From: Myxococcales bacterium
Lineage (GTDB): Bacteria > Myxococcota_A > UBA9160 > UBA4427
DNA length: 64,000 nucleotides
Assembly (NCBI GenBank): GCA_012959805.1
Contig: DUCN01000082.1
Span: 1 to 64,000, forward strand
Direction: 5' to 3'
The notes under the pieces were generated by a model. The model was not told where the DNA came from. It did not search any database and was given only the letters and a program-made list of their open reading frames with translations. A program made the translations under genes and the position numbers. Of the stretch, positions 1-64,000 are shown in pieces (the first letter of the stretch is position 1; each line of letters begins with the position of its first letter).

Positions 1-501
1 GAGCCAGAATAAGCACATCCCGAATTCCCATTTCGATGTTCGAAGTTGCGCGAGCTAACACCTCCACCGCTGCGCGCCGTGACGAATACTCCTCCAGAAG
101 AAGGTGGCTAAAGCTCAACGCAGACCGACCCTGAACTACATCGAGATTCCCGGCATAAATTCTCTCGCCACCCACGTCTTTTATCCAGTGCTTGCTGGCG
201 TCCACCCAGGCGTTGAAAAGCTCAAGATTCGTCACATCAACGAAACGTGCTAGAGCAACCCGGTTTCCGTCGTCTCTTGCCAGGAAATTGTTCCAGCGCT
301 CTTCGCCCTGCATTCTTCGCCGGTCCTCCGGTTGGGATCATTTTTTCCCAGCTAAGAACTTCAGCACTGAAGCCTCTTGGGCGCAACAGCAACATAGGAT
401 GGGCATCTTCTTTTTTAACGCAGGTCCTTGATTTTGAAGGGATTGTTGCTGTTAGGATCCCGGGACGGGGCTGATTGGAATTGCCCCGCTTTCGTCGACA
501 G
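1..501. other. No gene recognised at left edge
   Basis: Open frames here are short, overlap on both strands and show no family resemblance or ribosome-binding site. The stretch abuts an IS3 transposase scar and is probably non-coding or decayed mobile-element flank. Nothing more can be supported. Confidence 0.4.
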
Positions 502-612
502 TCAGATGCCGGTTTTTGAGTCAGTTTCGAATGCCTCGGGACTGACGCCGCCGATGCGGCTGTGGCGCCGGGGTCGATTGTCGAACAACTCGGAAATTCG
601 AACGCGTTCGGC
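502..612 (-). pseudogene. IS3-family OrfB transposase, C-terminal remnant
   Basis: Read on the minus strand, about 36 codons ending at the TGA at 502-504 give the typical end of an IS3-group DDE transposase: an (F)xNxxRRHSxIGG stretch followed by VSPEAFE. Full-length OrfB is about 280 residues, so only the last eighth remains; no catalytic DDE residues are left. A second copy of the same piece lies at 38016-38140, and 522-592 aligns with 38036-38106 with only a few differences. It is a transposition scar with no expected function. Confidence 0.7.
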
Positions 613-764
613 CTCGAAACAAGAATTCTTTTGATCGTGTGGATAGGCAAAACAAGCTGCGTTTTCCGCACCTCCGATACTGGATCTTCTGACAACTAGG
701 TCCCCTGCGAGGCGACGTGGCCCCTTCCGGGGAATTGATGCCTTCTTTCTATTAGACTCTTGTC

Positions 765-1892
765 GTGTCAGTCAACTCCAATCCCACACCTACACCGGTG
801 CCAAAAGATCCAGCTCTGATCGACTCCGCGGACGTGTTCCCTTTGGGCGGCAGACAATCGGCGTTCCAGTTGCTCGATGTGCGTGCGCCCGTCGAGGTGC
901 ATCGCAGCGGCATTCCTGGCGCGTTGTCGTTACCGATCCTCAACGACGAAGAGCGTGCTGCCGTCGGCACCTGCTATCACGCGCACGGTCAAGCCGCGGC
1001 AGTGACACTGGGAGTTGAGTTGACGGCGCCGCATCGCGAAGCACGCGTCGCTACCTGGCGCGAAGCGGTGGCCGGGAGCGAACGTCCGACGGCCTTCGCA
1101 TGCTGGCGCGGCGGCCAGCGCAGTGGCATAGCAACGCAGTGGTTGGGTGATTCGAATGTGTCACGCGTGCAGGGGGGCGCGAAAGCGCTGCGCCGCTACT
1201 TGATGGCGAGCTTGGAGTCGCAGTTTTCACGTACCGAGATGCTGGTGATCTCTGGGCTGACGGGGTGCGGCAAGACCGACTTGCTACACGCGTTGCGACA
1301 GGTTGTGCCGCAGGACGTATTGGCGCTCGACCTCGAAGGCTTGGCCAATCATCGCGGCAGCGCGTTTGGTGGGTTCCCGGCCGGACAGCCTTCCCAGCAG
1401 ACGTTTGAGAACGACTTGGCCGCGACGGTTCATCTCGCGGCACCGCGCATGACGTTGCTCGAGGACGAAGCCCGGTACGTCGGCCGAGTCGAGGTGCCGG
1501 AATCCATCTTCACGAAAGCCCAGCAGTCGCCGGTCGTTATTTTGGAGGCGACCCAAGCGGAGCGAGTTGCTCGCATCATTCGCGAGTATGTGTTCGAGCC
1601 CACCGAGCTGTCATCGCGTGCTGTGGTGCGCCAAGAACTGGAGGTCAACCTTAACAAGCTCGCGAAGCGGCTCGGTGGCGTGCACATGGCGGAGTGCTTG
1701 GAAGCTCTGGCCTTCGCGGATCACGAGGAACGGTGGTTCTCCCTCGATACGCACACGCTGTGGGTCGACGTCCTGCTGCGGCACTACTACGACAAGTTGT
1801 ACGACCGCGCGATGACCCGGCTGGCGCGCCCCATTGCGTTCCGAGGCTGCGCGGAAGAAGTGCTCGCGTGGTTCGCAGAGAACGGCGAGTAG
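765..1892 (+). CDS. selU: tRNA 2-selenouridine(34) synthase
   Basis: Predicted to convert 2-thiouridine at the wobble position of Lys, Glu and Gln tRNAs to 2-selenouridine through a geranylated intermediate, using selenophosphate. The 375-residue product has the family's usual length and layout. An N-terminal rhodanese domain (about residues 25-145) carries DVRAPVE near its start and the catalytic-loop motif CWRGGQRS near residue 108. A P-loop domain follows with GLTGCGKT near residue 165, then the family hallmark NHRGSAFGG near 195. The start is GTG at 765. No selD, selA or selB is visible nearby, so the selenium supply genes must lie elsewhere. Its presence implies that the organism makes selenophosphate. 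Known also as mnmH or ybbB. Confidence 0.93.
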   Translation: MSVNSNPTPTPVPKDPALIDSADVFPLGGRQSAFQLLDVRAPVEVHRSGIPGALSLPILNDEERAAVGTCYHAHGQAAAVTLGVELTAPHREARVATWREAVAGSERPTAFACWRGGQRSGIATQWLGDSNVSRVQGGAKALRRYLMASLESQFSRTEMLVISGLTGCGKTDLLHALRQVVPQDVLALDLEGLANHRGSAFGGFPAGQPSQQTFENDLAATVHLAAPRMTLLEDEARYVGRVEVPESIFTKAQQSPVVILEATQAERVARIIREYVFEPTELSSRAVVRQELEVNLNKLAKRLGGVHMAECLEALAFADHEERWFSLDTHTLWVDVLLRHYYDKLYDRAMTRLARPIAFRGCAEEVLAWFAENGE

Positions 1893-1970
1893 GAACTGGC
1901 CGACAGGCAAGTGCAGACTTCTCGCACCGGCAGACTAATCAGCAGGGGCTACGCGCGGGCACTGTGAAGG

Positions 1971-2309
1971 TCAGGTGTCCGGGCGAAAATCCGGTCCAGC
2001 AAGAGGCCGATGCACCGGAGCAGCCAGAACGGGAACAGGCGAACACCTACCATCCACTTTGCGTCCGTCGCGGTACTTAGGCTTCTCCCGGTACTTGTTA
2101 AGATTCACTGCAAGAAATTCATTTCCATCCCCGGTCGATGCAAACTCTCTAATCGTCTCGGCGCTATCGGGCCCCATCCCGTCGATGGCACGCTGGACGT
2201 AGTAATCAACTTCGTCCGCAGTCAGAGGACTCCCATTTCCGCCATACCCGAAATGGAATACGGCGTAGATCAGGACAATCACTACCCAGCGAATTCCTGA
2301 TGCATTCAT
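1971..2309 (-). CDS. Small membrane-anchored DUF1330-like protein, possibly 3'-truncated
   Basis: About 112 residues. The N-terminus has one hydrophobic segment (residues 6-20), probably a membrane anchor or signal peptide. It is followed by AVNLNKYREKPKYRDGR, which matches the VNLLKF-type first strand and YxDGR signature of DUF1330 (dimeric ferredoxin-like fold) and resembles the neighbouring gene at 4630-5043. The last 30 residues look unrelated to the family, and the usual second half of the domain is absent, so a frameshift or 3' deletion is likely. ATG at 2309 is chosen over an upstream TTG. It lies downstream of a DUF3604 gene on the same strand. Function is unknown. Confidence 0.5.
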   Translation of the reverse strand: MNASGIRWVVIVLIYAVFHFGYGGNGSPLTADEVDYYVQRAIDGMGPDSAETIREFASTGDGNEFLAVNLNKYREKPKYRDGRKVDGRCSPVPVLAAPVHRPLAGPDFRPDT

Positions 2310-2335
2310 AGTCAATCTCGAGTCTCAAAAAAGTG

Positions 2336-2373
2336 GGTCTTGCTATGTGCTTTCTCGGTGTTGGATCGGCGCC
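2336..2373. repeat. 38-bp direct repeat, copy 1
   Basis: 35 of 38 positions are identical to 4566-4603 in the same orientation. The two copies bracket the minus-strand DUF3604 gene: this copy lies 85 bp beyond its stop and 27 bp upstream of the DUF1330-like gene. No further copy was noticed in the window. Confidence 0.75.
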
Positions 2374-2457
2374 CGAAGGGTTATTCAGCGGGCCGCTAGA
2401 GCTTCGAGAGCACCGGGATCGTCGCGACTGCCAAGAGGATTCTGACGAAGAGGCGAG

Positions 2458-4518
2458 TCATGGCAGCGAGTGGGCTTGGTTCTTGTGCAGCTCCATCGTT
2501 GGGCCCGCCGGGTCGATCCAGATCGGTGACGACCACGCACGTTCGCGGATCGTCGCGGGTACGTCCGGGTTTGGCTCTATCCCGAGGCGAATCGCGTCGT
2601 AGGTCGACCAACGGCAGGTCGGGTTCTGGAGGGCGCGGATGTAATAGAAGGCACCCTGGGTGGGGTCGTAGTTCGCGTCCTGCCAGGCGGTCATAAGTTC
2701 GCGGGCGCCCGTGCCCGTCGAGATCTGGCACGTCGACGTGTCGACGGTGGCGCCGTTGTCGGGGCAGCGCCGGGTGGCCGGGTCGATGTCGAGATCGTCG
2801 GCGCAGACGACGTCGCGCACGTCCTCGTGGGTCTCGCCGTCGGCGTCGATCCACCCCTTCACGATCTGGACCCGTTGGAGCGGCGCGCCCAGGGGATCGA
2901 CGCCCGCCCAGACGAAGAACGTCGGGCTGTCTGGAGCGTCCGCGTTCGGCCGCAAGACCCCGCCCATGGGTACGCCTCCCTCGGTCGCGACGGCGATGGG
3001 GTCGTCGGCATCGACGATCGTCTCGTCGATGCCGAACCCAGCGAAGAAGCGCAGCATCATGCGGGGACCCGACGTCGCGTACGCCTCGCGGCGCTTCATG
3101 CCCGAGAAGATCGCGTCGCGCGTATTCTCCTCCGCCCACACGGCCGCGAGCCCGCCGGAAGTATGGGACGTCAGCGTAGCGTTGTAGTCGGGCTGATTGG
3201 CTGTGTTATTCATGCGGCGAATCGCGGGCGACGTGACGGTGCCGGCCTTGCCGACGTAGTCCCACTCTTCGACATCGCCGGGATTGCTGTTGTGCGCGTC
3301 GGTCGCCGCGATCATGCCGAAGGCCAGCGGGTTGAAGCCGAACTCGCGCTCGAGCTGCAGCCCGATCTTGAGCCCCTGCCGCGCGAAGGACGTCTCGAAC
3401 GCGCAGCCCGTATCCTGGCCGGGCTCGCACGGCGAAAGAACCTGGCCGAACGCACACTCCTCGTCGGTCGCGCCGACGCCGAGCGCACATTCGGAAGCCC
3501 CCTTCACCTGGTACATCTCCGCCAGACGCTCGCGCCGCATGCGCAGGCGCCAGTCATCCGCTTCATAGGTTCGGCCGTCGTAGGTGTGGCGGCTGTAGAA
3601 GAGGCCCCACCCCTTGTTCATGTTGTGCGGGATGGTGATGAAGTCGCAGTCGCCGACGCACGTCTCTTCGAGCCCGCGCCAGAGGTCGATGGCGCTGCCC
3701 ACGTCCAGCGCCGAGATGGCGTGCTTGGGCAGCTCCGATCCGTTGAAGATGACGTTGCGGTGGTGCTTCCCGCGGTCATCGAGCACCGGCGAGTACTCGT
3801 ACGCCGCGAACGCGGTGAACACGCCGGGCTCGTTGTAGCGGTCGGCGAGTGCGATGTAGCGGGCCCAGGCGTCGCGAGCGTCGTCGATGCAGCGCTCTTC
3901 ACCGCCGTAGTCGGGGCGGCAGATCGGAAGGGCGGTCCGGCTGGGCAGCTCCCGCTTCTGGTTCTGGTAAACGCCGGCCGGCGATTCCGGTCCGTCGCTC
4001 TCTTCCTCGTCCACCTGTCTGCCGCGCAGCGCGACGAAAAGCGCGACGTTGGGCGTCTCCATGAACCAACACATCAGGTTCTCGACGAGGGCAAGATCGT
4101 CGTCGTAGCAGCGCGTGCGTGCTCCGAAGCCTTCGGCGTGGTCGGTGATCGCCACGAAGTCGAGAGGCCGCGCGAGCTGCATGAGTTCGCCTCCGGGGCT
4201 CGCGAACTTTGCGCCCCGCGCAAAGCGGTAGGCGTCCTCGACCGTAGCCGTCGTCCCCATGAGCACGGCGTCCATGCTCTCGACTGTGTGCACATGGAGC
4301 TCGCCCCAGTAGACGTTCTTCAGCGGGTTCCGAGGACGGAGTTCGAGAGGTTGTTGCGCCGGGATCTCGACCCGGGAGTCGTCCTGCTTCGCGAGATCGG
4401 CCGGGGCCGTAATCGGGCTGGTGGCCCGATAGATCCCGATCAAATCCCATCCGGCGTAGATGGCGAGGCCGAGGACAGCAACGAGGATGACAAGAATGGC
4501 GACGAGGAACTTCTTCAT
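2458..4518 (-). CDS. DUF3604 domain protein (PHP-like metallohydrolase)
   Basis: A 686-residue protein with an N-terminal hydrophobic segment (residues 5-25), so probably membrane-tethered or exported with the bulk in the periplasm. The body matches DUF3604, a family related to PHP metal-dependent phosphoesterases. The likely metal ligands are visible: GELHVHTVES near residue 72, ITDHAEGF near 125, TIPHNMNKG near 295 and ATDAHNSNP near 405. A conserved WAEENTRDAIF block lies near 460, and the C-terminal part contains the family's paired-cysteine region. No substrate has been established for the family to my knowledge. A paralogue lies at 6815-8851. The gene is bounded by 38-bp direct repeats and is followed and preceded by DUF1330-type genes, which suggests a shared catabolic role. 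Confidence 0.9.
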   Translation of the reverse strand: MKKFLVAILVILVAVLGLAIYAGWDLIGIYRATSPITAPADLAKQDDSRVEIPAQQPLELRPRNPLKNVYWGELHVHTVESMDAVLMGTTATVEDAYRFARGAKFASPGGELMQLARPLDFVAITDHAEGFGARTRCYDDDLALVENLMCWFMETPNVALFVALRGRQVDEEESDGPESPAGVYQNQKRELPSRTALPICRPDYGGEERCIDDARDAWARYIALADRYNEPGVFTAFAAYEYSPVLDDRGKHHRNVIFNGSELPKHAISALDVGSAIDLWRGLEETCVGDCDFITIPHNMNKGWGLFYSRHTYDGRTYEADDWRLRMRRERLAEMYQVKGASECALGVGATDEECAFGQVLSPCEPGQDTGCAFETSFARQGLKIGLQLEREFGFNPLAFGMIAATDAHNSNPGDVEEWDYVGKAGTVTSPAIRRMNNTANQPDYNATLTSHTSGGLAAVWAEENTRDAIFSGMKRREAYATSGPRMMLRFFAGFGIDETIVDADDPIAVATEGGVPMGGVLRPNADAPDSPTFFVWAGVDPLGAPLQRVQIVKGWIDADGETHEDVRDVVCADDLDIDPATRRCPDNGATVDTSTCQISTGTGARELMTAWQDANYDPTQGAFYYIRALQNPTCRWSTYDAIRLGIEPNPDVPATIRERAWSSPIWIDPAGPTMELHKNQAHSLP

Positions 4519-4565
4519 AGGGAGACCTTTCGGATTGGGCGTGCCAGTGCGCTGGCCCTCTGGCT

Positions 4566-4603
4566 GGTCTTGCGATGTGCTTTCTCGGTGTTGGACCGGT
4601 GCC
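4566..4603. repeat. 38-bp direct repeat, copy 2
   Basis: Partner of 2336-2373, 35 of 38 bases identical and same orientation. It lies 48 bp upstream of the DUF3604 start and 27 bp beyond the stop of the DUF1330 gene. The repeat period is 2,230 bp, just enough to hold one DUF3604 gene. Confidence 0.75.
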
Positions 4604-4629
4604 AGCCCCCCCCCGCGAAGTCGGAGCGC

Positions 4630-5043
4630 TCAGCGCTCCGGCAGCACCATCTCGATATTGAGCTGCCCCGCGAGTCCTGCGGCCCGATGCACCGCGCTCT
4701 TCTGGTATTCGGGATCCATGATCATCGCGAGCATCGCCTTGCGGTTCGGATACATCGCGATCGCGACCGTATCCCAGAGCTCCTCGACTTGGCCCAATCG
4801 GAGGCCCGTCACCTTGCCACCGATCACCGGCTTGCCGCCCACCTTGGCGAGGTGGGCGACGACCTCGACCCCGTAGAGGCTGTAGGCTTGCTGCCCGGTC
4901 ATCTTGGTTTCGCGGCCGTCTTCGTACTCGGCCTTCTCCTTGAACTTGAGCAGGTTCACCATGTAGATCGGGCGATCATGCCCCTCCTCGCTCATTTCCT
5001 TGATCTGATCAGGGGTCGGGACGACGGCGTTTTCGACGTTCAT
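4630..5043 (-). CDS. DUF1330 family protein
   Basis: 137 residues starting at ATG 5043, preceded by AAGGAGAA at good spacing; a longer open frame upstream lacks this support. IYMVNLLKFKEKAEYEDGRE (residues 25-44) is the hallmark first strand of DUF1330, a dimeric alpha/beta ferredoxin-like fold resembling monooxygenase-like small proteins. The domain is complete here, ending with the MDPEYQKSAVHRAAGL type helix. It sits 29 bp from the GST gene on the same strand and is probably cotranscribed with it and with the DUF3604 gene under the TetR regulator. The biochemical role is unknown. Confidence 0.85.
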   Translation of the reverse strand: MNVENAVVPTPDQIKEMSEEGHDRPIYMVNLLKFKEKAEYEDGRETKMTGQQAYSLYGVEVVAHLAKVGGKPVIGGKVTGLRLGQVEELWDTVAIAMYPNRKAMLAMIMDPEYQKSAVHRAAGLAGQLNIEMVLPER

Positions 5044-5072
5044 GTTCTGGGTTCTCCTTGGTGTGGTGGTTT

Positions 5073-5729
5073 CTAGTTGGACCCGCCGAACATCGCGGCT
5101 TCGGCTTTCAGCAGTGGAGCCATGGCACTGTGCGCCTTGACCCGTTCTACCAGCGCAGAGAACTTGGGCCACTTCGCAGCGTCAATGGTGTATTGGGCAT
5201 ACCCGGCGTTGACGAACGGAGAGGCCAGAGCCAGATCGGCCACCGTGAGATCACCAAAGATGAAACCCTCTGCCGGTACCTGACTCTCGAGGTAGTCCAG
5301 GATGGGCGGCAAGTTCTTGTTGATGATCTTGTCTACGGCTTCCTCGTCGACCGGCTGCTTCATCACATTGGGGCGCATGAAGCGGTGGAAGAAGATACCG
5401 GCAGCAGACTCGGCCACCGCGGTGCCGCCGTATTCCTCGAACCAGTCGGCGCGCGCGCGCTGCTGCCGGTCGGCGGGGTAGACCGGCACTTCCGGGTAGG
5501 CGCTTTCCAGGTATCGGCAAATGACCTTGGAGTCGGCGATGTTGAGGTCGCCGTCGACCAGCGCCGGTACTTTGCGCAGTGGGCTTACTCTGGCCAGTTC
5601 CTTGTCGCCTGAGAAGGGCATGGAGGGGATGTGCTCGTAGGACAGCTGCTTGATGTCCAGGACGACCATGACCTTGCGGACGAACGGAGAGGCGTTGGCG
5701 CCGTATAGCTTGATCATTTGTGTACTCAC
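5073..5729 (-). CDS. Glutathione S-transferase family protein
   Basis: 218 residues, the usual GST length. The N-terminal thioredoxin-like domain (residues 5-80) contains NASPFVRKV, the glutathione-site loop with a serine-type catalytic position. SPLRKVPALVDGD follows with the cis-proline, then ADSKVICRYLE for gamma-glutamyl binding. The helical C-terminal domain (residues 95-210) includes GDLTVADLALASP, the N-capping-box motif. It probably conjugates glutathione to an electrophile or acts as a dehalogenase or isomerase; the substrate is unknown. It lies between a DUF1330 gene and a divergently oriented regulatory region, in an apparent operon with the TetR gene just upstream (56 bp gap). Confidence 0.92.
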   Translation of the reverse strand: MSTQMIKLYGANASPFVRKVMVVLDIKQLSYEHIPSMPFSGDKELARVSPLRKVPALVDGDLNIADSKVICRYLESAYPEVPVYPADRQQRARADWFEEYGGTAVAESAAGIFFHRFMRPNVMKQPVDEEAVDKIINKNLPPILDYLESQVPAEGFIFGDLTVADLALASPFVNAGYAQYTIDAAKWPKFSALVERVKAHSAMAPLLKAEAAMFGGSN

Positions 5730-5785
5730 TTTTGTAAGGGTAGTAAGGGATTGATGGTAGATACGGCTTGAAGGAGCCGCGCTCG

Positions 5786-6388
5786 TTAGGTCGTCGGCGG
5801 CTTGGCCATCGCTTCGAGCCAGGTGCGTATGATGGAGGCAACACGTTTGTCGAGGTCCTTTACGTTGGTGCCTATGCGCTTAGCAAGCGGTTTGCGGAAA
5901 ATATTGTAGCCGCGGAGCAGCGCTGAAATCGTCACTTGCAGCGCCTCGAGATCGTGGCCACGATCGATGTCCCCGTCGATGACGTCCTGGCGCAGGCCAC
6001 TGAGTGCCGCCTCGTAGGCCGGCATCGGGTCGACGGTGTCGTCCCCGTCGATGACGAGCAGGGCGCGCAGTTCGCTGTCCTGACTCTTGTCGATCCACCG
6101 GAAGGACCGAAGCTTCCGCTCGACGAAGGACATACCCCGTCGGTCCGCCAACACAGAGTCGACCACCGCTTCGAAGCGTCGGTTGATCGCGGCGCGCAGC
6201 AGATCTCGTCTCGAGCCGAAGTAGTGGTAGATGTTGCCGCGATTGACCCCGGCCCCGTCGGCGACCTCGCGGAGATTGAGACCGGCCAGCACGCCGTTGC
6301 GCTGGATCAGGTCGAGGGCGGCCTCGATGAGCCGACGCTCGGTTTCGGCCCGATTCTGCTTTGGCTTGGTGTTGGTCTTCGTGGCCAT
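5786..6388 (-). CDS. TetR/AcrR family transcriptional regulator
   Basis: 200 residues from ATG 6388 (GAGGGGAT just upstream); a start at 6433 would add 15 residues without clear support. The N-terminal helix-turn-helix domain (residues 12-60) contains LIEAALDLIQRNG, LREVADGAGVNRGNIYHYFGSRRDLL, the canonical TetR recognition helix and HYF motif; quoted here in family terms. The remaining helical domain is the variable ligand-binding and dimerisation part. A TTATC-N5-GATAA inverted repeat at 6457-6471, 69 bp upstream, is a candidate operator, which suggests autorepression and control of the downstream GST, DUF1330 and DUF3604 genes. Confidence 0.9.
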   Translation of the reverse strand: MATKTNTKPKQNRAETERRLIEAALDLIQRNGVLAGLNLREVADGAGVNRGNIYHYFGSRRDLLRAAINRRFEAVVDSVLADRRGMSFVERKLRSFRWIDKSQDSELRALLVIDGDDTVDPMPAYEAALSGLRQDVIDGDIDRGHDLEALQVTISALLRGYNIFRKPLAKRIGTNVKDLDKRVASIIRTWLEAMAKPPTT

Positions 6389-6456
6389 CGATCCCCTCGC
6401 CGTCTCCAGCCTGTTTGCGAGACGACGGGCCATCGGTCATACTCGCCGCATTGACT

Positions 6457-6471
6457 TTATCGTAATGATAA
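6457..6471. promoter_or_regulatory. Candidate TetR operator
   Basis: Perfect inverted repeat TTATC-N5-GATAA in an AT-rich patch that contrasts with the surrounding GC-rich DNA, upstream of the TetR-type gene. Position and symmetry fit an autoregulatory operator. Binding is inferred, not shown. Confidence 0.4.
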
Positions 6472-6483
6472 TCGTATTCATCG

Positions 6484-6814
6484 AGATGGTCAATCCTCGT
6501 GACGGTTCTGGGAGAGGGAATGTTGAAGGATGCCGAGTCTTTAAGAAGCTCTTCTGCGTCATGGTCGCCTTGGGCGCGCCCGCCAGGGCCACAGACACGA
6601 GCGCGAAGCGGATCTGATGCAGGCAGGCGTTAGGTAACTACTGCTTGTGAACGACAAGTGAAACTAACAAGCGCGAACCGAACATGAATCCTGTCGTCTT
6701 GATTGGGTCTCCAAGGCACGTGAGGCCGGCAAGTCGTCGTTGGTCTCGCCCGCAATTGCGTTGCGAAAAACTGCGAGTCGGGCTTTCGCCCATTGTATTC
6801 TTAGGGGTTGTGAA
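6484..6814. other. Intergenic region upstream of DUF3604 lipoprotein
   Basis: Divergent promoter space between the TetR gene and the plus-strand DUF3604 gene. Short open frames on both strands show no family resemblance. No clear terminator or promoter hexamers were identified. Confidence 0.4.
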
Positions 6815-8851
6815 TTGAGTCATTCAGCACGAAGCGGTTTTGTTTTTTTGATCCTGTCGCTCTCGATATCGACGCTGTTCGCCTGTGGCGGGGAAGACGA
6901 GGCACCCTCCATTCTGGACAACGGCCCGGGCGCCCAAAGGCTGCGCGCTCTTTTGAGCGAGCCGGTTTTTGAAACTCCGACTGAGATCCTCGATTTGGCC
7001 CCGCCCGCCTCGAACCCGGACCGACTCGCCTTCTTCGGCGATCTCCACGTTCACACCACCTACTCCTTCGATGCCTATGCGATGGGGACCCTCGCGACTC
7101 CCTATGACGCCTATCGCTTCGCCCTGGGTGAAGCGATCCCACATCCAGCGGGTTTCGATCTTCAGTTGAAACAACCCCTCGATTTTTACGCAGTCACGGA
7201 TCACGCGATGTTCCTCGGCGTTGCGCAGGAGTCGGGGGACATCACGACCGCCTTCTCGAAGTTGGACGTCGCCAAGCCCTTGAACGGCATCAACGATCCC
7301 GACAACATGGCGACGGGGATCACCGCGATCCCGGGTCGCCTGCGTGCCTTCGGGACATTCCTCCCCAGGCTCCTATTGGCCATCGTGGAAGACGAGACCC
7401 TCGAGCGCGAAACCGTACTCGACATCACCCGAACCGCCTGGCAGGACACGATCGACGCCGCCGAGCGGTACAACGATCCCGGGCATTTCACGACGTTCAT
7501 CGGCTACGAGTACACCTCGTCGACCGACGACATGGGCAACCTCCACCGCAACGTGATCTTCAAGGGCAGCGATCGGATTCCGGCGGTTCCCTTCTCGCGC
7601 TTCCACTCGCAGAACCCCGAGGGCCTCTGGGATTGGATGGACGACCTGCGCGAACAGGGCATCGAAAGCCTGGCGATCCCCCACAACTCGAACGGCAGCA
7701 ATGGCCAGATGTTCAAGCTCGTGGATTGGGCGGGGGACCCCATTGATAATGACTATGCCGTGCAGCGGGTCCGCAACGAACCGCTGGTCGAGATCACACA
7801 AATCAAAGGAACGTCCGAGACCCATCCCCTGCTCTCGACGACCGATGAGTGGGCCAATTTCGAGATCATGCCGTTTCGCGTGGCCTCATCTGAGTACAGC
7901 GAGCCAAAGGGAAGCTATGTGCGCGAGGCCCTGCGCAATGGTCTGGCTCTCGAAAGCCAGGGTGTCGAGAATCCGTACCGCTTTGGCTTCATCGGCTCGA
8001 GTGACACGCATACGGGCGCCTCACAAAACGACGAGAGCGACTACGTCTCGAAGCTCGGCATACTTTCCGCAACACCCGATCTGCGCGGCTCGGTTCCCTT
8101 CGATACGTTGATGGGAATCGCCGCGGGCTATGCCATGCCGAAACAAGTTAAGGAGCTTGACGGGGAAACCTATATGGGCGGCGCGACGCCCACCTATGGT
8201 GCTTCGGGCTTGGCGGCAGTTTGGGCCGAGGAGAATACCCGGGAGGCGATCTATGAAGCCTTCCGACGCAAGGAGACCTTCGCGACTTCGGGCCCACGCA
8301 TCTCGCTCCGCTTCTTCGCCGGCTACGACTACGACGGTGGCATGTTGGAAGCTTCGGATGTCGTGGCGCGCGCCTATACCGATGGCGTGACGATGGGAGC
8401 GGACCTGCCCGCGCGCGGTGGCGATGCGCCGGGCTTCCTGCTCTGGGCGCTTGCCGACCCCAACACGACATCCCTGCAACGCCTGCAGATCATCAAGGGC
8501 TGGATCGACTCCGCAGGCGAGACCCACGAAGCCGTCTACGATGTCGCGTGTTCCGGTGGCGCCGCGATCGATCCTGCGACCCATCGCTGTCCCGAGAATG
8601 GTGCCAGCGTCGATCTCAGCGATTGTTCGGTGTCCGGCGACGGCGCGGCCCAATTGCGGACGCTGTGGCACGACCCCGAATTCAAAGCCGACCAGCGCGC
8701 CTTCTACTATGCCCGCGTACTCGAGAACCCCACGTGTCGTTGGTCCACCTGGGACGCGATTCGCGAAGGCGTGGCGCCGCGCTCCGATTTGGCGGCGACG
8801 ATTCAGGAGCGCGCCTGGACCTCACCGATCCACTTCGTTCCCGGAGAGTGA
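6815..8851 (+). CDS. DUF3604 domain lipoprotein
   Basis: Predicted exported metallohydrolase of the PHP-related DUF3604 family. The chosen start is TTG 6815, seven bases after AGGGG; it places a lipoprotein signal at the N-terminus, ending in the lipobox LFAC, so the protein should be anchored in the outer or inner membrane. The open frame runs further upstream, but that extension has no signal or ribosome site. Ligand-type motifs are GDLHVHTTYSFDA, AVTDHAMFL, AIPHNSNGS and SSDTHTGAS, in the same order as in the paralogue at 2458-4518. WAEENTREAIYEAF and the late cysteine-containing block NPTCRWSTWDAIR are also shared with it. Substrate unknown. Confidence 0.9.
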   Translation: MSHSARSGFVFLILSLSISTLFACGGEDEAPSILDNGPGAQRLRALLSEPVFETPTEILDLAPPASNPDRLAFFGDLHVHTTYSFDAYAMGTLATPYDAYRFALGEAIPHPAGFDLQLKQPLDFYAVTDHAMFLGVAQESGDITTAFSKLDVAKPLNGINDPDNMATGITAIPGRLRAFGTFLPRLLLAIVEDETLERETVLDITRTAWQDTIDAAERYNDPGHFTTFIGYEYTSSTDDMGNLHRNVIFKGSDRIPAVPFSRFHSQNPEGLWDWMDDLREQGIESLAIPHNSNGSNGQMFKLVDWAGDPIDNDYAVQRVRNEPLVEITQIKGTSETHPLLSTTDEWANFEIMPFRVASSEYSEPKGSYVREALRNGLALESQGVENPYRFGFIGSSDTHTGASQNDESDYVSKLGILSATPDLRGSVPFDTLMGIAAGYAMPKQVKELDGETYMGGATPTYGASGLAAVWAEENTREAIYEAFRRKETFATSGPRISLRFFAGYDYDGGMLEASDVVARAYTDGVTMGADLPARGGDAPGFLLWALADPNTTSLQRLQIIKGWIDSAGETHEAVYDVACSGGAAIDPATHRCPENGASVDLSDCSVSGDGAAQLRTLWHDPEFKADQRAFYYARVLENPTCRWSTWDAIREGVAPRSDLAATIQERAWTSPIHFVPGE

Positions 8852-8932
8852 GGGTGGGAAGGGCTCTGCCAGTTGCGAGACTGAAAGCGCTCGCTCGCGA
8901 ATCGCTGGTCCATTTCTTGAGAGGATGGAGCC

Positions 8933-9061
8933 ATGGTACGAAGAAACAGATTTTCACAAGAAGTACGGGAGCGGGCAGTTCGGATGCTCGGAGAGCATCG
9001 GGCCGACTACCGCTCGGAGTGGGAAGCGATCCGCTCGATCGCAGAGAAGATCGGGATCGTG
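8933..9061 (+). pseudogene. IS3-family OrfA transposase, N-terminal remnant
   Basis: ATG 8933, preceded by GAGAGGATGGAG, opens about 42 residues typical of the helix-turn-helix OrfA of IS3-group elements: [18 protein letters not shown], then [13 protein letters not shown]. Homology stops at about 9061, where the expected CSxETLRRWV recognition helix is missing; the open frame continues to 9196 with unrelated sequence. OrfB is absent here. With the OrfB scars at 502-612 and 38016-38140 it shows past IS3 activity. Confidence 0.75.
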
Positions 9062-9173
9062 ATGTCCTCTTCGATTTCGGAGGCGGCGTGTTTCAGCTTC
9101 GTGGACGCGCCGATTCTTGGCGAGGGAGTACTTGCCGACAGCGAGTCGAATCTAGAGCGAGGCTTCGAAAGGA

Positions 9174-10178
9174 CTAGGCGGTCGAAGCTTGGTTGAGTGC
9201 GCGAGCCGCCGATGCCGATGGTGACGCCGCGATGACGACTGCCCCGTTTCCACTGCGCTCGGTTTGATCGTGTCGAGTCGTGTTCGCGCGACGCAAGTCT
9301 TCGGGGCTGGTGGGTGGTAGGCCCGCTTCAGATGCACGTTTCTGGCAGGCGATGTAGATCGCCTGTTCGGACAGCTTGCGACGCTCGATGCGACCGCCTT
9401 TGTTCACGGGATTGAAGAGCGGCCCGGGCTCGCCTCCTCGAATCGCGATCCATCGTTCGAGAGCCGAGCGCGCATCGTCGTTCGCAATGAAGACGCGTTC
9501 TTTTCGCCCGCTGTGTGTGCCGACCCGAAGGCGGCCCGCGGCGAGGTCATAGTCCAGTAACTCGAGCGTGACCGCTTCCGAGCGTCGAAGGCTCGCGCCA
9601 TAGAGGAGGGCGAGTAGCGCCTCGTCTCGCGCGCCTGCAGGTCCCTTGTCTCCGCGGCACGCTTGTGCAAGTTGGCGAAGTTCGAGGAGCCCGAGCCTTG
9701 GGAGCTTTCGGGGAGAGGCACCGCGTGCTGGCGGTAGATCGATTGCACGTTGATAGGCCTCGGCGGACATCTGGCCCTGCCGCCAACTCTGCTTGAGAAC
9801 CCCTCGTAGAGCAGCGAGATATTTGTTGGCCGTCGCGGGTGCGAGGCTCGAGATCAATCGCGTGCGCAGCGCAGCCGTGTGTTCGTTGCGAAGGTTATGC
9901 CATGGCAGGTCATGTGCATCGCAGCGCCCTTGGGAAGCCCAACCAGCTAATCTGGCCAGGGCTTCGCGCATCGTACGACGCGATCCCTCGCCGAGCTGTG
10001 AGAGGTAGGCGGCTGCAGGGTCAAAGTCCTCCGCGGACTCCGGGAGTCGGTCTACGCCGACATTCTCGATCGGCCACGCAGCGGCGGCGGCCGCCTCCGT
10101 GCCAGCAGGGGTGTCAACCGTCGGGAACGTGTCTGTTGCGATTGGCCTATCGGTCCGTCGCTCGGTTTCTGTGGACAT
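9174..10178 (-). pseudogene. Tyrosine recombinase (integrase), catalytically degenerate
   Basis: 334 residues from ATG 10178 with AGGAG upstream. The N-terminal SAM-like core-binding domain (about residues 40-120) reads RTMREALARLAGWA and SSLAPATANKYLAALRGVLK. The catalytic domain follows, with ARDEALLALLYGASLRRSEAVTLEL holding the first catalytic Arg. The C-terminus is damaged. The HxLR motif appears as SPEDLRR with His replaced by Glu. About 30 residues that should carry the second His and helix are missing. The position of the nucleophilic Tyr reads TTRHDQT, so Tyr is replaced by His. It is therefore unlikely to recombine DNA. It was probably the integrase of an old mobile island bordered by the IS3 scar. 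Confidence 0.75.
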
Positions 10179-10334
10179 TCTCGTCTCCTGTTTGCCGCCT
10201 GGATCTGCACAAAACGGGTCCCCAAGTTTCGTCGAACTCCCGGTTGGTCGGCATCGGGGAAAACGCCTAAGCACGCTGTTTAAATGCGCGCGGCCTAACT
10301 CAGTATTCGAGACGGTTCCGCCGATAACGGAACT

Positions 10335-10808
10335 ATGCGAACTGGTGCCTTTCAAGCAGGAATGATCTTGGCCGCTCTCATCATGGGCACCTTTGTGACT
10401 CTCGAGGGCGAGAATATTGTCAAGAGCATGGGGGTGATCGAAGAGGAGACGATTCTGGTCTTCGTGATTCCGGTCCCCGAGAATGCTGCACGGATCCGAT
10501 CGGTTGTTTCGCCCGACCGCGTGATCTGGGAGGGCGAAGCAGGATTCGCGCTGGTCGGCGATCGCGTCATCACGTCGAGCCTCGATTCCGCGGGAGAAGT
10601 CATCAAAGGCGCTGGATGGATCGATCGACCCATCCAGATTGTGACCCTCGCGGCGAACCCCGACGAAGAGAGAGAAGGCGGCACTGCAGATCCAGCCTCA
10701 CGCGAAGCGCGGCGAGAACGTCTACTGGGTCTCGTGAGCAAGCCGACGCTCAGCCGTGGTGAGCAGGTGTTCGTACTCGCCGCTATGAATGGCGGAATCG
10801 AGATCTAG
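10335..10808 (+). CDS. Hypothetical protein with N-terminal hydrophobic segment
   Basis: 157 residues, family not recognised. Residues 8-22 (GMILAALIMGTFVTLE) form a short signal-like or membrane segment. The middle alternates short beta-like stretches (IRSVVSPDRVIWEGEAGFALVGDRVITSS), and the end is charged and helical. Codon usage matches the neighbours. Its stop shares the four bases CTAG (10805-10808) with the stop of the convergent gene on the other strand. A small inner-membrane or periplasmic protein is plausible; no function can be assigned. Confidence 0.6.
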   Translation: MRTGAFQAGMILAALIMGTFVTLEGENIVKSMGVIEEETILVFVIPVPENAARIRSVVSPDRVIWEGEAGFALVGDRVITSSLDSAGEVIKGAGWIDRPIQIVTLAANPDEEREGGTADPASREARRERLLGLVSKPTLSRGEQVFVLAAMNGGIEI

Positions 10809-11983
10809 GTTTCGTCTTCGCTCGGCCCGCGCTGCTTGAGCGCGCTGTTTTCCTGATACCACTCGATCGTATTCTGCGCTTGGGAGCGTTCGCTCTCGAG
10901 AAACTGCTCGATCGCTGCACCGAGCCGCGGGTCCGCCAGGTAGTGTGCGCTGTAGGTGGGGCTCGCGTCGAATCCGCGCATTTGTTTGTACTCACCCCCC
11001 GCGCCCGGCTCGAATCGAGCGAGCGAATGTTCGATGCAGTACTCGACGGCGGCGTAATAACAGACGTTGAAGTGCAAGTGCCGAACCATCCGGGTCGCGC
11101 CCCAGTAACGTCCGTAGAGGGCATCGCCCTTTTGAACATTGAAGGTCCCCGCGATCTTTTCGCCCGATTGCTCTGCGATGATGAAGACCAGACGATTCTT
11201 GAAACGATCGATCAGCCGCTCGAAGGCTTCTCGATTCAGATATTGGCGTCCCCAGGCCCGCGACCGAATTGTCGAGAGATAGAACGTGTACATGGGGTCG
11301 ACCAACTCAGCCGAAATCTCGTCACCCGCGTACGACCGGATCGTGACTTCCTGGCGCTCCATCTCCCGGCGCTCACGTCGAATCTGGTTTCGTCGCTTGC
11401 TCCGAAAAGCGCCAAGGTAATCGTCGAAGCTGGCATTGCCGTGGTTGTGCCAGTGGTATTGCAAGCCAATCCGCGTATGGAAGCCCAGGCCTTGCAGGGC
11501 CTCCGCTTCATCGGGAAGGCAGAAATTGACATGCACACTGGATAGGTCGTTGCTCACGCAAATCTCGCGCAGCGCCGCGGCGAGTCGTTCGATCCAGAGC
11601 TTGCGATCGGCGCCTGGACGAACGAGAAAACGCGTGCCAGTCACCGGAGAAAAGGGCACACCGACTAAAAGCTTTGGGTAGTACTCGATTCCTGCCCGAT
11701 GCGCGGCGTCGGCCCAACTGAAGTCAAAGACGAATTCGCCTTCGCTGTTGGATTTCAAGTAGAGGGGGCAAGCGGCGATCAGACGGCCGTTTTCTCGCGC
11801 GACCAGCGGCTTTGCGGACCAGCCCGACTCTTCTTCCAGGGTTCCCGCGCTTTCCAGCGACGCCAGGAAAGTCCATTCCACAAACGGAGACCCACCGGCC
11901 ACCATCGCGTCCCATTCATCTTTGGGGAGAGACGCGACCCCCTCCTCGAGTTGGATGTCAATTTGCTGGGTGTCGGCGGGCAT
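10805..11983 (-). CDS. Peptidogalycan-biosynthesis-type acyltransferase (GNAT/FemAB-like, COG3146)
   Basis: 392 residues from ATG 11983; upstream codons of the open frame lack support. The sequence fits the COG3146/DUF482 family with a double GNAT-like fold. Visible hallmarks are SPFVEWTFLASLE near the N-terminus, VHVNFCLPDEAE and GLQYHWHNHGNASFDDYL in the middle. Further on are FRSKRRNQIRRERREM, then ALYGRYWGA and FEPGAGGEYKQMRGF. The family is annotated as acting on peptidoglycan or lipid precursors by transfer of aminoacyl groups, but substrates are not established. It is convergent with the preceding hypothetical gene and divergent from clpS. Confidence 0.85.
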   Translation of the reverse strand: MPADTQQIDIQLEEGVASLPKDEWDAMVAGGSPFVEWTFLASLESAGTLEEESGWSAKPLVARENGRLIAACPLYLKSNSEGEFVFDFSWADAAHRAGIEYYPKLLVGVPFSPVTGTRFLVRPGADRKLWIERLAAALREICVSNDLSSVHVNFCLPDEAEALQGLGFHTRIGLQYHWHNHGNASFDDYLGAFRSKRRNQIRRERREMERQEVTIRSYAGDEISAELVDPMYTFYLSTIRSRAWGRQYLNREAFERLIDRFKNRLVFIIAEQSGEKIAGTFNVQKGDALYGRYWGATRMVRHLHFNVCYYAAVEYCIEHSLARFEPGAGGEYKQMRGFDASPTYSAHYLADPRLGAAIEQFLESERSQAQNTIEWYQENSALKQRGPSEDET

Positions 11984-12074
11984 GCGGCTGGAGTGTAGCC
12001 GGGAAGTGCGGTCATCCACGCTGCGACGGAGGAGACTTGCGAGCTATGCTGATTGTGTGAATTCACGAGACAGC

Positions 12075-12436
12075 ATGGACCCATGGTTGGCCGCAGACCC
12101 CCCGGGACCGAACGATGACCCGCCGCCCTTCGATCCGGGCAAGGAAAGGCATCGGGAGGTCGAGACGAAAGAACGCGCCAAGTCGGCCCGGCCGCCGAGG
12201 TTCAAGGTGATCCTCTATAACGACGATTACACCCCCATGGAATTCGTCGTGCAGATTCTCGAAAAAGTCTTTCGGAAGGGTCCTTCCGCGGCGACACAGA
12301 TCATGTTGCAGATCCATCGGGGTGGCATGGGCATCGCGGGTGTTTACGTTCTCGAGATCGCGGAGACGAAATCGACGACGGTGCAGAGGATGGCCGAAGA
12401 GAAAGGGTACCCGCTTCGCTGCGGGGTGGAGAAAGA

Positions 12437-12440
<4 letters not shown>
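12075..12440 (+). CDS. clpS: ATP-dependent Clp protease adaptor ClpS
   Basis: 121 residues from ATG 12075; an in-frame GTG at 12057 is an alternative. After a proline- and charge-rich tail of about 40 residues, the conserved adaptor core begins with FKVILYNDDYTPMEFVV. This contains the NDDYTPMEFV loop that binds N-degron residues and the ClpA N-domain. HRGGMGIAGVYVLEIAETK completes the fold. ClpS delivers N-end-rule substrates to ClpAP. It overlaps the start of clpA by four bases (ATGA), the usual clpS-clpA operon arrangement and a sign of translational coupling. Confidence 0.95.
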
Positions 12441-14692
<2,252 letters not shown>

Positions 14693-15299
14693 TCAGCAAG
14701 TTATGCGGGGCTGCTTTGTCTACGGCGATTGGGAATCGACCCCATCTTCGTCCTGCGATTTTGGTCTCGACACCGTTCGATACGCGGCAGTACGGTTGTT
14801 CGGAAACGATGTCTATCAGCTCGCGGCTTTAGATTTCTGGAAGGGTTTCACGCACGAGTCTGGCTGCCTCTGTCCGCGACGTCACGGAAGGTGGAGATTT
14901 AGGCCGCACTCCAGGGCGCCGTTTCTTCAACACCGCGCAGCATGAACAGAAGCCATTGCTCCCAGTTGGCGAGTAGCTCTCGAATTCGCGATTCGGTTTC
15001 CGGTGGGCTCTAGATAATTTCATTAGACACTTGATTGACGAGTGCCGTGCCGGGTACACGGCGCACGCTGATTTCAGTGCACACGATCAGCGAATATGAG
15101 CAGTCGTTAGGCCGCGAGGGGAATGCCAGTTCGAATCCGCTCTATCCCCCCCCGAGCCGCGATCGAGCGACAACTGAAGTGATCACAGTTCACAGATGCC
15201 CCGTGAACAAAAAATCCCGATCGCCCGACCCCCAAAAAAGGAGATGGAGCAGGGCAGGGCGTTAGGTTAGGTGCTTGCGCTCGCCGCGACTCCCGGCAC
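14693..15299. other. Long intergenic region with mobile-element debris
   Basis: No intact gene. On the minus strand at about 14900-15010, roughly 34 codons (PETESRIRELLANWEQW, then LFMLRGVEETA) resemble a short piece of a Fic-family protein, ending at a stop near 14901; this is a weak match. A GTTCGAATCC string at 15130 resembles a tRNA T-loop but its stem does not pair. The right end runs into a transposase remnant. Confidence 0.35.
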
Positions 15300-15860
15300 G
15301 CCGATTGCGTAGTGGCTTCGATGCAAGCCCGGTCCGGCGACGACGATCCGATCGCAGCGGACGACCCAATGCTCGCGATGCTCGGCGCGTCCTCCATACG
15401 ATCGCTGATCGCGACAGCCCCCGAAGCGGGGGAGCGGTGGTGTCGTCTCGGGGACCGGGTGGAGCCAGGAGCCTCTACCCCGCCGCGCTGTGTTCGACAC
15501 GGCGGGATGAGCCTGTCCGCCGATGTGGCCGTGCCCGCCCACGATCGGTAACGACTCGAGGGGTTGTGCCGATAGGTGGCTCGTCCCCCGCTCGCACTCG
15601 ATCGGCTCGAGGCGACGAACGACCTGCGTGTCGCCTGAAGGCGCCGTGGCGCGACGGGACGCACTTCGTGAGGGAGCGCTATGAACTCCTTGAGCGCCTA
15701 GCTCCGTACTCGGAAGCTGGCGCTTCCTCCTTCCACCGCCCCGGGCGCATCAGGTTCGGTATCACGGGGTGCTCGCGCCGTGCGCTAGCGAGCAGGTTGG
15801 CCGGCCACTCCGTACTGGTACCAGTATCGCGGGGCAGGCCGAGGCCGCTTCTCCTGTCTC
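15300..15860 (+). pseudogene. IS91-like (Y2) transposase, decayed C-terminal part
   Basis: Fragments in three frames follow one another in the order expected for the C-terminal half of IS91-group putative transposases. At 15312-15551 comes DDPMLAMLGASS, then GDRVEPG and GGMSLSADVAVPAHDR. After a stop comes RLEGLCR, another stop, then VARPPLALDRLEATND (about 15575-15640). Next, in another frame, are RLKAPWRDGTHF and YELLERLAP (about 15635-15705), and in a third frame PPRAHQVRYHGVLAPCA (about 15738-15790). At least two stops and two frameshifts are needed, and the zinc ribbon and catalytic tyrosines are missing. It is non-functional. Confidence 0.75.
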
Positions 15861-15867
15861 GGTACGC

Positions 15868-17665
15868 CTAACGAATGCGCTTGATCCATTGATCCGCCGC
15901 GTCGAGTCGGGGATCGAGCTGCGACACGGTCGCTTCGGTGATCCGCGCGATCCCGACTATTCGATTGAGGTCGGCGTTGATCTTGGCGTGGGTCTGTCTG
16001 GTTCGATGGACCAGTATGCGAACTCGCGCGCTATTGAGTTCTCGGAGTTTTCGCTTCCGGGAGCGCGGGGAAATGTCCGTGTCGGGTTCGAGGGTCGGCG
16101 CGGGGATCTCGGCCTCGAAGGTGGGCGCCGTGAGAGAGAAGCGGGCGGAGTCGGGCGGCCGGTCGGATTCTTCGGTCGCAAGATCCGGTATCTCCTCCTC
16201 GCCGTTCTCGGCCGCTACCCCAGGCTCTTCGAAGATCGTCTGTTGCTCGAGCGGTCGCCCGGCTTCATCGAGGGGGACCGCCGCGATGGCCGAGAAGAGA
16301 GACAGCTGATCCTCGGGGTCCACCTCTTTGGGTTCCGCAGCTTCTTCTCGATCTTCGAGATCGTCTTGCGAGTCCGGTTTTCGGAGACTATGGCGGCGCT
16401 GTTCGGCGATGCGAAGGGCAAAGTCACGCAAGCGAAGGTCGTCGGGGATGAACATGTACGCGCGTTGATGTCTGGCCGGGCCGCTGACCCGAACCAAACG
16501 TCCCACCGCTTGGCGAAAGAAAAGGTCCGTCACAGTGTTGGTGGCGTAGACGCCGACACGCAGACGTGGGATGTCGACACCTTCCGAAACCATACGCACG
16601 GCAACCAACCACATCGAATCATTCTCGTGAAACGCGGCGATCTTCTTCGATGCGTCTGGGTCATCGGAGGTGGCGACTGTTGCCCGAACACCCAGCCGAT
16701 CCTTCAGGATCCGCGCGATCCCGCGAGCATGATCCTGGTCGATCGCAATTACCATGCCGCCGGCTCGCGCATCCGCGCGGCGTAGATGCATCAACTGATG
16801 ATGTGCCTTGCTGAGCACGGCGGGCAGCCATTCGCCGGAGAGGTCGAGGGCCGTGCGCAACCGCTGGCTACCCAGGGTTCGACCAATCTGGTCGTCGAAG
16901 CTCGCGGAATGGCTGGAGCCATCGGGCGACGTCCACTCCATGCGTCCGTTGATGCGCGGGAAGTACACGGCGCGAACAACCTGGCGGGTCGATCAAGGCT
17001 TCGCCATAGCCGTATTCATAGTCGGGTTGCGCTTCTTCTCCGGCGTAACGAACGAACGGGATCGCACTCTGGTCCGAGCGAAAGGGCGTTCCGGAGAGGC
17101 AGAGTCGGAGTGGCGCCTTTTCGAAGGCTGTGCGGATACCGTCGCCCCAGGACCGTGCGTCGGCGGCATGATGGACCTCGTCGAGAACGACGAATGCTTG
17201 TCTCACGAGCCGACGTAGCGCGGCGGGGTTGGCCGCGACTTGTTGATATGTGACCGCGACACCGTGGACATCCGAGGGCAGGGTGCCATCGCTGGCAGAC
17301 CACTCCGGATCGAGATGAATATCAAATTTCTCCGCCGCGAGAGCCCATTGGAGTTTCAGATGTTGCGTGGGGACGACGACCACGACGCGACGCATTGTTC
17401 GCGCCACCAATGCTTGATGAATCGCCGCCAATGCGAACGTCGTTTTGCCAGCGCCAGGGGTGGCCACCGCCAGAAAACTAGAGTGGACTCGGGCGTCGAG
17501 CTTGGAGAGTGCCTCGATCTGCCATGAACGAAACCGAATCCGCGCAGCCAAGAATGGAATCCCCGATAACTTGTCGAACCGGACCGGGCGGCCGTGTTCG
17601 GAAGTGGAGATCGCATGCGGGGGGAGCCGCGACCCCTGATCGGGGGCGGCGACAGTAGGGCCCAA
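15868..17665 (-). pseudogene. DEAD/DEAH-box helicase split by a single-base frameshift
   Basis: Two overlapping minus-strand frames together encode one superfamily 2 helicase of about 590 residues. The first part (17665 to about 16985) has FRSWQIEALSKL, Walker A ATPGAGKTTFAL, motif II DEVHH and motif III SGTPFRSD. The second part (about 16980 to 15868) has motif V RMVSEGVDIPRLRVGVYAT and motif VI FFRQAVGRLVR, plus an acidic variable tail. One extra base near 16981 separates them: deleting it would join YGYGEALIDPP directly to VVRAVYFPRINGRMEW. Either the gene is recently inactivated or this is a consensus error. The start is TTG 17665. It lies beside a transposase remnant. Confidence 0.8.
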
Positions 17666-18089
17666 GTGGGACGAATGCGACCCGTCGAAGCTAGAAAAAT
17701 GATATTGAAACGAAACCCGTGCATTTGCATCCCTGGACTCTCTCGGTTTTCTCGGGCTCGACCCTGGGTTGAGAATTCGCTCCGATCGATCTCATGACAG
17801 GAGGACCGATCGACATGCCCGCTTCTATCAAGTCCGAAAGATCGAGGCGCCGTAGGCCAGTCGGCGTGCTTCTCTGGCTGATGTGCCAAAAGGATGGAAT
17901 GTCGAAGGCACGCGGTCGGTTACGTCTATCATGCAGTTCGAGCATTGGCTGGCTGGGCTGTGAAGCCTCCGAAGAAACCGAAAAAGATCATCATCAAGGA
18001 GCCCTGATTGCCGGGCGGGGCTGACAGGTCCAATCACCGCGCCTCCACCGGTTTTTCGCGACCTTCTCGGCTTCCCAGCCTCGCTGTAG
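17666..18089. other. Intergenic region, no recognised gene
   Basis: Several short frames overlap without family resemblance. A 37-codon plus-strand frame at 17894-18007 ends in a lysine-proline-rich tail (KPPKKPKKIIIKEP) and has AAAAGG directly before its ATG; it is too short to support as a gene. No terminator was clear. Confidence 0.35.
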
Positions 18090-18878
18090 ATGTTCTCCTC
18101 GTCGGAATTCGCTAACGCTTGGAGCATGGCTGGTTCGTCGACGCATGAACATCCTCTAGACAACCCCGTTTGGCACGCACTACGGGGGCGGCTCTCTCGA
18201 TTTGCCGCTTCGCATTCAACCGATGAGTTGGTCCATTTTGATTCTGAGGTCAGCATCTTCAGTGCAGTCGAAACACTGGATGATGCGTGCTGGAAGAGGG
18301 TGGCCGAGCTCGTTGGGCCGGAAGGAGTTTGCGGGTTCTTTAGGGATGTTATTCCGCCATCGCCAGCGGGTTGGGAAGAGCATTTTCGTGCGCCGTGTCT
18401 GCAGATGATCGCGGCCGACGTGGCTGCACCATCCGGTGTCGAAGTAGTCCGCCTTGGAGCCGATGATGCTCCGGAGATGTTGGCGCTCGCGAACTTGACG
18501 GAGCCAGGGCCCTTCGCGATTCGAACCTTTGAGTTGGGGCTTTATGTAGGTGTTCGCCGCAATGGAGATCTGCTCGCGATGGCCGGTGAGCGTTTTAGAG
18601 TCCCCGGATTCGTCGAACTGAGTGGAGTGTGTACTCATCCCGATGTGCGTGGAGAAGGTCTGGCCGGCGAGCTGACGCTGAACGTAGTGCAGTCGATTCG
18701 CGCAGGCGGGGACGAGGCGATGTTGCATGTGCTCGAGACGAATGAGAATGCGATCCGGCTATATCAGAAGCTTGGATTCGTCGCGCGTCGATCCGTCGAT
18801 GTCGTTTTCGCGCAGTGGCATTATTCCGATTGGTGCCCGAGTGAGGACGAGTCCGAATCACTCAAAGGAGGACGATGA
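18090..18878 (+). CDS. GNAT family N-acetyltransferase (FR47-like)
   Basis: 262 residues. The C-terminal half (about residues 110-250) is a GNAT domain of FR47 type. VELSGVCTHPDVRGEGLAGEL supplies beta 4 and the acetyl-CoA pyrophosphate loop (R-x-x-G-x-G/A), and MLHVLETNENAIRLYQKLGF is the conserved motif B. The N-terminal half is a degenerate GNAT repeat or unknown substrate domain. It overlaps the PhyH gene by four bases (ATGA), so the two are translationally coupled, and it begins the glycosylation locus. The acceptor could be a sugar amine or small metabolite. ATG 18126 is a possible later start. Confidence 0.88.
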   Translation: MFSSSEFANAWSMAGSSTHEHPLDNPVWHALRGRLSRFAASHSTDELVHFDSEVSIFSAVETLDDACWKRVAELVGPEGVCGFFRDVIPPSPAGWEEHFRAPCLQMIAADVAAPSGVEVVRLGADDAPEMLALANLTEPGPFAIRTFELGLYVGVRRNGDLLAMAGERFRVPGFVELSGVCTHPDVRGEGLAGELTLNVVQSIRAGGDEAMLHVLETNENAIRLYQKLGFVARRSVDVVFAQWHYSDWCPSEDESESLKGGR

Positions 18879-20074
18879 AGCAAGTCAGTCAGACTTTGGT
18901 GAGCGGAGCGTCCGCCGTCCCGGTCAGTGCGGACGAAGGCGGGCTCTCCCTTTATTCTGACCAGGTTCGTTCCTGGCGGGAGAATGGCTTCGCCTTTGTC
19001 GACGGGCTGTTCCCGACCGATTTGATTGAGCGAGCGCGAGCGGAATGCATGCCTCTTTTTCCGTCGCCGGGTAGTCCAGAGAGCGAAGCGGTGACGGATT
19101 ATGGGAGCATGGGTGTGATGGAGTTTCCGTCTCCGTCGGACGCGATCAATGAAATCACGCTCCATCCACGTTTGCTGATGGCGATTTCACAATTGCTCGG
19201 GCTTCGAATTCGAGACCTGCGCCTGACACAGAGCGAGGCGTGGCCCAAATATGGCCACACACGGGAGGCGGAGAGTCCCCTCGACAATCAGGACCAGCGA
19301 ATGCACGTCGATTATCCAAATCATACGCTGACGCATCCCGCGGATTGGGATCAGCCCGAAGCGGTCTCGATTCTGATCTATTTCGATTCAGTGGAAGAGT
19401 GCGGCGGTGCGACGGAATTCGTTCCTCGTTCGGGTGCCGATGATCCGGCCTACCAGGGGCCGCTCGTGCGGACTCCAGGGATGTCCGGGCTGAAGTTTTT
19501 GAATGACCGGGACGCCGCGGAGGCCTATCTACGGGAGGTCGCTCCGGAAATCGCGCGTTGGCGTGAGGAAAGCCTCTACTCGAAGGCGAGATCCGTTCGT
19601 TATCAACCTGGAAGTGTCCTTTTCTATCGGCAGGATCTGTGGCATCGCGGAACGCCCATGCGCGCGGGCGCGGTTAGGCTGTTGCATAACATCACGTATC
19701 GTCGCGCCGACTGTGAATGGATCAGCACCGTCCATCAGGGTTGGGCGTGGGCCATGTATCGGGCTTCGAAAGTGATGGTCAGACGATTGGCGGAGAGTTC
19801 AGTGGACCAGCGGTGCGTACTCGGCTTTCCCGCGCCCGGACATGCGTATTGGACTCGTGGAACGCTGGATGCGGTGCGCGCTCGCTTCGAGTCGTGGGGG
19901 ATGGAGATGGCGCCCTACGAGGCCGCCTGGCTGGATGGTGTGGATGAGGAGTCGGATGTGAAACGGGATGCCATCGCTGTGAATGGGGCGGTGAGTCGAG
20001 ACGATCTGCTTCGCGAGAATGCGAGCCTAAGAGAAGAACTCAATTCGCTTCGGAGGGATCTGGACCGCGACTGA
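18875..20074 (+). CDS. Phytanoyl-CoA dioxygenase (PhyH) family protein
   Basis: 399 residues, preceded by AAAGGAGGACG, a strong ribosome site. The PhyH double-stranded beta-helix domain (residues 25-280) shows WRENGFAFVDGLFP near the N-terminus, the HxD iron ligand pair in RMHVDYPNH and a distal HRGTPMRAGAVRLLHNITYR containing the third iron ligand and the 2-oxoglutarate-binding Arg. An Fe(II)/2-oxoglutarate hydroxylase reaction is expected. The last 20 residues (LLRENASLREELNSLRRDL) form a leucine-zipper-like coiled coil, unusual for the family and a possible dimerisation element. It is coupled to the upstream GNAT gene; the substrate is unknown. Confidence 0.9.
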   Translation: MKQVSQTLVSGASAVPVSADEGGLSLYSDQVRSWRENGFAFVDGLFPTDLIERARAECMPLFPSPGSPESEAVTDYGSMGVMEFPSPSDAINEITLHPRLLMAISQLLGLRIRDLRLTQSEAWPKYGHTREAESPLDNQDQRMHVDYPNHTLTHPADWDQPEAVSILIYFDSVEECGGATEFVPRSGADDPAYQGPLVRTPGMSGLKFLNDRDAAEAYLREVAPEIARWREESLYSKARSVRYQPGSVLFYRQDLWHRGTPMRAGAVRLLHNITYRRADCEWISTVHQGWAWAMYRASKVMVRRLAESSVDQRCVLGFPAPGHAYWTRGTLDAVRARFESWGMEMAPYEAAWLDGVDEESDVKRDAIAVNGAVSRDDLLRENASLREELNSLRRDLDRD

Positions 20075-20300
20075 CCTCACGAGCGACTTTTCGAAGTGCA
20101 AAGACTCCAGTTGCAGAACTGCTTTGCGTTCGCATTGGGATGGCATTTTTCCTGTTGCCAACCGAATTCAGGCCTTCGGCAAGTCGCTCGCTGTTCTTGG
20201 CCGCGAACTGCTCATCCTGATACGATCCCTCTGAGTGCTGGGGTTTTGAAGGCCGCCCACGTTTGGCGAAAAATGCGCGACAGGGGCAACCAGCAAAGGG

Positions 20301-21545
20301 ATGACGGACGCAATGACGGACGGAATGCTGGAGGACGACGAGGCTGCGAGCCGTCCGCCGAATGGTTCGAACGGTGCTCTTGGGATCGAGGTGAGCTTCG
20401 TGATGCCTTGTCTCAATGAAGTCGAGACGCTCGAGGGTTGCATCAAAGCCGCGCGCAAATGTATTGCCGATCACGGGCTGCAAGCGGAAGTCATCGTTGC
20501 CGATAACGGGAGCAGCGATGGATCGCAGGAGTTAGCGACACGCTGCGGTGCGCGGGTGGTCGTGGTCACCGACAAGGGGTACGGCGCGGCGTTGACGGGT
20601 GGCTTCGCCGCGGCTCGAGGTCGCTATCTGGTCATGGGGGATGCAGACCAGAGCTATGACTTTGGTGAGGCATTCGGCATGATCGAAAAATTGAGATCTG
20701 GCGCTGACGTCGTAATGGGCTCACGGATTCTTGGACGAATCGAAAAGGGCGCCATGCCATGGAGTCATCGATGGATCGGCAATCCAGTTCTTAGCTTCCT
20801 CGGAAGAGCGCTCTTTCGCTCCAAGATTTCCGATTTTCATTGCGGGCTGCGTGCCCTCACAAGAGAGAGTTATGAGCGGCTGGACCTGCGGACCACGGGA
20901 ATGGAGTTCGCGAGCGAACTCGTCGTGAAGGCATCCGCGAGTCGGATGCGCATCGAAGAGATCCCAATCACGCTCTATCCGGATCAGCGTTCGCGCCCAC
21001 CGCACCTTCGAACGTGGCGCGATGGCTGGCGACATTTACGCTTCATGTTGACGCTTTCGCCGAGGTATACGCTCTTTCTTCCCGGGCTGATGCTGATGAC
21101 TGTGGGGGGTGCGCTGTTGATTCGGTTGTATCAGGGGCCGCTCGCGATTGGGCCAGTCGTTCTCGACATCCACTCGATGCAGCTCGCCAGCCTATTCGTC
21201 ATCGTCGGGTACCAGGCCATGACCACCGCGATCGCCGCTCGAATCTTTGCAGTTTCGGAGGAGATCGGTCCGTCCGCGCCCTGGATGCAGAGAGCCTTCA
21301 AGATCTTCACCCTCGAGCGCGGCCTGTCGGCGGGATTGCTCGTCTCTCTGGCCGGAGTCGCTTTCATAGGCGTTGCTGTCAGGAGCTGGGCCGAATTAGA
21401 CTTCGGGCCGCTTGAGCCATCGACGACGATGAGACCAGTGTCACTCGGTGCAACCCTCATTGCCCTTGGCATGCAGACACTCCTCATGTCGTTTCTCTAC
21501 AGCATGCTGGGGATTCGGCGACGTCGGCCCGGGCGATCTGCTTGA
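20301..21545 (+). CDS. Glycosyltransferase family 2, DPM-like, with C-terminal membrane domain
   Basis: 414 residues. The catalytic domain (residues 30-240) is that of GT2 polyprenyl-phosphate glycosyltransferases: SFVMPCLNEVETLEGC, then VIVADNGSSDGSQE, and the DxD-type GDADQSYDF. LRALTRESYERLDLRTTGMEF corresponds to the acceptor-loop region. Three or four hydrophobic segments follow (about 255-275, 290-315, 340-360, 385-405). It likely makes a polyprenyl-phosphate-linked sugar at the cytoplasmic face of the inner membrane, which fits a donor for the STT3-type enzyme two genes downstream. The frame ends in TTGA shared with the methyltransferase start. Two alternative ATGs at 20313 and 20325 exist. 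Confidence 0.92.
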   Translation: MTDAMTDGMLEDDEAASRPPNGSNGALGIEVSFVMPCLNEVETLEGCIKAARKCIADHGLQAEVIVADNGSSDGSQELATRCGARVVVVTDKGYGAALTGGFAAARGRYLVMGDADQSYDFGEAFGMIEKLRSGADVVMGSRILGRIEKGAMPWSHRWIGNPVLSFLGRALFRSKISDFHCGLRALTRESYERLDLRTTGMEFASELVVKASASRMRIEEIPITLYPDQRSRPPHLRTWRDGWRHLRFMLTLSPRYTLFLPGLMLMTVGGALLIRLYQGPLAIGPVVLDIHSMQLASLFVIVGYQAMTTAIAARIFAVSEEIGPSAPWMQRAFKIFTLERGLSAGLLVSLAGVAFIGVAVRSWAELDFGPLEPSTTMRPVSLGATLIALGMQTLLMSFLYSMLGIRRRRPGRSA

Positions 21546-22105
21546 AAGCCCTAGATCGATTCTTGCAGCGCTGGCGGATTGGGATGGCCATTTCGTTCGT
21601 CCGCTCCGGTGATCGTCTCTTGGATGTCGGCTGCTATGACAGAAGCCTGATCGATCGAGTGTTGCCCCGAATCGAATCGGCGGTCGGCGTCGACATAGAT
21701 GTTTCGCCCTCGGTGGACGACCGAGTAGAGATTCGCCAGGGACATTTTCCTGATGTGCCTCGATTCCAAGACTCTTCCTTTGATTGCATCACCATGCTCG
21801 CGGTTCTCGAGCATGTAGATGACCCCCCCGCATTGGCGATGGAATGCGCGAGAATTCTCGCACAGAAGGGACGTCTGATTCTGACCGTTCCACACCCTGC
21901 CGTTGACACGGTTCTCGATGCCTTGATGTTTCTGGGTCTCGTCGATGGGATGTCGACCGAGGAGCATCACGGATTCGATGTCCGCCAGACTCAAGAGATA
22001 TTCGAGGACGCAGGTTTCTTGCTTTCCCAGAAGCGCATGTTTCAACTCGGCCTCAATCGACTCTTCGTTTTTGAGAAAGCCGCCGAGCAATCCGAGATGA
22101 CGTGA
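21542..22105 (+). CDS. Class I SAM-dependent methyltransferase
   Basis: 187 residues, starting at TTG 21542, which overlaps the stop of the GT2 gene. GDRLLDVGCYDRSL (residues 22-35) is motif I for S-adenosylmethionine, AVGVDIDVSP supplies the acidic ribose ligand, and FDCITMLAVLEHVDDP is motif post-II/III typical of methyltransferase type 11. GRLILTVPHP is the following strand. Position between a lipid-sugar transferase and an oligosaccharyltransferase suggests that the substrate is a glycan, lipid carrier or sugar precursor. It is 16 bp upstream of the next gene, so it belongs to the same operon. Confidence 0.88.
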   Translation: MKALDRFLQRWRIGMAISFVRSGDRLLDVGCYDRSLIDRVLPRIESAVGVDIDVSPSVDDRVEIRQGHFPDVPRFQDSSFDCITMLAVLEHVDDPPALAMECARILAQKGRLILTVPHPAVDTVLDALMFLGLVDGMSTEEHHGFDVRQTQEIFEDAGFLLSQKRMFQLGLNRLFVFEKAAEQSEMT

Positions 22106-22121
22106 ATGCGATCAACCTCAG

Positions 22122-24530
22122 TTGAATGCGATTTCGATGAGGGGCAGGGGACGAGACGTCCTCGTTCGATCACGTATAGTTCCTGACGAACTGGCCTGTC
22201 CGACGGACTCGCTGCTACCCGAGGAATTATCGCTCGTGTCCTCCCGCGCCAGAATGTTTGGCAGTCTATTTGTTTTCGCGGCGGCTATTCGGGCGATTGG
22301 CTATCCGACTATCTTCACGAGCGCTGGTGTTCATCTTCCCTATGCGGGCGACGCCTACTACCATCTCCGCCGAATATGGTTCTCAGTAGCCCGTTTCCCC
22401 GAGACACTTCCTTTCGACCGCTATGTCAGTTTTCCCGATGGATCGCAAAATATCTGGCCATCGACTTTCGACTGGACGATCGCAGCATTCATCCGGCCCT
22501 TTGTTGATCCTACGGATCAGGCTGCCGTTGAAGCGATTGCAGTCTGGGCCCCCGTTGTTCTCGGCGCGACGACGGCGGGGCTGATCGCACTCTTCGCAGG
22601 CAGGGCTTATGGCGAAGGAGCTGGTTGGTGCGCGGGTGCGCTGTATTCGATCTTGCCGATGAGCTTCATCTACTCACAACTCGGCATGATCGACCATCAT
22701 GTGGCGGTGGCCCTGCTGACGACAGCGATGTTATGGCTCGTCTATGAAGTTTTTGACGACGATGACAGCGCCGAAACATGCGCGGATGCGATCGTTACGC
22801 CAAGCATGGGTCTGTGTGTTGCGGTTGGGTTTTCGATGGCGATCACGATCGTGACGTGGACGGGGTCTCTCATTCATGCCTGTGTGCTTCAGGCCGCATT
22901 GGGTCTCAGATGGTTTTGGACGCAGGATCGTGTAGAGGCTAGGTCGAGAGCGATTGAATTCGGAGTGGTTCAGGCCGTGGCAGCAGCGTGTCTCGCGCCA
23001 TTTTCGTTGGGAACACATTGGCAGGCATACAGCGATTGGTCGCCACTGGTGTTGACTCATCTTCAGCCCATTTATTTCGCATCTGCGGCTGGCGTTGTTT
23101 GCGTTGTGCAACTTCTGCACGATCGCTCCACGTTTGGCCGCTCGCGCCAGCGTCGGACTGCGTCGGGATTGGCCATTGCCGGAACCGCAGGTCTGGCTGT
23201 GCTTGTCGTGTTCGACCCGCTGCGGGAGGCGATCTTCTCGGCTAGTGCGTGGTTTGGCGACGGCGAGATTTTGTTGGACCTGGCCAGCGAGATGAAGCCG
23301 ATCTTCGCACCGAGAGGAATTCTCGAACTGACGTTTGCGCTCGAGCGCTTCGGAGCCGGCTTCTTCGTTCTGCCCTTCGCGTGGCTCTATCTGGCTTGGC
23401 GCGCATTCAAAACACATAGCCGCGCGCAGTGGCTGATCTTGTTCTGGACGCTCGCCTTCGCCGTACTCACGCTCCGTCAGTGGCGATTTGGAAACACGCT
23501 CGCGGTTGTCTATGTCATCTTGCTTAGCGCCGTGGCCGCCGACTGGTTCCCTCGGTTGCGTCGGCGAATGCGTTTGGCCCCCGTTCGTCCTGCGCTAGAA
23601 ATTCTGGTCGTCACATCTTTGATCGTCGGGAGCGCAATGTACATGTCCGCCTTTTACAGGCCAATTGTTCAGATGAGCGTTCGGGCCTTGTCGAGCGAGA
23701 GGCATCGAAATCTAGGGCCCCTTCATCCGACCAAGAGAATCTACGATGAAGCCGGACGCTGGCTGGCCGAACATTCGCCCGTCACGCAGGGCTACCTGGA
23801 CGCCCTGCTTTTGCCCGAATACGGGGTGCTCTCCGATTGGAGTTCCGGCCATGTTCTGCGGTACCGCTCGGAGCGTCCGATGATTCAGGACAACTTCGGA
23901 CCCTATGTGGGAAGGGGAAGCTTCGAGTTGGCCTGGGCCTATTATGCCGAGCGCCGCGAAGCATCGGCGATCGAGATTCTCGAGGGCCTCGGTGTGCGAT
24001 ATGTGATCGCGGGACCCATGGGCGCTGGATCGGCGAAAGGCCTCGAACCCGATGCCATGGCCTATCAACTGTGGACGGCTTCCGGCTCGATGATGCCCAT
24101 CAGCGGTGGCCGGGACGGGGGCTCGCTCCCAGGACTCTCCCAGCATCGCTTGGTCTTCCACGCTCATACTTTGCCCCCGAATCGGCGATTGCGCGGCCTC
24201 GTTCCCGCGCAACCATTCACCAGTCTGGGCATCTGGGAGATCGTTGCGGGGGCCGTGATCGAGGGACATGCGCAACCCGGCGCCGTGATCGAGTTGCAGC
24301 TCCAACTCCGCACGAAATCGAGAGCGAGCCATGTCTATTCTCGGGAAGCCGTGGCCGATGAATCCGGCAGATACCGAATCGTGGTTCCTTATTCGACCGA
24401 CACCGAGTGGAGTTCGGATGTCCGAGTCACCGGTCTGTATCGACTAACGAGTCAGCGAGCCAATGCACGGCTGGCGGTGTTTGAGTCGGACGTCCTGTCT
24501 GGAGGGCTGGTTCATGGGCCGCAGCTGTAG
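22122..24530 (+). CDS. STT3-type oligosaccharyltransferase (PglB/AglB-like)
   Basis: 802 residues with about a dozen predicted membrane helices in the first 500 residues and a soluble C-terminal domain. Family signatures of STT3 are present: GDAYYHLRRIWF near residue 76 (first external-loop acidic motif), YSQLGMIDHHVAVALL near 186, a WxxGH-like SDWSSGHVLRYRSERP near 573 that corresponds to the WWDYG acceptor-sequon region, and IEILEGLGVRYVIAG. Such enzymes transfer glycan from a polyprenyl carrier to Asn in the periplasm. The start is TTG 22122 or ATG 22137. The C-terminal 120 residues form a beta-rich domain (GHAQPGAVIELQLQLRTK) resembling the carbohydrate-binding-like tail found in other bacterial and archaeal STT3 proteins. 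Acceptor proteins are unknown. Confidence 0.88.
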   Translation: MNAISMRGRGRDVLVRSRIVPDELACPTDSLLPEELSLVSSRARMFGSLFVFAAAIRAIGYPTIFTSAGVHLPYAGDAYYHLRRIWFSVARFPETLPFDRYVSFPDGSQNIWPSTFDWTIAAFIRPFVDPTDQAAVEAIAVWAPVVLGATTAGLIALFAGRAYGEGAGWCAGALYSILPMSFIYSQLGMIDHHVAVALLTTAMLWLVYEVFDDDDSAETCADAIVTPSMGLCVAVGFSMAITIVTWTGSLIHACVLQAALGLRWFWTQDRVEARSRAIEFGVVQAVAAACLAPFSLGTHWQAYSDWSPLVLTHLQPIYFASAAGVVCVVQLLHDRSTFGRSRQRRTASGLAIAGTAGLAVLVVFDPLREAIFSASAWFGDGEILLDLASEMKPIFAPRGILELTFALERFGAGFFVLPFAWLYLAWRAFKTHSRAQWLILFWTLAFAVLTLRQWRFGNTLAVVYVILLSAVAADWFPRLRRRMRLAPVRPALEILVVTSLIVGSAMYMSAFYRPIVQMSVRALSSERHRNLGPLHPTKRIYDEAGRWLAEHSPVTQGYLDALLLPEYGVLSDWSSGHVLRYRSERPMIQDNFGPYVGRGSFELAWAYYAERREASAIEILEGLGVRYVIAGPMGAGSAKGLEPDAMAYQLWTASGSMMPISGGRDGGSLPGLSQHRLVFHAHTLPPNRRLRGLVPAQPFTSLGIWEIVAGAVIEGHAQPGAVIELQLQLRTKSRASHVYSREAVADESGRYRIVVPYSTDTEWSSDVRVTGLYRLTSQRANARLAVFESDVLSGGLVHGPQL

Positions 24531-24595
24531 CACTCGCCGCTTGGTCAGAGTGCGATTTGATTGTCGAGTTTTTCTGTAGATCTCGAGGAGGTTCT

Positions 24596-25795
24596 ATGTC
24601 CAGTCCGGCCGACGCAACTTTCGTTCCCCGCAGTGCTGAGACATGGCGGGATCCCTTTACCATGTACGAGGCCCTGCGTCATCATGACCCGGTTCACGAA
24701 GTGTCATCAGAGGGCGGGAACTACTGGGTCCTTTCGCGTTTTGACAATATCATGGAAGCCGTCATCGATTTCGATACGTTCTCGTCCGCCGAGGGTCTGA
24801 CGTTTCAGTACGGTGAAATGGAAAAGCTTGGTATCCAGGCACCAATCGTCATGATGGATCCGCCCGATCATACGAAGCTGCGTAAGTTGGCCACCAAGCG
24901 CTTCACGCCGAAACAGGTGAGGGAAGTGGAGCCACTCATTCGTGGCTTCGTCATCGAGCGAGTCGAGCGGTTGCGCGAAATGGGGAAGGGCGACATTGTC
25001 CGCGAACTGCTGAGCCCGCTACCCAGCTTGGTCGTCGCACATTCATTGGGCGTTCCCCAAGAGGATCGCGATCAATTCGATGGGTGGACGGAGGCGATCG
25101 TTGCGTCCAATGCGACCGGTGACATTTTGAAGGCGGCGGACGCAGTCGGTGAACTCTTCGCGTACTTCACAGCACTGATTGAGAGGCGCCGAGGCGAGCC
25201 AGCTGATGACATGATCTCGGCGCTCGTCCATGCGGAAATCGATGGTGGTCCAGTGCCGCCCGCGCAACTCCTCGGCATGGCATTTACGATGGTGACCGGG
25301 GGGAACGACACCACGACCGGTCTATTAGGCACCGCGGTCGATCTCCTAACACGCCATCCCGAACAGCGAGATTTGCTTGCGAAGGACCCAGCTCGTCTCA
25401 AAGGCGCCGTCGAGGAGTTCCTGCGACTAGCCTCTCCGGTGCAGGGCCTAGCTCGCATGACCACCCGTGACGTTCAAATCGAGGGCCGAGAGATTCCGGC
25501 CAATCACAAGGTGATGTTGCTCTACGCGTCGGGCAATCGCGACGAGCTTGAATTCGGTCCTGATGCGGGAGCCTGTGACATCACGCGCAAGATCCGTCGT
25601 CATCTTTCCTTTAGCTACGGGGCGCATCATTGTATTGGTGCGGCCATCGCCCGACTGCAGGCGAGTATTGCCCTCGAGGAGTTGCTCGCGCGATGTCCGA
25701 ACTACGTCGTCGACGGCGATGCCGGGCAGTTTGCGCCGGGGCACTTCGTTCGCCGCTTCGAGTCGCTGCCCTTTGAAGCGACAGGGGCTGCCTAG
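24596..25795 (+). CDS. Cytochrome P450
   Basis: 399 residues from ATG 24596, with GAGGAGG five bases upstream. The sequence has the standard class I bacterial P450 layout. The I-helix oxygen-activation motif is GGNDTTTG, the K-helix ExxR is EEFLR, and the haem loop is FSYGAHHCIGAAIAR with the axial Cys. MMDPPDHTKLRKLATKRFTP marks the C-helix region. No membrane anchor is present, so it is cytoplasmic and needs ferredoxin partners, none of which are adjacent. The family resembles CYPs acting on terpenoid or steroid-like substrates, but no subfamily can be fixed. Followed by the broken DUF169 gene. Confidence 0.95.
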   Translation: MSSPADATFVPRSAETWRDPFTMYEALRHHDPVHEVSSEGGNYWVLSRFDNIMEAVIDFDTFSSAEGLTFQYGEMEKLGIQAPIVMMDPPDHTKLRKLATKRFTPKQVREVEPLIRGFVIERVERLREMGKGDIVRELLSPLPSLVVAHSLGVPQEDRDQFDGWTEAIVASNATGDILKAADAVGELFAYFTALIERRRGEPADDMISALVHAEIDGGPVPPAQLLGMAFTMVTGGNDTTTGLLGTAVDLLTRHPEQRDLLAKDPARLKGAVEEFLRLASPVQGLARMTTRDVQIEGREIPANHKVMLLYASGNRDELEFGPDAGACDITRKIRRHLSFSYGAHHCIGAAIARLQASIALEELLARCPNYVVDGDAGQFAPGHFVRRFESLPFEATGAA

Positions 25796-25876
25796 TCGCT
25801 CCGCGATTCGAATCTAGACGCACACTATGACCCCAGAGATGACCTTGATAGGCTCTGTGCGGGAGGCACAGAAACG

Positions 25877-26677
25877 ATGGCTGCGAAGAATTGCTGGGAC
25901 GACGAAAGCGAGTATGACTATGGATGTCTTGTCGATTCTCTGAAGCAATATCTCAGACTACGCACGACTCCGGTCGGCATGAAAAGGTTCGAGACGGAAA
26001 GCGAACTCGAAGAGATCCATAAACTTCGCCGGCCGGCCGAAGGTTTGAAGCCTGCGACGGACCAGATCGTAGGGCAGGCGCGCTGGGTGAAATACACGAT
26101 CGGTATCACCATGGACAACCTTGTCGGCTGACAATGGGGTGCCGTGATCGGCTTACATGCGCGAGACAAGAATTTCTCGAGTGGTAACGCGTTCAATGGA
26201 GTCTGGTACGGGGACCTCGGGAGTAGTGCGCTACATCAGCGAGGAATGTCGTGTGCCTCCCATGGTGAGTATGAGGCGTTAGTTGTTTCCCCTTTAACTT
26301 CCGGTCGAATCGACAATCCCGATATCGGCTTGATCTACGGGACTCGAGGCCAAATGATCACGCTGATGAATGGGCTTCAGTATCGCAACTACAAGAAGTA
26401 CACGTTTACCTGCGTCGGGGAGAGCTCTTGCGCCGATTCCTGGGGAAACGGGCGGAAGACCGGAGAGCCCTCGCTCTCGATTCCACGCTATGTGGAACGA
26501 AAATGCGGCGGGGTACAGGACGACGAACTGCTCATGGCTCTGCCGGCCAGCTACCCGCCACAGGTCGTTCACGGGCCGGCCGGGTTGAGCAAGAATGGAC
26601 TTCGCTACCCGATTCCAAACCACCGATTCGACAAGTCGCCGCTGGCGAGCCTGTCACAAAGCTACGCGAGCCGGTAG
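25877..26677 (+). pseudogene. DUF169 family protein interrupted by an in-frame TGA
   Basis: A 266-codon frame, the usual length for DUF169 (COG2043), is intact except for a TGA at 26129-26131. The first part has LRTTPVGMKRFETE and DQIVGQARWVKYTIGI; the second has GQMITLMNGLQYRNYKKYTF, the hallmark CVGESSCADSWG, TGEPSLSIPRYVERK and DDELLMALP. The family is uncharacterised, often found near molybdenum or haem oxidoreductases. Translation could stop at 83 residues, or TGA could be read through. The strongly decayed NnrS gene next door makes a plain nonsense mutation the simplest reading. Confidence 0.8.
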
Positions 26678-26689
26678 AGGAGTAACTCC

Positions 26690-27573
26690 GTTGCCCCAAA
26701 AACTTTTAGACATGGGATTCAGACCTTTCTTTCTGCTTGCAGCAGTCAACGCCTGGGCGTCGATGCTTTTCTGGCTCTAAGTCTCTCCGTCTTGTCGGGT
26801 GGTGTCGTGCCGACGCAGGATTGGTCTCCACAGACGCTTCATGCCCATGAGATGATCTACGGGACGGTCGCGCCCGTGATTGCTGGGTGTCTTTTGACCG
26901 CGGTTCCCAATGAGACATCCACACTGGGCTTGGCCGCAATGAACGGATTGATTCATCGCGGGCTCGCATCGAGTGATGCTGCGAAGATGCGCACCGGGAC
27001 CTGGGGCGCCGTCTATCTTATTGTTGGATTGATGCGGGTCATCTCAGGGGGGGGGTACGCCACTCTTCACTCGCAATGCGCTTCGAGCGAAAGGCGTTGA
27101 GATCCAGATCGTCAGCCATCGCCGAATCGGACCCGGTCCTTTTCGCCCGCCAAAGCGGTTGTCGATTTCAGAAGACCCCGGACGCTCCAATGCTTTGGGT
27201 TTTCCATCGGGGTCATGTGTGGCTTGCCTCGCGTTTCGCGTTTCTTGGCTTCTCCAATACTTTCGGCATCGGAATTGGAGCTGCGGCGCTTCACGCAGTT
27301 AGTGCGGGTGCGATGGGAACCCTCATTTTGGAAATGATGCCGCGGGTTGCTCTTGGATATTATGGGGGACCAATTGATGCGAGTCGCATCACGGTTGTGA
27401 TGTTTTGGTGTGTCGTTGTTGGAGCATTGCTCCGGACCTTGGGTGCGGCGGGCGCTGTCGAAGACTACCTCCTGAGCCTTCTTCTTGGTGGCCTAATCTG
27501 CACAGCGGCTTGGTTTCTGGTCACGCTCTCCTATTGGCGTGTTCTCGTTCCTCGAAACAACTTGGCGGGTTGA
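26690..27573 (+). pseudogene. NnrS family haem-copper membrane protein, decayed
   Basis: NnrS pieces appear in three successive frames. At 26710-26780 GFRPFFLLAAVNAW ends at a TAA. At 26792-27000 HAHEMIYGTVAPVIAGCLLTAVPN retains the conserved His pair and helix. At 27280-27560 LHAVSAGAMGTLILEMMPRVALG continues to RNNLAG. The middle (about 26900-27240) is too degraded to align. NnrS is a polytopic inner-membrane protein linked to nitric oxide metabolism. At least two frameshifts and a stop make a functional product unlikely. It begins 13 bp after the DUF169 frame, so both probably formed one operon that has decayed. Confidence 0.75.
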
Positions 27574-27681
27574 TCCATGAATATGTGGAGATTACAATTC
27601 GAGCCCAGATTTGGGCTGTTCGGAGAGCCTGATTCGGTCGATGTCGTACGACCGAGTCGCGGAATCTGAGGGAAGATCCGG

Positions 27682-28614
27682 ATGTCAAAGCCCCTACATC
27701 CTCGCCGGCCTGTATGGGACGCGGTCACCGCTCCCCATCGGCTTTCTCTTGGGCTTCGCCGACTGCGTCCTGAAGAGTTGTGGATCGACCTCGACGACGA
27801 CTTCATGACCGATCTAGCTGAGAAGGATCGATTGTTTCGAGAACATGGATCAGATGTTCTGGTCGAACTTCCCGGCTCACGTGACGTGCAGCGCGAAGTC
27901 CTCGATCTCGTAGTTGAGGTTCTGGTGACGGAATTCCCGGACTGTTATGCGAGAGCCGGCAGTTTCCTTGATATCGAGATGACTGGGCAACGACTGAACC
28001 TTCGAGATCCGACTCTATCTCCGCTCGAGTTGGCCGCACGCTGTGTCCAGGAAGATCTCGTCGTGATGGAAGCCGGCTCGAAAGGCTGGTGCTTGAGCGC
28101 AGCGGCCGTCTGCTTTCCGACTCGTTGGGAGTTACGTCCTCAACTCGGTCGCCCGATGACTGAGATCCATCAGCGGGTCCCCGGATATGTCGAGAAGCTT
28201 GATGGATCATCCAATCAGTTCTTTGATGGCATGAAGTCAGGAGAGGTTTTTGGGCGAGGCAATTGGACTCTGATGGATGATCCCGCGCTCTACCAACCCG
28301 GTGGGAAGATGCAAAGTCGTAAGAACGCGAATATCAATCTGGGGAACGCTGGTGATCAAATTTGGCTCCGGGTTGAGCATCAAACACTGCAGCGGCTTCC
28401 CGAATCGAACGCGATTCTCTTTGGGATCCGTATTCATCGCACAAAACTTCGAGACGTTGCGAGCGATGAAGGCGCCGGGCGTAGATTAATCGAAGCGATC
28501 GAGACGATGAATCCTGCGATGCAGCAATACAAATCCCTCGAGGCGGTTCGTGATGTCGTGATTGAGTACCTGAATGCAGCCATCGCGAGCGGGGAGTCTT
28601 CGCCCGGGTGTTGA
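27682..28614 (+). CDS. DUF3445 family, haem-dependent oxidative N-demethylase-like protein
   Basis: 310 residues, full length for DUF3445 (PF11927). The conserved blocks are in order: RLSLGLRRLRPEELWIDLDDD, QEDLVVMEAGSKGWCLSAAAVCFPTRW, LGRPMTEIHQRVPGY, NWTLMDDPALYQP and RVEHQTLQRLPESNAILFGIRIH; each is given as separate family landmarks. Members studied elsewhere bind haem in an unusual fold and demethylate secondary amines; the substrate here is unknown. An ATG at 27682 is preceded by GGGAAGATCCGG. It stands alone between the NnrS remnant and an MlrC-like remnant and appears intact. Confidence 0.88.
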   Translation: MSKPLHPRRPVWDAVTAPHRLSLGLRRLRPEELWIDLDDDFMTDLAEKDRLFREHGSDVLVELPGSRDVQREVLDLVVEVLVTEFPDCYARAGSFLDIEMTGQRLNLRDPTLSPLELAARCVQEDLVVMEAGSKGWCLSAAAVCFPTRWELRPQLGRPMTEIHQRVPGYVEKLDGSSNQFFDGMKSGEVFGRGNWTLMDDPALYQPGGKMQSRKNANINLGNAGDQIWLRVEHQTLQRLPESNAILFGIRIHRTKLRDVASDEGAGRRLIEAIETMNPAMQQYKSLEAVRDVVIEYLNAAIASGESSPGC

Positions 28615-28699
28615 ATGGTGGTGACACAATTGTGGTTTTGCTCGGCGATGGCAGGAAAGGCTGAGGACATCACCGGGGCGGCATAGCCGATAGACTTTC

Positions 28700-29137
28700 G
28701 CCTGTAGTCCCTTGTCGGAGCCACATCCGCACATCGATATGCATTTGCGCGCGGCCGAAGCGATGGAGTTGCTTGTCGAAATGTGCGAGATGGATTTCGC
28801 GCCGACCAGCAAGTCGAAACCGGTCCAATACCGATGCCGACGACAACGACCTTTCTCGGTTCGGGAATGGAAATGTTGGAGAGGGTGCTGGCCGAAGAAG
28901 CGCCAGACGAAATCATCGACGTGGGTTGGTTTCGCGGATTTCCGTACAAGGATATTCCCCATGTCGGTTCTTATGTCTGCGTGACCAGTCGTGGGGATGG
29001 GGACGGAGCGGTCGCGATTGCGAAGCGCATCGCCGCCCATTTGTGGGAGAGGCGAGGGTCCTTCGTTGCCACGAGTCTGTCCGCCTGGGAAGCTGTGGCA
29101 CAGGTGCAGGCCGCGCAAAGCCATCCGGTCGTCAATA
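28700..29137 (+). pseudogene. MlrC/M81-family metallopeptidase, C-terminal remnant
   Basis: Two frames give consecutive pieces of an MlrC-like (microcystinase C, DUF1485) protein. At 28714-28850 PHPHIDMHLRAAEAMELLVEM matches the conserved xPHxDMxxRxxEA block. At 28870-29130 GWFRGFPYKDIPHVGSYVCVT and ERRGSFVATSLSAWEAVAQ match the following domain. The N-terminal half with the other metal ligands and the C-terminal DNPGGG region are missing, and the frame shifts near 28850. The last codons run directly into the sulfotransferase start. Not functional. Confidence 0.7.
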
Positions 29138-30046
29138 ATGAAAACTCCGACAATCGCGAAGCGACTGGGCCTCGGCAAGCGAGTCGTTCGGCGGAGTATG
29201 GGCCGGATGCGAGGAACGAAGCTCAAGAAGAAAGCGTTCAAGGGATATCAACCGACGGAGCACGATGTCTTCGTTGCGACCTTTGCGAAGAGTGGCACGA
29301 ACTGGATGATGCAGATCGCGCAACAGATTTCTCATCGCGGCGATGCGGAATTCGAGCATATTCATGCGGTCGTGCCCTGGCCCGATGCGTTTACCCCGGG
29401 GCCCATCGCGCTGCGAGACGCCGGTCCGATGGAAGACTCTCCGACCGGACTGCGGATCATCAAGACTCATCTTGAAACGGAGTTTGTGCCCTACGAGGAG
29501 AAGGCGACCTATCTCACTGTGCTGCGAGATCCGAAGGAGGTTCTGGTCTCGGCCTACTACTTCCTGGGTGGTATGCTCGGTGTGTTGAGCCATGTGACGA
29601 TCGATGACTGGTACGAGTTGGCTATTGCGCCTGGTGGGTTGATCGAGTCCTGGTGTATTCACGCCGCCAGTTTTTGGGATTGGCGCGACCGTCCGAATGT
29701 GCTCGTGCTGAACTTTCGCGAGGTGAAACGTGATCCGCGTCGTTCAATCGAGCGCGTGGCCGCCATCATGGGTGTGGAACTCACAGAGGCGCAGCAGAAT
29801 AAGCTGATCGAGCGAGCCAGCATCGACTACATGAATGCCCAGGAGTCGCAGTTCGCTCCCCCGCAAGCGCTCTTCGCCGACAAGTCCAAACCGACCTTGA
29901 TGATTCGCCGAGGAGCGAGCGGCGGGAGCGAGGAACTCCTCAGTCGGCGGCAGCAGGCAGGGATCGATCGTGTGTGTCAGGCAGAACTTCGCAAGATCGG
30001 CTCCGACATTCCGTATGCGGGGGAATTTGGGCTCTCCGACCGGTAG
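29138..30046 (+). CDS. Sulfotransferase domain protein
   Basis: 302 residues from ATG 29138. The PAPS-dependent sulfotransferase fold is clear: FVATFAKSGTNWMMQI is the 5'-phosphosulfate-binding loop, RIIKTHLE holds the catalytic-type His after strand 3, and TVLRDPKEVLVSAYYF is the 3'-phosphate-binding motif. A LMIRRGASGG segment near the C-terminus corresponds to the conserved RKGxxGDW region. It would transfer sulfate to a hydroxyl group on a small lipid, sterol or glycan. The N-terminal 30 residues are strongly basic. It is flanked by oxidative lipid genes (P450s). Confidence 0.92.
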   Translation: MKTPTIAKRLGLGKRVVRRSMGRMRGTKLKKKAFKGYQPTEHDVFVATFAKSGTNWMMQIAQQISHRGDAEFEHIHAVVPWPDAFTPGPIALRDAGPMEDSPTGLRIIKTHLETEFVPYEEKATYLTVLRDPKEVLVSAYYFLGGMLGVLSHVTIDDWYELAIAPGGLIESWCIHAASFWDWRDRPNVLVLNFREVKRDPRRSIERVAAIMGVELTEAQQNKLIERASIDYMNAQESQFAPPQALFADKSKPTLMIRRGASGGSEELLSRRQQAGIDRVCQAELRKIGSDIPYAGEFGLSDR

Positions 30047-30110
30047 CCGTTCGTGAAGCGTATGTGTCTCGGAAGCGACATGATCGTCGGCGCGCTCAGC
30101 GCGCTCGGAG

Positions 30111-31394
30111 CTACTGGGTTTTGGGTTTGCCCGGCGTGAAGGCACATGGCATGCGCTTGATACCGTTGATGAAATTGGATTGAAGGTGCGCCGGGGGGCC
30201 CGTGATTTCGAGATCTGGGAGTCGATGGAGGATGCGATCGAACATTACGCGAATCTCGCGACGTGCGAGATTCGCGCCGAGGCAAAAATGTGGGCCGGGG
30301 CCGCCAAATCCGACATGGTCGTTAGGCGAACGTGTCACATCAAATCGGTGGGGATCGGTGAAGACCTTCTCGTCTCGATTCGCAGAAGAATAGAAGAGCA
30401 CGACTTTATCGCCGGCCTTCATCTCTTGACCCCCGAGAGTGGTGTGCCGAGTGCAGGTCCGGCGCATATGGATCACGGGGCTCGCCCAGCGGATGATCTC
30501 CTCGACGGCCGTCGAGGCGGTCGCTTCGAAATCCGTGGCCCACTTGCGTCGTTCCTCGGGATAGTCCGTGAGCGCCTTCATGCCGTGACTGATCGCGTTG
30601 CGCGTGGTCTCATTCCCGGCCACGACGAGCAGCACGAAAAACGAGGCAAGTTCACTCCCCGTCATGGCTCCCTCGTCGAGATCCGCGTTGATCAGCGATG
30701 AGGTGAGATCATCGCCTGGTGATTTGCGGCGAAGCTCCGCCATTTCGTTCATGAGTGCGGCGAGTTCGCTGCCTGCACCGAGTGCGAGGGCGATGAGGCC
30801 AGCAGGGCCCTCGCCAAAGTCGGGATCACCGAGTCCGAGAATGATATTCGTTTTTTCGAAGACCATCTTACGCTGGCTCTCCGGGATTCCCATCATGTCG
30901 CAGATGATTCCGAGAGGAAGGGGGGCGGCAATGTCTGAGACGAAATCGCATTCGCCTCTCTCAATCACGTTGTCTATGATGTCGTCTGCTCGACGCGAGA
31001 CGTCCGCTTCGAGTTTGGCGAGCGCTCGAGGAGTAAAGCCGCGAGAGACAATGCGGCGCTGATGTCCATGTCTCGGATCATCCATGTTGATCATGCCGCC
31101 GAAGAACTCATTGAATTCCGGGGGCAGGTCGGCGATCGATGTGGCTCCTTTTCCAGAGCAATAGATCTCTGGCCGGCGGCTCGTCTCAAGAATGTCTGCG
31201 TGTCGGGTCAAGGCCCAATAGCCTGGACCCGGCGGGATAGGGACGTCTGGAATCTCGCGTTCGCGTACGAAGGGAATGGGATTCTCGGCCCGCAAAACGG
31301 CGAAAGCGCCTTCGCGTTCTTCGAGTGGCCGCGCCCAGAACATTGGATCCGATACGTCGATCTCGTCGACCTTCAGGGACTTCTGAATCTTCAT
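30111..31394 (-). CDS. Cytochrome P450, CYP125/CYP142-like
   Basis: 427 residues from ATG 31394 (AAGGAA six bases upstream); ATG 31400 is possible and the 5' extension to 31517 is not supported. The I-helix motif is VVAGNETTRN, the ExxR is EEIIRW, and the haem loop is FGGPGPHFCLGANLARREI with the axial Cys. INMDDPRHGHQRRIVSRGFTP marks the C-helix. The RRTC-T block, the FYSSANRDEKVF stretch and the SNFINGIKRMP tail resemble CYP125/142-type sterol or fatty-chain hydroxylases. The likely reaction is omega-hydroxylation of a steroid side chain or similar lipid. It is divergent from the moxR operon. Confidence 0.93.
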   Translation of the reverse strand: MKIQKSLKVDEIDVSDPMFWARPLEEREGAFAVLRAENPIPFVREREIPDVPIPPGPGYWALTRHADILETSRRPEIYCSGKGATSIADLPPEFNEFFGGMINMDDPRHGHQRRIVSRGFTPRALAKLEADVSRRADDIIDNVIERGECDFVSDIAAPLPLGIICDMMGIPESQRKMVFEKTNIILGLGDPDFGEGPAGLIALALGAGSELAALMNEMAELRRKSPGDDLTSSLINADLDEGAMTGSELASFFVLLVVAGNETTRNAISHGMKALTDYPEERRKWATDFEATASTAVEEIIRWASPVIHMRRTCTRHTTLGGQEMKAGDKVVLFYSSANRDEKVFTDPHRFDVTRSPNDHVGFGGPGPHFCLGANLARREIRVMFDRILHRLPDLEITGPPAHLQSNFINGIKRMPCAFTPGKPKTQ

Positions 31395-31637
31395 GAACAT
31401 TTCCTTTTGTTGAGCGCGCCCTAGAGCATAGGCGAGTTTGGCTCCGTCGCCGTCTGGAACCGGGCAGTTCGATTCCGCGAGAGCCAACTGCGCGTGGCTG
31501 GCCCACAGTGGAATCATGACTAGACTTCCTTCTCAGTCGACGATCGTGAAAATGGAGCCAACCCGAAGGAGTTTTACGGTGGCAGTAGAGCGCAGGTCCA
31601 CATCGCCATTCCCCCCCCAGTCCCGCTCGGAGGTGAT
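31395..31637. promoter_or_regulatory. Divergent intergenic region, P450 and moxR operon
   Basis: About 240 bp separate the start codons of the minus-strand P450 and the plus-strand moxR gene, so both promoters should lie here. No convincing hexamers or operator symmetry were found. GGAGGTGAT at 31629-31637 directly precedes the moxR ATG. Confidence 0.4.
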
Positions 31638-32624
31638 ATGAGAGCCCGTGAAATCATTCAGGGTCTCTCCGAACGCATGGGGCAGGCCATCATTGGTCAG
31701 GAGGTCGTGGTCGAGCGTTTGCTCATGGGGCTCCTCGCCAATGGGAATTTGTTGGTCGAGGGGTTGCCCGGGTTGGCGAAGACGCGCGCCATCAAGGAAC
31801 TCGCGAAGAATCTGGATGCAGAATTCAGCCGGATTCAGTTCACGCCGGATCTGTTGCCCTCCGACATCACCGGGACGGAGGTCTACTACCAGAGCGATGG
31901 GCGAGGGGAATTCCGATACGAACCGGGCCCCATTTTCGCGAACATCGTGCTCGCTGACGAGATCAACCGTGCGCCCGCCAAGGTGCAGGCGGCGCTGCTC
32001 GAGGCGATGGAGGAACGGCAAGTCACCGTCGCCGGGAAGACCCATTTAATGGCTCCGCTCTTCATGGTGATGGCTACACAGAATCCGGTCGAGCACGAGG
32101 GCACCTATCCACTGCCCGAAGCCCAGCTCGACCGATTCTTGATGCATGTCCAGATCGCCTATTCGAGCGTTGAGGACGAGGCACGCATCATCGAATTGGT
32201 GCGCGGAGAAGAGATGGCCGCACTTGGGGGTGCCTCATCTGCCACGAAGCCGGATGCACCGAGGATTTCGCAGGAAGCGATTTTCGAGGCGCGTCGAGAA
32301 ATCGGTGACGTTCACGTTTCAGATGCCATGTCGCGCTACATGGCAGACCTTGTCTATGCGACACGGACTCCAGAAAAATTTTCCGAAGAGCTCGATCGAT
32401 GGATTGACGTCGGTGGGAGTCCGCGAGCATCGATCGGTCTCGATCGATGCGGCCGTACGCACGCATGGCTGCGGGGCCGTGACTATCTCGATCCGGAAGA
32501 CGTGCGCGCCATCATCCACGATGTCATGCGGCATCGTTTGATGCTCTCTTATGAGGCGCATGGGGAAGGTGTGACGCCCGATCATGTGATCGATGCGATT
32601 GTCGAGCAAGTTGCCCTTCCATGA
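31638..32624 (+). CDS. MoxR family AAA+ ATPase
   Basis: 328 residues. GLPGLAKTRAIKEL near residue 44 is the Walker A with the MoxR-type GxxGxAKT. LADEINRAPAKVQAALLEAMEE is the Walker B and following helix, and MATQNPVEHEGTYPLPEAQLDRF contains sensor 1 and the conserved MoxR segment; each is given as a family landmark. MoxR ATPases act with VWA-domain partners in maturation or assembly of cofactors or envelope complexes. A strong GGAGGTGAT site precedes the ATG. It is the first gene of a seven-gene operon with DUF58, VWA, TPR and BatD-type members. Confidence 0.96.
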   Translation: MRAREIIQGLSERMGQAIIGQEVVVERLLMGLLANGNLLVEGLPGLAKTRAIKELAKNLDAEFSRIQFTPDLLPSDITGTEVYYQSDGRGEFRYEPGPIFANIVLADEINRAPAKVQAALLEAMEERQVTVAGKTHLMAPLFMVMATQNPVEHEGTYPLPEAQLDRFLMHVQIAYSSVEDEARIIELVRGEEMAALGGASSATKPDAPRISQEAIFEARREIGDVHVSDAMSRYMADLVYATRTPEKFSEELDRWIDVGGSPRASIGLDRCGRTHAWLRGRDYLDPEDVRAIIHDVMRHRLMLSYEAHGEGVTPDHVIDAIVEQVALP

Positions 32625-32631
32625 TCGGTCG

Positions 32632-33573
32632 ATGACCGACGATCCGCGAATCTATGTCACGCCCTCTCATTTGCGGGGCGTGCAAGCGCGAGCCCATGGC
32701 CTCAGCTTCCTTCCCCGATCTTCCGCCAATAGTGCGCTCAGCGGTCGTTATGCGACGCGCATGCGTGGTCGCGGTCTCGATTTCGAAGAGATGCGCAACT
32801 ATCTACCCGGTGATGACATCCGTTCGATCGATTGGAAAGCCACGGCCCGAACGCGCCAGCCGTATGTGCGGGTCTACACGGAAGAGAGGGATCGCCCGGC
32901 GCTGATCGTCGTGGATCAGCGGATGTCGATGTTCTTTGGTACTCGGTTGAACCTCAAGTCCGTGACCGCGGCGGAGGCCGCCGCCATGACGGCTTTTCAA
33001 GTCTTCGGAGCCGGGGACCGCGTCGGAGGCATCGTGTTCGATGACGAGCGGCAAATCGAGTTGGCGCCCCGAAAAAGTATGAAGACGGTGGATGCCTTTT
33101 TGAACTCGGTTTCCGAGTTCAATCGGGGCCTGCATGCGGATCGAAGAGTAGAGCCCGCCCCGGCCCGGTTGAACGAAATCTTGCATCGAGTCGCACGTCT
33201 CGCCCACCACGACCACCTCGTTGTCATCATCAGTGATTTCTCGGGCATCGACGAGACGACGCATCGACGGCTGAGTGGGCTGGCCGCGCATAACGATTTG
33301 ATCTTGATGCTTGTCTACGACCCTTCTGCCAAGGCGTTGGTCGGGGATCGTCGTATCGTGATTGGTGACGGGCAGCGGCAAGCCGAAGTGAATCTCGGAG
33401 CGCAGGAGACTCGGCAGGCACTTACCACGTTCTCTAGAGAGCGACTCGAGCGGATCCGACAGTGGCAGACTGAAATCAATCTGTCCGTGCTCTCGCTGAG
33501 TGCCGGGGCGGAGACTCTTGTGCAGATTCGTCAGCAGATGGGACGGTTGACGCCGCGTCGGAGGCTTCGGTGA
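32632..33573 (+). CDS. DUF58 domain protein
   Basis: 313 residues from ATG 32632, seven bases after the moxR stop. The DUF58 signature is RGRGLDFEEMRNYLPGDDIRSIDWKATART, with YVRVYTEERDRPALIVVDQRMSM following as a VWA-like fold with a partial MIDAS; cited as separate motifs. No membrane segment is seen, so the protein is cytoplasmic or peripheral. Its role in the Bat-type operon is presumably as a VWA adaptor for MoxR. It overlaps the next gene by four bases (GTGA). Confidence 0.94.
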   Translation: MTDDPRIYVTPSHLRGVQARAHGLSFLPRSSANSALSGRYATRMRGRGLDFEEMRNYLPGDDIRSIDWKATARTRQPYVRVYTEERDRPALIVVDQRMSMFFGTRLNLKSVTAAEAAAMTAFQVFGAGDRVGGIVFDDERQIELAPRKSMKTVDAFLNSVSEFNRGLHADRRVEPAPARLNEILHRVARLAHHDHLVVIISDFSGIDETTHRRLSGLAAHNDLILMLVYDPSAKALVGDRRIVIGDGQRQAEVNLGAQETRQALTTFSRERLERIRQWQTEINLSVLSLSAGAETLVQIRQQMGRLTPRRRLR

Positions 33574-34046
33574 AGCGATTCGAAGGGCAAGACCTACCCC
33601 AGTTGATGGAGTTGATGCACGACCTCGCACGTCCTGAGCCTGTTCCATGGGCCCCTGTGACCGTGGGCTGGTGGATTCTCTTTGCGTGGCTGTCATTGCT
33701 TGTGCTTTTGGCGATGGGCTTTGGGTATAAGCGCTGGCGTCGGAATCGTTATCGCCGTGAGGCATTGTCGGTCCTGGAGGGGATAGAGAAAAGTGAACGT
33801 GTACGTAGCGCCGGACCCGAGATCGCAATCGTTCTAAAGCGCACAGCACTCGTCGCATTTCCTCGCAACGAGGTTGCGTCACTGTACGGCAAGGACTGGG
33901 CCAAGTTCTTGTGCGTTTCGTGCGATTACGATCCGGCCGTTGAATATGTTGTGATGGATCTTGCTTCTGCAGCGTATCGGCGTGATCTCGATGGTCGGAC
34001 ACTCATCGCGGCAGCGAAACGTTGGGTCGAGATTCACCATGATTGA
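33570..34046 (+). CDS. DUF4381 domain membrane protein
   Basis: 158 residues from GTG 33570, overlapping the DUF58 stop. The N-terminus DLPQLMELMHDLARPEPVPWAP is the DUF4381 hallmark, immediately followed by one membrane helix (residues 30-52, VGWWILFAWLSLLVLLAMGFGY). The cytoplasmic part is basic then helical, with ALVAFPRNEVASLYGKDWAKFL, also conserved in the family. It probably anchors the MoxR/VWA complex to the inner membrane. It overlaps the following VWA gene by eight bases. Confidence 0.93.
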   Translation: MKRFEGQDLPQLMELMHDLARPEPVPWAPVTVGWWILFAWLSLLVLLAMGFGYKRWRRNRYRREALSVLEGIEKSERVRSAGPEIAIVLKRTALVAFPRNEVASLYGKDWAKFLCVSCDYDPAVEYVVMDLASAAYRRDLDGRTLIAAAKRWVEIHHD

Positions 34047-35028
34047 ACTCGCCCAGCCCTGGCTTTTACTTCTATGGCCGTTACCGGTGCTCAGTTGGTG
34101 GTTGCTGCCGCCCCATCGCCAGCGTGTCAATGCGCTCCGTGTTCCTTTCTTTCAAGAACTTGCTCATGCGGCGGGCGTCGAGGCGCATGCCGGGGCCGTC
34201 ATTCTGAGGCGCGGTGTCTTGCAGATGGTCCTTGCAAGCGTTGCGTGGTCAATGCTCGTCGTGGGCCTCGCGAAACCTGAATGGGTGGGTGAGCCAATCG
34301 TTCGTGTTGAATCGGCGCGCGATGTCATGCTCGCCATCGATCTATCGGGTTCCATGGATTTTCGCGACTTCCCGGATCAACAGGGCGAGCCGGTACGGCG
34401 CATGGACGCGGTACAGCGGGTCGTCGATCGCTTCGTTTCGGAGCGCAAGGACGATCGAATCGGTCTCATCGTTTTTGGCAATCGCCCCTACGTGCAGTTG
34501 CCGTTCTCTCGGGATCTCGAGACTGCGCGCGCCCTCGTCGCACTGATGGAGGTCGGTATGGCGGGGCCCCAGACCGCGCTTGGCGATGCAATTGGACTTG
34601 CTATTCGATCTTTTGAGTCAAGCCAAGTCGACCAGCGATTGCTGATTCTATTGACCGACGGCAGCGATACGGCGAGCACGATGACCCCTGTGAATGCTGC
34701 CGGCATAGCCGCTCTGGCTGGTGTTGAGATCCACACGATTGGCATCGGCGACTCGGAGGCCGTGGGCGAAGATCGCGTTGACTTTGAGGTGCTTCGCTCG
34801 GTTGCCCAACGTACGGGAGGTCGCTTCTTTGATGCGCAGGACGAGAATGCCCTTGCCGAGGTGTATCGTCGAATCGATCAGATGTCGCCGGCCGACGTGC
34901 GGACCGAGTCGTGGCGTCCGCGGGTATCGCTGGTGCATTGGCCGGCGGGAGCCATCGTCGTCCTGGCCGTGTGTGCATACGGAGCTCTCTTGCTAGGCGC
35001 GCGCAGTCGGGAAGCAGAGGTCGGATGA
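34039..35028 (+). CDS. VWA domain membrane protein (BatA-like)
   Basis: 329 residues from ATG 34039. Two hydrophobic segments (residues 5-25 and about 57-75) precede a von Willebrand A domain. Its MIDAS motif is DLSGSMDF (DxSxS), with the matching Thr in PQTALGDAIG and Asp in LLTDGSDTAST. A C-terminal helix (about residues 297-320) completes a BatA-like layout. The VWA domain faces the periplasm and binds a metal ion for protein contacts. ATGA overlap with the next VWA gene couples their translation. Confidence 0.94.
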   Translation: MIELAQPWLLLLWPLPVLSWWLLPPHRQRVNALRVPFFQELAHAAGVEAHAGAVILRRGVLQMVLASVAWSMLVVGLAKPEWVGEPIVRVESARDVMLAIDLSGSMDFRDFPDQQGEPVRRMDAVQRVVDRFVSERKDDRIGLIVFGNRPYVQLPFSRDLETARALVALMEVGMAGPQTALGDAIGLAIRSFESSQVDQRLLILLTDGSDTASTMTPVNAAGIAALAGVEIHTIGIGDSEAVGEDRVDFEVLRSVAQRTGGRFFDAQDENALAEVYRRIDQMSPADVRTESWRPRVSLVHWPAGAIVVLAVCAYGALLLGARSREAEVG

Positions 35029-36008
35029 CGCTCGAAGCCTTTCACTTCTTGCGGCCGCTTTGGCTTCTGGCCCTGGGCGTGGTCTTCTTGATCTGGTGGC
35101 TGGTCCGCCGGGGTGAATCAAAGACAGTGGCACGAAGTGCTTTCATTGCTCGTCATCTTCGCGATGCATTGACTGTCCAACGCTCGACCCGACTTCGCGT
35201 CAAACCCATCGATGGAATGGCGCTAGGCTTGATCGCAACGGTGATTGCCGCGGCTGGCCCGACCTGGTCCCGGCAGAGCAGCCCTTGGTTCTCCGAGACG
35301 GCGCCGTTGGTGATCGCGATCGAAGTGTCCGATTCGATGCGCAGCAACGATCTTGCGCCAAGTCGTCTGGATCGTGCCCGATTCAAAGTGCTCGACTTAT
35401 TGTCGAAGCGGACGGGATCGCGCACCGCGGTGATTGCTTATGCTGGGAGCGCGCATATCGTGATGCCCCTGGCTTCGGATATCGCGGCCATCAAACCTTT
35501 TCTCGAGAGTCTCGATCCCGGCATCATGCCCTCTCCCGGGGCCAACGCGAGTCGCGTCCTCGACCTGGCCGTCGAACTGTTGGGCGAGCATCCCACGATT
35601 GGAACGCTGCTTTTCGTGAACGATGGCTTTGATTCCGCCGAGATCGCGGCATTTGCGGAATTTTCGCGGCGTGATGACGTGCCCGCGTTGGTTGCGTTGA
35701 TCGTTGGCACCGACGAGGGTGGCGTGGCCTTCCGGCCAGACGGATCGCCGGTCCTCGGCGATACGGGAGAGCGACTCGACACCACGATTGAACCCGCGGT
35801 GCTTCGCCATATAGGAGGCGCCGCGGACATGCCGATCATTCGCGCGACTGCCGGGGATAGGGATCTTCGAACGCTCCTCTATGAGATCGAGTCAAACCTC
35901 CGGCAGTCAGATGATCCGGACGTCCGGTGGAGAGACGAAGGCGTGCGAGCACTTTGGCCAGCCGCTTTCTTGCTTCTGCTGTGGTTCCGCCGTGGATGGA
36001 CGATGTGA
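35025..36008 (+). CDS. VWA domain membrane protein (BatB-like)
   Basis: 327 residues from ATG 35025. N-terminal hydrophobic segments at about residues 10-25 and 60-75 are followed by a VWA domain. The MIDAS site is EVSDSMRSND, in which the first Asp of DxSxS is replaced by Glu. The distal DGFDS corresponds to the second metal ligand. A membrane helix closes the C-terminus. It is a partner of the preceding VWA protein; the replaced MIDAS residue may lower metal affinity. It overlaps the TPR gene by TGATG. Confidence 0.92.
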   Translation: MTLEAFHFLRPLWLLALGVVFLIWWLVRRGESKTVARSAFIARHLRDALTVQRSTRLRVKPIDGMALGLIATVIAAAGPTWSRQSSPWFSETAPLVIAIEVSDSMRSNDLAPSRLDRARFKVLDLLSKRTGSRTAVIAYAGSAHIVMPLASDIAAIKPFLESLDPGIMPSPGANASRVLDLAVELLGEHPTIGTLLFVNDGFDSAEIAAFAEFSRRDDVPALVALIVGTDEGGVAFRPDGSPVLGDTGERLDTTIEPAVLRHIGGAADMPIIRATAGDRDLRTLLYEIESNLRQSDDPDVRWRDEGVRALWPAAFLLLLWFRRGWTM

Positions 36009-36661
36009 TGGTGAAACGAAGCATCGCAACGGGACTGGCAAGCTTTGGTTGGGCCGCGCTAGTCGTCAGCGCAGTCTTTGTCCTAGCAATCGGTGTCCTC
36101 GCGATTCGGGAGGATTCCTTTGAGGTCCTCTGGTTGACTCCGGATCAGCAGGGTCGGCTTGCCTACGAAGCATTCGAGTTTAAGCGCGCGGCCCTCCACT
36201 TCGAAGACCCCGGTTGGAAAGGGATCGCCCAGTACGAAGCGGGATTGTACAAGGAGGCGGCCATCACATTTGGTCGGTTGCCTGACGCGGAAAGCTTCTT
36301 CAATCGTGGTAACGCCTTCCTCAAGGGCCACGCCTTCGCGAAGGCGATCACGGCCTATGAGCTGGCGGTGTCCGAAGCTCCAGGCTGGTCTTTGGCCGCC
36401 GAGAACCTCTTCCTTGCACGTTATGTATTGGCATTTATCGAAGAGGCAAGAGTGCAGGCGGATACCGGGGACGAGACCGAACTCGGGGCAGATGAAATCA
36501 TATTCGATAAAAATCTGGAGCGCGGCAAGGAAATTGTGATCACGAATGAGAGCACGATCGAGGCCGCATCGGCCGAAAAATGGATGCGCTCGGTCGACAC
36601 CGAAACCCGCGACTTCCTGCGTGGCCGATTTGCGCTCGAAGCCAGTCGCGAGATTTTGTGA
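36008..36661 (+). CDS. TPR-containing membrane protein (BatC-like)
   Basis: 217 residues. One membrane helix (residues 13-35) is followed by tetratricopeptide-like helices. LAYEAFEFKRAALHFED, AQYEAGLYKEAAITF, ESFFNRGNAFLKGHAFAKAITAYELAV and APGWSLAAENL are consecutive TPR-like blocks that resemble BatC, here listed separately. The tail is acidic and variable. In Bat operons the TPR protein is periplasmic and supports complex assembly. Overlaps both neighbours by one base (TGATG). Confidence 0.88.
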   Translation: MVKRSIATGLASFGWAALVVSAVFVLAIGVLAIREDSFEVLWLTPDQQGRLAYEAFEFKRAALHFEDPGWKGIAQYEAGLYKEAAITFGRLPDAESFFNRGNAFLKGHAFAKAITAYELAVSEAPGWSLAAENLFLARYVLAFIEEARVQADTGDETELGADEIIFDKNLERGKEIVITNESTIEAASAEKWMRSVDTETRDFLRGRFALEASREIL

Positions 36662-37965
36662 TGCGACTCGGGTTACTTCGACTTCTTCGCGGCGTGTTTG
36701 CCTCTGCCTACATGGTTGTCTCGAGTGGTCTCGTGTTCGCTGCGAGTGCCGTCGCTGGGGAAGCGCCGATCGTGAGAATGGAAATTCTTCCCGGGGTGGT
36801 GTCGGTCGGTGAGTCCGTCGAATTGCGCATCACCGTGCTCGCGCCGACCTGGTTTCCGAAGCCTCCGGTCTATCCCTCCTTCGAGCTGCCGAATGCCATG
36901 ACACGGCTGCCGGCGGACAGTTCCTACCCCATCAGTGAGCAAGTTGGGAGCGAAACCTGGTCTGGCATCGTTCGGAGTTACGAAATCATTCCGCTGATTG
37001 CCGCGACGTATCAGCTGGAAGACAAGGCCGTTACGGTGACCTGGACTGATCTCGACAGCCGAAGGCCTCAGGTGCGTGCGATTGATTTGCCGGACAGCGG
37101 GTTTCGTGCGGTCGTGCCGGCGGGCGCCGAGGCTCTCGATCCCTACCTGGCGGGTCGCAGACTGACGATCAAGCGAGAAATTGAAGGGGGGTCGGACGGC
37201 GAAACTCGTGAACATTCTGTCGGGGACGCCGTCGTCGTGCACTACACCGCCGAACTCGAGGGCATGGCCGCGATCTTTATTCCTCCCCTGTTTTCGAATC
37301 CGCGCGCCGGGGGAGCGGCGGTCTACGCGACGGAGGCGATCGTTGAAGAGCATGAGATCGCCCGCCGCATGGAGACGCTGACCTTCGTTCTGGAGAAGAG
37401 TGGCGAGTTCATTGTGCCGGGTGTCGAAGTCGAGTGGTGGAATACGAGGACGGATTCCATCGAGACGGCGTCGGTTCAGGAGTTGTCATTGCCCGTGAGA
37501 GGGGTGTCTCTTTCAATCATGAAGCCCGTCAACACGAGAATGAGTATGTTAGTCGGAATATCATTCGGGGGAATCGGGTTGGTCGTTCTGGCAGGGAGGC
37601 GTTGGTTGCCCTGGCTGCGGGCTCTCCATCAGATGAGAGTCAAGAGGCATCTTCACTCCGAAGCCCATGCCTTTAGTGAGTTGGTGAGTGCGCTTCGATT
37701 GGGAGAGGCTCGTGCGATCCATCGTGCGCTGCTCGCATGGCTGGCCCGACTTAAACCTGGACTCGATGTGCGTGAATTCGTTCTCTCCTATGGGGATAGC
37801 GGTTTGGGGCAGGGCGTCGAAAGCATGATTGCCACGGTCTATGCCGATTCGGGTGGGCGCTTCGACGCAGGCATGCTGGAAGCAGGGCTTCGGGCGGCTC
37901 GACAGAATCAATTGAGATGTCGAGTCGCGACGAGGGACTCCGATCTTCCGCCTCTGAATCGTTGA
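36661..37965 (+). CDS. BatD-like protein
   Basis: 434 residues. A signal peptide (residues 1-32, ending at AVAG) precedes beta-rich domains that resemble BatD, with GVVSVGESVELRITVLAP near residue 45 as the first strand set. YTAELEGMAAIFIPPLF and FVLEKSGEFIVPGVEVEWWN mark a later Ig-like repeat. A single membrane helix (about 295-315) is followed by a cytoplasmic helical tail. It is the last gene of the moxR operon, and no further gene follows on this strand before an IS3 scar. Confidence 0.85.
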   Translation: MRLGLLRLLRGVFASAYMVVSSGLVFAASAVAGEAPIVRMEILPGVVSVGESVELRITVLAPTWFPKPPVYPSFELPNAMTRLPADSSYPISEQVGSETWSGIVRSYEIIPLIAATYQLEDKAVTVTWTDLDSRRPQVRAIDLPDSGFRAVVPAGAEALDPYLAGRRLTIKREIEGGSDGETREHSVGDAVVVHYTAELEGMAAIFIPPLFSNPRAGGAAVYATEAIVEEHEIARRMETLTFVLEKSGEFIVPGVEVEWWNTRTDSIETASVQELSLPVRGVSLSIMKPVNTRMSMLVGISFGGIGLVVLAGRRWLPWLRALHQMRVKRHLHSEAHAFSELVSALRLGEARAIHRALLAWLARLKPGLDVREFVLSYGDSGLGQGVESMIATVYADSGGRFDAGMLEAGLRAARQNQLRCRVATRDSDLPPLNR

Positions 37966-38015
37966 GCCTGGCGATCGGAGGTGCAGGTATGGAATTGAGC
38001 CGATTTTGTAGACAC

Positions 38016-38140
38016 TCAGAGGGAGGTTTGTGACGCAGTTCCGAATGCCTCGGGACTGACGCCGCCGATGGGGCTGTGGGGCCGGGTTCGATTGTAGAAC
38101 AACTCGATGTAGTCGATGACATCTGACCTCGCGAGTGAGC
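38016..38140 (-). pseudogene. IS3-family OrfB transposase, C-terminal remnant (second copy)
   Basis: Minus-strand codons ending at TGA 38016-38018 read RSDVIDYIELFYNRTRPHS then PIGGVSPEAFG, the classic C-terminus of an IS3 OrfB. The rest of the element is absent. Bases 38036-38106 match 522-592 closely, so both are descendants of one IS3 type. It separates the moxR operon from the ChbG-like gene. Confidence 0.8.
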
Positions 38141-38184
38141 GTTGTGGGTCGACGTCGCGTGCTCGCCGAGCGCCCGCGCGTCGT

Positions 38185-39369
38185 TCAGCGTCCCGGACGC
38201 TGCGCCCGACGGGCCTGCTGGATTTTTCTGATTTGGGAGTAGTTGATCAGCTCGATGCCTTGATCTTCGAGGAACTGCGCCATCTCATCACTCGACCACA
38301 CGGCCGAGTCGGACAGGCGTACGATCTCGTCCACTCCACTTGGGTGATTCATGCCGTTCGGAATCCTGTCGCCGCTCACGGATTCAGCGACCGCGGCATG
38401 CATGTAGAAGTGGTTGAGGCCCGGTTTCACAATATTCAGAATCGCTTGACGGTCAATTTCGCCGCGCACCTCCTGATCCTCCCCAACGGAGTCGTAGTTT
38501 CGATAGGGCAACTCGAAACCGAAGACTTGCTTTATGACGAACGCAGTGATCCAGCGCTGGATCGCCGGCCCCTCATACGACAAATGCGAGTTCAGCTCAG
38601 CCAGTTCGTAAAATCCGAATAGGGTATCGGGCCGGATGAGTTGGTGTTGATCCATGTATTCCATTGACTGAGCCGATGCCTCATCAAAGGTATTCATGGT
38701 GAGGGGGAGATCGAACTTCTCGGCGGCCCTGATCGCGGCCATTCGAAGTCCATCCGCAGCCGCACCCGGGAACCGGCTATTTCGATAGGCGGTCCCCATA
38801 TGCGAATCAATGTGGGTGAGCTGGATTCCCAGCCGGAGGGCTTTCGCAATCTGTGCTTCGAACTCCAGTGCTGCGTGTGCAGGATCGACGAACGCCTCCA
38901 CCTCCGAGATCTTTTCCCAGGCGAGTCCCTTAGCATTGTAGAGGCTCGGCACCTGTTTATCGGACAGGACGGGCTTCCAGGGATACCCTTGCTGATACTC
39001 GTTAGTCAGGGTGAGGTGAATGCCGATGCCCCATTCGGGATCATCTTTGGCCAGCACAGCCAGGCGCCGCAGATCGGCATCGTTTCGATCGTGGACAATC
39101 ACGCTGGTCGATTTCACGATGCCCGCGGACAGGACCTCGATCACCCCTTCGGTAAACGCGGGGTGGCCACAACTATCGTCACTGTTGACCACGAGCAATT
39201 TTGCATCGCGAGCGAAGCCGAGTTCCTCCGCGATCGTTTTCCCATTGGGCCCGGGCGGGGCGGGTGGCATTTTGAAGACCAAGAAGCTCGCGGGATCGGG
39301 CGAGGCCAAGAACAACCCGGCGATTCCCGCCAATAGAATCGCAAATAGAGCTACAGCGTAGGTCTTCAT
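38185..39369 (-). CDS. ChbG/HpnK (YdjC) family carbohydrate deacetylase-like protein
   Basis: 394 residues from ATG 39369 with GAGGCTC upstream. An N-terminal signal or anchor (residues 5-23) implies export. The deacetylase-like core begins with KLLVVNSDDSCGHPAFTEGV, whose Asp pair is the family's metal motif, and continues with GIHLTLTNEY and THIDSHMGTAY, the HxDxH metal ligands; all are separate landmarks. YdjC proteins deacetylate amino sugars or, as HpnK, modify hopanoid side chains. The remainder (residues 200-390) contains FYELAELNSHLSY and HAAVAES. The IS3 scar lies downstream. Substrate unknown. Confidence 0.88.
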   Translation of the reverse strand: MKTYAVALFAILLAGIAGLFLASPDPASFLVFKMPPAPPGPNGKTIAEELGFARDAKLLVVNSDDSCGHPAFTEGVIEVLSAGIVKSTSVIVHDRNDADLRRLAVLAKDDPEWGIGIHLTLTNEYQQGYPWKPVLSDKQVPSLYNAKGLAWEKISEVEAFVDPAHAALEFEAQIAKALRLGIQLTHIDSHMGTAYRNSRFPGAAADGLRMAAIRAAEKFDLPLTMNTFDEASAQSMEYMDQHQLIRPDTLFGFYELAELNSHLSYEGPAIQRWITAFVIKQVFGFELPYRNYDSVGEDQEVRGEIDRQAILNIVKPGLNHFYMHAAVAESVSGDRIPNGMNHPSGVDEIVRLSDSAVWSSDEMAQFLEDQGIELINYSQIRKIQQARRAQRPGR

Positions 39370-39860
39370 ACAACGAGCCTCTTCGCCGCAAGTGAATTCG
39401 GTGTCGCGGAACTGCGAGCGTATCGGATTCAATCATGTATGGATCTCGTCTCGCAGCGAAAAGTCCGGGCCCGAACCGAGCGGTTATGCTTTGATCGGAA
39501 TCCAATTGCCATATCCAGACTGACCGGTGGTAATCAAAATGGGCCTTCTTTTCCCTACGCCCCAACGGTGAACGCGGAGCTGGGTGTGGTACCGCTTAAA
39601 CTGGACTTCCCCCTCGTGGTCACGTGCCCGAGCAGAACAGTGCAGTCGTTGATACTGATGCGGCAGGTCGTCGTGGGGAGTTGAGTCCTGAACACGCAGT
39701 CTGATTTCGAACGGACGATTGAACTATTTTCTTGGATCCTCTGCTCGGAGGTGTCTAGCGACGCAATGTGGTGTTTACGAGGGATTCGATTCGGGTCGGC
39801 GAGTCGTTCTCGTGATGGCCTGACAATATGTCGAAAGATCGTTGAGAACGAGAGTGAGAT
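39370..39860. other. Intergenic region, no recognised gene
   Basis: About 490 bp between two minus-strand genes. One plus-strand open frame of 81 codons (39439-39684) has no family resemblance. The stretch may hold mobile-element debris, but nothing can be named with confidence. Confidence 0.35.
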
Positions 39861-40580
39861 CTATGAATGCGGACTCGCCGACAGGCGGTAGCGGTAACCT
39901 GCGCGCGTTCGATCGATTGGCTTGAAGAGGCCGCAGGCCTTGAAGCAGTAGGCCAGACGCTGCGCCTCGTCTCGAGAAACGCATCCTGTCGCGGCCAGAT
40001 CGGCGGTGGTAAAGGGGTTGGGTAGACCGGGCGGGACGAGTCGCAAAAGGTCCTTGATCGTTTGGAACCGATGGGTCTCAAGTACGGCCTCGAGGCTTCG
40101 ATCCACCGTTCGAAAGCCGCCCCGACCACGTCGCGCTCTCGGATCTGCGACCTGATGCTTGCCGACTCGGACGAGCACCACTTCGATTTCGAGATTGGGA
40201 TGGTCCAGCATGGTGGGGATACTCACGAGTTCATCAAAAAGCGAGTAGACGCTTCCCCGCTTGGGAGAGCGACGCGGCTTTGCTCCAGGTTTGTAGAGAA
40301 TGGTCTCCGTGGCGATGGGATGGACGAGCAGTATCCGCCTCTCCGACAGCAGCCGATCCAGCTTGTTTCCCATCGCGCCAAAGGACCCCGTCTGGATCTC
40401 GATCAGCAGCTCATCAGGTTGATTCTCCGCCCGGACGATATCGATCACGAAGCCCTCTAGCGGGACTTCGAACGCGTCTCCGGGGCGCGCATAATATTCT
40501 TTCAGCGCGGCGTGGAGCGATCCTTCATTGAGCGTTCCGACTCCGAGATTATTTGTCGACGAAGCCTTTTCAACACGCAT
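39861..40580 (-). CDS. Conserved hypothetical protein, PD-(D/E)XK nuclease-like fold with winged helix
   Basis: 239 residues. The first half reads like a PD-(D/E)XK core: a helix (LHAALKEYYARPGD), a strand with a possible active-site Asp (GFVIDIVRAE), a strand with ELLIEIQTGSF where EIQ stands at the E-x-K position, then a helix (MGNKLDRLLSE) and strand (ILLVHPIA). The second half (residues 165-235) looks like a winged-helix DNA-binding domain: TIKDLLRLVPP, FTTADLAATGCVSRDEAQRLAYCFKACG and YRYRL. An uncharacterised nuclease or DNA-processing protein is the best guess, with ExQ replacing ExK. The fold call is inference from pattern only. No toxin, methylase or phage gene is adjacent. Confidence 0.7.
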   Translation of the reverse strand: MRVEKASSTNNLGVGTLNEGSLHAALKEYYARPGDAFEVPLEGFVIDIVRAENQPDELLIEIQTGSFGAMGNKLDRLLSERRILLVHPIATETILYKPGAKPRRSPKRGSVYSLFDELVSIPTMLDHPNLEIEVVLVRVGKHQVADPRARRGRGGFRTVDRSLEAVLETHRFQTIKDLLRLVPPGLPNPFTTADLAATGCVSRDEAQRLAYCFKACGLFKPIDRTRAGYRYRLSASPHS

Positions 40581-40651
40581 TATCAGAGCCTGCCACGTTC
40601 ATGGGATTTGTGTTAGGTCCAGGCATGGGGGGCGTGATACAGCACTGGGCA

Positions 40652-42421
40652 TCAGTCGTGTGATGGCGAGAACGAGAAGTTCTCTTCGATCTTTTCAAGG
40701 ACGTCCTTGGTGTGAGCGATATAGGCGGGGTAGCTGCCGTTGTAGTTTCCGTCCTGGCGGCGCTGGCCTTCGCCTTCATGATTGTAGTATCCGGGCGTGC
40801 AGTCTTCGCTTCGGGTCGTCTTTCCGCGGTTGGCGATGACTTCTTGGACCCACCACTCCTCCGCCTCGGGGGTGACGTTCATCGTGTGGTGATCGTTCTT
40901 CCGGGCGTAGTCGATGCACGCGGCGATGTGATCCCCCTGGATCTGGAGGACATCCGTTAGATTAAAGCGAAAGGAAGCCTGGTATCCGCCCATCACGAAG
41001 AAATTCGGATAACCGTGGGAATGAATACCGAGCATCGTCCGCACACCGTGCTCGAATTTTGCATTGAGATCGATCCCGCCTTCACCGCGAATCTGATTGT
41101 AGATCCCGGTCTTTTGGACTTCGAAGCCCGTGGCGTAGATCAGGGTGTCAACGGGGTAGGTTTGATCCTCGAAGACCGGGCCATCGCGGGTGATCTCGGT
41201 AATGCCCTTGCCGTGGGTATCGATGAGATGGACGTTCGGTTGGTTGAATGCTGGGAGGTAGTCGTTGTCGAAACACGGCCGTTTACACATCAACATGTAC
41301 CACGGCTTAAGTGAATCGGCTGTTTTTGGATGCTTCACGATCTCGTCAATCTTGGCGTGGATCCGCATCATCGCATCGATGTTGGCGTTCTCTTGTCGGC
41401 GGATCTTTTCTTCGCGAGAGATTGGGGCCCGCTGGGCAAGTTGTTCCGGTGTGAACTCGGTTGCTCGAAGGGCGCGCTCCCGCCGCTTGGCCTGCCATCC
41501 AGGTTCGAGCGACCCAGCCCAGTCCGGGTTCGTTGGCCAATCCTTTTTGATGTCGACGGAAGAGGGCGTCCTCTGGAAGACGTAGAGTTCCTTGGCTGCA
41601 GCGCCAAGGCGAGGAATGGCCTGCACGGCTGAAGCACCTGTTCCGATGATGCCAACCACCTTGTCCGAAAGCTTTGAAAGGTCGGCGCCCGTATAAGTGT
41701 AATCCCACCTCGAGGTATGGAAGGAGTGTCCGGCGAAAGAGGTCATTCCCGAGATCTTCGATAGCTTGGGCTTCGAGAGTGTGCCGTTCGCGCAGATGAC
41801 GAAGCGCGCCTTCATGTGGTCGCCCCGATCGGTTCGGAGATGCCACATCTCTTCGTCTTCATCCCAGACCGTCGATGTCACGGTCGTCTGGAAGACGCCG
41901 AGCTGATAGAGATCGTATTTTCGGGCGATCGCCTGACAATGGGCGTAGATCTCATCCCCCTTCGCGTAATGCCGGGTCGGGACGTATCCCATTTCGTCGA
42001 GCAAGGGGAGGTAGTCGTAGGCAACGACATCGCAGGCCACGCCGGGATAGCGGTTCCAGTACCAGGTTCCGCCAACGTCCGCGCCGCGCTCGACGATGCG
42101 GATGCTCTCGACGCCGGCCTGTCGCAAGCGCGCCGAGGTCAAGAGAGCGGAGAATCCGCCGCCAATAAAGAGAACTTCGACCGTGTCGTTGAAGGCGGGG
42201 CGGGGAGTCGATTCCTGCGCGTTTGGGTCGATCGCGTACTTCTCGAGGTCGCCCTCGAACTCGGAGGTGTACTGTTCCCGGCCCTCCGGTCGATAGTCCA
42301 GACGGAGGTCGCGTTCTCCGGCGAATTTTTCTTTGATGTCATCGTAGTACGATTGTTTTTTCCGCGTCTTGCGACGCGGGTCCGTCGAGTGGGTGTCGGG
42401 TGTCTCTTTCCGCTGGCTCAT
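40652..42421 (-). CDS. FAD-dependent monooxygenase (Baeyer-Villiger type)
   Basis: 589 residues from ATG 42421. The open frame extends upstream into unrelated sequence. The FAD-binding Rossmann motif is FIGGGFSALLTSARLRQAG near residue 88. The BVMO fingerprint FxGxxxHxxxW appears as FAGHSFHTSRW, and the NADPH Rossmann motif is GIIGTGASAVQAIP. NGTLSKPKLSKI precedes the fingerprint. It should insert oxygen into ketones or oxidise soft nucleophiles at the cost of NADPH. The first 60 residues are charged and extend beyond the core. Together with the P450s it fits a lipid or terpenoid catabolic set. Confidence 0.93.
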   Translation of the reverse strand: MSQRKETPDTHSTDPRRKTRKKQSYYDDIKEKFAGERDLRLDYRPEGREQYTSEFEGDLEKYAIDPNAQESTPRPAFNDTVEVLFIGGGFSALLTSARLRQAGVESIRIVERGADVGGTWYWNRYPGVACDVVAYDYLPLLDEMGYVPTRHYAKGDEIYAHCQAIARKYDLYQLGVFQTTVTSTVWDEDEEMWHLRTDRGDHMKARFVICANGTLSKPKLSKISGMTSFAGHSFHTSRWDYTYTGADLSKLSDKVVGIIGTGASAVQAIPRLGAAAKELYVFQRTPSSVDIKKDWPTNPDWAGSLEPGWQAKRRERALRATEFTPEQLAQRAPISREEKIRRQENANIDAMMRIHAKIDEIVKHPKTADSLKPWYMLMCKRPCFDNDYLPAFNQPNVHLIDTHGKGITEITRDGPVFEDQTYPVDTLIYATGFEVQKTGIYNQIRGEGGIDLNAKFEHGVRTMLGIHSHGYPNFFVMGGYQASFRFNLTDVLQIQGDHIAACIDYARKNDHHTMNVTPEAEEWWVQEVIANRGKTTRSEDCTPGYYNHEGEGQRRQDGNYNGSYPAYIAHTKDVLEKIEENFSFSPSHD

Positions 42422-42464
42422 GTCGTGGTTTCCGTCCTTCCCAGTCTCCCTGCATACTACCGGA

Positions 42465-42760
42465 TCACGTTGAGGGAGGTTCTCCCGAATGGGTTCCGAA
42501 AAAGAAGTCCTTTTTGTCTGAATGTTTGAAGGCTTCGCTGGCATCGATTGGAATCCAGCCGGTCTCCGGAAGGTAGAACTCGGCCCAGCAGTGGTCGCCG
42601 TCGATCTTTCCCATTCTACGGCTATTCGGAATGGGCATACCTTCACTTCGAGCAAACGAGATGAAGAGTGCATGAAAGTCGGTGCAATTCCCGAAACGCT
42701 CCATGCAGGCCCAGTAGGTATGGCCGTTGCCCCAATGCTTGAGGCTGCCATGCCAGTCCG
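42465..42760 (-). pseudogene. Transglutaminase-like protein, remnant of catalytic core
   Basis: Minus-strand codons read KHWGNGHTYWACMERFGNCTDFH, then GDHCWAEFYLPETGWIPIDASEAF and KKDFFFGT, the Cys, His and Asp triad region of bacterial transglutaminase-like proteins (given as separate landmarks). Only about 95 codons remain and the fragment is followed by a stop at 42465, losing the C-terminal part, while the N-terminal part cannot be found. It lies between the BVMO and the Ddn gene. Unlikely to be functional. Confidence 0.65.
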
Positions 42761-42910
42761 GTTGCCGTCGGCATCTTCGCTCTCGACTACCCCGTCAATC
42801 GAGGACGAGCTCTCCTCACCGAGAAATACAGATGCTAGTGTCCGGGAGGTGAGCACGTGCCCCGATGATCGCGTGGCCCAATTCCGCCCGTGAGTGAAGA
42901 GGAGTTTTCG

Positions 42911-43384
42911 ATGAACGATGAATCGAAGGTAAAGACAGAGGACTCGGCGGCCGACTTCATTCCCCCGGTCTGGGCCATGAAACTCATGACGAAATCCCAT
43001 GTCTTCCTGAACCGTCTGAGCGGGGGGAAGTTCTTCAACTCGCTCAAGGGTGACGATGTCTGTTTTATTTCGATGACCGGCGCGAAGAGTGGTCGGGCAA
43101 TCACGATCCCGCTGATGTACGTGCCGTATAAAGAAGGCGTGCTTCTGGTTGCTTCAATGGGCGGCGCCCCGACCAATCCTGTCTGGTACAACAACCTGGT
43201 GAAGCATCCCGACATAGAGGTGAGTCATCGGGGCCGGCGCATGGTGCTAAGAGCGCGACTGGCCGCGAGCGCGGAGAAAGCTGCACTCTGGCCGATCTGC
43301 GATGCAAGTTACGCCGACTACGCGGATTACCGACAGCGAACGGATCGCGACATTCCCATTTTTGTTTGCGAGCCGGCCAGCTGA
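42911..43384 (+). CDS. Deazaflavin-dependent nitroreductase family protein (Ddn-like)
   Basis: 157 residues from ATG 42911, with GAAGAGGAG six bases upstream; a GTG at 42890 is less likely. The split-barrel family PF04075 is recognised by FLNRLSGGKFFNSL, FISMTGAKSGRAITIPLMYV, LLVASMGGAPTNPVWYNNL and VKHPDIEVSHRGR as separate conserved blocks. Relatives use coenzyme F420 to reduce quinones or nitro compounds, or bind other flavins. An LLM-type gene at 60799 may also use F420; no F420 biosynthesis gene is in the window. Substrate unknown. Confidence 0.9.
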   Translation: MNDESKVKTEDSAADFIPPVWAMKLMTKSHVFLNRLSGGKFFNSLKGDDVCFISMTGAKSGRAITIPLMYVPYKEGVLLVASMGGAPTNPVWYNNLVKHPDIEVSHRGRRMVLRARLAASAEKAALWPICDASYADYADYRQRTDRDIPIFVCEPAS

Positions 43385-43428
43385 CGAATCGGACGGCCGA
43401 CTCCCAACGGTCAAGTAGCAGCCAGCGG

Positions 43429-44390
43429 CTACAGCGGATGCACGCGCACGGGAAGCTTCTCGAACCCCTTTACGAAGCTCGACTTCACTCGAATCATTTC
43501 GCTTACCCTGTTCGGGATGACGCCTTTGTCGTCACGCAGATTCTGATACTCATCCGGGTTTCGTTCAAGGCGAGGACGCCGCCGCTGATCGAGTTGCGGG
43601 TCGTGTCATTGCCGCCCACGATCAATAAGATCAAAGTCCCCAGATAATGCGTCGAGTTCATGCCCTTGGTCGCGGGCCCATTGGCCAGCGCCGTGATGAG
43701 ATCGAGACGATCCGAGTCCGGTTTGTCTTGGCGCTCTTTCCAGAGCTTCGTAAAGGCGTCGAGGCACTCGAGCTGCACGTCTCGGCCTTCGTTTTCACCC
43801 CGGCCATGAGCTGCTAGGAAGTCCGGCCCCGCAGTGGCGATGTCCGAGCAGTCCGTCCGTTTTCGTCGCTGCTTGTACGGGAAGTTGAAGAGTGTCGCCA
43901 TCACTCCAGTTGTGAGTTCGATCGATATGCGATTGACCCAGTCGAAGGTTTCGCCGACGGGCAGACCATCGAGAATCTCAACCACGCGTTCGCGGATCAG
44001 CGGTTCCAGTCTTCTTCGGTTTTGGGGGGACACGACGGGTTGGACGGTGTTGCGTTTTGAACGATGTTGTGGGCCGTCCATCGAGAGGGAACCGGATTCG
44101 AGTGGAAACTCCGGGTCGGGATCCTGAATAACGATGCTCCGCGCGGAGGAATAGGTGGCTGGATCCTTCTCGACCTTGACGATGTCTTCGAAGCGCGTGA
44201 CGGACCAACAGGAATCGAACTCGCTCTCCGCGCAATAGTGGACCGGCTCCTCTTTTTCGGGCAGTCGTTCGAAATATCCCCAAATTGTGTCGGTCTGAAA
44301 GAGTTCGGCGTTGGAATCGTCGATCTTCTCGAGTGGAATCGACTAGGGGTCGGCGCCGGAGTTCCCAGAATGGGAGGCAGCGCTCGCCAT
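43429..44390 (-). pseudogene. Cytochrome P450, decayed with loss of the haem-binding region
   Basis: From ATG 44390 the frame meets a TAG at 44343-44345, then continues with NAELFQTDTIWGYFERLPEK, VHYCAESEF, DGPQHRSKRNTVQPVV, the N-terminal to C-helix region of P450s, and GGNDTTRNSISGGVLALNE (I-helix). After a frameshift near 43555 come DEYQNLRDDKG, NRVSEMIRV (ExxR region) and, without the 70-100 intervening residues, KSSFVKGFEKLPVRVHPL, the typical P450 C-terminus. The Cys-containing haem loop has been deleted. It cannot be a functional P450. Confidence 0.8.
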
Positions 44391-44707
44391 CGAGGACGGT
44401 GAGTTGGATATGGGCGATTGCGTCGATCTGAATGCTCAGTCGGGGTACTTCCCTTTCGTGGACGGGTTGGAGGACGATGACGTTCTTGCCGCGAGATGTC
44501 GGACTCGATCTATACGAGGCCAGGTATTGCAGAGTTCACTACGCTCATCACGTCTTTTCGAAATCTCGCGGCAGCCTTCTCGCTTGGCGAAAAAAGCCTT
44601 GGTTTTGCGCTCAACGATCGCACTCAATTTCGACGTCGTTTTGATTTGTTTATTTCGTTCCGAACGGGTTGTCGAGACCTCTATTCGAGACAGGAGAAGT
44701 AAAGAGC
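44391..44707. other. Intergenic region, no recognised gene
   Basis: Overlapping short frames on both strands, none resembling a family. GACAGGAGAAG (44689-44699) is the ribosome site of the following thioesterase. Otherwise nothing is seen. Confidence 0.35.
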
Positions 44708-45115
44708 ATGGCTCTCAAAGATGATTTGCAGTTGACAATGAAGGGCTTATTCCCAGAGCAGCTCGGGATTCGCTTTCTCGACGTGACCAAGGATGAGCTT
44801 CGTGCGGAGCTCGATGTCACCCGAGAGATGTGCACTCTGCCCGGCCGATTGCATGGCGGTGCCATCATGTCTCTGGCCGATACGTTAGGTGCTTACGGAA
44901 CTTTCCTGAATCTGCCCGAAGGCCATTCCACGACTACGCTGGAATCCAAGACCAATTTCTTCTCATCCGGCGTGGAGGGTGAAAAGGTCATCGGGACGGC
45001 GACGCCGATTCATCGTGGGCGCTCGACGATGGTCTGGCAGACCCGCGTCGAACGCGATGATGGAAAACTGGTCGCGCTCGTGACCCAGACACAGATGGTG
45101 TTGTTGCCGAAATAG
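44708..45115 (+). CDS. PaaI-type hotdog-fold thioesterase
   Basis: 135 residues from ATG 44708 with AGGAGAAG upstream. LGIRFLDVTKDELRAELDV, PGRLHGGAIMSLADTLGAYGT and SKTNFFSSG, then GTATPIHRGRSTMVWQTRV, are the conserved PaaI blocks; HGGAIMSLADT contains the catalytic-loop and helix residues. The hotdog enzyme hydrolyses aromatic or acyl-CoA thioesters in the cytoplasm as a tetramer. It faces the convergent phosphodiesterase-like gene. It fits a phenylacetate- or acyl-CoA-related catabolic setting. Confidence 0.93.
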   Translation: MALKDDLQLTMKGLFPEQLGIRFLDVTKDELRAELDVTREMCTLPGRLHGGAIMSLADTLGAYGTFLNLPEGHSTTTLESKTNFFSSGVEGEKVIGTATPIHRGRSTMVWQTRVERDDGKLVALVTQTQMVLLPK

Positions 45116-45128
45116 GACCGTCGGCGGT

Positions 45129-46151
45129 TCAAATTCCGAGCAAGTTCTGGATCAGCGGCGCCCATGTGAGCGAGCTGGGTTGGACGGATTCAATTTGGCG
45201 GGCCAATTCGGGAACCGCCTCGTGCCCACCAGAAACGATTGCCATCTGAGGGCGACATCGCGGGCTTCCGTGATTTCCCTTTGCCGTGGGCTGACCGGTG
45301 CCAAACATTTTGCCGGGATCCGGCCATGCCAGGAGTGTCTGATGATCGGCGATGATGACGCCTTCGACTCCGTCCACTGCGCGCACCGATTCCCGGGAAA
45401 CATCGCCGACGATGATCGCGGCGGTGCCATCGTGGATGACCTTGGCATTCCATCCTTGTTGGGTGCAGGCCTCCTTCAGGTCCACGCATTCCGGATGCGT
45501 AATGGCCTCCTGCTGATGATCACTGATGCTGATCAATACGGTGTCGTCCCAGTCCGGCTCGAGCAAAGAGAGGAGCTGGCCGTAGTCGGTATCACAGTGC
45601 CGGACTTGTTCCGCAAATTCAGGGCTGTCGGGGCCATGAAGATGCAGCGTCGTGTCGGGTTCATTGAGATGAAGAACCACGAAGTCAGCCTTCAGATCGA
45701 AGCTGGAGGCGGCATCGATCACCGCTGAATTGGCCGGGTACCCATACTCGTCGAGTGGGATTCCTTCAGGAGCGGCCCCGGTCGGCGGCCAGACTTCGGC
45801 CGCATTCTGGGCGCCCATTGTGGGAACGAGTTTGTGATCGCCTAGCACGACCACGGAACGCCGATCGGCCGCGATGCAGCGATCGAAGAGGGTGGTCGCG
45901 CGCGGCCCCGCCTTGTAAGTCGATGTGAAGCGACCATCGACCCAGGCCGCATTGCCCCAGAGGCCTGTCTGCTGCGGACCGATGCCGGTGACGAAGGCCG
46001 CATGGTTCGAGTACGTCACTGACACAGGGAGGGAGAGTGCGCCGATCGGTGCGCGTCCGCCTTCGAGGACCTGCCTCCAGAGATTGGGGGTCGATTCAGG
46101 CGAGACGGCGCCCGGTGGCATCGAATCGAGAATGGTCAGAACGACTCTCAT
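45129..46151 (-). CDS. Alkaline phosphatase superfamily protein (phosphodiesterase-like)
   Basis: 340 residues. VVLTILDSMPPGAV at the start carries the first metal Asp, SVTYSNHAAFVTGI aligns with the nucleophile region with Ser or Thr, and the distal metal ligands appear in HLNEPDTTLHLHGPD, DTDYGQLLSLLE and ISISDHQQEA. The family includes nucleotide pyrophosphatases and phosphodiesterases. No signal peptide is seen, so it is cytoplasmic. It precedes a methyltransferase by 29 bp on the same strand. The substrate is unknown. Confidence 0.85.
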   Translation of the reverse strand: MRVVLTILDSMPPGAVSPESTPNLWRQVLEGGRAPIGALSLPVSVTYSNHAAFVTGIGPQQTGLWGNAAWVDGRFTSTYKAGPRATTLFDRCIAADRRSVVVLGDHKLVPTMGAQNAAEVWPPTGAAPEGIPLDEYGYPANSAVIDAASSFDLKADFVVLHLNEPDTTLHLHGPDSPEFAEQVRHCDTDYGQLLSLLEPDWDDTVLISISDHQQEAITHPECVDLKEACTQQGWNAKVIHDGTAAIIVGDVSRESVRAVDGVEGVIIADHQTLLAWPDPGKMFGTGQPTAKGNHGSPRCRPQMAIVSGGHEAVPELARQIESVQPSSLTWAPLIQNLLGI

Positions 46152-46180
46152 CTTGGATCTCCAGGCGAAGTACTTGCTCG

Positions 46181-46903
46181 CTACACCGACACGCCAACGG
46201 GTTTGCGTAACAGATCCACTCGATTGGGCGTCTCGAAGAGATAGCCCTCGTCGCTGCGATAACTCTCGAATTTGTTTTTGACGGCCTGCAGGATTTCGGG
46301 CGTCAGTTGGTGATCCGTATGAGTGACGTTGAGTACGCCTGCTTCGAATTGTCCAAAATGTTTGAGCTTGAAAGCACTGGTAAAGAAGATTTCGTCGGCG
46401 AGTTCCAGTGTCTTTTCGCCGACGGCGCGAGCCACGGCCTCGAACGCGGCTAGGCGAACGGTCGATTCATCATGGAAGAGGCGAATGACTTCGTTGAAAC
46501 TTCCCGCGAAGACGGGTTCGGAAATGTACGCCAAGCCACCTGGCTTCAGTACGCGATGAATTTCGGATAGGGCTGTGTCCATTTCAGCCTTCGGCACATG
46601 ATGCAAGGACTTAAACATCAACACGATATCGAAGCTGTCGTCGGGCTCATCGATTGCCTCGGCTCCGAAAGACTTGAACGTGACGCTGGGCAGGTCCGTG
46701 ATTTTGAGATTCTTGGCGTGTTGGATTAGATCGATCTCGACCGCCACGATTTCATCGATCTTGGCATTCTCGGCAATCTGGCGAGTCTTCTCTGCCGCGC
46801 CGCAGCCGAGTTCGAGTAGTCGCGCACCGGGAAGCGGGAGGAGTCGTGAGAGGACCTCGAATTCGGTGGCGTTCTCTTGATCGTCGGGTCCTTGAATCTG
46901 CAT
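46181..46903 (-). CDS. Class I SAM-dependent methyltransferase
   Basis: 240 residues from ATG 46903 with AAAGGATT upstream. PGARLLELGCGAAEKTRQIAE (motif I), VAVEIDLIQH (acidic ribose ligand), FDIVLMFKSLHHVPKAEMD (post-II) and KPGGLAYISEPVF are the ordered methyltransferase motifs. The C-terminal 80 residues are helical and could define the acceptor. It lies in a run of minus-strand genes with the phosphodiesterase-like and GST genes. Substrate unknown. Confidence 0.9.
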   Translation of the reverse strand: MQIQGPDDQENATEFEVLSRLLPLPGARLLELGCGAAEKTRQIAENAKIDEIVAVEIDLIQHAKNLKITDLPSVTFKSFGAEAIDEPDDSFDIVLMFKSLHHVPKAEMDTALSEIHRVLKPGGLAYISEPVFAGSFNEVIRLFHDESTVRLAAFEAVARAVGEKTLELADEIFFTSAFKLKHFGQFEAGVLNVTHTDHQLTPEILQAVKNKFESYRSDEGYLFETPNRVDLLRKPVGVSV

Positions 46904-46932
46904 GGAATCCTTTCGGGTGCGCGAGCGCGTGC

Positions 46933-47775
46933 TCAGCGGATATCCGCCGCATCATGACGCTCGGGGACCTGCTCTTCTTCCGGCCCCCAGACTCGATTGA
47001 CGCGCTGCCCTCGCTTCACCGCTGGGCGTTCATGGATCTCGGCCGCCCATCGAATGACGTTCTTGTAGGACTTCACGTCGAGAAACGTCTGTGCGTCGTA
47101 GAGACTGCCTAACACAAGGCTTCCGTACCATGCACTGTTCGCCATGTCGGCAATATTGTATTCGTCTCCGCATAGAAAACGTCGATCCGCGAGATTTCGA
47201 TCCAGGACATCGAGTTGGCGTTTGATCTCCATCGCGAAGCGGTTGATCGGGTATTCGAATTTCTCAGGGGCGTAAGCGTAGAAGTGGCCGAAGCCGCCCC
47301 CCAGATACGGAACGCTTCCCATCTGCCAAAAGAGCCATGACATGCATTCCGCGCGGGCGGAGCCTTCTTTGGGGAGGAAAACGTCAAATTTCTCTGCGAG
47401 ATAGAGAAGGATGGCGCCGGATTCGAAGACTCGTGTGGGCGGCGATGTACTGTGATCGACCAGGGCGGGAATCTTGGAGTTCGGATTGGCTGCGACGAAT
47501 CCGCTGCTGAACTGGTCTCCGTCCATGATGTTGATGGTGTAGGCATCGTACTCAGCTTCTTTCTTGCCGAGCGCCAACAGTTCCTCGAGAAGCACTGTGA
47601 CTTTCACGCCATTTGGTGTGGCGAGGGAATAGAGCTGTAAAGGGTGCTTGCCGACGGGCAGATCCTTTTCGTGTGTCGAGCCGGAAATTGGTCGATTGAT
47701 GTTGGCGAATCGGCCGCCACTTTCGGCGTCCCATGTCCAGACTTTGGGTGGGGTATATGAAGTCGAGTCGGTCAC
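46933..47775 (-). CDS. yghU: YghU-type glutathione S-transferase family protein
   Basis: 280 residues from GTG 47775 (AGAGGACT upstream). The N-terminal extension (KVWTWDAESGGRFANINRPISG) and the thioredoxin-like domain with LYSLATPNGVKVTVLLEEL are typical of YghU, which binds two glutathiones and reduces disulfides. AANPNSKIPALVD and VFESGAILLYLAEKF complete the glutathione site. The helical domain includes GGGFGHFYAYAPEKFEYPI and the GDEYNIADMA capping motif. Gene symbol is by resemblance only. Confidence 0.9.
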   Translation of the reverse strand: MTDSTSYTPPKVWTWDAESGGRFANINRPISGSTHEKDLPVGKHPLQLYSLATPNGVKVTVLLEELLALGKKEAEYDAYTINIMDGDQFSSGFVAANPNSKIPALVDHSTSPPTRVFESGAILLYLAEKFDVFLPKEGSARAECMSWLFWQMGSVPYLGGGFGHFYAYAPEKFEYPINRFAMEIKRQLDVLDRNLADRRFLCGDEYNIADMANSAWYGSLVLGSLYDAQTFLDVKSYKNVIRWAAEIHERPAVKRGQRVNRVWGPEEEQVPERHDAADIR

Positions 47776-47859
47776 TTTGAGTCCTCTTGATGATGTCGGC
47801 CCTTGGAGTAGGGCCGTGCCTGGTTCTTGGACGTCGGGATTTCAGCCAAATCGTTCGGA

Positions 47860-48708
47860 TTAGACGGGTTTGTCCCCGATGAGGGTCACGCGTTCGACGC
47901 GGCGTACATTGGGATGATAGTCGAAGGCGGCATAATGTTGAACGGAACGGTTGTCCCAGAACGCGACCGAGTTCTCTTCCCAGCGAAATCGGCACTGATA
48001 CTCGGGAACGCTGGCCTGCTTGTAGAGAAAGCGAAGGAGCTTGTCGCTTTCTTCCGGTTCCATTCCATCAATGGACTGCGTAAAGGCGCCGTTCACGTAG
48101 AGGCCGCGGCGGCCGGATTCGGGATGCGTCCGCACTATGGGATGATGAGGTTCCGGGTACTGCTCTAGGAAGGCGGCGCGTTTTTCTTCGCTCATTCGCC
48201 GGCCGAAACTGGGGACGAAGCTGTGCTTGGCGGTCTTTCCCTCGATCTTTTCCTTGACTTCATCAGCGAGGCCATCGTACGCGGCGAACATGTCCGCAAA
48301 GAGTGTGTCCCCGCCGACGCTTGGAATTTGTCTTCCGCGCAGAATCGATCCAAGCGAAGGCTCTTGACGCCAGGTGACATCGCTATGCCACTGGTTCTCG
48401 CCGCTCTTTGATTTTTCATCGTGGTGAATCACGACGACCTCCGGGTGGTCTTCTCGATTCGGAGTGAAAGGATGGATCTCGAGTTCGCCAAATTTTCGAC
48501 CGAATGCAAGGTGGTCAGTGATCTCGACATTCTGGTCCCGGAAGAAGATGACCTTCCAATCGAGAAGGGCCCGCCTGATCTCTGCAATCTGCTCATCCGG
48601 AACGTCGCCATTCATTCGGACGCCGCTGATCTCTGCGCCGACGGTGGGAGACATGGGGTGAATTTCGAGGGTATCGAACGAGTCATGAAGCTCGACGGCG
48701 CTGGACAT
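47860..48708 (-). CDS. TauD/TfdA family dioxygenase
   Basis: 282 residues from ATG 48708 with AAGGAG upstream; codons further upstream are not supported. GAEISGVRMNGDVPDEQIAEI, FFRDQNVEITDHLAFGRKFG and the iron motif QWHSDVTWRQEPSLGS (HxD) are followed by TLFADMFAAYDGL. The distal His is in SVQHYAAFDYHP, and the 2-oxoglutarate Arg lies in RRVERVTL. This Fe(II)/2-oxoglutarate enzyme would hydroxylate a sulfonate, aryloxyacid or similar small acid. A second TauD lies at 61800-62669. Substrate unknown. Confidence 0.94.
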   Translation of the reverse strand: MSSAVELHDSFDTLEIHPMSPTVGAEISGVRMNGDVPDEQIAEIRRALLDWKVIFFRDQNVEITDHLAFGRKFGELEIHPFTPNREDHPEVVVIHHDEKSKSGENQWHSDVTWRQEPSLGSILRGRQIPSVGGDTLFADMFAAYDGLADEVKEKIEGKTAKHSFVPSFGRRMSEEKRAAFLEQYPEPHHPIVRTHPESGRRGLYVNGAFTQSIDGMEPEESDKLLRFLYKQASVPEYQCRFRWEENSVAFWDNRSVQHYAAFDYHPNVRRVERVTLIGDKPV

Positions 48709-48947
48709 GGGTACTCCTTGGGCGCGGGGCCCGCTGATTGGGACTCCGCGAGGATGCCAGAGATCTGCCCCATTCGCATCGCCGCCGTGATCGCGGTGAG
48801 GGACAGGGTTGAGCATTGAGCTGGAGTCGTGTGCGGAACCTACGCTTGCTTGTGGGCTGTCTGCCGACGGAAACAGCGGAGCGCGTCTGGGAAGTGTCGC
48901 TCAAAAGGGGAACATCGATTTACTCGCTCGCGGGCTAAGCCTCGAGC

Positions 48948-49435
48948 ATGAGTCTGAGGGTAGCCTTTGGTCTTCGTCGGGGAATTCCAGTGACGATTGG
49001 ATCGATAAAGGATCCCGATCTTCATCGCGTCGTGCTCGTCGAAGAAGCCGGCGCGGAGGACTATTTGCTGAAGGATTCGACCAGCACGGAAATCGCGGAC
49101 TCCCTTGATGAGTTGATCTCGGGCGGATCTCCCATGAGCGCCCGACCGCTCGCTATCTGTTGATGTCCTTTCGGTCTAAAGCGTCGCCTTCGGCATCCGT
49201 ATCGCCTTCGCCAGACGACTCTGCTGAATCAAAAGTTTCCATGTCTTCGTGCGAGGTCGAGGTGTTTGGGCTCGTTGCGAAGGGCTTCAGCTTTCTCGAG
49301 GTTGCAGAGCTTCTTCATTTGGCCAAGCACATGATTCGAACCCATGTTCGTCGTAGGTATGAGAAGCTCGAGGTCAGCTCCAAGGGCGCGGCCGTCGACG
49401 AAGCCGTGAATCTCGGGATCATGAGTATGGACTAA
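48948..49435 (+). pseudogene. NarL/LuxR-family response regulator, truncated and frameshifted
   Basis: Frame 1 (48948-49163) gives the end of a receiver domain: EEAGAEDYLLKDSTSTEIADSLDELISGGSPMSA. One base is missing in the C-run near 49140, and frame 2 (49160-49435) continues with SFRSKASPSASVSP, VEVFGLVAKGFSFLEVAELL and THVRRRYEKLEVSSKG, the LuxR helix-turn-helix; all are separate landmarks. The first 60-70 residues of the receiver with the phospho-acceptor Asp are absent. Without phosphorylation and with a frameshift it is not expected to regulate. Confidence 0.75.
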
Positions 49436-49573
49436 CGCGGATCAGGCGGATCGACGGTGATGATTTCGGCACCGGCGTGCGCTCCCCCTGAGGGCCAGCT
49501 GAGTTTTCCGCGAAACGAAGCTCGGACACTGGGCGGGGGAAGCATCGACACTCAGCGAGGCTAAGCTTCTGTC

Positions 49574-50770
49574 GTGAGCGAACTCGGACTGTTCATGAAC
49601 GGTGCACTCTCGGGCGTTCGGATTCTCGACCTGTCTCGGGTGGTCGCGGGCCCCTACGTCTCCCGAGTCTGTGCGGACATGGGCGCGGAGGTGATCAAGG
49701 TCGAGCCGCCCGAAGGGGATCAGGCGCGGGTCATTGCCCAGAAGCACGATCTTGGAATGTCTTCCTTCTACCAATGGGTCAACGCCGGTAAGCGCGGGCT
49801 CTCAATCGATCTTCGACAGCCAGATGGCCTCGAGATCGTTCTCGACCTCATCCAACATTGCGACGCCCTCGTCGAAAATTTTCGGCCTGGAGTACTCGCG
49901 CGGCTCGGTCTTTCCTGGGACGTTATTCAGAAAAAAAATCCCAAGGCGGTTCTCCTGTCGATTAACGGATTCGGGTCGGACTCGGCGTGGCGTGATCGTC
50001 GTGCTTATGCACCGATCGTCCACGCCGTATCGGGCATCCTCGCCGACCAGGCCGAGTATGCGGGCCAACCGGTTGCGCAGACCAACCAAGCGCACGCGGA
50101 CACCACAGCGGCCCTGCACGGGACAGTGGCTCTGCTCGCGGCGCTTCGGGTGGCCGAGGCGACCGGGATCGGGCAGCGGCTCGAAGTGCCGCTCTACGAC
50201 GCGCTGCTCGCGACCTACAGCGAGGTGAACAACGCACTTCTGCCCGAGGCAGACGATCGGATCATGAATCCCATCTACGACGCGGGGCACCATGGAGCGA
50301 TCGCCACGGCGGGGGCCATCCAGCATGTGTGGCGATTGTTGTCGGAAACGCACGGGTTGGAAGATCCGACGCCGCCGGGGGCTTCACTGGATGAGAAGAA
50401 GCGACTTCGGACTCAGGCGATCGAGTCCTGGATGCGAGACCAGGTTTCTCGCGACGCAATACTTGTCGGGCTGGGAGAGGCGGGCGTGGCCTGCAGTCCG
50501 GTACTTCCCATGCGTGAGGCGCTCGAGAGCGAGTTGTCCCGGGAACGAGGTCTGTTGGTCGAGGTCGACGATCGGCGTGGCGGAACACGTCCGTTGGTGA
50601 AGCCGCCGGCTCACTTTTCGGGCTCCGAGAATTCGATTCGGGGCGCCGCGCCGAGACGCGGTGAACACAATCGGGAAGTGCTGAGCCAGCTACTCGGTTA
50701 CGACGGGGCGCGCATCGATCGTCTGGAATCCGAGGGAGTCCTGTCGGCCTCGGACCCTTCGGAGCGCTAG
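49574..50770 (+). CDS. CaiB/BaiF-type CoA-transferase (family III)
   Basis: 398 residues, start GTG 49574 (ATG 49595 is possible). GVRILDLSRVVAGPYVSRVCADMGAEVIKVEPPEGD at the N-terminus, LRQPDGLEIVLDLIQHCDALVENFRPGVLARLG and the catalytic Asp in NQAHADTTAALHG are diagnostic (motifs cited one by one). Family III enzymes move CoA between acids or act as racemases. It stands alone on the plus strand before a convergent MBL gene and fits acyl-CoA catabolism of hydroxylated lipid or bile-acid-like acids. The donor and acceptor are unknown. Confidence 0.95.
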   Translation: MSELGLFMNGALSGVRILDLSRVVAGPYVSRVCADMGAEVIKVEPPEGDQARVIAQKHDLGMSSFYQWVNAGKRGLSIDLRQPDGLEIVLDLIQHCDALVENFRPGVLARLGLSWDVIQKKNPKAVLLSINGFGSDSAWRDRRAYAPIVHAVSGILADQAEYAGQPVAQTNQAHADTTAALHGTVALLAALRVAEATGIGQRLEVPLYDALLATYSEVNNALLPEADDRIMNPIYDAGHHGAIATAGAIQHVWRLLSETHGLEDPTPPGASLDEKKRLRTQAIESWMRDQVSRDAILVGLGEAGVACSPVLPMREALESELSRERGLLVEVDDRRGGTRPLVKPPAHFSGSENSIRGAAPRRGEHNREVLSQLLGYDGARIDRLESEGVLSASDPSER

Positions 50771-50791
50771 TCGCGCAGGCGTCGCCGAGGA

Positions 50792-51931
50792 CTAACGGAT
50801 GACGTAGATCAGCTGGTCGTTCTCTGAGTACTTTTCGGCGTCGCGGCTATGTCGAAGGTATTCGAGGTGAGCGTAGGTCTCGCTCTCCGCCATCATTCCC
50901 CAGCTCCGTTCCTTGAAGAGTTGCTTCGAGAAATCAACGACGCTGGCTGGGCCGATCTCCTTCCCAATTTCTTTGACGCGCTCGAGTCGCTCGTGATGGT
51001 GGCGTTTGATGTCGTCGGTGCGCTTAGCAAGATCTCCGAAGGGACCGCCATGGGCTGGCAGGACGCGCTGGACCGACTCGGTCGCTCCCGCTTTATCGAG
51101 TGAACTCATGAAGACTTCTAGTGGATTGTCGGAGGGGCCGGTTCCAGCGATATGCGGGGTGATCGTGGGAAGCACATGATCGCCGGCGAGATAGAGTTCG
51201 AGTTCGGGCGAGTGTAGGCAGATATGATCGGCCGTGTGCCCGGGCGTATGCCGGATGAACCAATCCCGCCCGCCCAGTTTCACGATATCACCGTCGCCGA
51301 CCGGATGAGTCACGTCGGGAAAGATGTCACCCGACATCATGAGCTTGGCGATTTCAGACTCCTTGCCATCGGTTTTGGGCGGGCCGAGCGGACTTCCTCC
51401 CCAGGGAGAAGGTCGTTCCTTGTGTTGCTGCCAGCGTTTCTTCATGGAGATGATCTGTGGATCGCCTCCAGCATCAATTCGCTCGGCCTGGGCGTCGGCG
51501 TCGAGGGCATCTCGATGGGTCTGGAGATCCTCGACGGAAACTTCGTGGCCGTGTTCATGTTCATGATTCTGAGCGGGGGCAGCCCCGATGCCCCACCCGA
51601 AACTCTGATACGCAATGATGCGTGCTCCCCCAGCCTCGGCCAGCCAGCGAGCGCAGCCGAAATGGTCTGGGTGGGAATGGGTGATGACGACGGTATGAAC
51701 GTCGGATTCCGATAAGCCGGCCTGTGCCAGACGGTGCTGGAGAGCTTTCTGGGTATCCGGTCCCGGTAGTCCGGGATCGATGACCGCAGCGCCTTCATCA
51801 TCGAGCAGCGCATAACAGTTGACATGCCCCAGACCCGGCATCGAGATCGGCAGCTCCATACGCAGGACATTGGGAAAGACTTCTGTCACTTCCGTTCGCG
51901 CGTCTTCTTGTTCCTGTTTGCGAGGCTTCAT
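50792..51931 (-). CDS. MBL-fold metallo-hydrolase
   Basis: 379 residues from ATG 51931; ATG 51967 would add 12 residues. The metallo-beta-lactamase core starts with GLGHVNCYALLDDEGAAVIDPGL and the metal motif VVITHSHPDHFGC (HxHxDH). The distal ligands are in HTPGHTADHICLHS and YLAGDHVLP, and in the VLPAHG that follows. A charged insert (residues 115-195) with HEHEHGHEV is variable and His-rich. Its C-terminal helical tail resembles the LACTB2/flavin-independent hydrolase branch. It may hydrolyse thioesters or lactones. It is divergent from the SDR gene. Confidence 0.93.
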   Translation of the reverse strand: MKPRKQEQEDARTEVTEVFPNVLRMELPISMPGLGHVNCYALLDDEGAAVIDPGLPGPDTQKALQHRLAQAGLSESDVHTVVITHSHPDHFGCARWLAEAGGARIIAYQSFGWGIGAAPAQNHEHEHGHEVSVEDLQTHRDALDADAQAERIDAGGDPQIISMKKRWQQHKERPSPWGGSPLGPPKTDGKESEIAKLMMSGDIFPDVTHPVGDGDIVKLGGRDWFIRHTPGHTADHICLHSPELELYLAGDHVLPTITPHIAGTGPSDNPLEVFMSSLDKAGATESVQRVLPAHGGPFGDLAKRTDDIKRHHHERLERVKEIGKEIGPASVVDFSKQLFKERSWGMMAESETYAHLEYLRHSRDAEKYSENDQLIYVIR

Positions 51932-52113
51932 TGCGCCGCACCGTCTGCCACCGACGTGATCGGCCATGCCTGGGATCTGGTAGTCGGGAGGGGGAGGGGG
52001 CGGAGGGTCGGACCGGAGAGCTGAGGCTGATTCAAGGAAATATCCAGTTATTTGCGGGCACGCAAAAGGATTTGAAACGATACCATCCATTGAACGAATG
52101 GAGGTCGAAGAAT

Positions 52114-53022
52114 ATGGGCGTTCTGACTGGAAAGACCGCGATCGTAACCGGAGCGGGTAGAGGGATCGGACGGGAAATAGCACTGCATTTGGCTTCGCAG
52201 GGCGCGAGTGTCGTGGTAAACGACCTGGGCGGCGAAGTCGACGGAGGAGGCGCTGGGCGAATCGCAGATGAAGTGGTTGCGGAAATTGAATCGGCCGGAG
52301 GGCAAGCCGCCGGCAACTACGATTCCGTCGCAACAGTGGAAGGCGGGCAGTCCCTGTTTCAGACGGCGATCGACCGTTTTGGCGGCTTGGACATTCTCGT
52401 GAACAACGCTGGAATTCTGCGTGACAAAACGATCTTCAATATGGAAGAAGCGGATTGGGATGCCGTCATCGCCGTTCATCTCAAGGGCCACTACTGCTGT
52501 ACCCGGCCCTTTGCACGTTATATCCGCGAGTCGGGCCGCCCGAATTGTCGAGTGATCAATTTCTCCTCGGTTTCCGGACTCTACGGGAATTTTGGACAGG
52601 CGAATTACGCAGCAGCGAAAGCGGGGATCGCCGGTTTCAGTCGAACGCTCGCACTCGAACTCGCCAAATATGGCGCCACCGTAAATGTCATCTCGCCGGG
52701 CGCGGCGACGCGAATGACCATTGATCTGATCAAGAACACTGGCCGAGAGGTCGACCTCGATGATCCACTTCAGGGCGGTCAGCCGATCGCCCGCGTGGCG
52801 GGCTGGCTCGCTTCGGATACGAGTCAGGGTTGCAGCGGGCAGATCATCCATGTCGCGCGCGGACTCGTTGGCATCATGCAGCAGCCAGCGGTGATTCGTT
52901 CGTTCGTGAGCGACGATCTGCTCGATCACGATGAATTGAATGGGCTGATGCCGAGTCTTCTTGATGCACGTGCAACGAACGTGAGCCAAGCAAAAGAGAC
53001 GGGAGAGCCGGAGAGCGTCTAG
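52114..53022 (+). CDS. SDR family oxidoreductase
   Basis: 302 residues from ATG 52114 preceded by GGAGG. TGAGRGIGREIALHL is the NAD(P) TGxxxGxG motif, VVNDLGGEVDG is the adenine-binding Asp region, LVNNAGILRD is the NNAG motif and SSVSGLYGNFGQANYAAAKAG contains the Ser-Tyr-Lys catalytic residues. It resembles the 3-hydroxyacyl-CoA dehydrogenase module of multifunctional beta-oxidation enzymes, with an insert after the beta2 strand (GGEVDGGGAG). Likely acts on hydroxyacyl-CoA or steroid substrates. The C-terminal 50 residues extend beyond the core. Confidence 0.95.
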   Translation: MGVLTGKTAIVTGAGRGIGREIALHLASQGASVVVNDLGGEVDGGGAGRIADEVVAEIESAGGQAAGNYDSVATVEGGQSLFQTAIDRFGGLDILVNNAGILRDKTIFNMEEADWDAVIAVHLKGHYCCTRPFARYIRESGRPNCRVINFSSVSGLYGNFGQANYAAAKAGIAGFSRTLALELAKYGATVNVISPGAATRMTIDLIKNTGREVDLDDPLQGGQPIARVAGWLASDTSQGCSGQIIHVARGLVGIMQQPAVIRSFVSDDLLDHDELNGLMPSLLDARATNVSQAKETGEPESV

Positions 53023-53055
53023 CTGGGGAGCCGGCCTTCGTTTAGGCTGCCGCCG

Positions 53056-53760
53056 CTATTGGGGCGGTGCTGGACCGGCTTCTGCCCGCGCCTTCAAGTT
53101 CTTGAGCGTTCGGTAGGGGAGATCTTTGCCTGCCTGCTTGATGAGCCATGCCGGTAGGCTGCCGCCGGGATCTGAGTCGACGGTGTAGACGACATGGGTC
53201 CCCCCTTCGGCGGTGGGAGTGAGCACGTAGGATCCGATCAAGCGTGGCATCCGGACGACACCTCTCGTGGTGTCGAGTTTTGCGTCCTCGGTGCTGCGGA
53301 ACTCGAGGCGAATGCCGCCGCCCTCGAGTTCCTCCCGTGAGGATCGCAAGACGACATCTCGATCCGAAACGGGCCACGGCGAGGCGACTCGGTTGTAGGT
53401 GAGTCGGCTGCCGTCAGGCTGCTTGAGGACACGCGCTTCGTTACAACTATGCTGCCAGTCGACGTAGGTATGGACGGCTGTGACCCACGAGGCGATTTGT
53501 TCGGCGTTGGCGTTCATGGTCGTCGTTCCGATCATGATCGGTAGCGTCCGTCCTTCTTCTAGATCGGACTCGACGGTGATTCCTTCTTCGACGAGAACGA
53601 CACTGCGTTCGGCGAAAGCCGGGCTGGCGGTCCAAGCCAGGGAAACGGACATGATCAGAATCAGACCGCTCCGAGTGGAGATGCTTTTGGCGCAAGTGCT
53701 CACGCGGGCACCTGTAGCGACCGCTGCAGGCGACGAGAACTCAAGAGTATTTCGAATCAT
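53056..53760 (-). CDS. Secreted START-domain lipid-transfer-like protein
   Basis: 234 residues from ATG 53760 with AGGAGT upstream. An N-terminal signal peptide (about residues 25-50, LILIMSVSLAWTASPAFA) implies export. The rest is a START/SRPBCC fold: VHTYVDWQHSCNEARVLKQPDGS, YNRVASPWPVSDRDVVLRS and GGTHVVYTVDSDPGGSLPAWLIKQAGKDLPYRTLKNLK (each a family landmark). START domains bind hydrophobic ligands such as sterols or fatty acids in a deep cavity. A periplasmic START next to acyl-CoA and dioxygenase genes could carry lipid substrates. Confidence 0.9.
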   Translation of the reverse strand: MIRNTLEFSSPAAVATGARVSTCAKSISTRSGLILIMSVSLAWTASPAFAERSVVLVEEGITVESDLEEGRTLPIMIGTTTMNANAEQIASWVTAVHTYVDWQHSCNEARVLKQPDGSRLTYNRVASPWPVSDRDVVLRSSREELEGGGIRLEFRSTEDAKLDTTRGVVRMPRLIGSYVLTPTAEGGTHVVYTVDSDPGGSLPAWLIKQAGKDLPYRTLKNLKARAEAGPAPPQ

Positions 53761-53809
53761 CTAGAGAAGGTACTCCTTCATACGATCCGCGCTTCGCGCG
53801 CTTTGTAGG

Positions 53810-54067
53810 CTACGCAGACTGCATTCCCGCCAGGCGTTCGGTAATGATGGTTTCGGCCTCGTCCATGATTCGATCGATCAGTTCCTGCACCGTGGGCACG
53901 TCGTGGATGAGTCCGGCGACCATGCCGCAGGGCCAGGCCCCCGCCTCCGCGACCTCGATCGCATCGAGCGCTTCGTGCATCGCCGACACGAAATGGGGTT
54001 TGACGGTATTGGGTTCACGACTCATGGTGATGACGTGAACCTCTCCTTTGCATGAGACGTCGAGCAT
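53810..54067 (-). pseudogene. Chimeric remnant: enoyl-CoA hydratase start fused to nitronate monooxygenase end
   Basis: 85 residues with CAGGAG upstream. Residues 1-42 (LDVSCKGEVHVITMSREPNT, then VSAMHEALDAIEVAE) resemble the N-terminus of enoyl-CoA hydratase/isomerase proteins. Residues 43-82 (GMVAGLIHDVPTVQELIDRI, DEAETIITERLAGM) resemble the C-terminus of nitronate monooxygenases. Neither has its active site. A single deletion that removed the end of one gene and the start of its neighbour explains the structure best. The product, if made, would be a non-enzymatic fragment. Confidence 0.6.
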
Positions 54068-54613
54068 TCTGAACTCCTGGCTTCGGGCGCGAAGAGAGTC
54101 GTTGCGGAAGAGCTCGGTGCTTCTGGATGTGATCTTTAGGCATTCTCTATGTCAATAGGCCCCTCTTGGCGCAGGGCCGAGGAGTTGGTGACGGCGTGGG
54201 CGAACTCCTCGAGGTCTGCTTTTCGTGATGGCATTTCGGGTCTACTTCTCGCACTCGGGATTGCGAATCGAAGACTTCTGTGATTGCAAGGGCGCGCGAG
54301 CATTGAAAAAGACCATTTCTGACAGATCGAGGCCAGAAAGCCGCCTCTCCCGTGCAATTTACTGAGTTTCCAATCGTAAACAGAGAGTAGATGGTCGACT
54401 GGATGCTGGGATGATCCGGGTGGACATATGGAGACTCTCGTCTGAACGACCTCGCCCTGCTACGACCGCGACCTGAATCACAGGCAGCCCTTGGCGCTTG
54501 CCCATCGAATCCGCGCGCACTTGGGAGGCAGACTCACTACGTTCTTGGGGTTCTCGAAATTCCCGAAGTCGCCGGGCCTCTCTTGGAGAATCGTTCGTTG
54601 GAGACAGCGTCGG
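54068..54613. other. Intergenic region upstream of the sigma factor
   Basis: About 550 bp without a recognised gene. Minus-strand frames (for example 54136-54357) have no clear relatives. The promoter of the sigma/anti-sigma operon should lie in the right part, but no ECF-type -35/-10 pair could be identified by eye. Confidence 0.35.
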
Positions 54614-55210
54614 GTGGATGAGCAGGCAATCAAGTTGATCGTTGACAGGGCGCTCGCTGGCGATGGCGCCGCGTTTGCTGCTTTGTTTCGCGAATACAAG
54701 CGAGACGTATATTGCGTCTGTCGACGGATGTTAGGCCACGCGGAGTCCGCCGAGGACGCCGTGAGCGAGAGTTTTCTTCGAGCTCGTCGCGCGCTGGATG
54801 GGTTTGATCCGGAGCAGCCTTTTCGACCGTGGTTGATCTCGATCGCCGGCCACCATTGTATCGATCAGCTCCGACGCAAGAGTCTCGAGTCCCGAATCTT
54901 CTCAGAGTCTCCAATGGAAGAGTCCCAACTGAAATCGATTGCCCCGTCTGCGCTCGTCCGGATACTGGCGATGGAAGAGAGGCAGTCTTTGGGGCGGGCG
55001 ATCGAAGTCTTGCCGGCGCGATATCGGCTTCCGCTGCTGCTCCGATATTTTGAAGACATGGACTACGAAGCGATTGCAAAGTCGATCGGCGTCACGAAAA
55101 AACAGGTGGGAACGCTGCTCTTTCGGGCGAAGGCGCTGCTTCGAGCGGAAGTCGAATCGATGGCTAATCAGCACTCGAATGGTTTGCGGGTAGGGCGGAG
55201 AAAGAAATGA
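54614..55210 (+). CDS. ECF-type RNA polymerase sigma factor
   Basis: 198 residues from GTG 54614, in frame with a longer open region upstream. Region 2 (about residues 15-90) reads FAALFREYKRDVYCVCRRMLG, AEDAVSESFLRARRAL and RPWLISIAGHHCIDQLRRK; region 4 (125-175) reads ALPARYRLPLLLRYFEDMDYEAIAKS-type core, here as LPARYRLPLLLRY and AIAKSIGVTKKQVGTLLFRAKALLR. Regions 1.1 and 3 are absent, as in group IV sigma factors. It overlaps the following gene by four bases (ATGA), which carries a zinc-binding anti-sigma domain, so the two form a coupled signalling pair. Target promoters are unknown. Confidence 0.93.
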   Translation: MDEQAIKLIVDRALAGDGAAFAALFREYKRDVYCVCRRMLGHAESAEDAVSESFLRARRALDGFDPEQPFRPWLISIAGHHCIDQLRRKSLESRIFSESPMEESQLKSIAPSALVRILAMEERQSLGRAIEVLPARYRLPLLLRYFEDMDYEAIAKSIGVTKKQVGTLLFRAKALLRAEVESMANQHSNGLRVGRRKK

Positions 55211-56871
55211 AAGATTGCCTTCCTGATCAGCTGTATTCGGTTTATGTGGATGGCGAGTCGTCGGCCGAAGACATTCGTTTGGTCGAGTCCCATCTCATCG
55301 GCTGCGAAAAATGTCGAGGCGTGATTCTAGCCCTCGGTGACGAAGCGATAGTGATCGCAGACGTTTTGCATGACCGTCATCGTCTGGCAGATCGAAACCC
55401 GGTAGTGCGCGCGCCGGCGCGCACGCGAGCGAAGGGGTTGGCGATCGGCCTCGGGCCGACCCTGGCGATCGCTGCTCTACTCGTGACGGTGTTGGGATGG
55501 CTGCTTGAGACTCGACTACCCGCTGGGACCAGTTGGATGAATCCGATGAAATGGATTGGAGTGTATGAAATGATCTTCGACCTGATCTTCTTGCTGCGCG
55601 ATCGCGCGCCGGGACTCATCGAATTCACCGTGGCCCTCGGCGCCATGCTGAGTGTTGCCTCGATTCTCACCTTTTTGGTCAGTGCGATTTCAAGGCTCTT
55701 GCTGGGAACTAGTGCACTCCTGCTTTTGCTTACGGCATCGATGTTCACGAGCCCGCCGGTGGCCAACGCTTTCGAGAGTCGGACGAGTAAGGGCGATCTC
55801 GAGGTGGCGATGGATGAAACGGTGGAGGAGAGCCTGTTCATCTCGGCTGAAGTCGTGAGTATCGACGGAACCGTCGACGGCGATCTCGTCGTGCTGGCCG
55901 AACGCATCGTGTTACGCGGAGTCGTTCACGGGAATGTCTTTGCAATTGGTCGCGAAGTTGAGGTGAGCGGGGTGATCGACGGGTCGCTGCATACTGCGGG
56001 TGAACGGGTCACGATCGAGGGAGAGGTCCGCCAGAATCTGTATGGGGCAGCGGAGACGATGACCCTGCACGAACGGGGGCGGATTCGGCGCGACGTGACG
56101 CTTGCCGGTGAATCCGTGCACATGGACGGAAGCGTGGGAAGGGATCTCGTTTCGACAGCGGAGCGTGTCAACATTCGTGGCACGGTGGGTCGAAACGCTT
56201 CGACGGCGAGCGGCCGCCTCACCCTACACGGAAATGTGCGGATTGTCGGTGATCTAGAGTATTCGCTTCCAGACGAGGCTGAGCCGGAGATCATGTCCGG
56301 TGCAGAAATCGGTGGTGAAACGACAGCTGGCGATCTGTTGCAGAAGCTATCGAGGCCGGTCAATCGCTGGGCGAACGGCCATTTCTACATGCGAATGACG
56401 GTCTTTCTTGTTTCCGCGTTTCTCGTCGGAATGGTTCTGCAGGTTCTACGTCCGGACGTTTTCCTAGTCGATCTCGAGACGAGTTCTGATTTTCTTCGGT
56501 CCATGGGCTACGGCGCGATCGGTCTGGTCTGCATTCCGATCGCCCTGATTCTTTGTTTTGTGACCGTCGTTGGAATCCCAATCGGCGTGATTGGCGTCTT
56601 CCTCTACGTCACAATCCTCTTGCTCTCGGTGATTGTCGTCGCTTCGGTCGTCGGGACGTCCATTGCGGCAAGCGCAGGCTTCGAAGGAGAAGGCCTGCAT
56701 GCTTTCGGGATGTCGCTGCTCGTCGGGCTTCTGGTCGTCGTGATCGCGATGAACCTGCCTTTTGTTGGCGGCATCCTTCGACTGCTGGTGGTGATGGTCG
56801 GAGTGGGAATGATCATCATTGCGGCCATCGATGCATGGCAGCATCGGCTGGGTGACGGGTACGCGGGTTGA
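55207..56871 (+). CDS. Membrane anti-sigma factor fused to a bactofilin-like beta-helix
   Basis: 554 residues. Residues 1-45 form a zinc anti-sigma (ZAS/zf-HC2-type) domain: C4, then H29-x3-C33-x2-C36 in ESHLIGCEKC. Hydrophobic segments follow at about 76-98, 117-131 and 139-185. Residues 195-370 consist of repeated short strands such as VVSIDGTVDGDLVVLAERI, VEVSGVIDGSLHTAGERVTI, MDGSVGRDLVSTAERVNIRG and GTVGRNASTASGRLTL, resembling bactofilin or other polymer-forming beta-helices. About five further membrane helices (395-415, 435-460, 463-490, 505-525, 527-545) end the protein. It is coupled to the sigma factor. It probably sequesters sigma at the membrane; the repeat part may sense envelope or lipid state. 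Confidence 0.85.
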   Translation: MKDCLPDQLYSVYVDGESSAEDIRLVESHLIGCEKCRGVILALGDEAIVIADVLHDRHRLADRNPVVRAPARTRAKGLAIGLGPTLAIAALLVTVLGWLLETRLPAGTSWMNPMKWIGVYEMIFDLIFLLRDRAPGLIEFTVALGAMLSVASILTFLVSAISRLLLGTSALLLLLTASMFTSPPVANAFESRTSKGDLEVAMDETVEESLFISAEVVSIDGTVDGDLVVLAERIVLRGVVHGNVFAIGREVEVSGVIDGSLHTAGERVTIEGEVRQNLYGAAETMTLHERGRIRRDVTLAGESVHMDGSVGRDLVSTAERVNIRGTVGRNASTASGRLTLHGNVRIVGDLEYSLPDEAEPEIMSGAEIGGETTAGDLLQKLSRPVNRWANGHFYMRMTVFLVSAFLVGMVLQVLRPDVFLVDLETSSDFLRSMGYGAIGLVCIPIALILCFVTVVGIPIGVIGVFLYVTILLLSVIVVASVVGTSIAASAGFEGEGLHAFGMSLLVGLLVVVIAMNLPFVGGILRLLVVMVGVGMIIIAAIDAWQHRLGDGYAG

Positions 56872-56954
56872 GCAAGCATCTCTGATACGGGTTGCCCTTT
56901 CGAACGACTCGAGCGCATATGTCGTCTGCAGTGCTACCGCCGACGTGTCCCGCC

Positions 56955-57004
56955 CCTCAGCCGCGGGTGAGGTCCTGCCGTCGGGTGGCTGCTAGAGAGA
57001 CGGC
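56955..57004. other. Pair of adjacent hairpins after the anti-sigma gene
   Basis: CCTCA/TGAGG at 56955-56972 and GCCGTC/GACGGC at 56977-57004 can form two small stems 84 bp beyond the stop. No T-run follows, so this is not a typical terminator. It may be a structured 3' end or chance in GC-rich DNA. Confidence 0.25.
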
Positions 57005-57149
57005 AAGGGGACGGGCCGTCGCTGCGCGGCTCAGCCGGAATGCGGGTCTATAGAGGAGGGCGCGGGGCCCGTGCGGTTTCGAATAGAAATGTCGGTACGA
57101 GACGTCCTTGGTCGCCGCCCTCGGTCTTTTCAGCCTCGTTCATTTTATG

Positions 57150-57478
57150 GATCACCCGGAGTCCGCGGCGCACCCATGGTTGCACGGCGAAAGTCATGGC
57201 GGTTCTATGAAAACAGGCACTCCGCGGAGAAGGCGCACACCGCCCATACCCGAGAGCCCTACACCTCGGGAATGCTCGGCCATTTGGGAGTGCCCGTACT
57301 GGTGGGATGCGGCCGGCAGGACATGAACCTGCCCGAGGCCGAGAGAATCGCAGCCAGTATTCCGGGCTCGGAGTTGCACATCATGGAGATGACGGGGCAT
57401 GGCTCTCCGGTCTTCAGACCTGGGCTCTTCTCAAAGATCGTGATTGACTTCGCCAGGGACCGATTGGTCGACTCTTAG
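57150..57478 (+). pseudogene. Alpha/beta-hydrolase, C-terminal remnant
   Basis: The frame from about 57190 reads WRFYENRHSAEKA, GHLGVPVLVGCGRQDMNLPEAERIAASI, SELHIMEMTGHGSPVFRP and ends at 57478; each matches the end of an alpha/beta-hydrolase. The acid residue is in GRQDM and the catalytic His in TGHGSP. The nucleophile elbow and first two thirds are missing. Upstream sequence in other frames is too degraded to assign. Not functional. Confidence 0.65.
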
Positions 57479-57555
57479 GTCGGTCGGGGGGCCGGGTGCG
57501 GGCGAGCTGCGGACGAATTAGTCTGTGAAGCCCCTTTCATCCATGGAGCTTCACG

Positions 57556-59643
57556 ATGACTGCCATCAGCGATGTGACCGATCTGCGTATTGAGGACGGC
57601 ATCGCCGTCCTCACACTCAACTCTCCACCCGTGAATGCGCTGTCCGCGAAGGTACGAACGGGACTCTTCGATGGCATTACAGCGGCGGATGCGAACGCAG
57701 ACGCGAAGGCCATCGTTCTGATCTGTGAGGGCCGCACCTTCATCGCGGGGGCGGATATTACGGAGTTCGGGGGCAAGGGGCCATCCGGTGCATCGATCAC
57801 CGACGTTCAAGCCGCGATGCAGAACGCCCAAAAGCCCGTCATCGCCGCGATCCACGGAACAGCGTTAGGTGGCGGGCTCGAAATTGCGCTGTGTGCACAT
57901 TTTCGAGTGGCCGTTCCGTCAGCGCGGTGCGGCTTGCCGGAAGTGAATCTCGGACTGTTGCCGGGAGCCGGGGGAACCCAGAGATTGCCGCGCATCGTCG
58001 GCGTCGAGACGGCTCTGTCGATGATGACGAGCGGGCGACATGTGCCTGCGGCGGAATGCCTGGAGTTGGGACTCGTCGACGAACTCGTCGAAGAGGGCGC
58101 GCTTCGATCCGGCGCGATTATCTTCGCGAACAAGGTCCTCTCTGAAGGACGACCGCTGCGGAAGGTCGATGAGTCAAACGAGAAGGTCGAAGCGGCTCGG
58201 GGTAAACCGGAGATCTTCGAGAAGTTTCGCGCGGGCATCGCACGCAAAACCCGGGGCTACCTTGCTCCCGAATACAATATTCGTTGCATCGAAGCGGCGG
58301 TCAACGAGAGCTTCGCCGACGGTTTGGCCACGGAGGGAAGACTCTTTCTCGAATTGATGACGGGCGAACAGTCCGCTGCACAGCGCTATTCCTTTTTTGC
58401 TGAACGCGAAGTCTGGAAGATTCCGGATGTTGCCCGGGACACGCCACAGATTCCGATCGAACGGGTGGGCATCGTCGGTGCCGGCACGATGGGCGGTGGG
58501 ATCGCGATGAATTTCGCCAATGTGGGTATCGCCGTCACATTGGTCGAGCGCGAGCAGGAAGCCCTGACTCGAGGTCTTGGGGTGGTTCGCGCCAACTACG
58601 AGCGAAGTGCGAAGCGGGGACGCATCACCGAAGCCGAAGTCGAAGCGCGAATGGCAAGACTGACTGGATCGCTTTCGATCGAGGATCTCGCGGATTGTGA
58701 TCTCGCCATCGAAGCTGTTTTCGAGAACATGAAGGTCAAGAAGGAGATCTTTGCCGACTTCGATCGTGTGATGAAGCCCGGCTCAATTCTTGCGACGAAT
58801 ACTTCAGCCCTCGACATCGACGAGATCGCCAGCGCGACGAAGCGACCCGAGTCGGTCATCGGGATGCATTTCTTCAGCCCAGCGAACGTGATGCGGCTGG
58901 TCGAAGTAGTGCGGGCCGACCATACGTCGAATGAAGTCATCGCGACCTCGATGGCGCTCTCCAAGAAGATCGGAAAGATTGCTGCTCTCGTCGGTGTTTG
59001 TCACGGCTTCGTCGGCAATCGGATCCTCGGGCCACGTCAGGCTCAAGCGAACGAACTTCTACTCGAGGGCGCCATGCCCTGGGATGTCGACCGCGTGCTC
59101 TTTGACTTCGGGTTTCCAATGGGTCCCTTTGCGATGAGTGATCTGGCCGGATTGGATATTGGATGGAGCAAGGAGACCTCGAAGGGGGAGACCCTGCGCG
59201 ATGTGCTCTGTGAGATGGATCGCCGTGGACAGAAGAATGGCCGGGGATTCTACGACTACGGTGCCGATCGAAGTGCGAGCCCGTCACGCGAAGTAGAGGC
59301 GATCATTCGAGATTTTGCTGCGCGGGGCGGGAAGGAACTTCGGACGATCAGTGATGAAGAGATTCTCGAACGATGTGTCTTCCCGATGATCAACGAAGGG
59401 TTCAAGATACTTGCCGAGGGCAAGGCGATTCGGGCTTCCGATATCGATGTCATCTGGACCAACGGTTATGGCTGGCCCGTCTATCGGGGCGGGCCGATGT
59501 TCTATGGTGAGCGAGCCGGACTCGACGTCGTACTGAATCGACTGAGGGAACTCCAGAAGACCCACGGGGATGCTTTCGCCCCTGCACCCTTGCTCGAAAA
59601 AATGGTGGCCGAAGGAAAGACCTATCGGGAACTCGGGTACTAG
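57556..59643 (+). CDS. Bifunctional enoyl-CoA hydratase/3-hydroxyacyl-CoA dehydrogenase (FadJ-like)
   Basis: 695 residues. The N-terminal crotonase domain (residues 5-185) shows GRTFIAGADITEFG, HGTALGGGLEIALCAHFRVA and the PEVNLGLLPGAGGTQRLPR oxyanion-loop segment. The dehydrogenase half has the NAD Rossmann motif VGIVGAGTMGGGIAMNFAN, the catalytic His region GMHFFSPANVMRLVEVV, then CHGFVGNRI. A C-terminal 3HCDH domain includes GPFAMSDLAGLDIGW and NEGFKILAEGKAIRASDIDVIW; motifs are given piecewise. It carries out the hydration and oxidation steps of fatty acid beta-oxidation. No thiolase is adjacent. Confidence 0.95.
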   Translation: MTAISDVTDLRIEDGIAVLTLNSPPVNALSAKVRTGLFDGITAADANADAKAIVLICEGRTFIAGADITEFGGKGPSGASITDVQAAMQNAQKPVIAAIHGTALGGGLEIALCAHFRVAVPSARCGLPEVNLGLLPGAGGTQRLPRIVGVETALSMMTSGRHVPAAECLELGLVDELVEEGALRSGAIIFANKVLSEGRPLRKVDESNEKVEAARGKPEIFEKFRAGIARKTRGYLAPEYNIRCIEAAVNESFADGLATEGRLFLELMTGEQSAAQRYSFFAEREVWKIPDVARDTPQIPIERVGIVGAGTMGGGIAMNFANVGIAVTLVEREQEALTRGLGVVRANYERSAKRGRITEAEVEARMARLTGSLSIEDLADCDLAIEAVFENMKVKKEIFADFDRVMKPGSILATNTSALDIDEIASATKRPESVIGMHFFSPANVMRLVEVVRADHTSNEVIATSMALSKKIGKIAALVGVCHGFVGNRILGPRQAQANELLLEGAMPWDVDRVLFDFGFPMGPFAMSDLAGLDIGWSKETSKGETLRDVLCEMDRRGQKNGRGFYDYGADRSASPSREVEAIIRDFAARGGKELRTISDEEILERCVFPMINEGFKILAEGKAIRASDIDVIWTNGYGWPVYRGGPMFYGERAGLDVVLNRLRELQKTHGDAFAPAPLLEKMVAEGKTYRELGY

Positions 59644-59700
59644 TTCATCCCTTCCTTTTCATCTCGGTATCTAGCGATCGAGTCACTCTGGAGTTGAATC

Positions 59701-60717
59701 ATGAAGCATAAACGTCTTGGCAAGAGCCCCATCTATGTCTCCGATATCTGCATGGGGACGATGACCTTCGGGACGCAGGCTGATGAGAAGATGTCTCTTC
59801 GCATTCTCGATCAATCCGTTGATGCGGGCATCAATTTCATCGATACGGCCGAAAATTATCCGGTTCCCCCCGACGTGAAGTGGGTCGGCCGAACGGAGGA
59901 GATCGTTGGGCGCTGGCTCAAGACGAAGGATCGTGATGCGATCATCCTGGCGACGAAGGTCTGCGGTCCCAGCCACGGCTGGGTGACCGCCTCTCAAAGA
60001 GCCGGCATGACGGCAATGGATCGACATAACATCACGCGCGCGATCGAGGCGAGTCTCAAGCGGTTGGGAACCGACTACATCGATCTCTACCAGACGCATT
60101 GGCCAGATCATGGAACCGGCTATGACGAAACGATGGAAATCCTTGACGAGCTCGTTCTGGCTGGAAAGGTCAGAGTGATCGGCTGTAGTAACGAGTCGAG
60201 CTGGGGGTTGATGAAGAGTCTAGAAGCCTCGAGTCGGCTTGGAGCGGCTCGCTATCAAACGATTCAGAATAATTTCAGTCTGAATAATCGGCGATTCGAA
60301 GATGAGCTGGCCCAGGTCTGTCGCCACGAAGGAGTCAGCCTGATTCCGTACTCCCCTCTCGCGGGTGGGGTCCTGTCTGGCAAGTACCAGAATGGCCAAA
60401 CGCCGCATGGCGCGCGCTTCTCGAGATATATCGAGATGGGTGGCCGTCAGGCAGTCATGTCCCAGCGCTTCGTGAACGAGAAATCCCTGGCCTCGACTGA
60501 ACGCTTCATGGCCATCGCGGCCGAAGCGGAGATGTCGGTGGTTACTCTTGCGACGGCCTGGTCGAAGCAACACGATTTCGTTGCATCGACGATTGTCGGC
60601 GTATCACACGAAAATCAGCTGCCCGAAATCTTTGCGGCCAGTGATCTCGTGTTGGACGATTCCGTGATGAAGGCGATCAACAAGGTGACGCGCGAGATTC
60701 TCTACCCGATGGGATAG
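59701..60717 (+). CDS. Aldo/keto reductase
   Basis: 338 residues from ATG 59701. DICMGTMTFGTQ opens the barrel, INFIDTAENYPVPPD carries catalytic Asp and Tyr, ILATKVCGPSH the Lys, and DLYQTHWPDHGTGYDET the His. IGCSNESSWGL and NNFSLNNRRFEDEL are the NADPH-pocket blocks, and SIVGVSHENQLPEIF-type C-terminal motif appears as TIVGVSHENQLPEIF. It resembles Tas/YghZ-type reductases of short-chain aldehydes or ketones. Its stop lies within a short tandem repeat. Confidence 0.94.
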   Translation: MKHKRLGKSPIYVSDICMGTMTFGTQADEKMSLRILDQSVDAGINFIDTAENYPVPPDVKWVGRTEEIVGRWLKTKDRDAIILATKVCGPSHGWVTASQRAGMTAMDRHNITRAIEASLKRLGTDYIDLYQTHWPDHGTGYDETMEILDELVLAGKVRVIGCSNESSWGLMKSLEASSRLGAARYQTIQNNFSLNNRRFEDELAQVCRHEGVSLIPYSPLAGGVLSGKYQNGQTPHGARFSRYIEMGGRQAVMSQRFVNEKSLASTERFMAIAAEAEMSVVTLATAWSKQHDFVASTIVGVSHENQLPEIFAASDLVLDDSVMKAINKVTREILYPMG

Positions 60718-60773
60718 GGCCTACCCTGTGGGATAGGGCCTACCCGGCGGGGTAAAGCGCGAGCATCATGCTC
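60711..60773. repeat. Short tandem repeat and hairpin between convergent genes
   Basis: The 16-bp unit GGGATAGGGCCTACCC occurs twice (60711-60726 and 60730-60745), the first copy overlapping the aldo/keto reductase stop. A hairpin GAGC-ATCAT-GCTC follows at 60761-60773. The position between convergent genes fits a bidirectional transcription end, but there is no T-run. Confidence 0.45.
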
Positions 60774-60798
60774 ACGCTGCCCCATCCGCTTTTGTGCA

Positions 60799-61662
60799 TC
60801 AGAGCTTCGAGATCACGTTTTCGCCGAAGGCCTTGAGGTTGTCTACGGGGTTGCCCTTGCCTAGGGCTGGGATCGGAACGATCAGACGACTAACGCCGAG
60901 GTCGGCGTATTGCTGGACAACGCCGAGATCGCTCGGATTCGGGATCCACATGGCGGAAATCTCGATCTCGCTGCGATCTCTTCCGACGGCGTCGCACGCC
61001 TTGTCGAGTTCCTCAAGCTTAGGGGCAAGCTCTTCGACGCTGGCGGTTGGAGCGAACCAACCGTTGCCGTAACGAGCCGTGCGCTCAAAAGCCTTGCCCT
61101 TGGTTCCACCAATGATGACTGGAAAGGGATCCTGCACGGGAACCGGATAGCTCTTGAATCCCGTCCAATCGATGAAGTCGCTCTTGTGTTCGACGACTTC
61201 TCCCGACCAGACCTTGCGCATAGCCTGAATGTAGTCGTCGAATCGCGCGCCACGGCGCTCGAAGGGTGTGCCAACGGCTCGGAACTCTTCTTGAAGCCAA
61301 CCGATCCCGACGCCGAGCATGAATCGACCATTGGAGACGAAGTCTAGGCTGGCGGTTTGTTTGGCGACGTAGAGAGGGTTGGCCTGGGAAAGGATGTTGA
61401 CGCCGGTCCCGAGGCGAATGGTCTTGGTTTGCGCGGCCACTGCGGCCAATGCGATCAGAGGATCGACGAAATTTGAGTCCGGCTCCGCGCCCATTTTGCC
61501 AGTTGGGCTGTAGGGATATTTGGACTGGTAGTCCATCGGCACGATGACATGTTCGAAGGTCCAGACGGATTCGAATCCAACGCCTTCGGCGAGCTGGGCG
61601 AGTCCGATCATGGCTTCGACATTTGGGACAGCGACGTTGACAGGGATGAGGCCGATTTTCAT
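60799..61662 (-). CDS. LLM-class oxidoreductase, F420-dependent type
   Basis: 287 residues from ATG 61662, preceded by AGGAGATCCCC. The luciferase-like barrel begins with MKIGLIPVNVAVPNVEAM. GVGFESVWTFEHVIVP follows with the cofactor-site His, then RLGTGVNILSQANPLYVAKQTASLD and GRFMLGVGIGWLQEEFRAVGTPFERRG, typical of TIGR03619-type F420 enzymes (each motif separate). FPVIIGGTKGKAFERTARYGNGWF is the distal conserved block. It probably uses reduced F420 or FMN to modify an organic substrate; which one is unknown. Divergent from nothing; convergent with the aldo/keto reductase. Confidence 0.92.
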   Translation of the reverse strand: MKIGLIPVNVAVPNVEAMIGLAQLAEGVGFESVWTFEHVIVPMDYQSKYPYSPTGKMGAEPDSNFVDPLIALAAVAAQTKTIRLGTGVNILSQANPLYVAKQTASLDFVSNGRFMLGVGIGWLQEEFRAVGTPFERRGARFDDYIQAMRKVWSGEVVEHKSDFIDWTGFKSYPVPVQDPFPVIIGGTKGKAFERTARYGNGWFAPTASVEELAPKLEELDKACDAVGRDRSEIEISAMWIPNPSDLGVVQQYADLGVSRLIVPIPALGKGNPVDNLKAFGENVISKL

Positions 61663-61799
61663 GGGGATCTCCTAGGGAATGGGATGGATCAAGCCGAGGC
61701 CGATCGAGGACGATCTGAAGTGATTCCGAAATCGCTACAGGACCGATGGGCCCGCAGGCTCGGGCCTTCAAGCGTGTGAAGCGAGAAGCCTAGCATTCT

Positions 61800-62669
61800 T
61801 CAGGCGTGGTTTGCTGCCATCTCGGTTGCGACATCACCGGCGATTCGTGTGTGCCACATCCGACGGGGCTGGGTCATGTCGAAGGGGATGCCCCTATGCA
61901 TCAATCGGCGATTGTCCCAGAGAACTGCGTCGCCCGCCGTCCATTGATATTCAACCAGTCGGGGCGGGCGGCAGGCGCCTTCAGACAAACGGTTGAGAAG
62001 ACCTTGCGACTCCGTCTCGTCCATGCCTGGAATCCCGTAGGCGTGACGGCCGATGAGAAGGTTGGGGCGGCCCGTTTCGGGATGGATCTTCACAAGTGGC
62101 CTAAGCGAAACGGTTAGATCGTGATAGCCGTACATGTCGTAGCCGCCCTCTTTGTTTGGGGTCGGCAGATATCCGGCTCGTTCCTGGCTGTAGTAGAGGG
62201 AGTGGTAGGCCGAGAGTTCCTCGATCTGGTTCCGGGTTGCATCATCGAGCGCATCGTAGGCCGCGCGCATGTCCGCCCATGCAGTCGGCGCTCCAGACGC
62301 TGGAACGATTTCCGCGCTGAACACGGAGGCCTTCGCCTGGCGCGGCATGTAGGTGCTGTCGTGGTGCCAGCCCTGGTTGCCTCGCAAAGATTTGATGACG
62401 TCGTCCTGCGAGTCGCTGCGCACGCGGCCATCGCCGTCGATGTTCGTGATCGGCGCAGCCTCGAATTCGAGATCTCCGAACCGGCGGGCAAAATCATCTT
62501 GTTCTGGGCGGGTCAGGAACTGACCCGGGAAGATCAAGAGGGCGTATTCGATCCACGCTTCGTGGAGCAGGCCTTCGAGCCCATCGCTGATGGCGGAGAG
62601 TTCGATGTCTCGGATGATCGCGCCAAATGTGGCATCGAGCGGTTCGAGGTTCAGCGTCGTTTCGCCCAT
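61800..62669 (-). CDS. TauD/TfdA family dioxygenase
   Basis: 289 residues. LDATFGAIIRDIELS and LIFPGQFLTRPEQDDFARRFGDLEF open the fold. GWHHDSTYMPRQAKASVFSAEIVP carries the HxD iron ligands. ENRRLMH-type motif appears as DNRRLMHRGIPFDMTQPRRMWHTRIAGD with the distal His and the 2-oxoglutarate Arg (motifs split). An Fe(II)/2-oxoglutarate hydroxylation is expected. It differs clearly from the TauD at 47860-48708. It is divergent from the following alcohol dehydrogenase with about 205 bp between the starts. Confidence 0.94.
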   Translation of the reverse strand: MGETTLNLEPLDATFGAIIRDIELSAISDGLEGLLHEAWIEYALLIFPGQFLTRPEQDDFARRFGDLEFEAAPITNIDGDGRVRSDSQDDVIKSLRGNQGWHHDSTYMPRQAKASVFSAEIVPASGAPTAWADMRAAYDALDDATRNQIEELSAYHSLYYSQERAGYLPTPNKEGGYDMYGYHDLTVSLRPLVKIHPETGRPNLLIGRHAYGIPGMDETESQGLLNRLSEGACRPPRLVEYQWTAGDAVLWDNRRLMHRGIPFDMTQPRRMWHTRIAGDVATEMAANHA

Positions 62670-62874
62670 CTACATACGATAATGCACTCTCTTCGATTCA
62701 GCCCTGCGGCTTGGGCGACTGTGATCGGAAGCCTTGGCGGATGGCGAAGCCCGCTGGCGGGCTACAATTGTCTTCCCTTTCCGGCTCTGCACCACCTGGC
62801 ACACTCCAGACTCACTCGAGTCGAGCCTGGTGGGGCGGATCGTGTCGGGTGAATCTCAACTCCCAGGAGACATC
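62670..62874. promoter_or_regulatory. Divergent promoter region, TauD and alcohol dehydrogenase
   Basis: 205 bp between the two divergent start codons should hold both promoters. No operator symmetry or clear hexamers were found by eye; CCCAGGAGACATC immediately precedes the alcohol dehydrogenase GTG. Confidence 0.4.
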
Positions 62875-64000
62875 GTGAAACTCATCAAGCGTTGGCTGCA
62901 CGCTCTCTATGTTCGAATTTCGATCGTCTTCATGAAGCTGCTTCCAGACAAGACGCCTGTCACGTTTACCGGTCCAGATTCTTCGCATGTCCTGTGTCAG
63001 TCGATCGGACAGAGCGGTGTTGACCGGATATTGGTCGTCACGGATGGGATGTTGCTCGAGATTGGTCTGGTGGGGCCCATTCTGGCGAAGCTGAGAAGTG
63101 CGGGCGTCGAATGCAGTGTGTATTCGGGTGTCGAGCCGGATCCAACCTTCAATCATGTCGAGGCGGGCCTAGCGCTTTATAACGAAGAGGGCTGTGACTC
63201 TGTGCTTGCGATCGGCGGAGGCTCTTCGATGGATGCGGCCAAAGTGATCGCCGCAGCCGCTGCCAATCCCGGCCCAATCCGAAAGCTGGAAGGGATGATG
63301 AAGCTGAAGAATATGCCGGTGCCCCTCTACGCGATTCCGACGACTGCGGGAACCGGTTCTGAAGTGACGGTCGCCGCGGTGATTTCGGAAGCCGACACCC
63401 ACGCCAAGTGTTTCTTCATCGACCCGAAGCTGCTGCCCCGAATGGCCGCGCTGGACCCGAACCTCATGAAGGGACTGCCAAAGCCGATCACCGCAGCCAC
63501 CGGGATGGACGCGCTCACCCACGCGATCGAATCCTATCTTTCACTCACGCACACCCCGACGACCGAAGCGTATGCCGAGATCGCGGTCCGCCTGGTCTTT
63601 CAAAACCTGCCCCGCGCCTATGGTGATGGTGACGATCAGGAGGCGCGGGAAGCGATGGCCCTGGCTTCCTTCTACGGCGGGTTGGCATTTACGCGAACCG
63701 GGGTCGGATACGTGCATGCGATCGCGCATACGTTTGGTGCGTATTATGGGACCCCCCACGGATTGGCGAATGCCATCGTGCTTCCTCATGTCCTCGAGTT
63801 TTCTGCCGACGCGGCCATCGAGAGACTGGCCAAGCTCGGCCGGCTGGTCGGCAGCGGTGGGACGACGCCGACTGAACAGGCGGAAGGCTTCGTCGCCGCC
63901 GTGCGGATCTTGATGGAGAAAGTGGGAATCGACGGCCAACTGCCCGCGCTTCAGGTCGAGGACATTCCCGGAATCGCGAAACAAGCGCTGGATGAGGCAT
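62875..64000 (+). CDS. Iron-containing alcohol dehydrogenase, partial at window end
   Basis: The frame from GTG 62875 (AGGAGA upstream) runs 375 codons off the end of the window. The NAD-binding half shows VLAIGGGSSMDAAKVIAA and IPTTAGTGSEVT. The metal-binding half shows ITAATGMDALTHAIESYLS with the Asp and His ligands, then GYVHAIAHTFGAYYGTPHGLANAIVLPHVL with the two further His ligands. A 30-residue N-terminal hydrophobic-basic extension precedes the domain. It belongs to the group III Fe-ADH family and would interconvert alcohols and aldehydes with NAD(P). The C-terminus is missing only because the window ends. Confidence 0.93.
   Translation, partial: MKLIKRWLHALYVRISIVFMKLLPDKTPVTFTGPDSSHVLCQSIGQSGVDRILVVTDGMLLEIGLVGPILAKLRSAGVECSVYSGVEPDPTFNHVEAGLALYNEEGCDSVLAIGGGSSMDAAKVIAAAAANPGPIRKLEGMMKLKNMPVPLYAIPTTAGTGSEVTVAAVISEADTHAKCFFIDPKLLPRMAALDPNLMKGLPKPITAATGMDALTHAIESYLSLTHTPTTEAYAEIAVRLVFQNLPRAYGDGDDQEAREAMALASFYGGLAFTRTGVGYVHAIAHTFGAYYGTPHGLANAIVLPHVLEFSADAAIERLAKLGRLVGSGGTTPTEQAEGFVAAVRILMEKVGIDGQLPALQVEDIPGIAKQALDEA

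Follow-up and report, generated by a model that had tools for sequence, protein, structure and literature searches.

Introduction

Membrane-bound anti-sigma factors of the class I zinc type, such as RsiW, RslA and RskA, carry an N-terminal helical domain with the motif Hx3Cx2C. The domains that have been added to members of this class are thought to serve stimulus perception (PMC7406223). Signal peptidase acts as the site-1 protease on RsiV (PMC6066255) and on RsiP (PMC8844934), and the anti-sigma factor FoxR is shielded from proteolysis by the signaling domain of FoxA (PMC11637429). Bactofilins (PF04519) are beta-helices with 17-residue windings. Those of the classical kind attach to the membrane at its inner face, and a membrane helix at the N-terminus is present in only about 3% of them (PMC12448750). 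Among the anti-sigma groups described in the literature that we searched, none contains a beta-helix domain, and our search for work linking bactofilin or polymer-forming proteins with anti-sigma factors returned no relevant paper.

Here we describe a locus that joins these elements. It lies in a stretch of 64,000 nucleotides from a Myxococcales bacterium (contig DUCN01000082.1; hereafter the window). On balance, we read it as an autoregulated ECF module that sets the dose of a membrane protein with a periplasmic beta-solenoid, the maturation of which may be due to signal peptidase. It looks like an apparently undescribed self-regulating module of the cell envelope, not like part of an internal skeleton.

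Results and Discussion

Architecture of the Locus

The features on which the following discussion relies are these:

54353..54379, + strand: predicted ECF-type promoter, found as a de novo motif; -35 TGCAATT (54353-54359), 14-base spacer, -10 TCGTAA (54374-54379)
54614..55210, + strand: ECF sigma factor gene with GTG start and TGA stop, 198 aa (Sigma70_r2, Sigma70_r4_2, TIGR02937)
55207..55210, + strand: ATGA overlap of sigma stop and anti-sigma start, read from the sequence; same four bases in homologous loci
55207..56871, + strand: fused anti-sigma/beta-helix membrane protein, 554 aa, ATG to TGA in a single unbroken frame
55207..55386, + strand: zinc anti-sigma domain, residues 1-60 (C4, D15, H29, C33, C36), from zf-HC2, the RslA match and invariant ligands
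55435..55515, + strand: membrane helix 1, residues 77-103; family-averaged hydropathy maximum 2.14, helix in the model
55516..55611, + strand: loop of predicted extracytoplasmic location, residues 104-135; family-averaged charge net negative, conserved columns P113 and G118
55612..55686, + strand: membrane helix 2, residues 136-160; hydropathy maximum 2.14
55687..55770, + strand: internal signal peptide, residues 161-188, with basic start, hydrophobic core and A186-N-A188; motif in homologues, N-termini of stand-alone relatives
55771..56334, + strand: bactofilin-like beta-helix of 17-residue windings, residues 189-376 (PF04519, AlphaFold2, lag-17 periodicity, 6rib match)
56377..56865, + strand: C-terminal membrane region of five helices, residues 391-553, from hydropathy, the model and homology to the split-gene protein

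The sigma gene product was recognized by Pfam through Sigma70_r2 (3.6e-18) and Sigma70_r4_2 (6.8e-14), and NCBIfam classifies it as a generic ECF factor (TIGR02937, 3e-31), the named subgroups shown scoring below their cut-offs. An earlier note on this DNA had placed the sigma gene and its ATGA overlap correctly. Since the 4-base overlap with an upstream ECF sigma gene recurs in 18/18 intact homologous loci inspected, the coupling of the sigma and anti-sigma genes is not due to chance. The genome of the window (4.46 Mb, 136 contigs) holds the locus in one copy. One relative has a second copy of the pair (L020, G058:C76), in which the sigma gene is short and degenerate and the anti-sigma protein seems intact.

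The zinc motif named in the earlier note (C4, H29-x3-C33-x2-C36) proved well founded. The Pfam model zf-HC2 matches the 554-aa protein above its cut-off (1.3e-5, 25.6 bits against 22.2), and the four ligands together with D15 are invariant in 17 homologues. The latter residue lies near helix 1 and is comparable to the D11 contact of RseA (PMC7406223). AlphaFold2, run on 17 sequences, folds this part into three helices; the membrane part that links the domains was poorly predicted. The best structural match is RslA (3hug_F, Foldseek probability 0.98, 35% identity over 49 columns). The protein thus has the characters of a class I zinc anti-sigma factor, namely Hx3Cx2C with an N-terminal ligand, a small helical domain and an ECF sigma factor encoded alongside, and like RsiW, RslA and RskA it is membrane-bound and overlaps its sigma gene. 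Unlike these proteins, it continues after two membrane helices and an internal signal peptide into a beta-helix and five more helices. Evolutionary distances of sigma and anti-sigma proteins are correlated (r 0.62, reached in 0/2000 permutations), a pattern that common ancestry alone could produce.

The beta-helix is likewise well supported. PF04519 matches in three stretches, barely over the cut-off (1.9e-6, 28.5 bits against 27.9), AlphaFold2 models residues 189-376 with a pLDDT of about 92-97 as far as residue 350, and the self-correlation of hydropathy peaks at lag 17 (0.42) and lag 34 (0.30). The top PDB match is the bactofilin of T. thermophilus (6rib, Foldseek probability 0.96); for this match as for RslA the probability is high and the E-value weak, probably as a consequence of the multidomain query. 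Hydropathy and AlphaFold2 also bear out the five C-terminal helices that the earlier note had listed. Its several membrane helices ahead of the beta-helix hold in part: two are ordinary, and the third is signal-peptide-like. Because relatives gain or lose roughly whole windings of 17 residues in the beta-helix (L017, +34 residues; L018, about -117), the domain could alternatively be a passive structural arm. The same genome encodes three separate classical short bactofilins elsewhere (G000:C65, C54 and C98, with 98.7, 90.4 and 59.9 bits).

The Beta-Helix Is Predicted to Lie Outside the Inner Membrane

In every homologue, membrane helix 2 is followed by a basic start and a hydrophobic core that precede the beta-helix. 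Directly before the beta-helix, 23/24 homologues carry A/S-x-A, with S-E-G in the remaining one; in the window protein the predicted signal peptidase I site falls between A188 and F189. Elsewhere in the phylum, homologues that stand alone have an ordinary signal peptide at the N-terminus, in the position of the internal one; for the closest of these, the alignment with the fused protein starts near residue 164. Given a cytoplasmic zinc domain followed by three hydrophobic segments, the beta-helix should emerge outside the inner membrane. The charge balance fits this orientation, residues 161-168 being basic and the beta-helix domain net acidic. A periplasmic beta-helix is accordingly our firm prediction.

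The earlier note proposed sensing of envelope shape, polymer assembly or lipid state as a hypothetical role. Read in cytoskeletal terms, the beta-helix would form bactofilin-like polymers at the cytoplasmic side of the membrane and report cell shape. In favor of this are the PF04519 score over the cut-off, a bactofilin as top PDB match and the inner-face binding of classical bactofilins (PMC12448750). We consider a cytoskeletal role of this kind very improbable in view of the three hydrophobic segments after the zinc domain, the basic residues before the third of them, the A-x-A after it and the net acidic beta-helix, all of which speak against it, as do the signal peptides of the stand-alone homologues and the three classical bactofilins that the genome encodes separately. 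Instead of the soluble cytoplasmic core without membrane domain that characterizes bactofilins, the window protein has a beta-helix of predicted location that is flanked by a signal peptide on its N-terminal side and by five membrane helices on its C-terminal side. It resembles bactofilins in its 17-residue windings, in the Pfam match just over cut-off and in the best structural match, and differs from the soluble classical ones in being longer, predicted extracytoplasmic and followed by a membrane domain. A cytoskeletal polymer sensor is hence not supported: a conserved signal peptide precedes the beta-helix, whose origin is a separate protein, secreted and anchored in the membrane, that relatives encode beside the anti-sigma gene.

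Relatives Encode the Two Halves as Separate Genes

The origin of the window protein is indicated by the large genomes of family f17, where the operon consists of three genes for sigma factor, anti-sigma factor and beta-helix protein. The anti-sigma factor of this form (155-200 aa) has Hx3Cx2C, two membrane helices and a short, mostly basic tail, and stops just past helix 2. The third protein comprises a signal peptide, an STN-like domain, a proline-rich linker, a short beta-helix and C-terminal membrane helices. Among the nine three-gene loci in which the anti-sigma gene was located, the anti-sigma and beta-helix genes overlap by four bases in seven and are separated by 1 and 20 bases in the other two; the sigma/anti-sigma junction is a 4-base overlap in 4/4 loci read out. 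Each half of the window protein aligns with its separate counterpart (hhalign probability 92, E 5e-7 for the anti-sigma domain; 99.4, 1e-21 for the beta-helix with C-terminal helices).

The STN assignment in the split relatives stands just below the Pfam cut-off (1.9e-6, 28.0 bits against 28.4). The domain has a beta-alpha-beta-type fold and matches FpvA, PupB, the N0 domain of PilQ and the signaling domain of PupR. In family f44, one locus (L118) encodes a sigma factor followed by a single fused protein that retains the STN-like domain, and another (L120) has a frame like that of L118 without the zinc motif. The window protein is devoid of the STN-like domain. From the split operons, the half-by-half homology and the coincident signal peptide, we conclude with high confidence that it arose by in-frame fusion of two neighboring genes, with the junction at the signal peptide.

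The module also invites comparison with FecIRA and FoxIRA, which likewise comprise an ECF sigma factor and a membrane anti-sigma factor; for the split relatives the likeness extends to the third protein, with its periplasmic STN-like domain. Unlike in those systems, the STN-like domain resides on an inner-membrane beta-helix protein and is absent from the window. Neither the window protein nor three anti-sigma factors of the split form had a FecR match in Pfam, and no TonB-dependent receptor was recognized among the conserved neighbors.

Does Signal Peptidase Cut the Fused Protein?

Like RsiV and RsiP, the window protein has a conserved signal peptidase I motif after an anti-sigma membrane segment. 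The two precedents are Gram-positive proteins with unrelated extracellular domains (RsiP being single-pass), and the site of the window protein sits at a gene-fusion junction. We regard cleavage of the fused form by signal peptidase as somewhat favored, though putative; the internal signal peptide could instead serve merely as a membrane anchor.

A cut at this site could also be a regulated event. The anti-sigma factor would then remain an uncut membrane protein whose periplasmic beta-helix senses a ligand or a mechanical cue and triggers regulated intramembrane proteolysis, with A-x-A as the regulated site-1 cut. The conserved A/S-x-A and the site-1 role of signal peptidase on RsiV and RsiP are compatible with such a sensor, as are three site-2-type protease (M50) matches in the genome; M50 proteases are, however, found in 14/14 control genomes. 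DUF4179 and other known guard domains had no Pfam match in the window protein, and the free beta-helix protein of the split relatives has its own signal peptide, which makes constitutive cleavage the simpler assumption. Regulated proteolysis appears unlikely to us.

A Promoter That Appears Private to the Operon

The search for an autoregulated promoter suggested in the earlier note yielded a conserved, autoregulatory-looking motif upstream of the sigma gene, TGCAA(T/G)(T/A)-N14/15-TCGTA(G), which reached a log-likelihood of 129 in 19 relatives compared with 39-48 in Markov shuffles. The three-gene group has a different pair at this place, GAAAT-N14-GCGAA (log-likelihood 79 vs 31-34). About 230 bases (54380-54613) separate the predicted -10 box of the window from the sigma start; in some relatives a start codon comes soon after the -10 box.

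The strict pattern occurs four times in the genome of the window, once upstream of a sigma gene and three times apparently within genes. Across 25 genomes, strict matches outside the operon were no more frequent than those of a reversed-pattern control. With a sequence-only model, this operon was the top genome-wide match in 9/13 genomes in a heuristic scan that scored 150 candidates per genome and missed the site of the window's own genome. The other matches outside the operon, by strict pattern or model, look like chance. Autoregulation of the promoter is thus a prediction that we make with considerable confidence, and the regulon is probably small, as judged from heuristic scans. One good model match in a relative (L088, G016:C387:10595-10622) lies near a methyltransferase gene and a Coq4-like gene and is either an extra target or chance.

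Proposed Working of the Module

We suggest that the locus is the two-gene form of an autoregulated ECF module that is elsewhere encoded by three genes in Myxococcota. The zinc domain would hold the sigma factor in the cytoplasm, and the protein would be inserted with its beta-helix in the periplasm. Signal peptidase I could cut between A188 and F189 and so release the very pair of proteins for which relatives have separate genes. The beta-helix half may then stay beside the anti-sigma half and maintain inhibition until an envelope condition alters this state, much as the FoxA domain shields FoxR, an analogy that rests on the STN-bearing relatives. Freed sigma factor would transcribe its own operon, giving more inhibitor and more beta-helix protein, and the latter is probably also the main output. 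That the beta-helix is both feedback partner and effector strikes us as possible, if short of probable. More tentative still is the generalization that an ECF sigma factor serving its own operon alone and a periplasmic bactofilin-like beta-solenoid control each other, with inhibitor and solenoid made in some lineages as one precursor that signal peptidase splits.

If the precursor reading is true, one inhibitor is made per solenoid, and the operon is a self-dosing envelope module; signaling would then make extracytoplasmic use of the bactofilin fold. The architecture suggests that a transcriptional switch has a bactofilin-like fold beyond the inner membrane as its partner, and maturation of an anti-sigma precursor by signal peptidase becomes sharply testable in this system.

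Distribution and Natural Losses

Matches to the protein occur in 19/61 genomes, which comprise its own and others from its genus, family or order, the full-length matches being about 33-49% identical. In a profile search of 379 genomes sampled within the phylum, full-length fusions were found in the order of the window and in two genomes of family f21 (G376 and G373), where the sigma gene likewise overlaps by ATGA. Structure prediction, HMM search and this survey of relatives all favored the earlier finding of a zinc-binding anti-sigma fold, a beta-helix and a conserved fusion. A scan of GTDB contigs added three close relatives among metagenome-assembled genomes, labeled Myxococcota or "Deltaproteobacteria". 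A tblastn search of plasmids gave no fusion, all matches being stand-alone "polymer-forming cytoskeletal" proteins. Stand-alone copies of the beta-helix are widespread in the phylum, and the role of its many "polymer-forming cytoskeletal" proteins with signal peptides becomes testable.

Two relatives have lost the regulatory half. In G204 (L021, G204:C61), which belongs to the genus of the f21 fusions, neither the sigma gene nor the anti-sigma domain is left. When its DNA was aligned with G376:C148 (L111), membrane helix 2 proved to be joined to the A-x-A site with a loss of about 75 bases. This rearrangement yields a clean secreted protein, and the downstream DNA is collinear and still 84% identical to that of G376. 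The shared beta-helix and membrane part has a dN/dS of 0.25 between G204 and the fused relative; being pairwise, this value does not tie selection specifically to the branch of G204. The window genome has a congener, G002 (L031, G002:C140, about 11.0-12.6 kb), in which the sigma gene is undetectable, the zinc domain contains a stop and a deletion has removed membrane helices 1-2, whereas the frame of the beta-helix is open. A promoter-like CACAATT-N14-TCGTAC seems to be retained at this locus. Since both genomes kept an open beta-helix gene after loss of sigma and anti-sigma functions, the beta-helix half appears to have a use of its own. We also considered that all stand-alone beta-helix proteins represent the ancestral part, and rejected this idea on the basis of the L111 comparison, by which G204 is a derived loss.

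The retention of the beta-helix in G204 and G002 could be taken to mean that this half is purely an effector, an envelope structural or membrane protein, with the fusion securing one anti-sigma per effector and the anti-sigma factor being controlled otherwise. The many stand-alone copies and a promoter that appears private to the operon would suit such a division of labor. Repeated co-operonic linkage, the fusion to an anti-sigma factor and the STN-like domain of the split relatives suggest regulatory contact instead, and we judge a pure effector to be quite unlikely. The series from three genes through fused proteins with and without the STN-like domain to loss of sigma shows which parts belong together.

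Conserved neighbors of the operon are lineage-specific and give no clear hint of function. In seven relatives (G032, G051, G053, G058:C76, G200, G216 and G277), the sigma gene is preceded, on its own strand, by a gene for a PLP enzyme resembling sphingosine-1-phosphate lyase (S1P-lyase-like), and some of these have an additional ECF-like sigma gene farther upstream.
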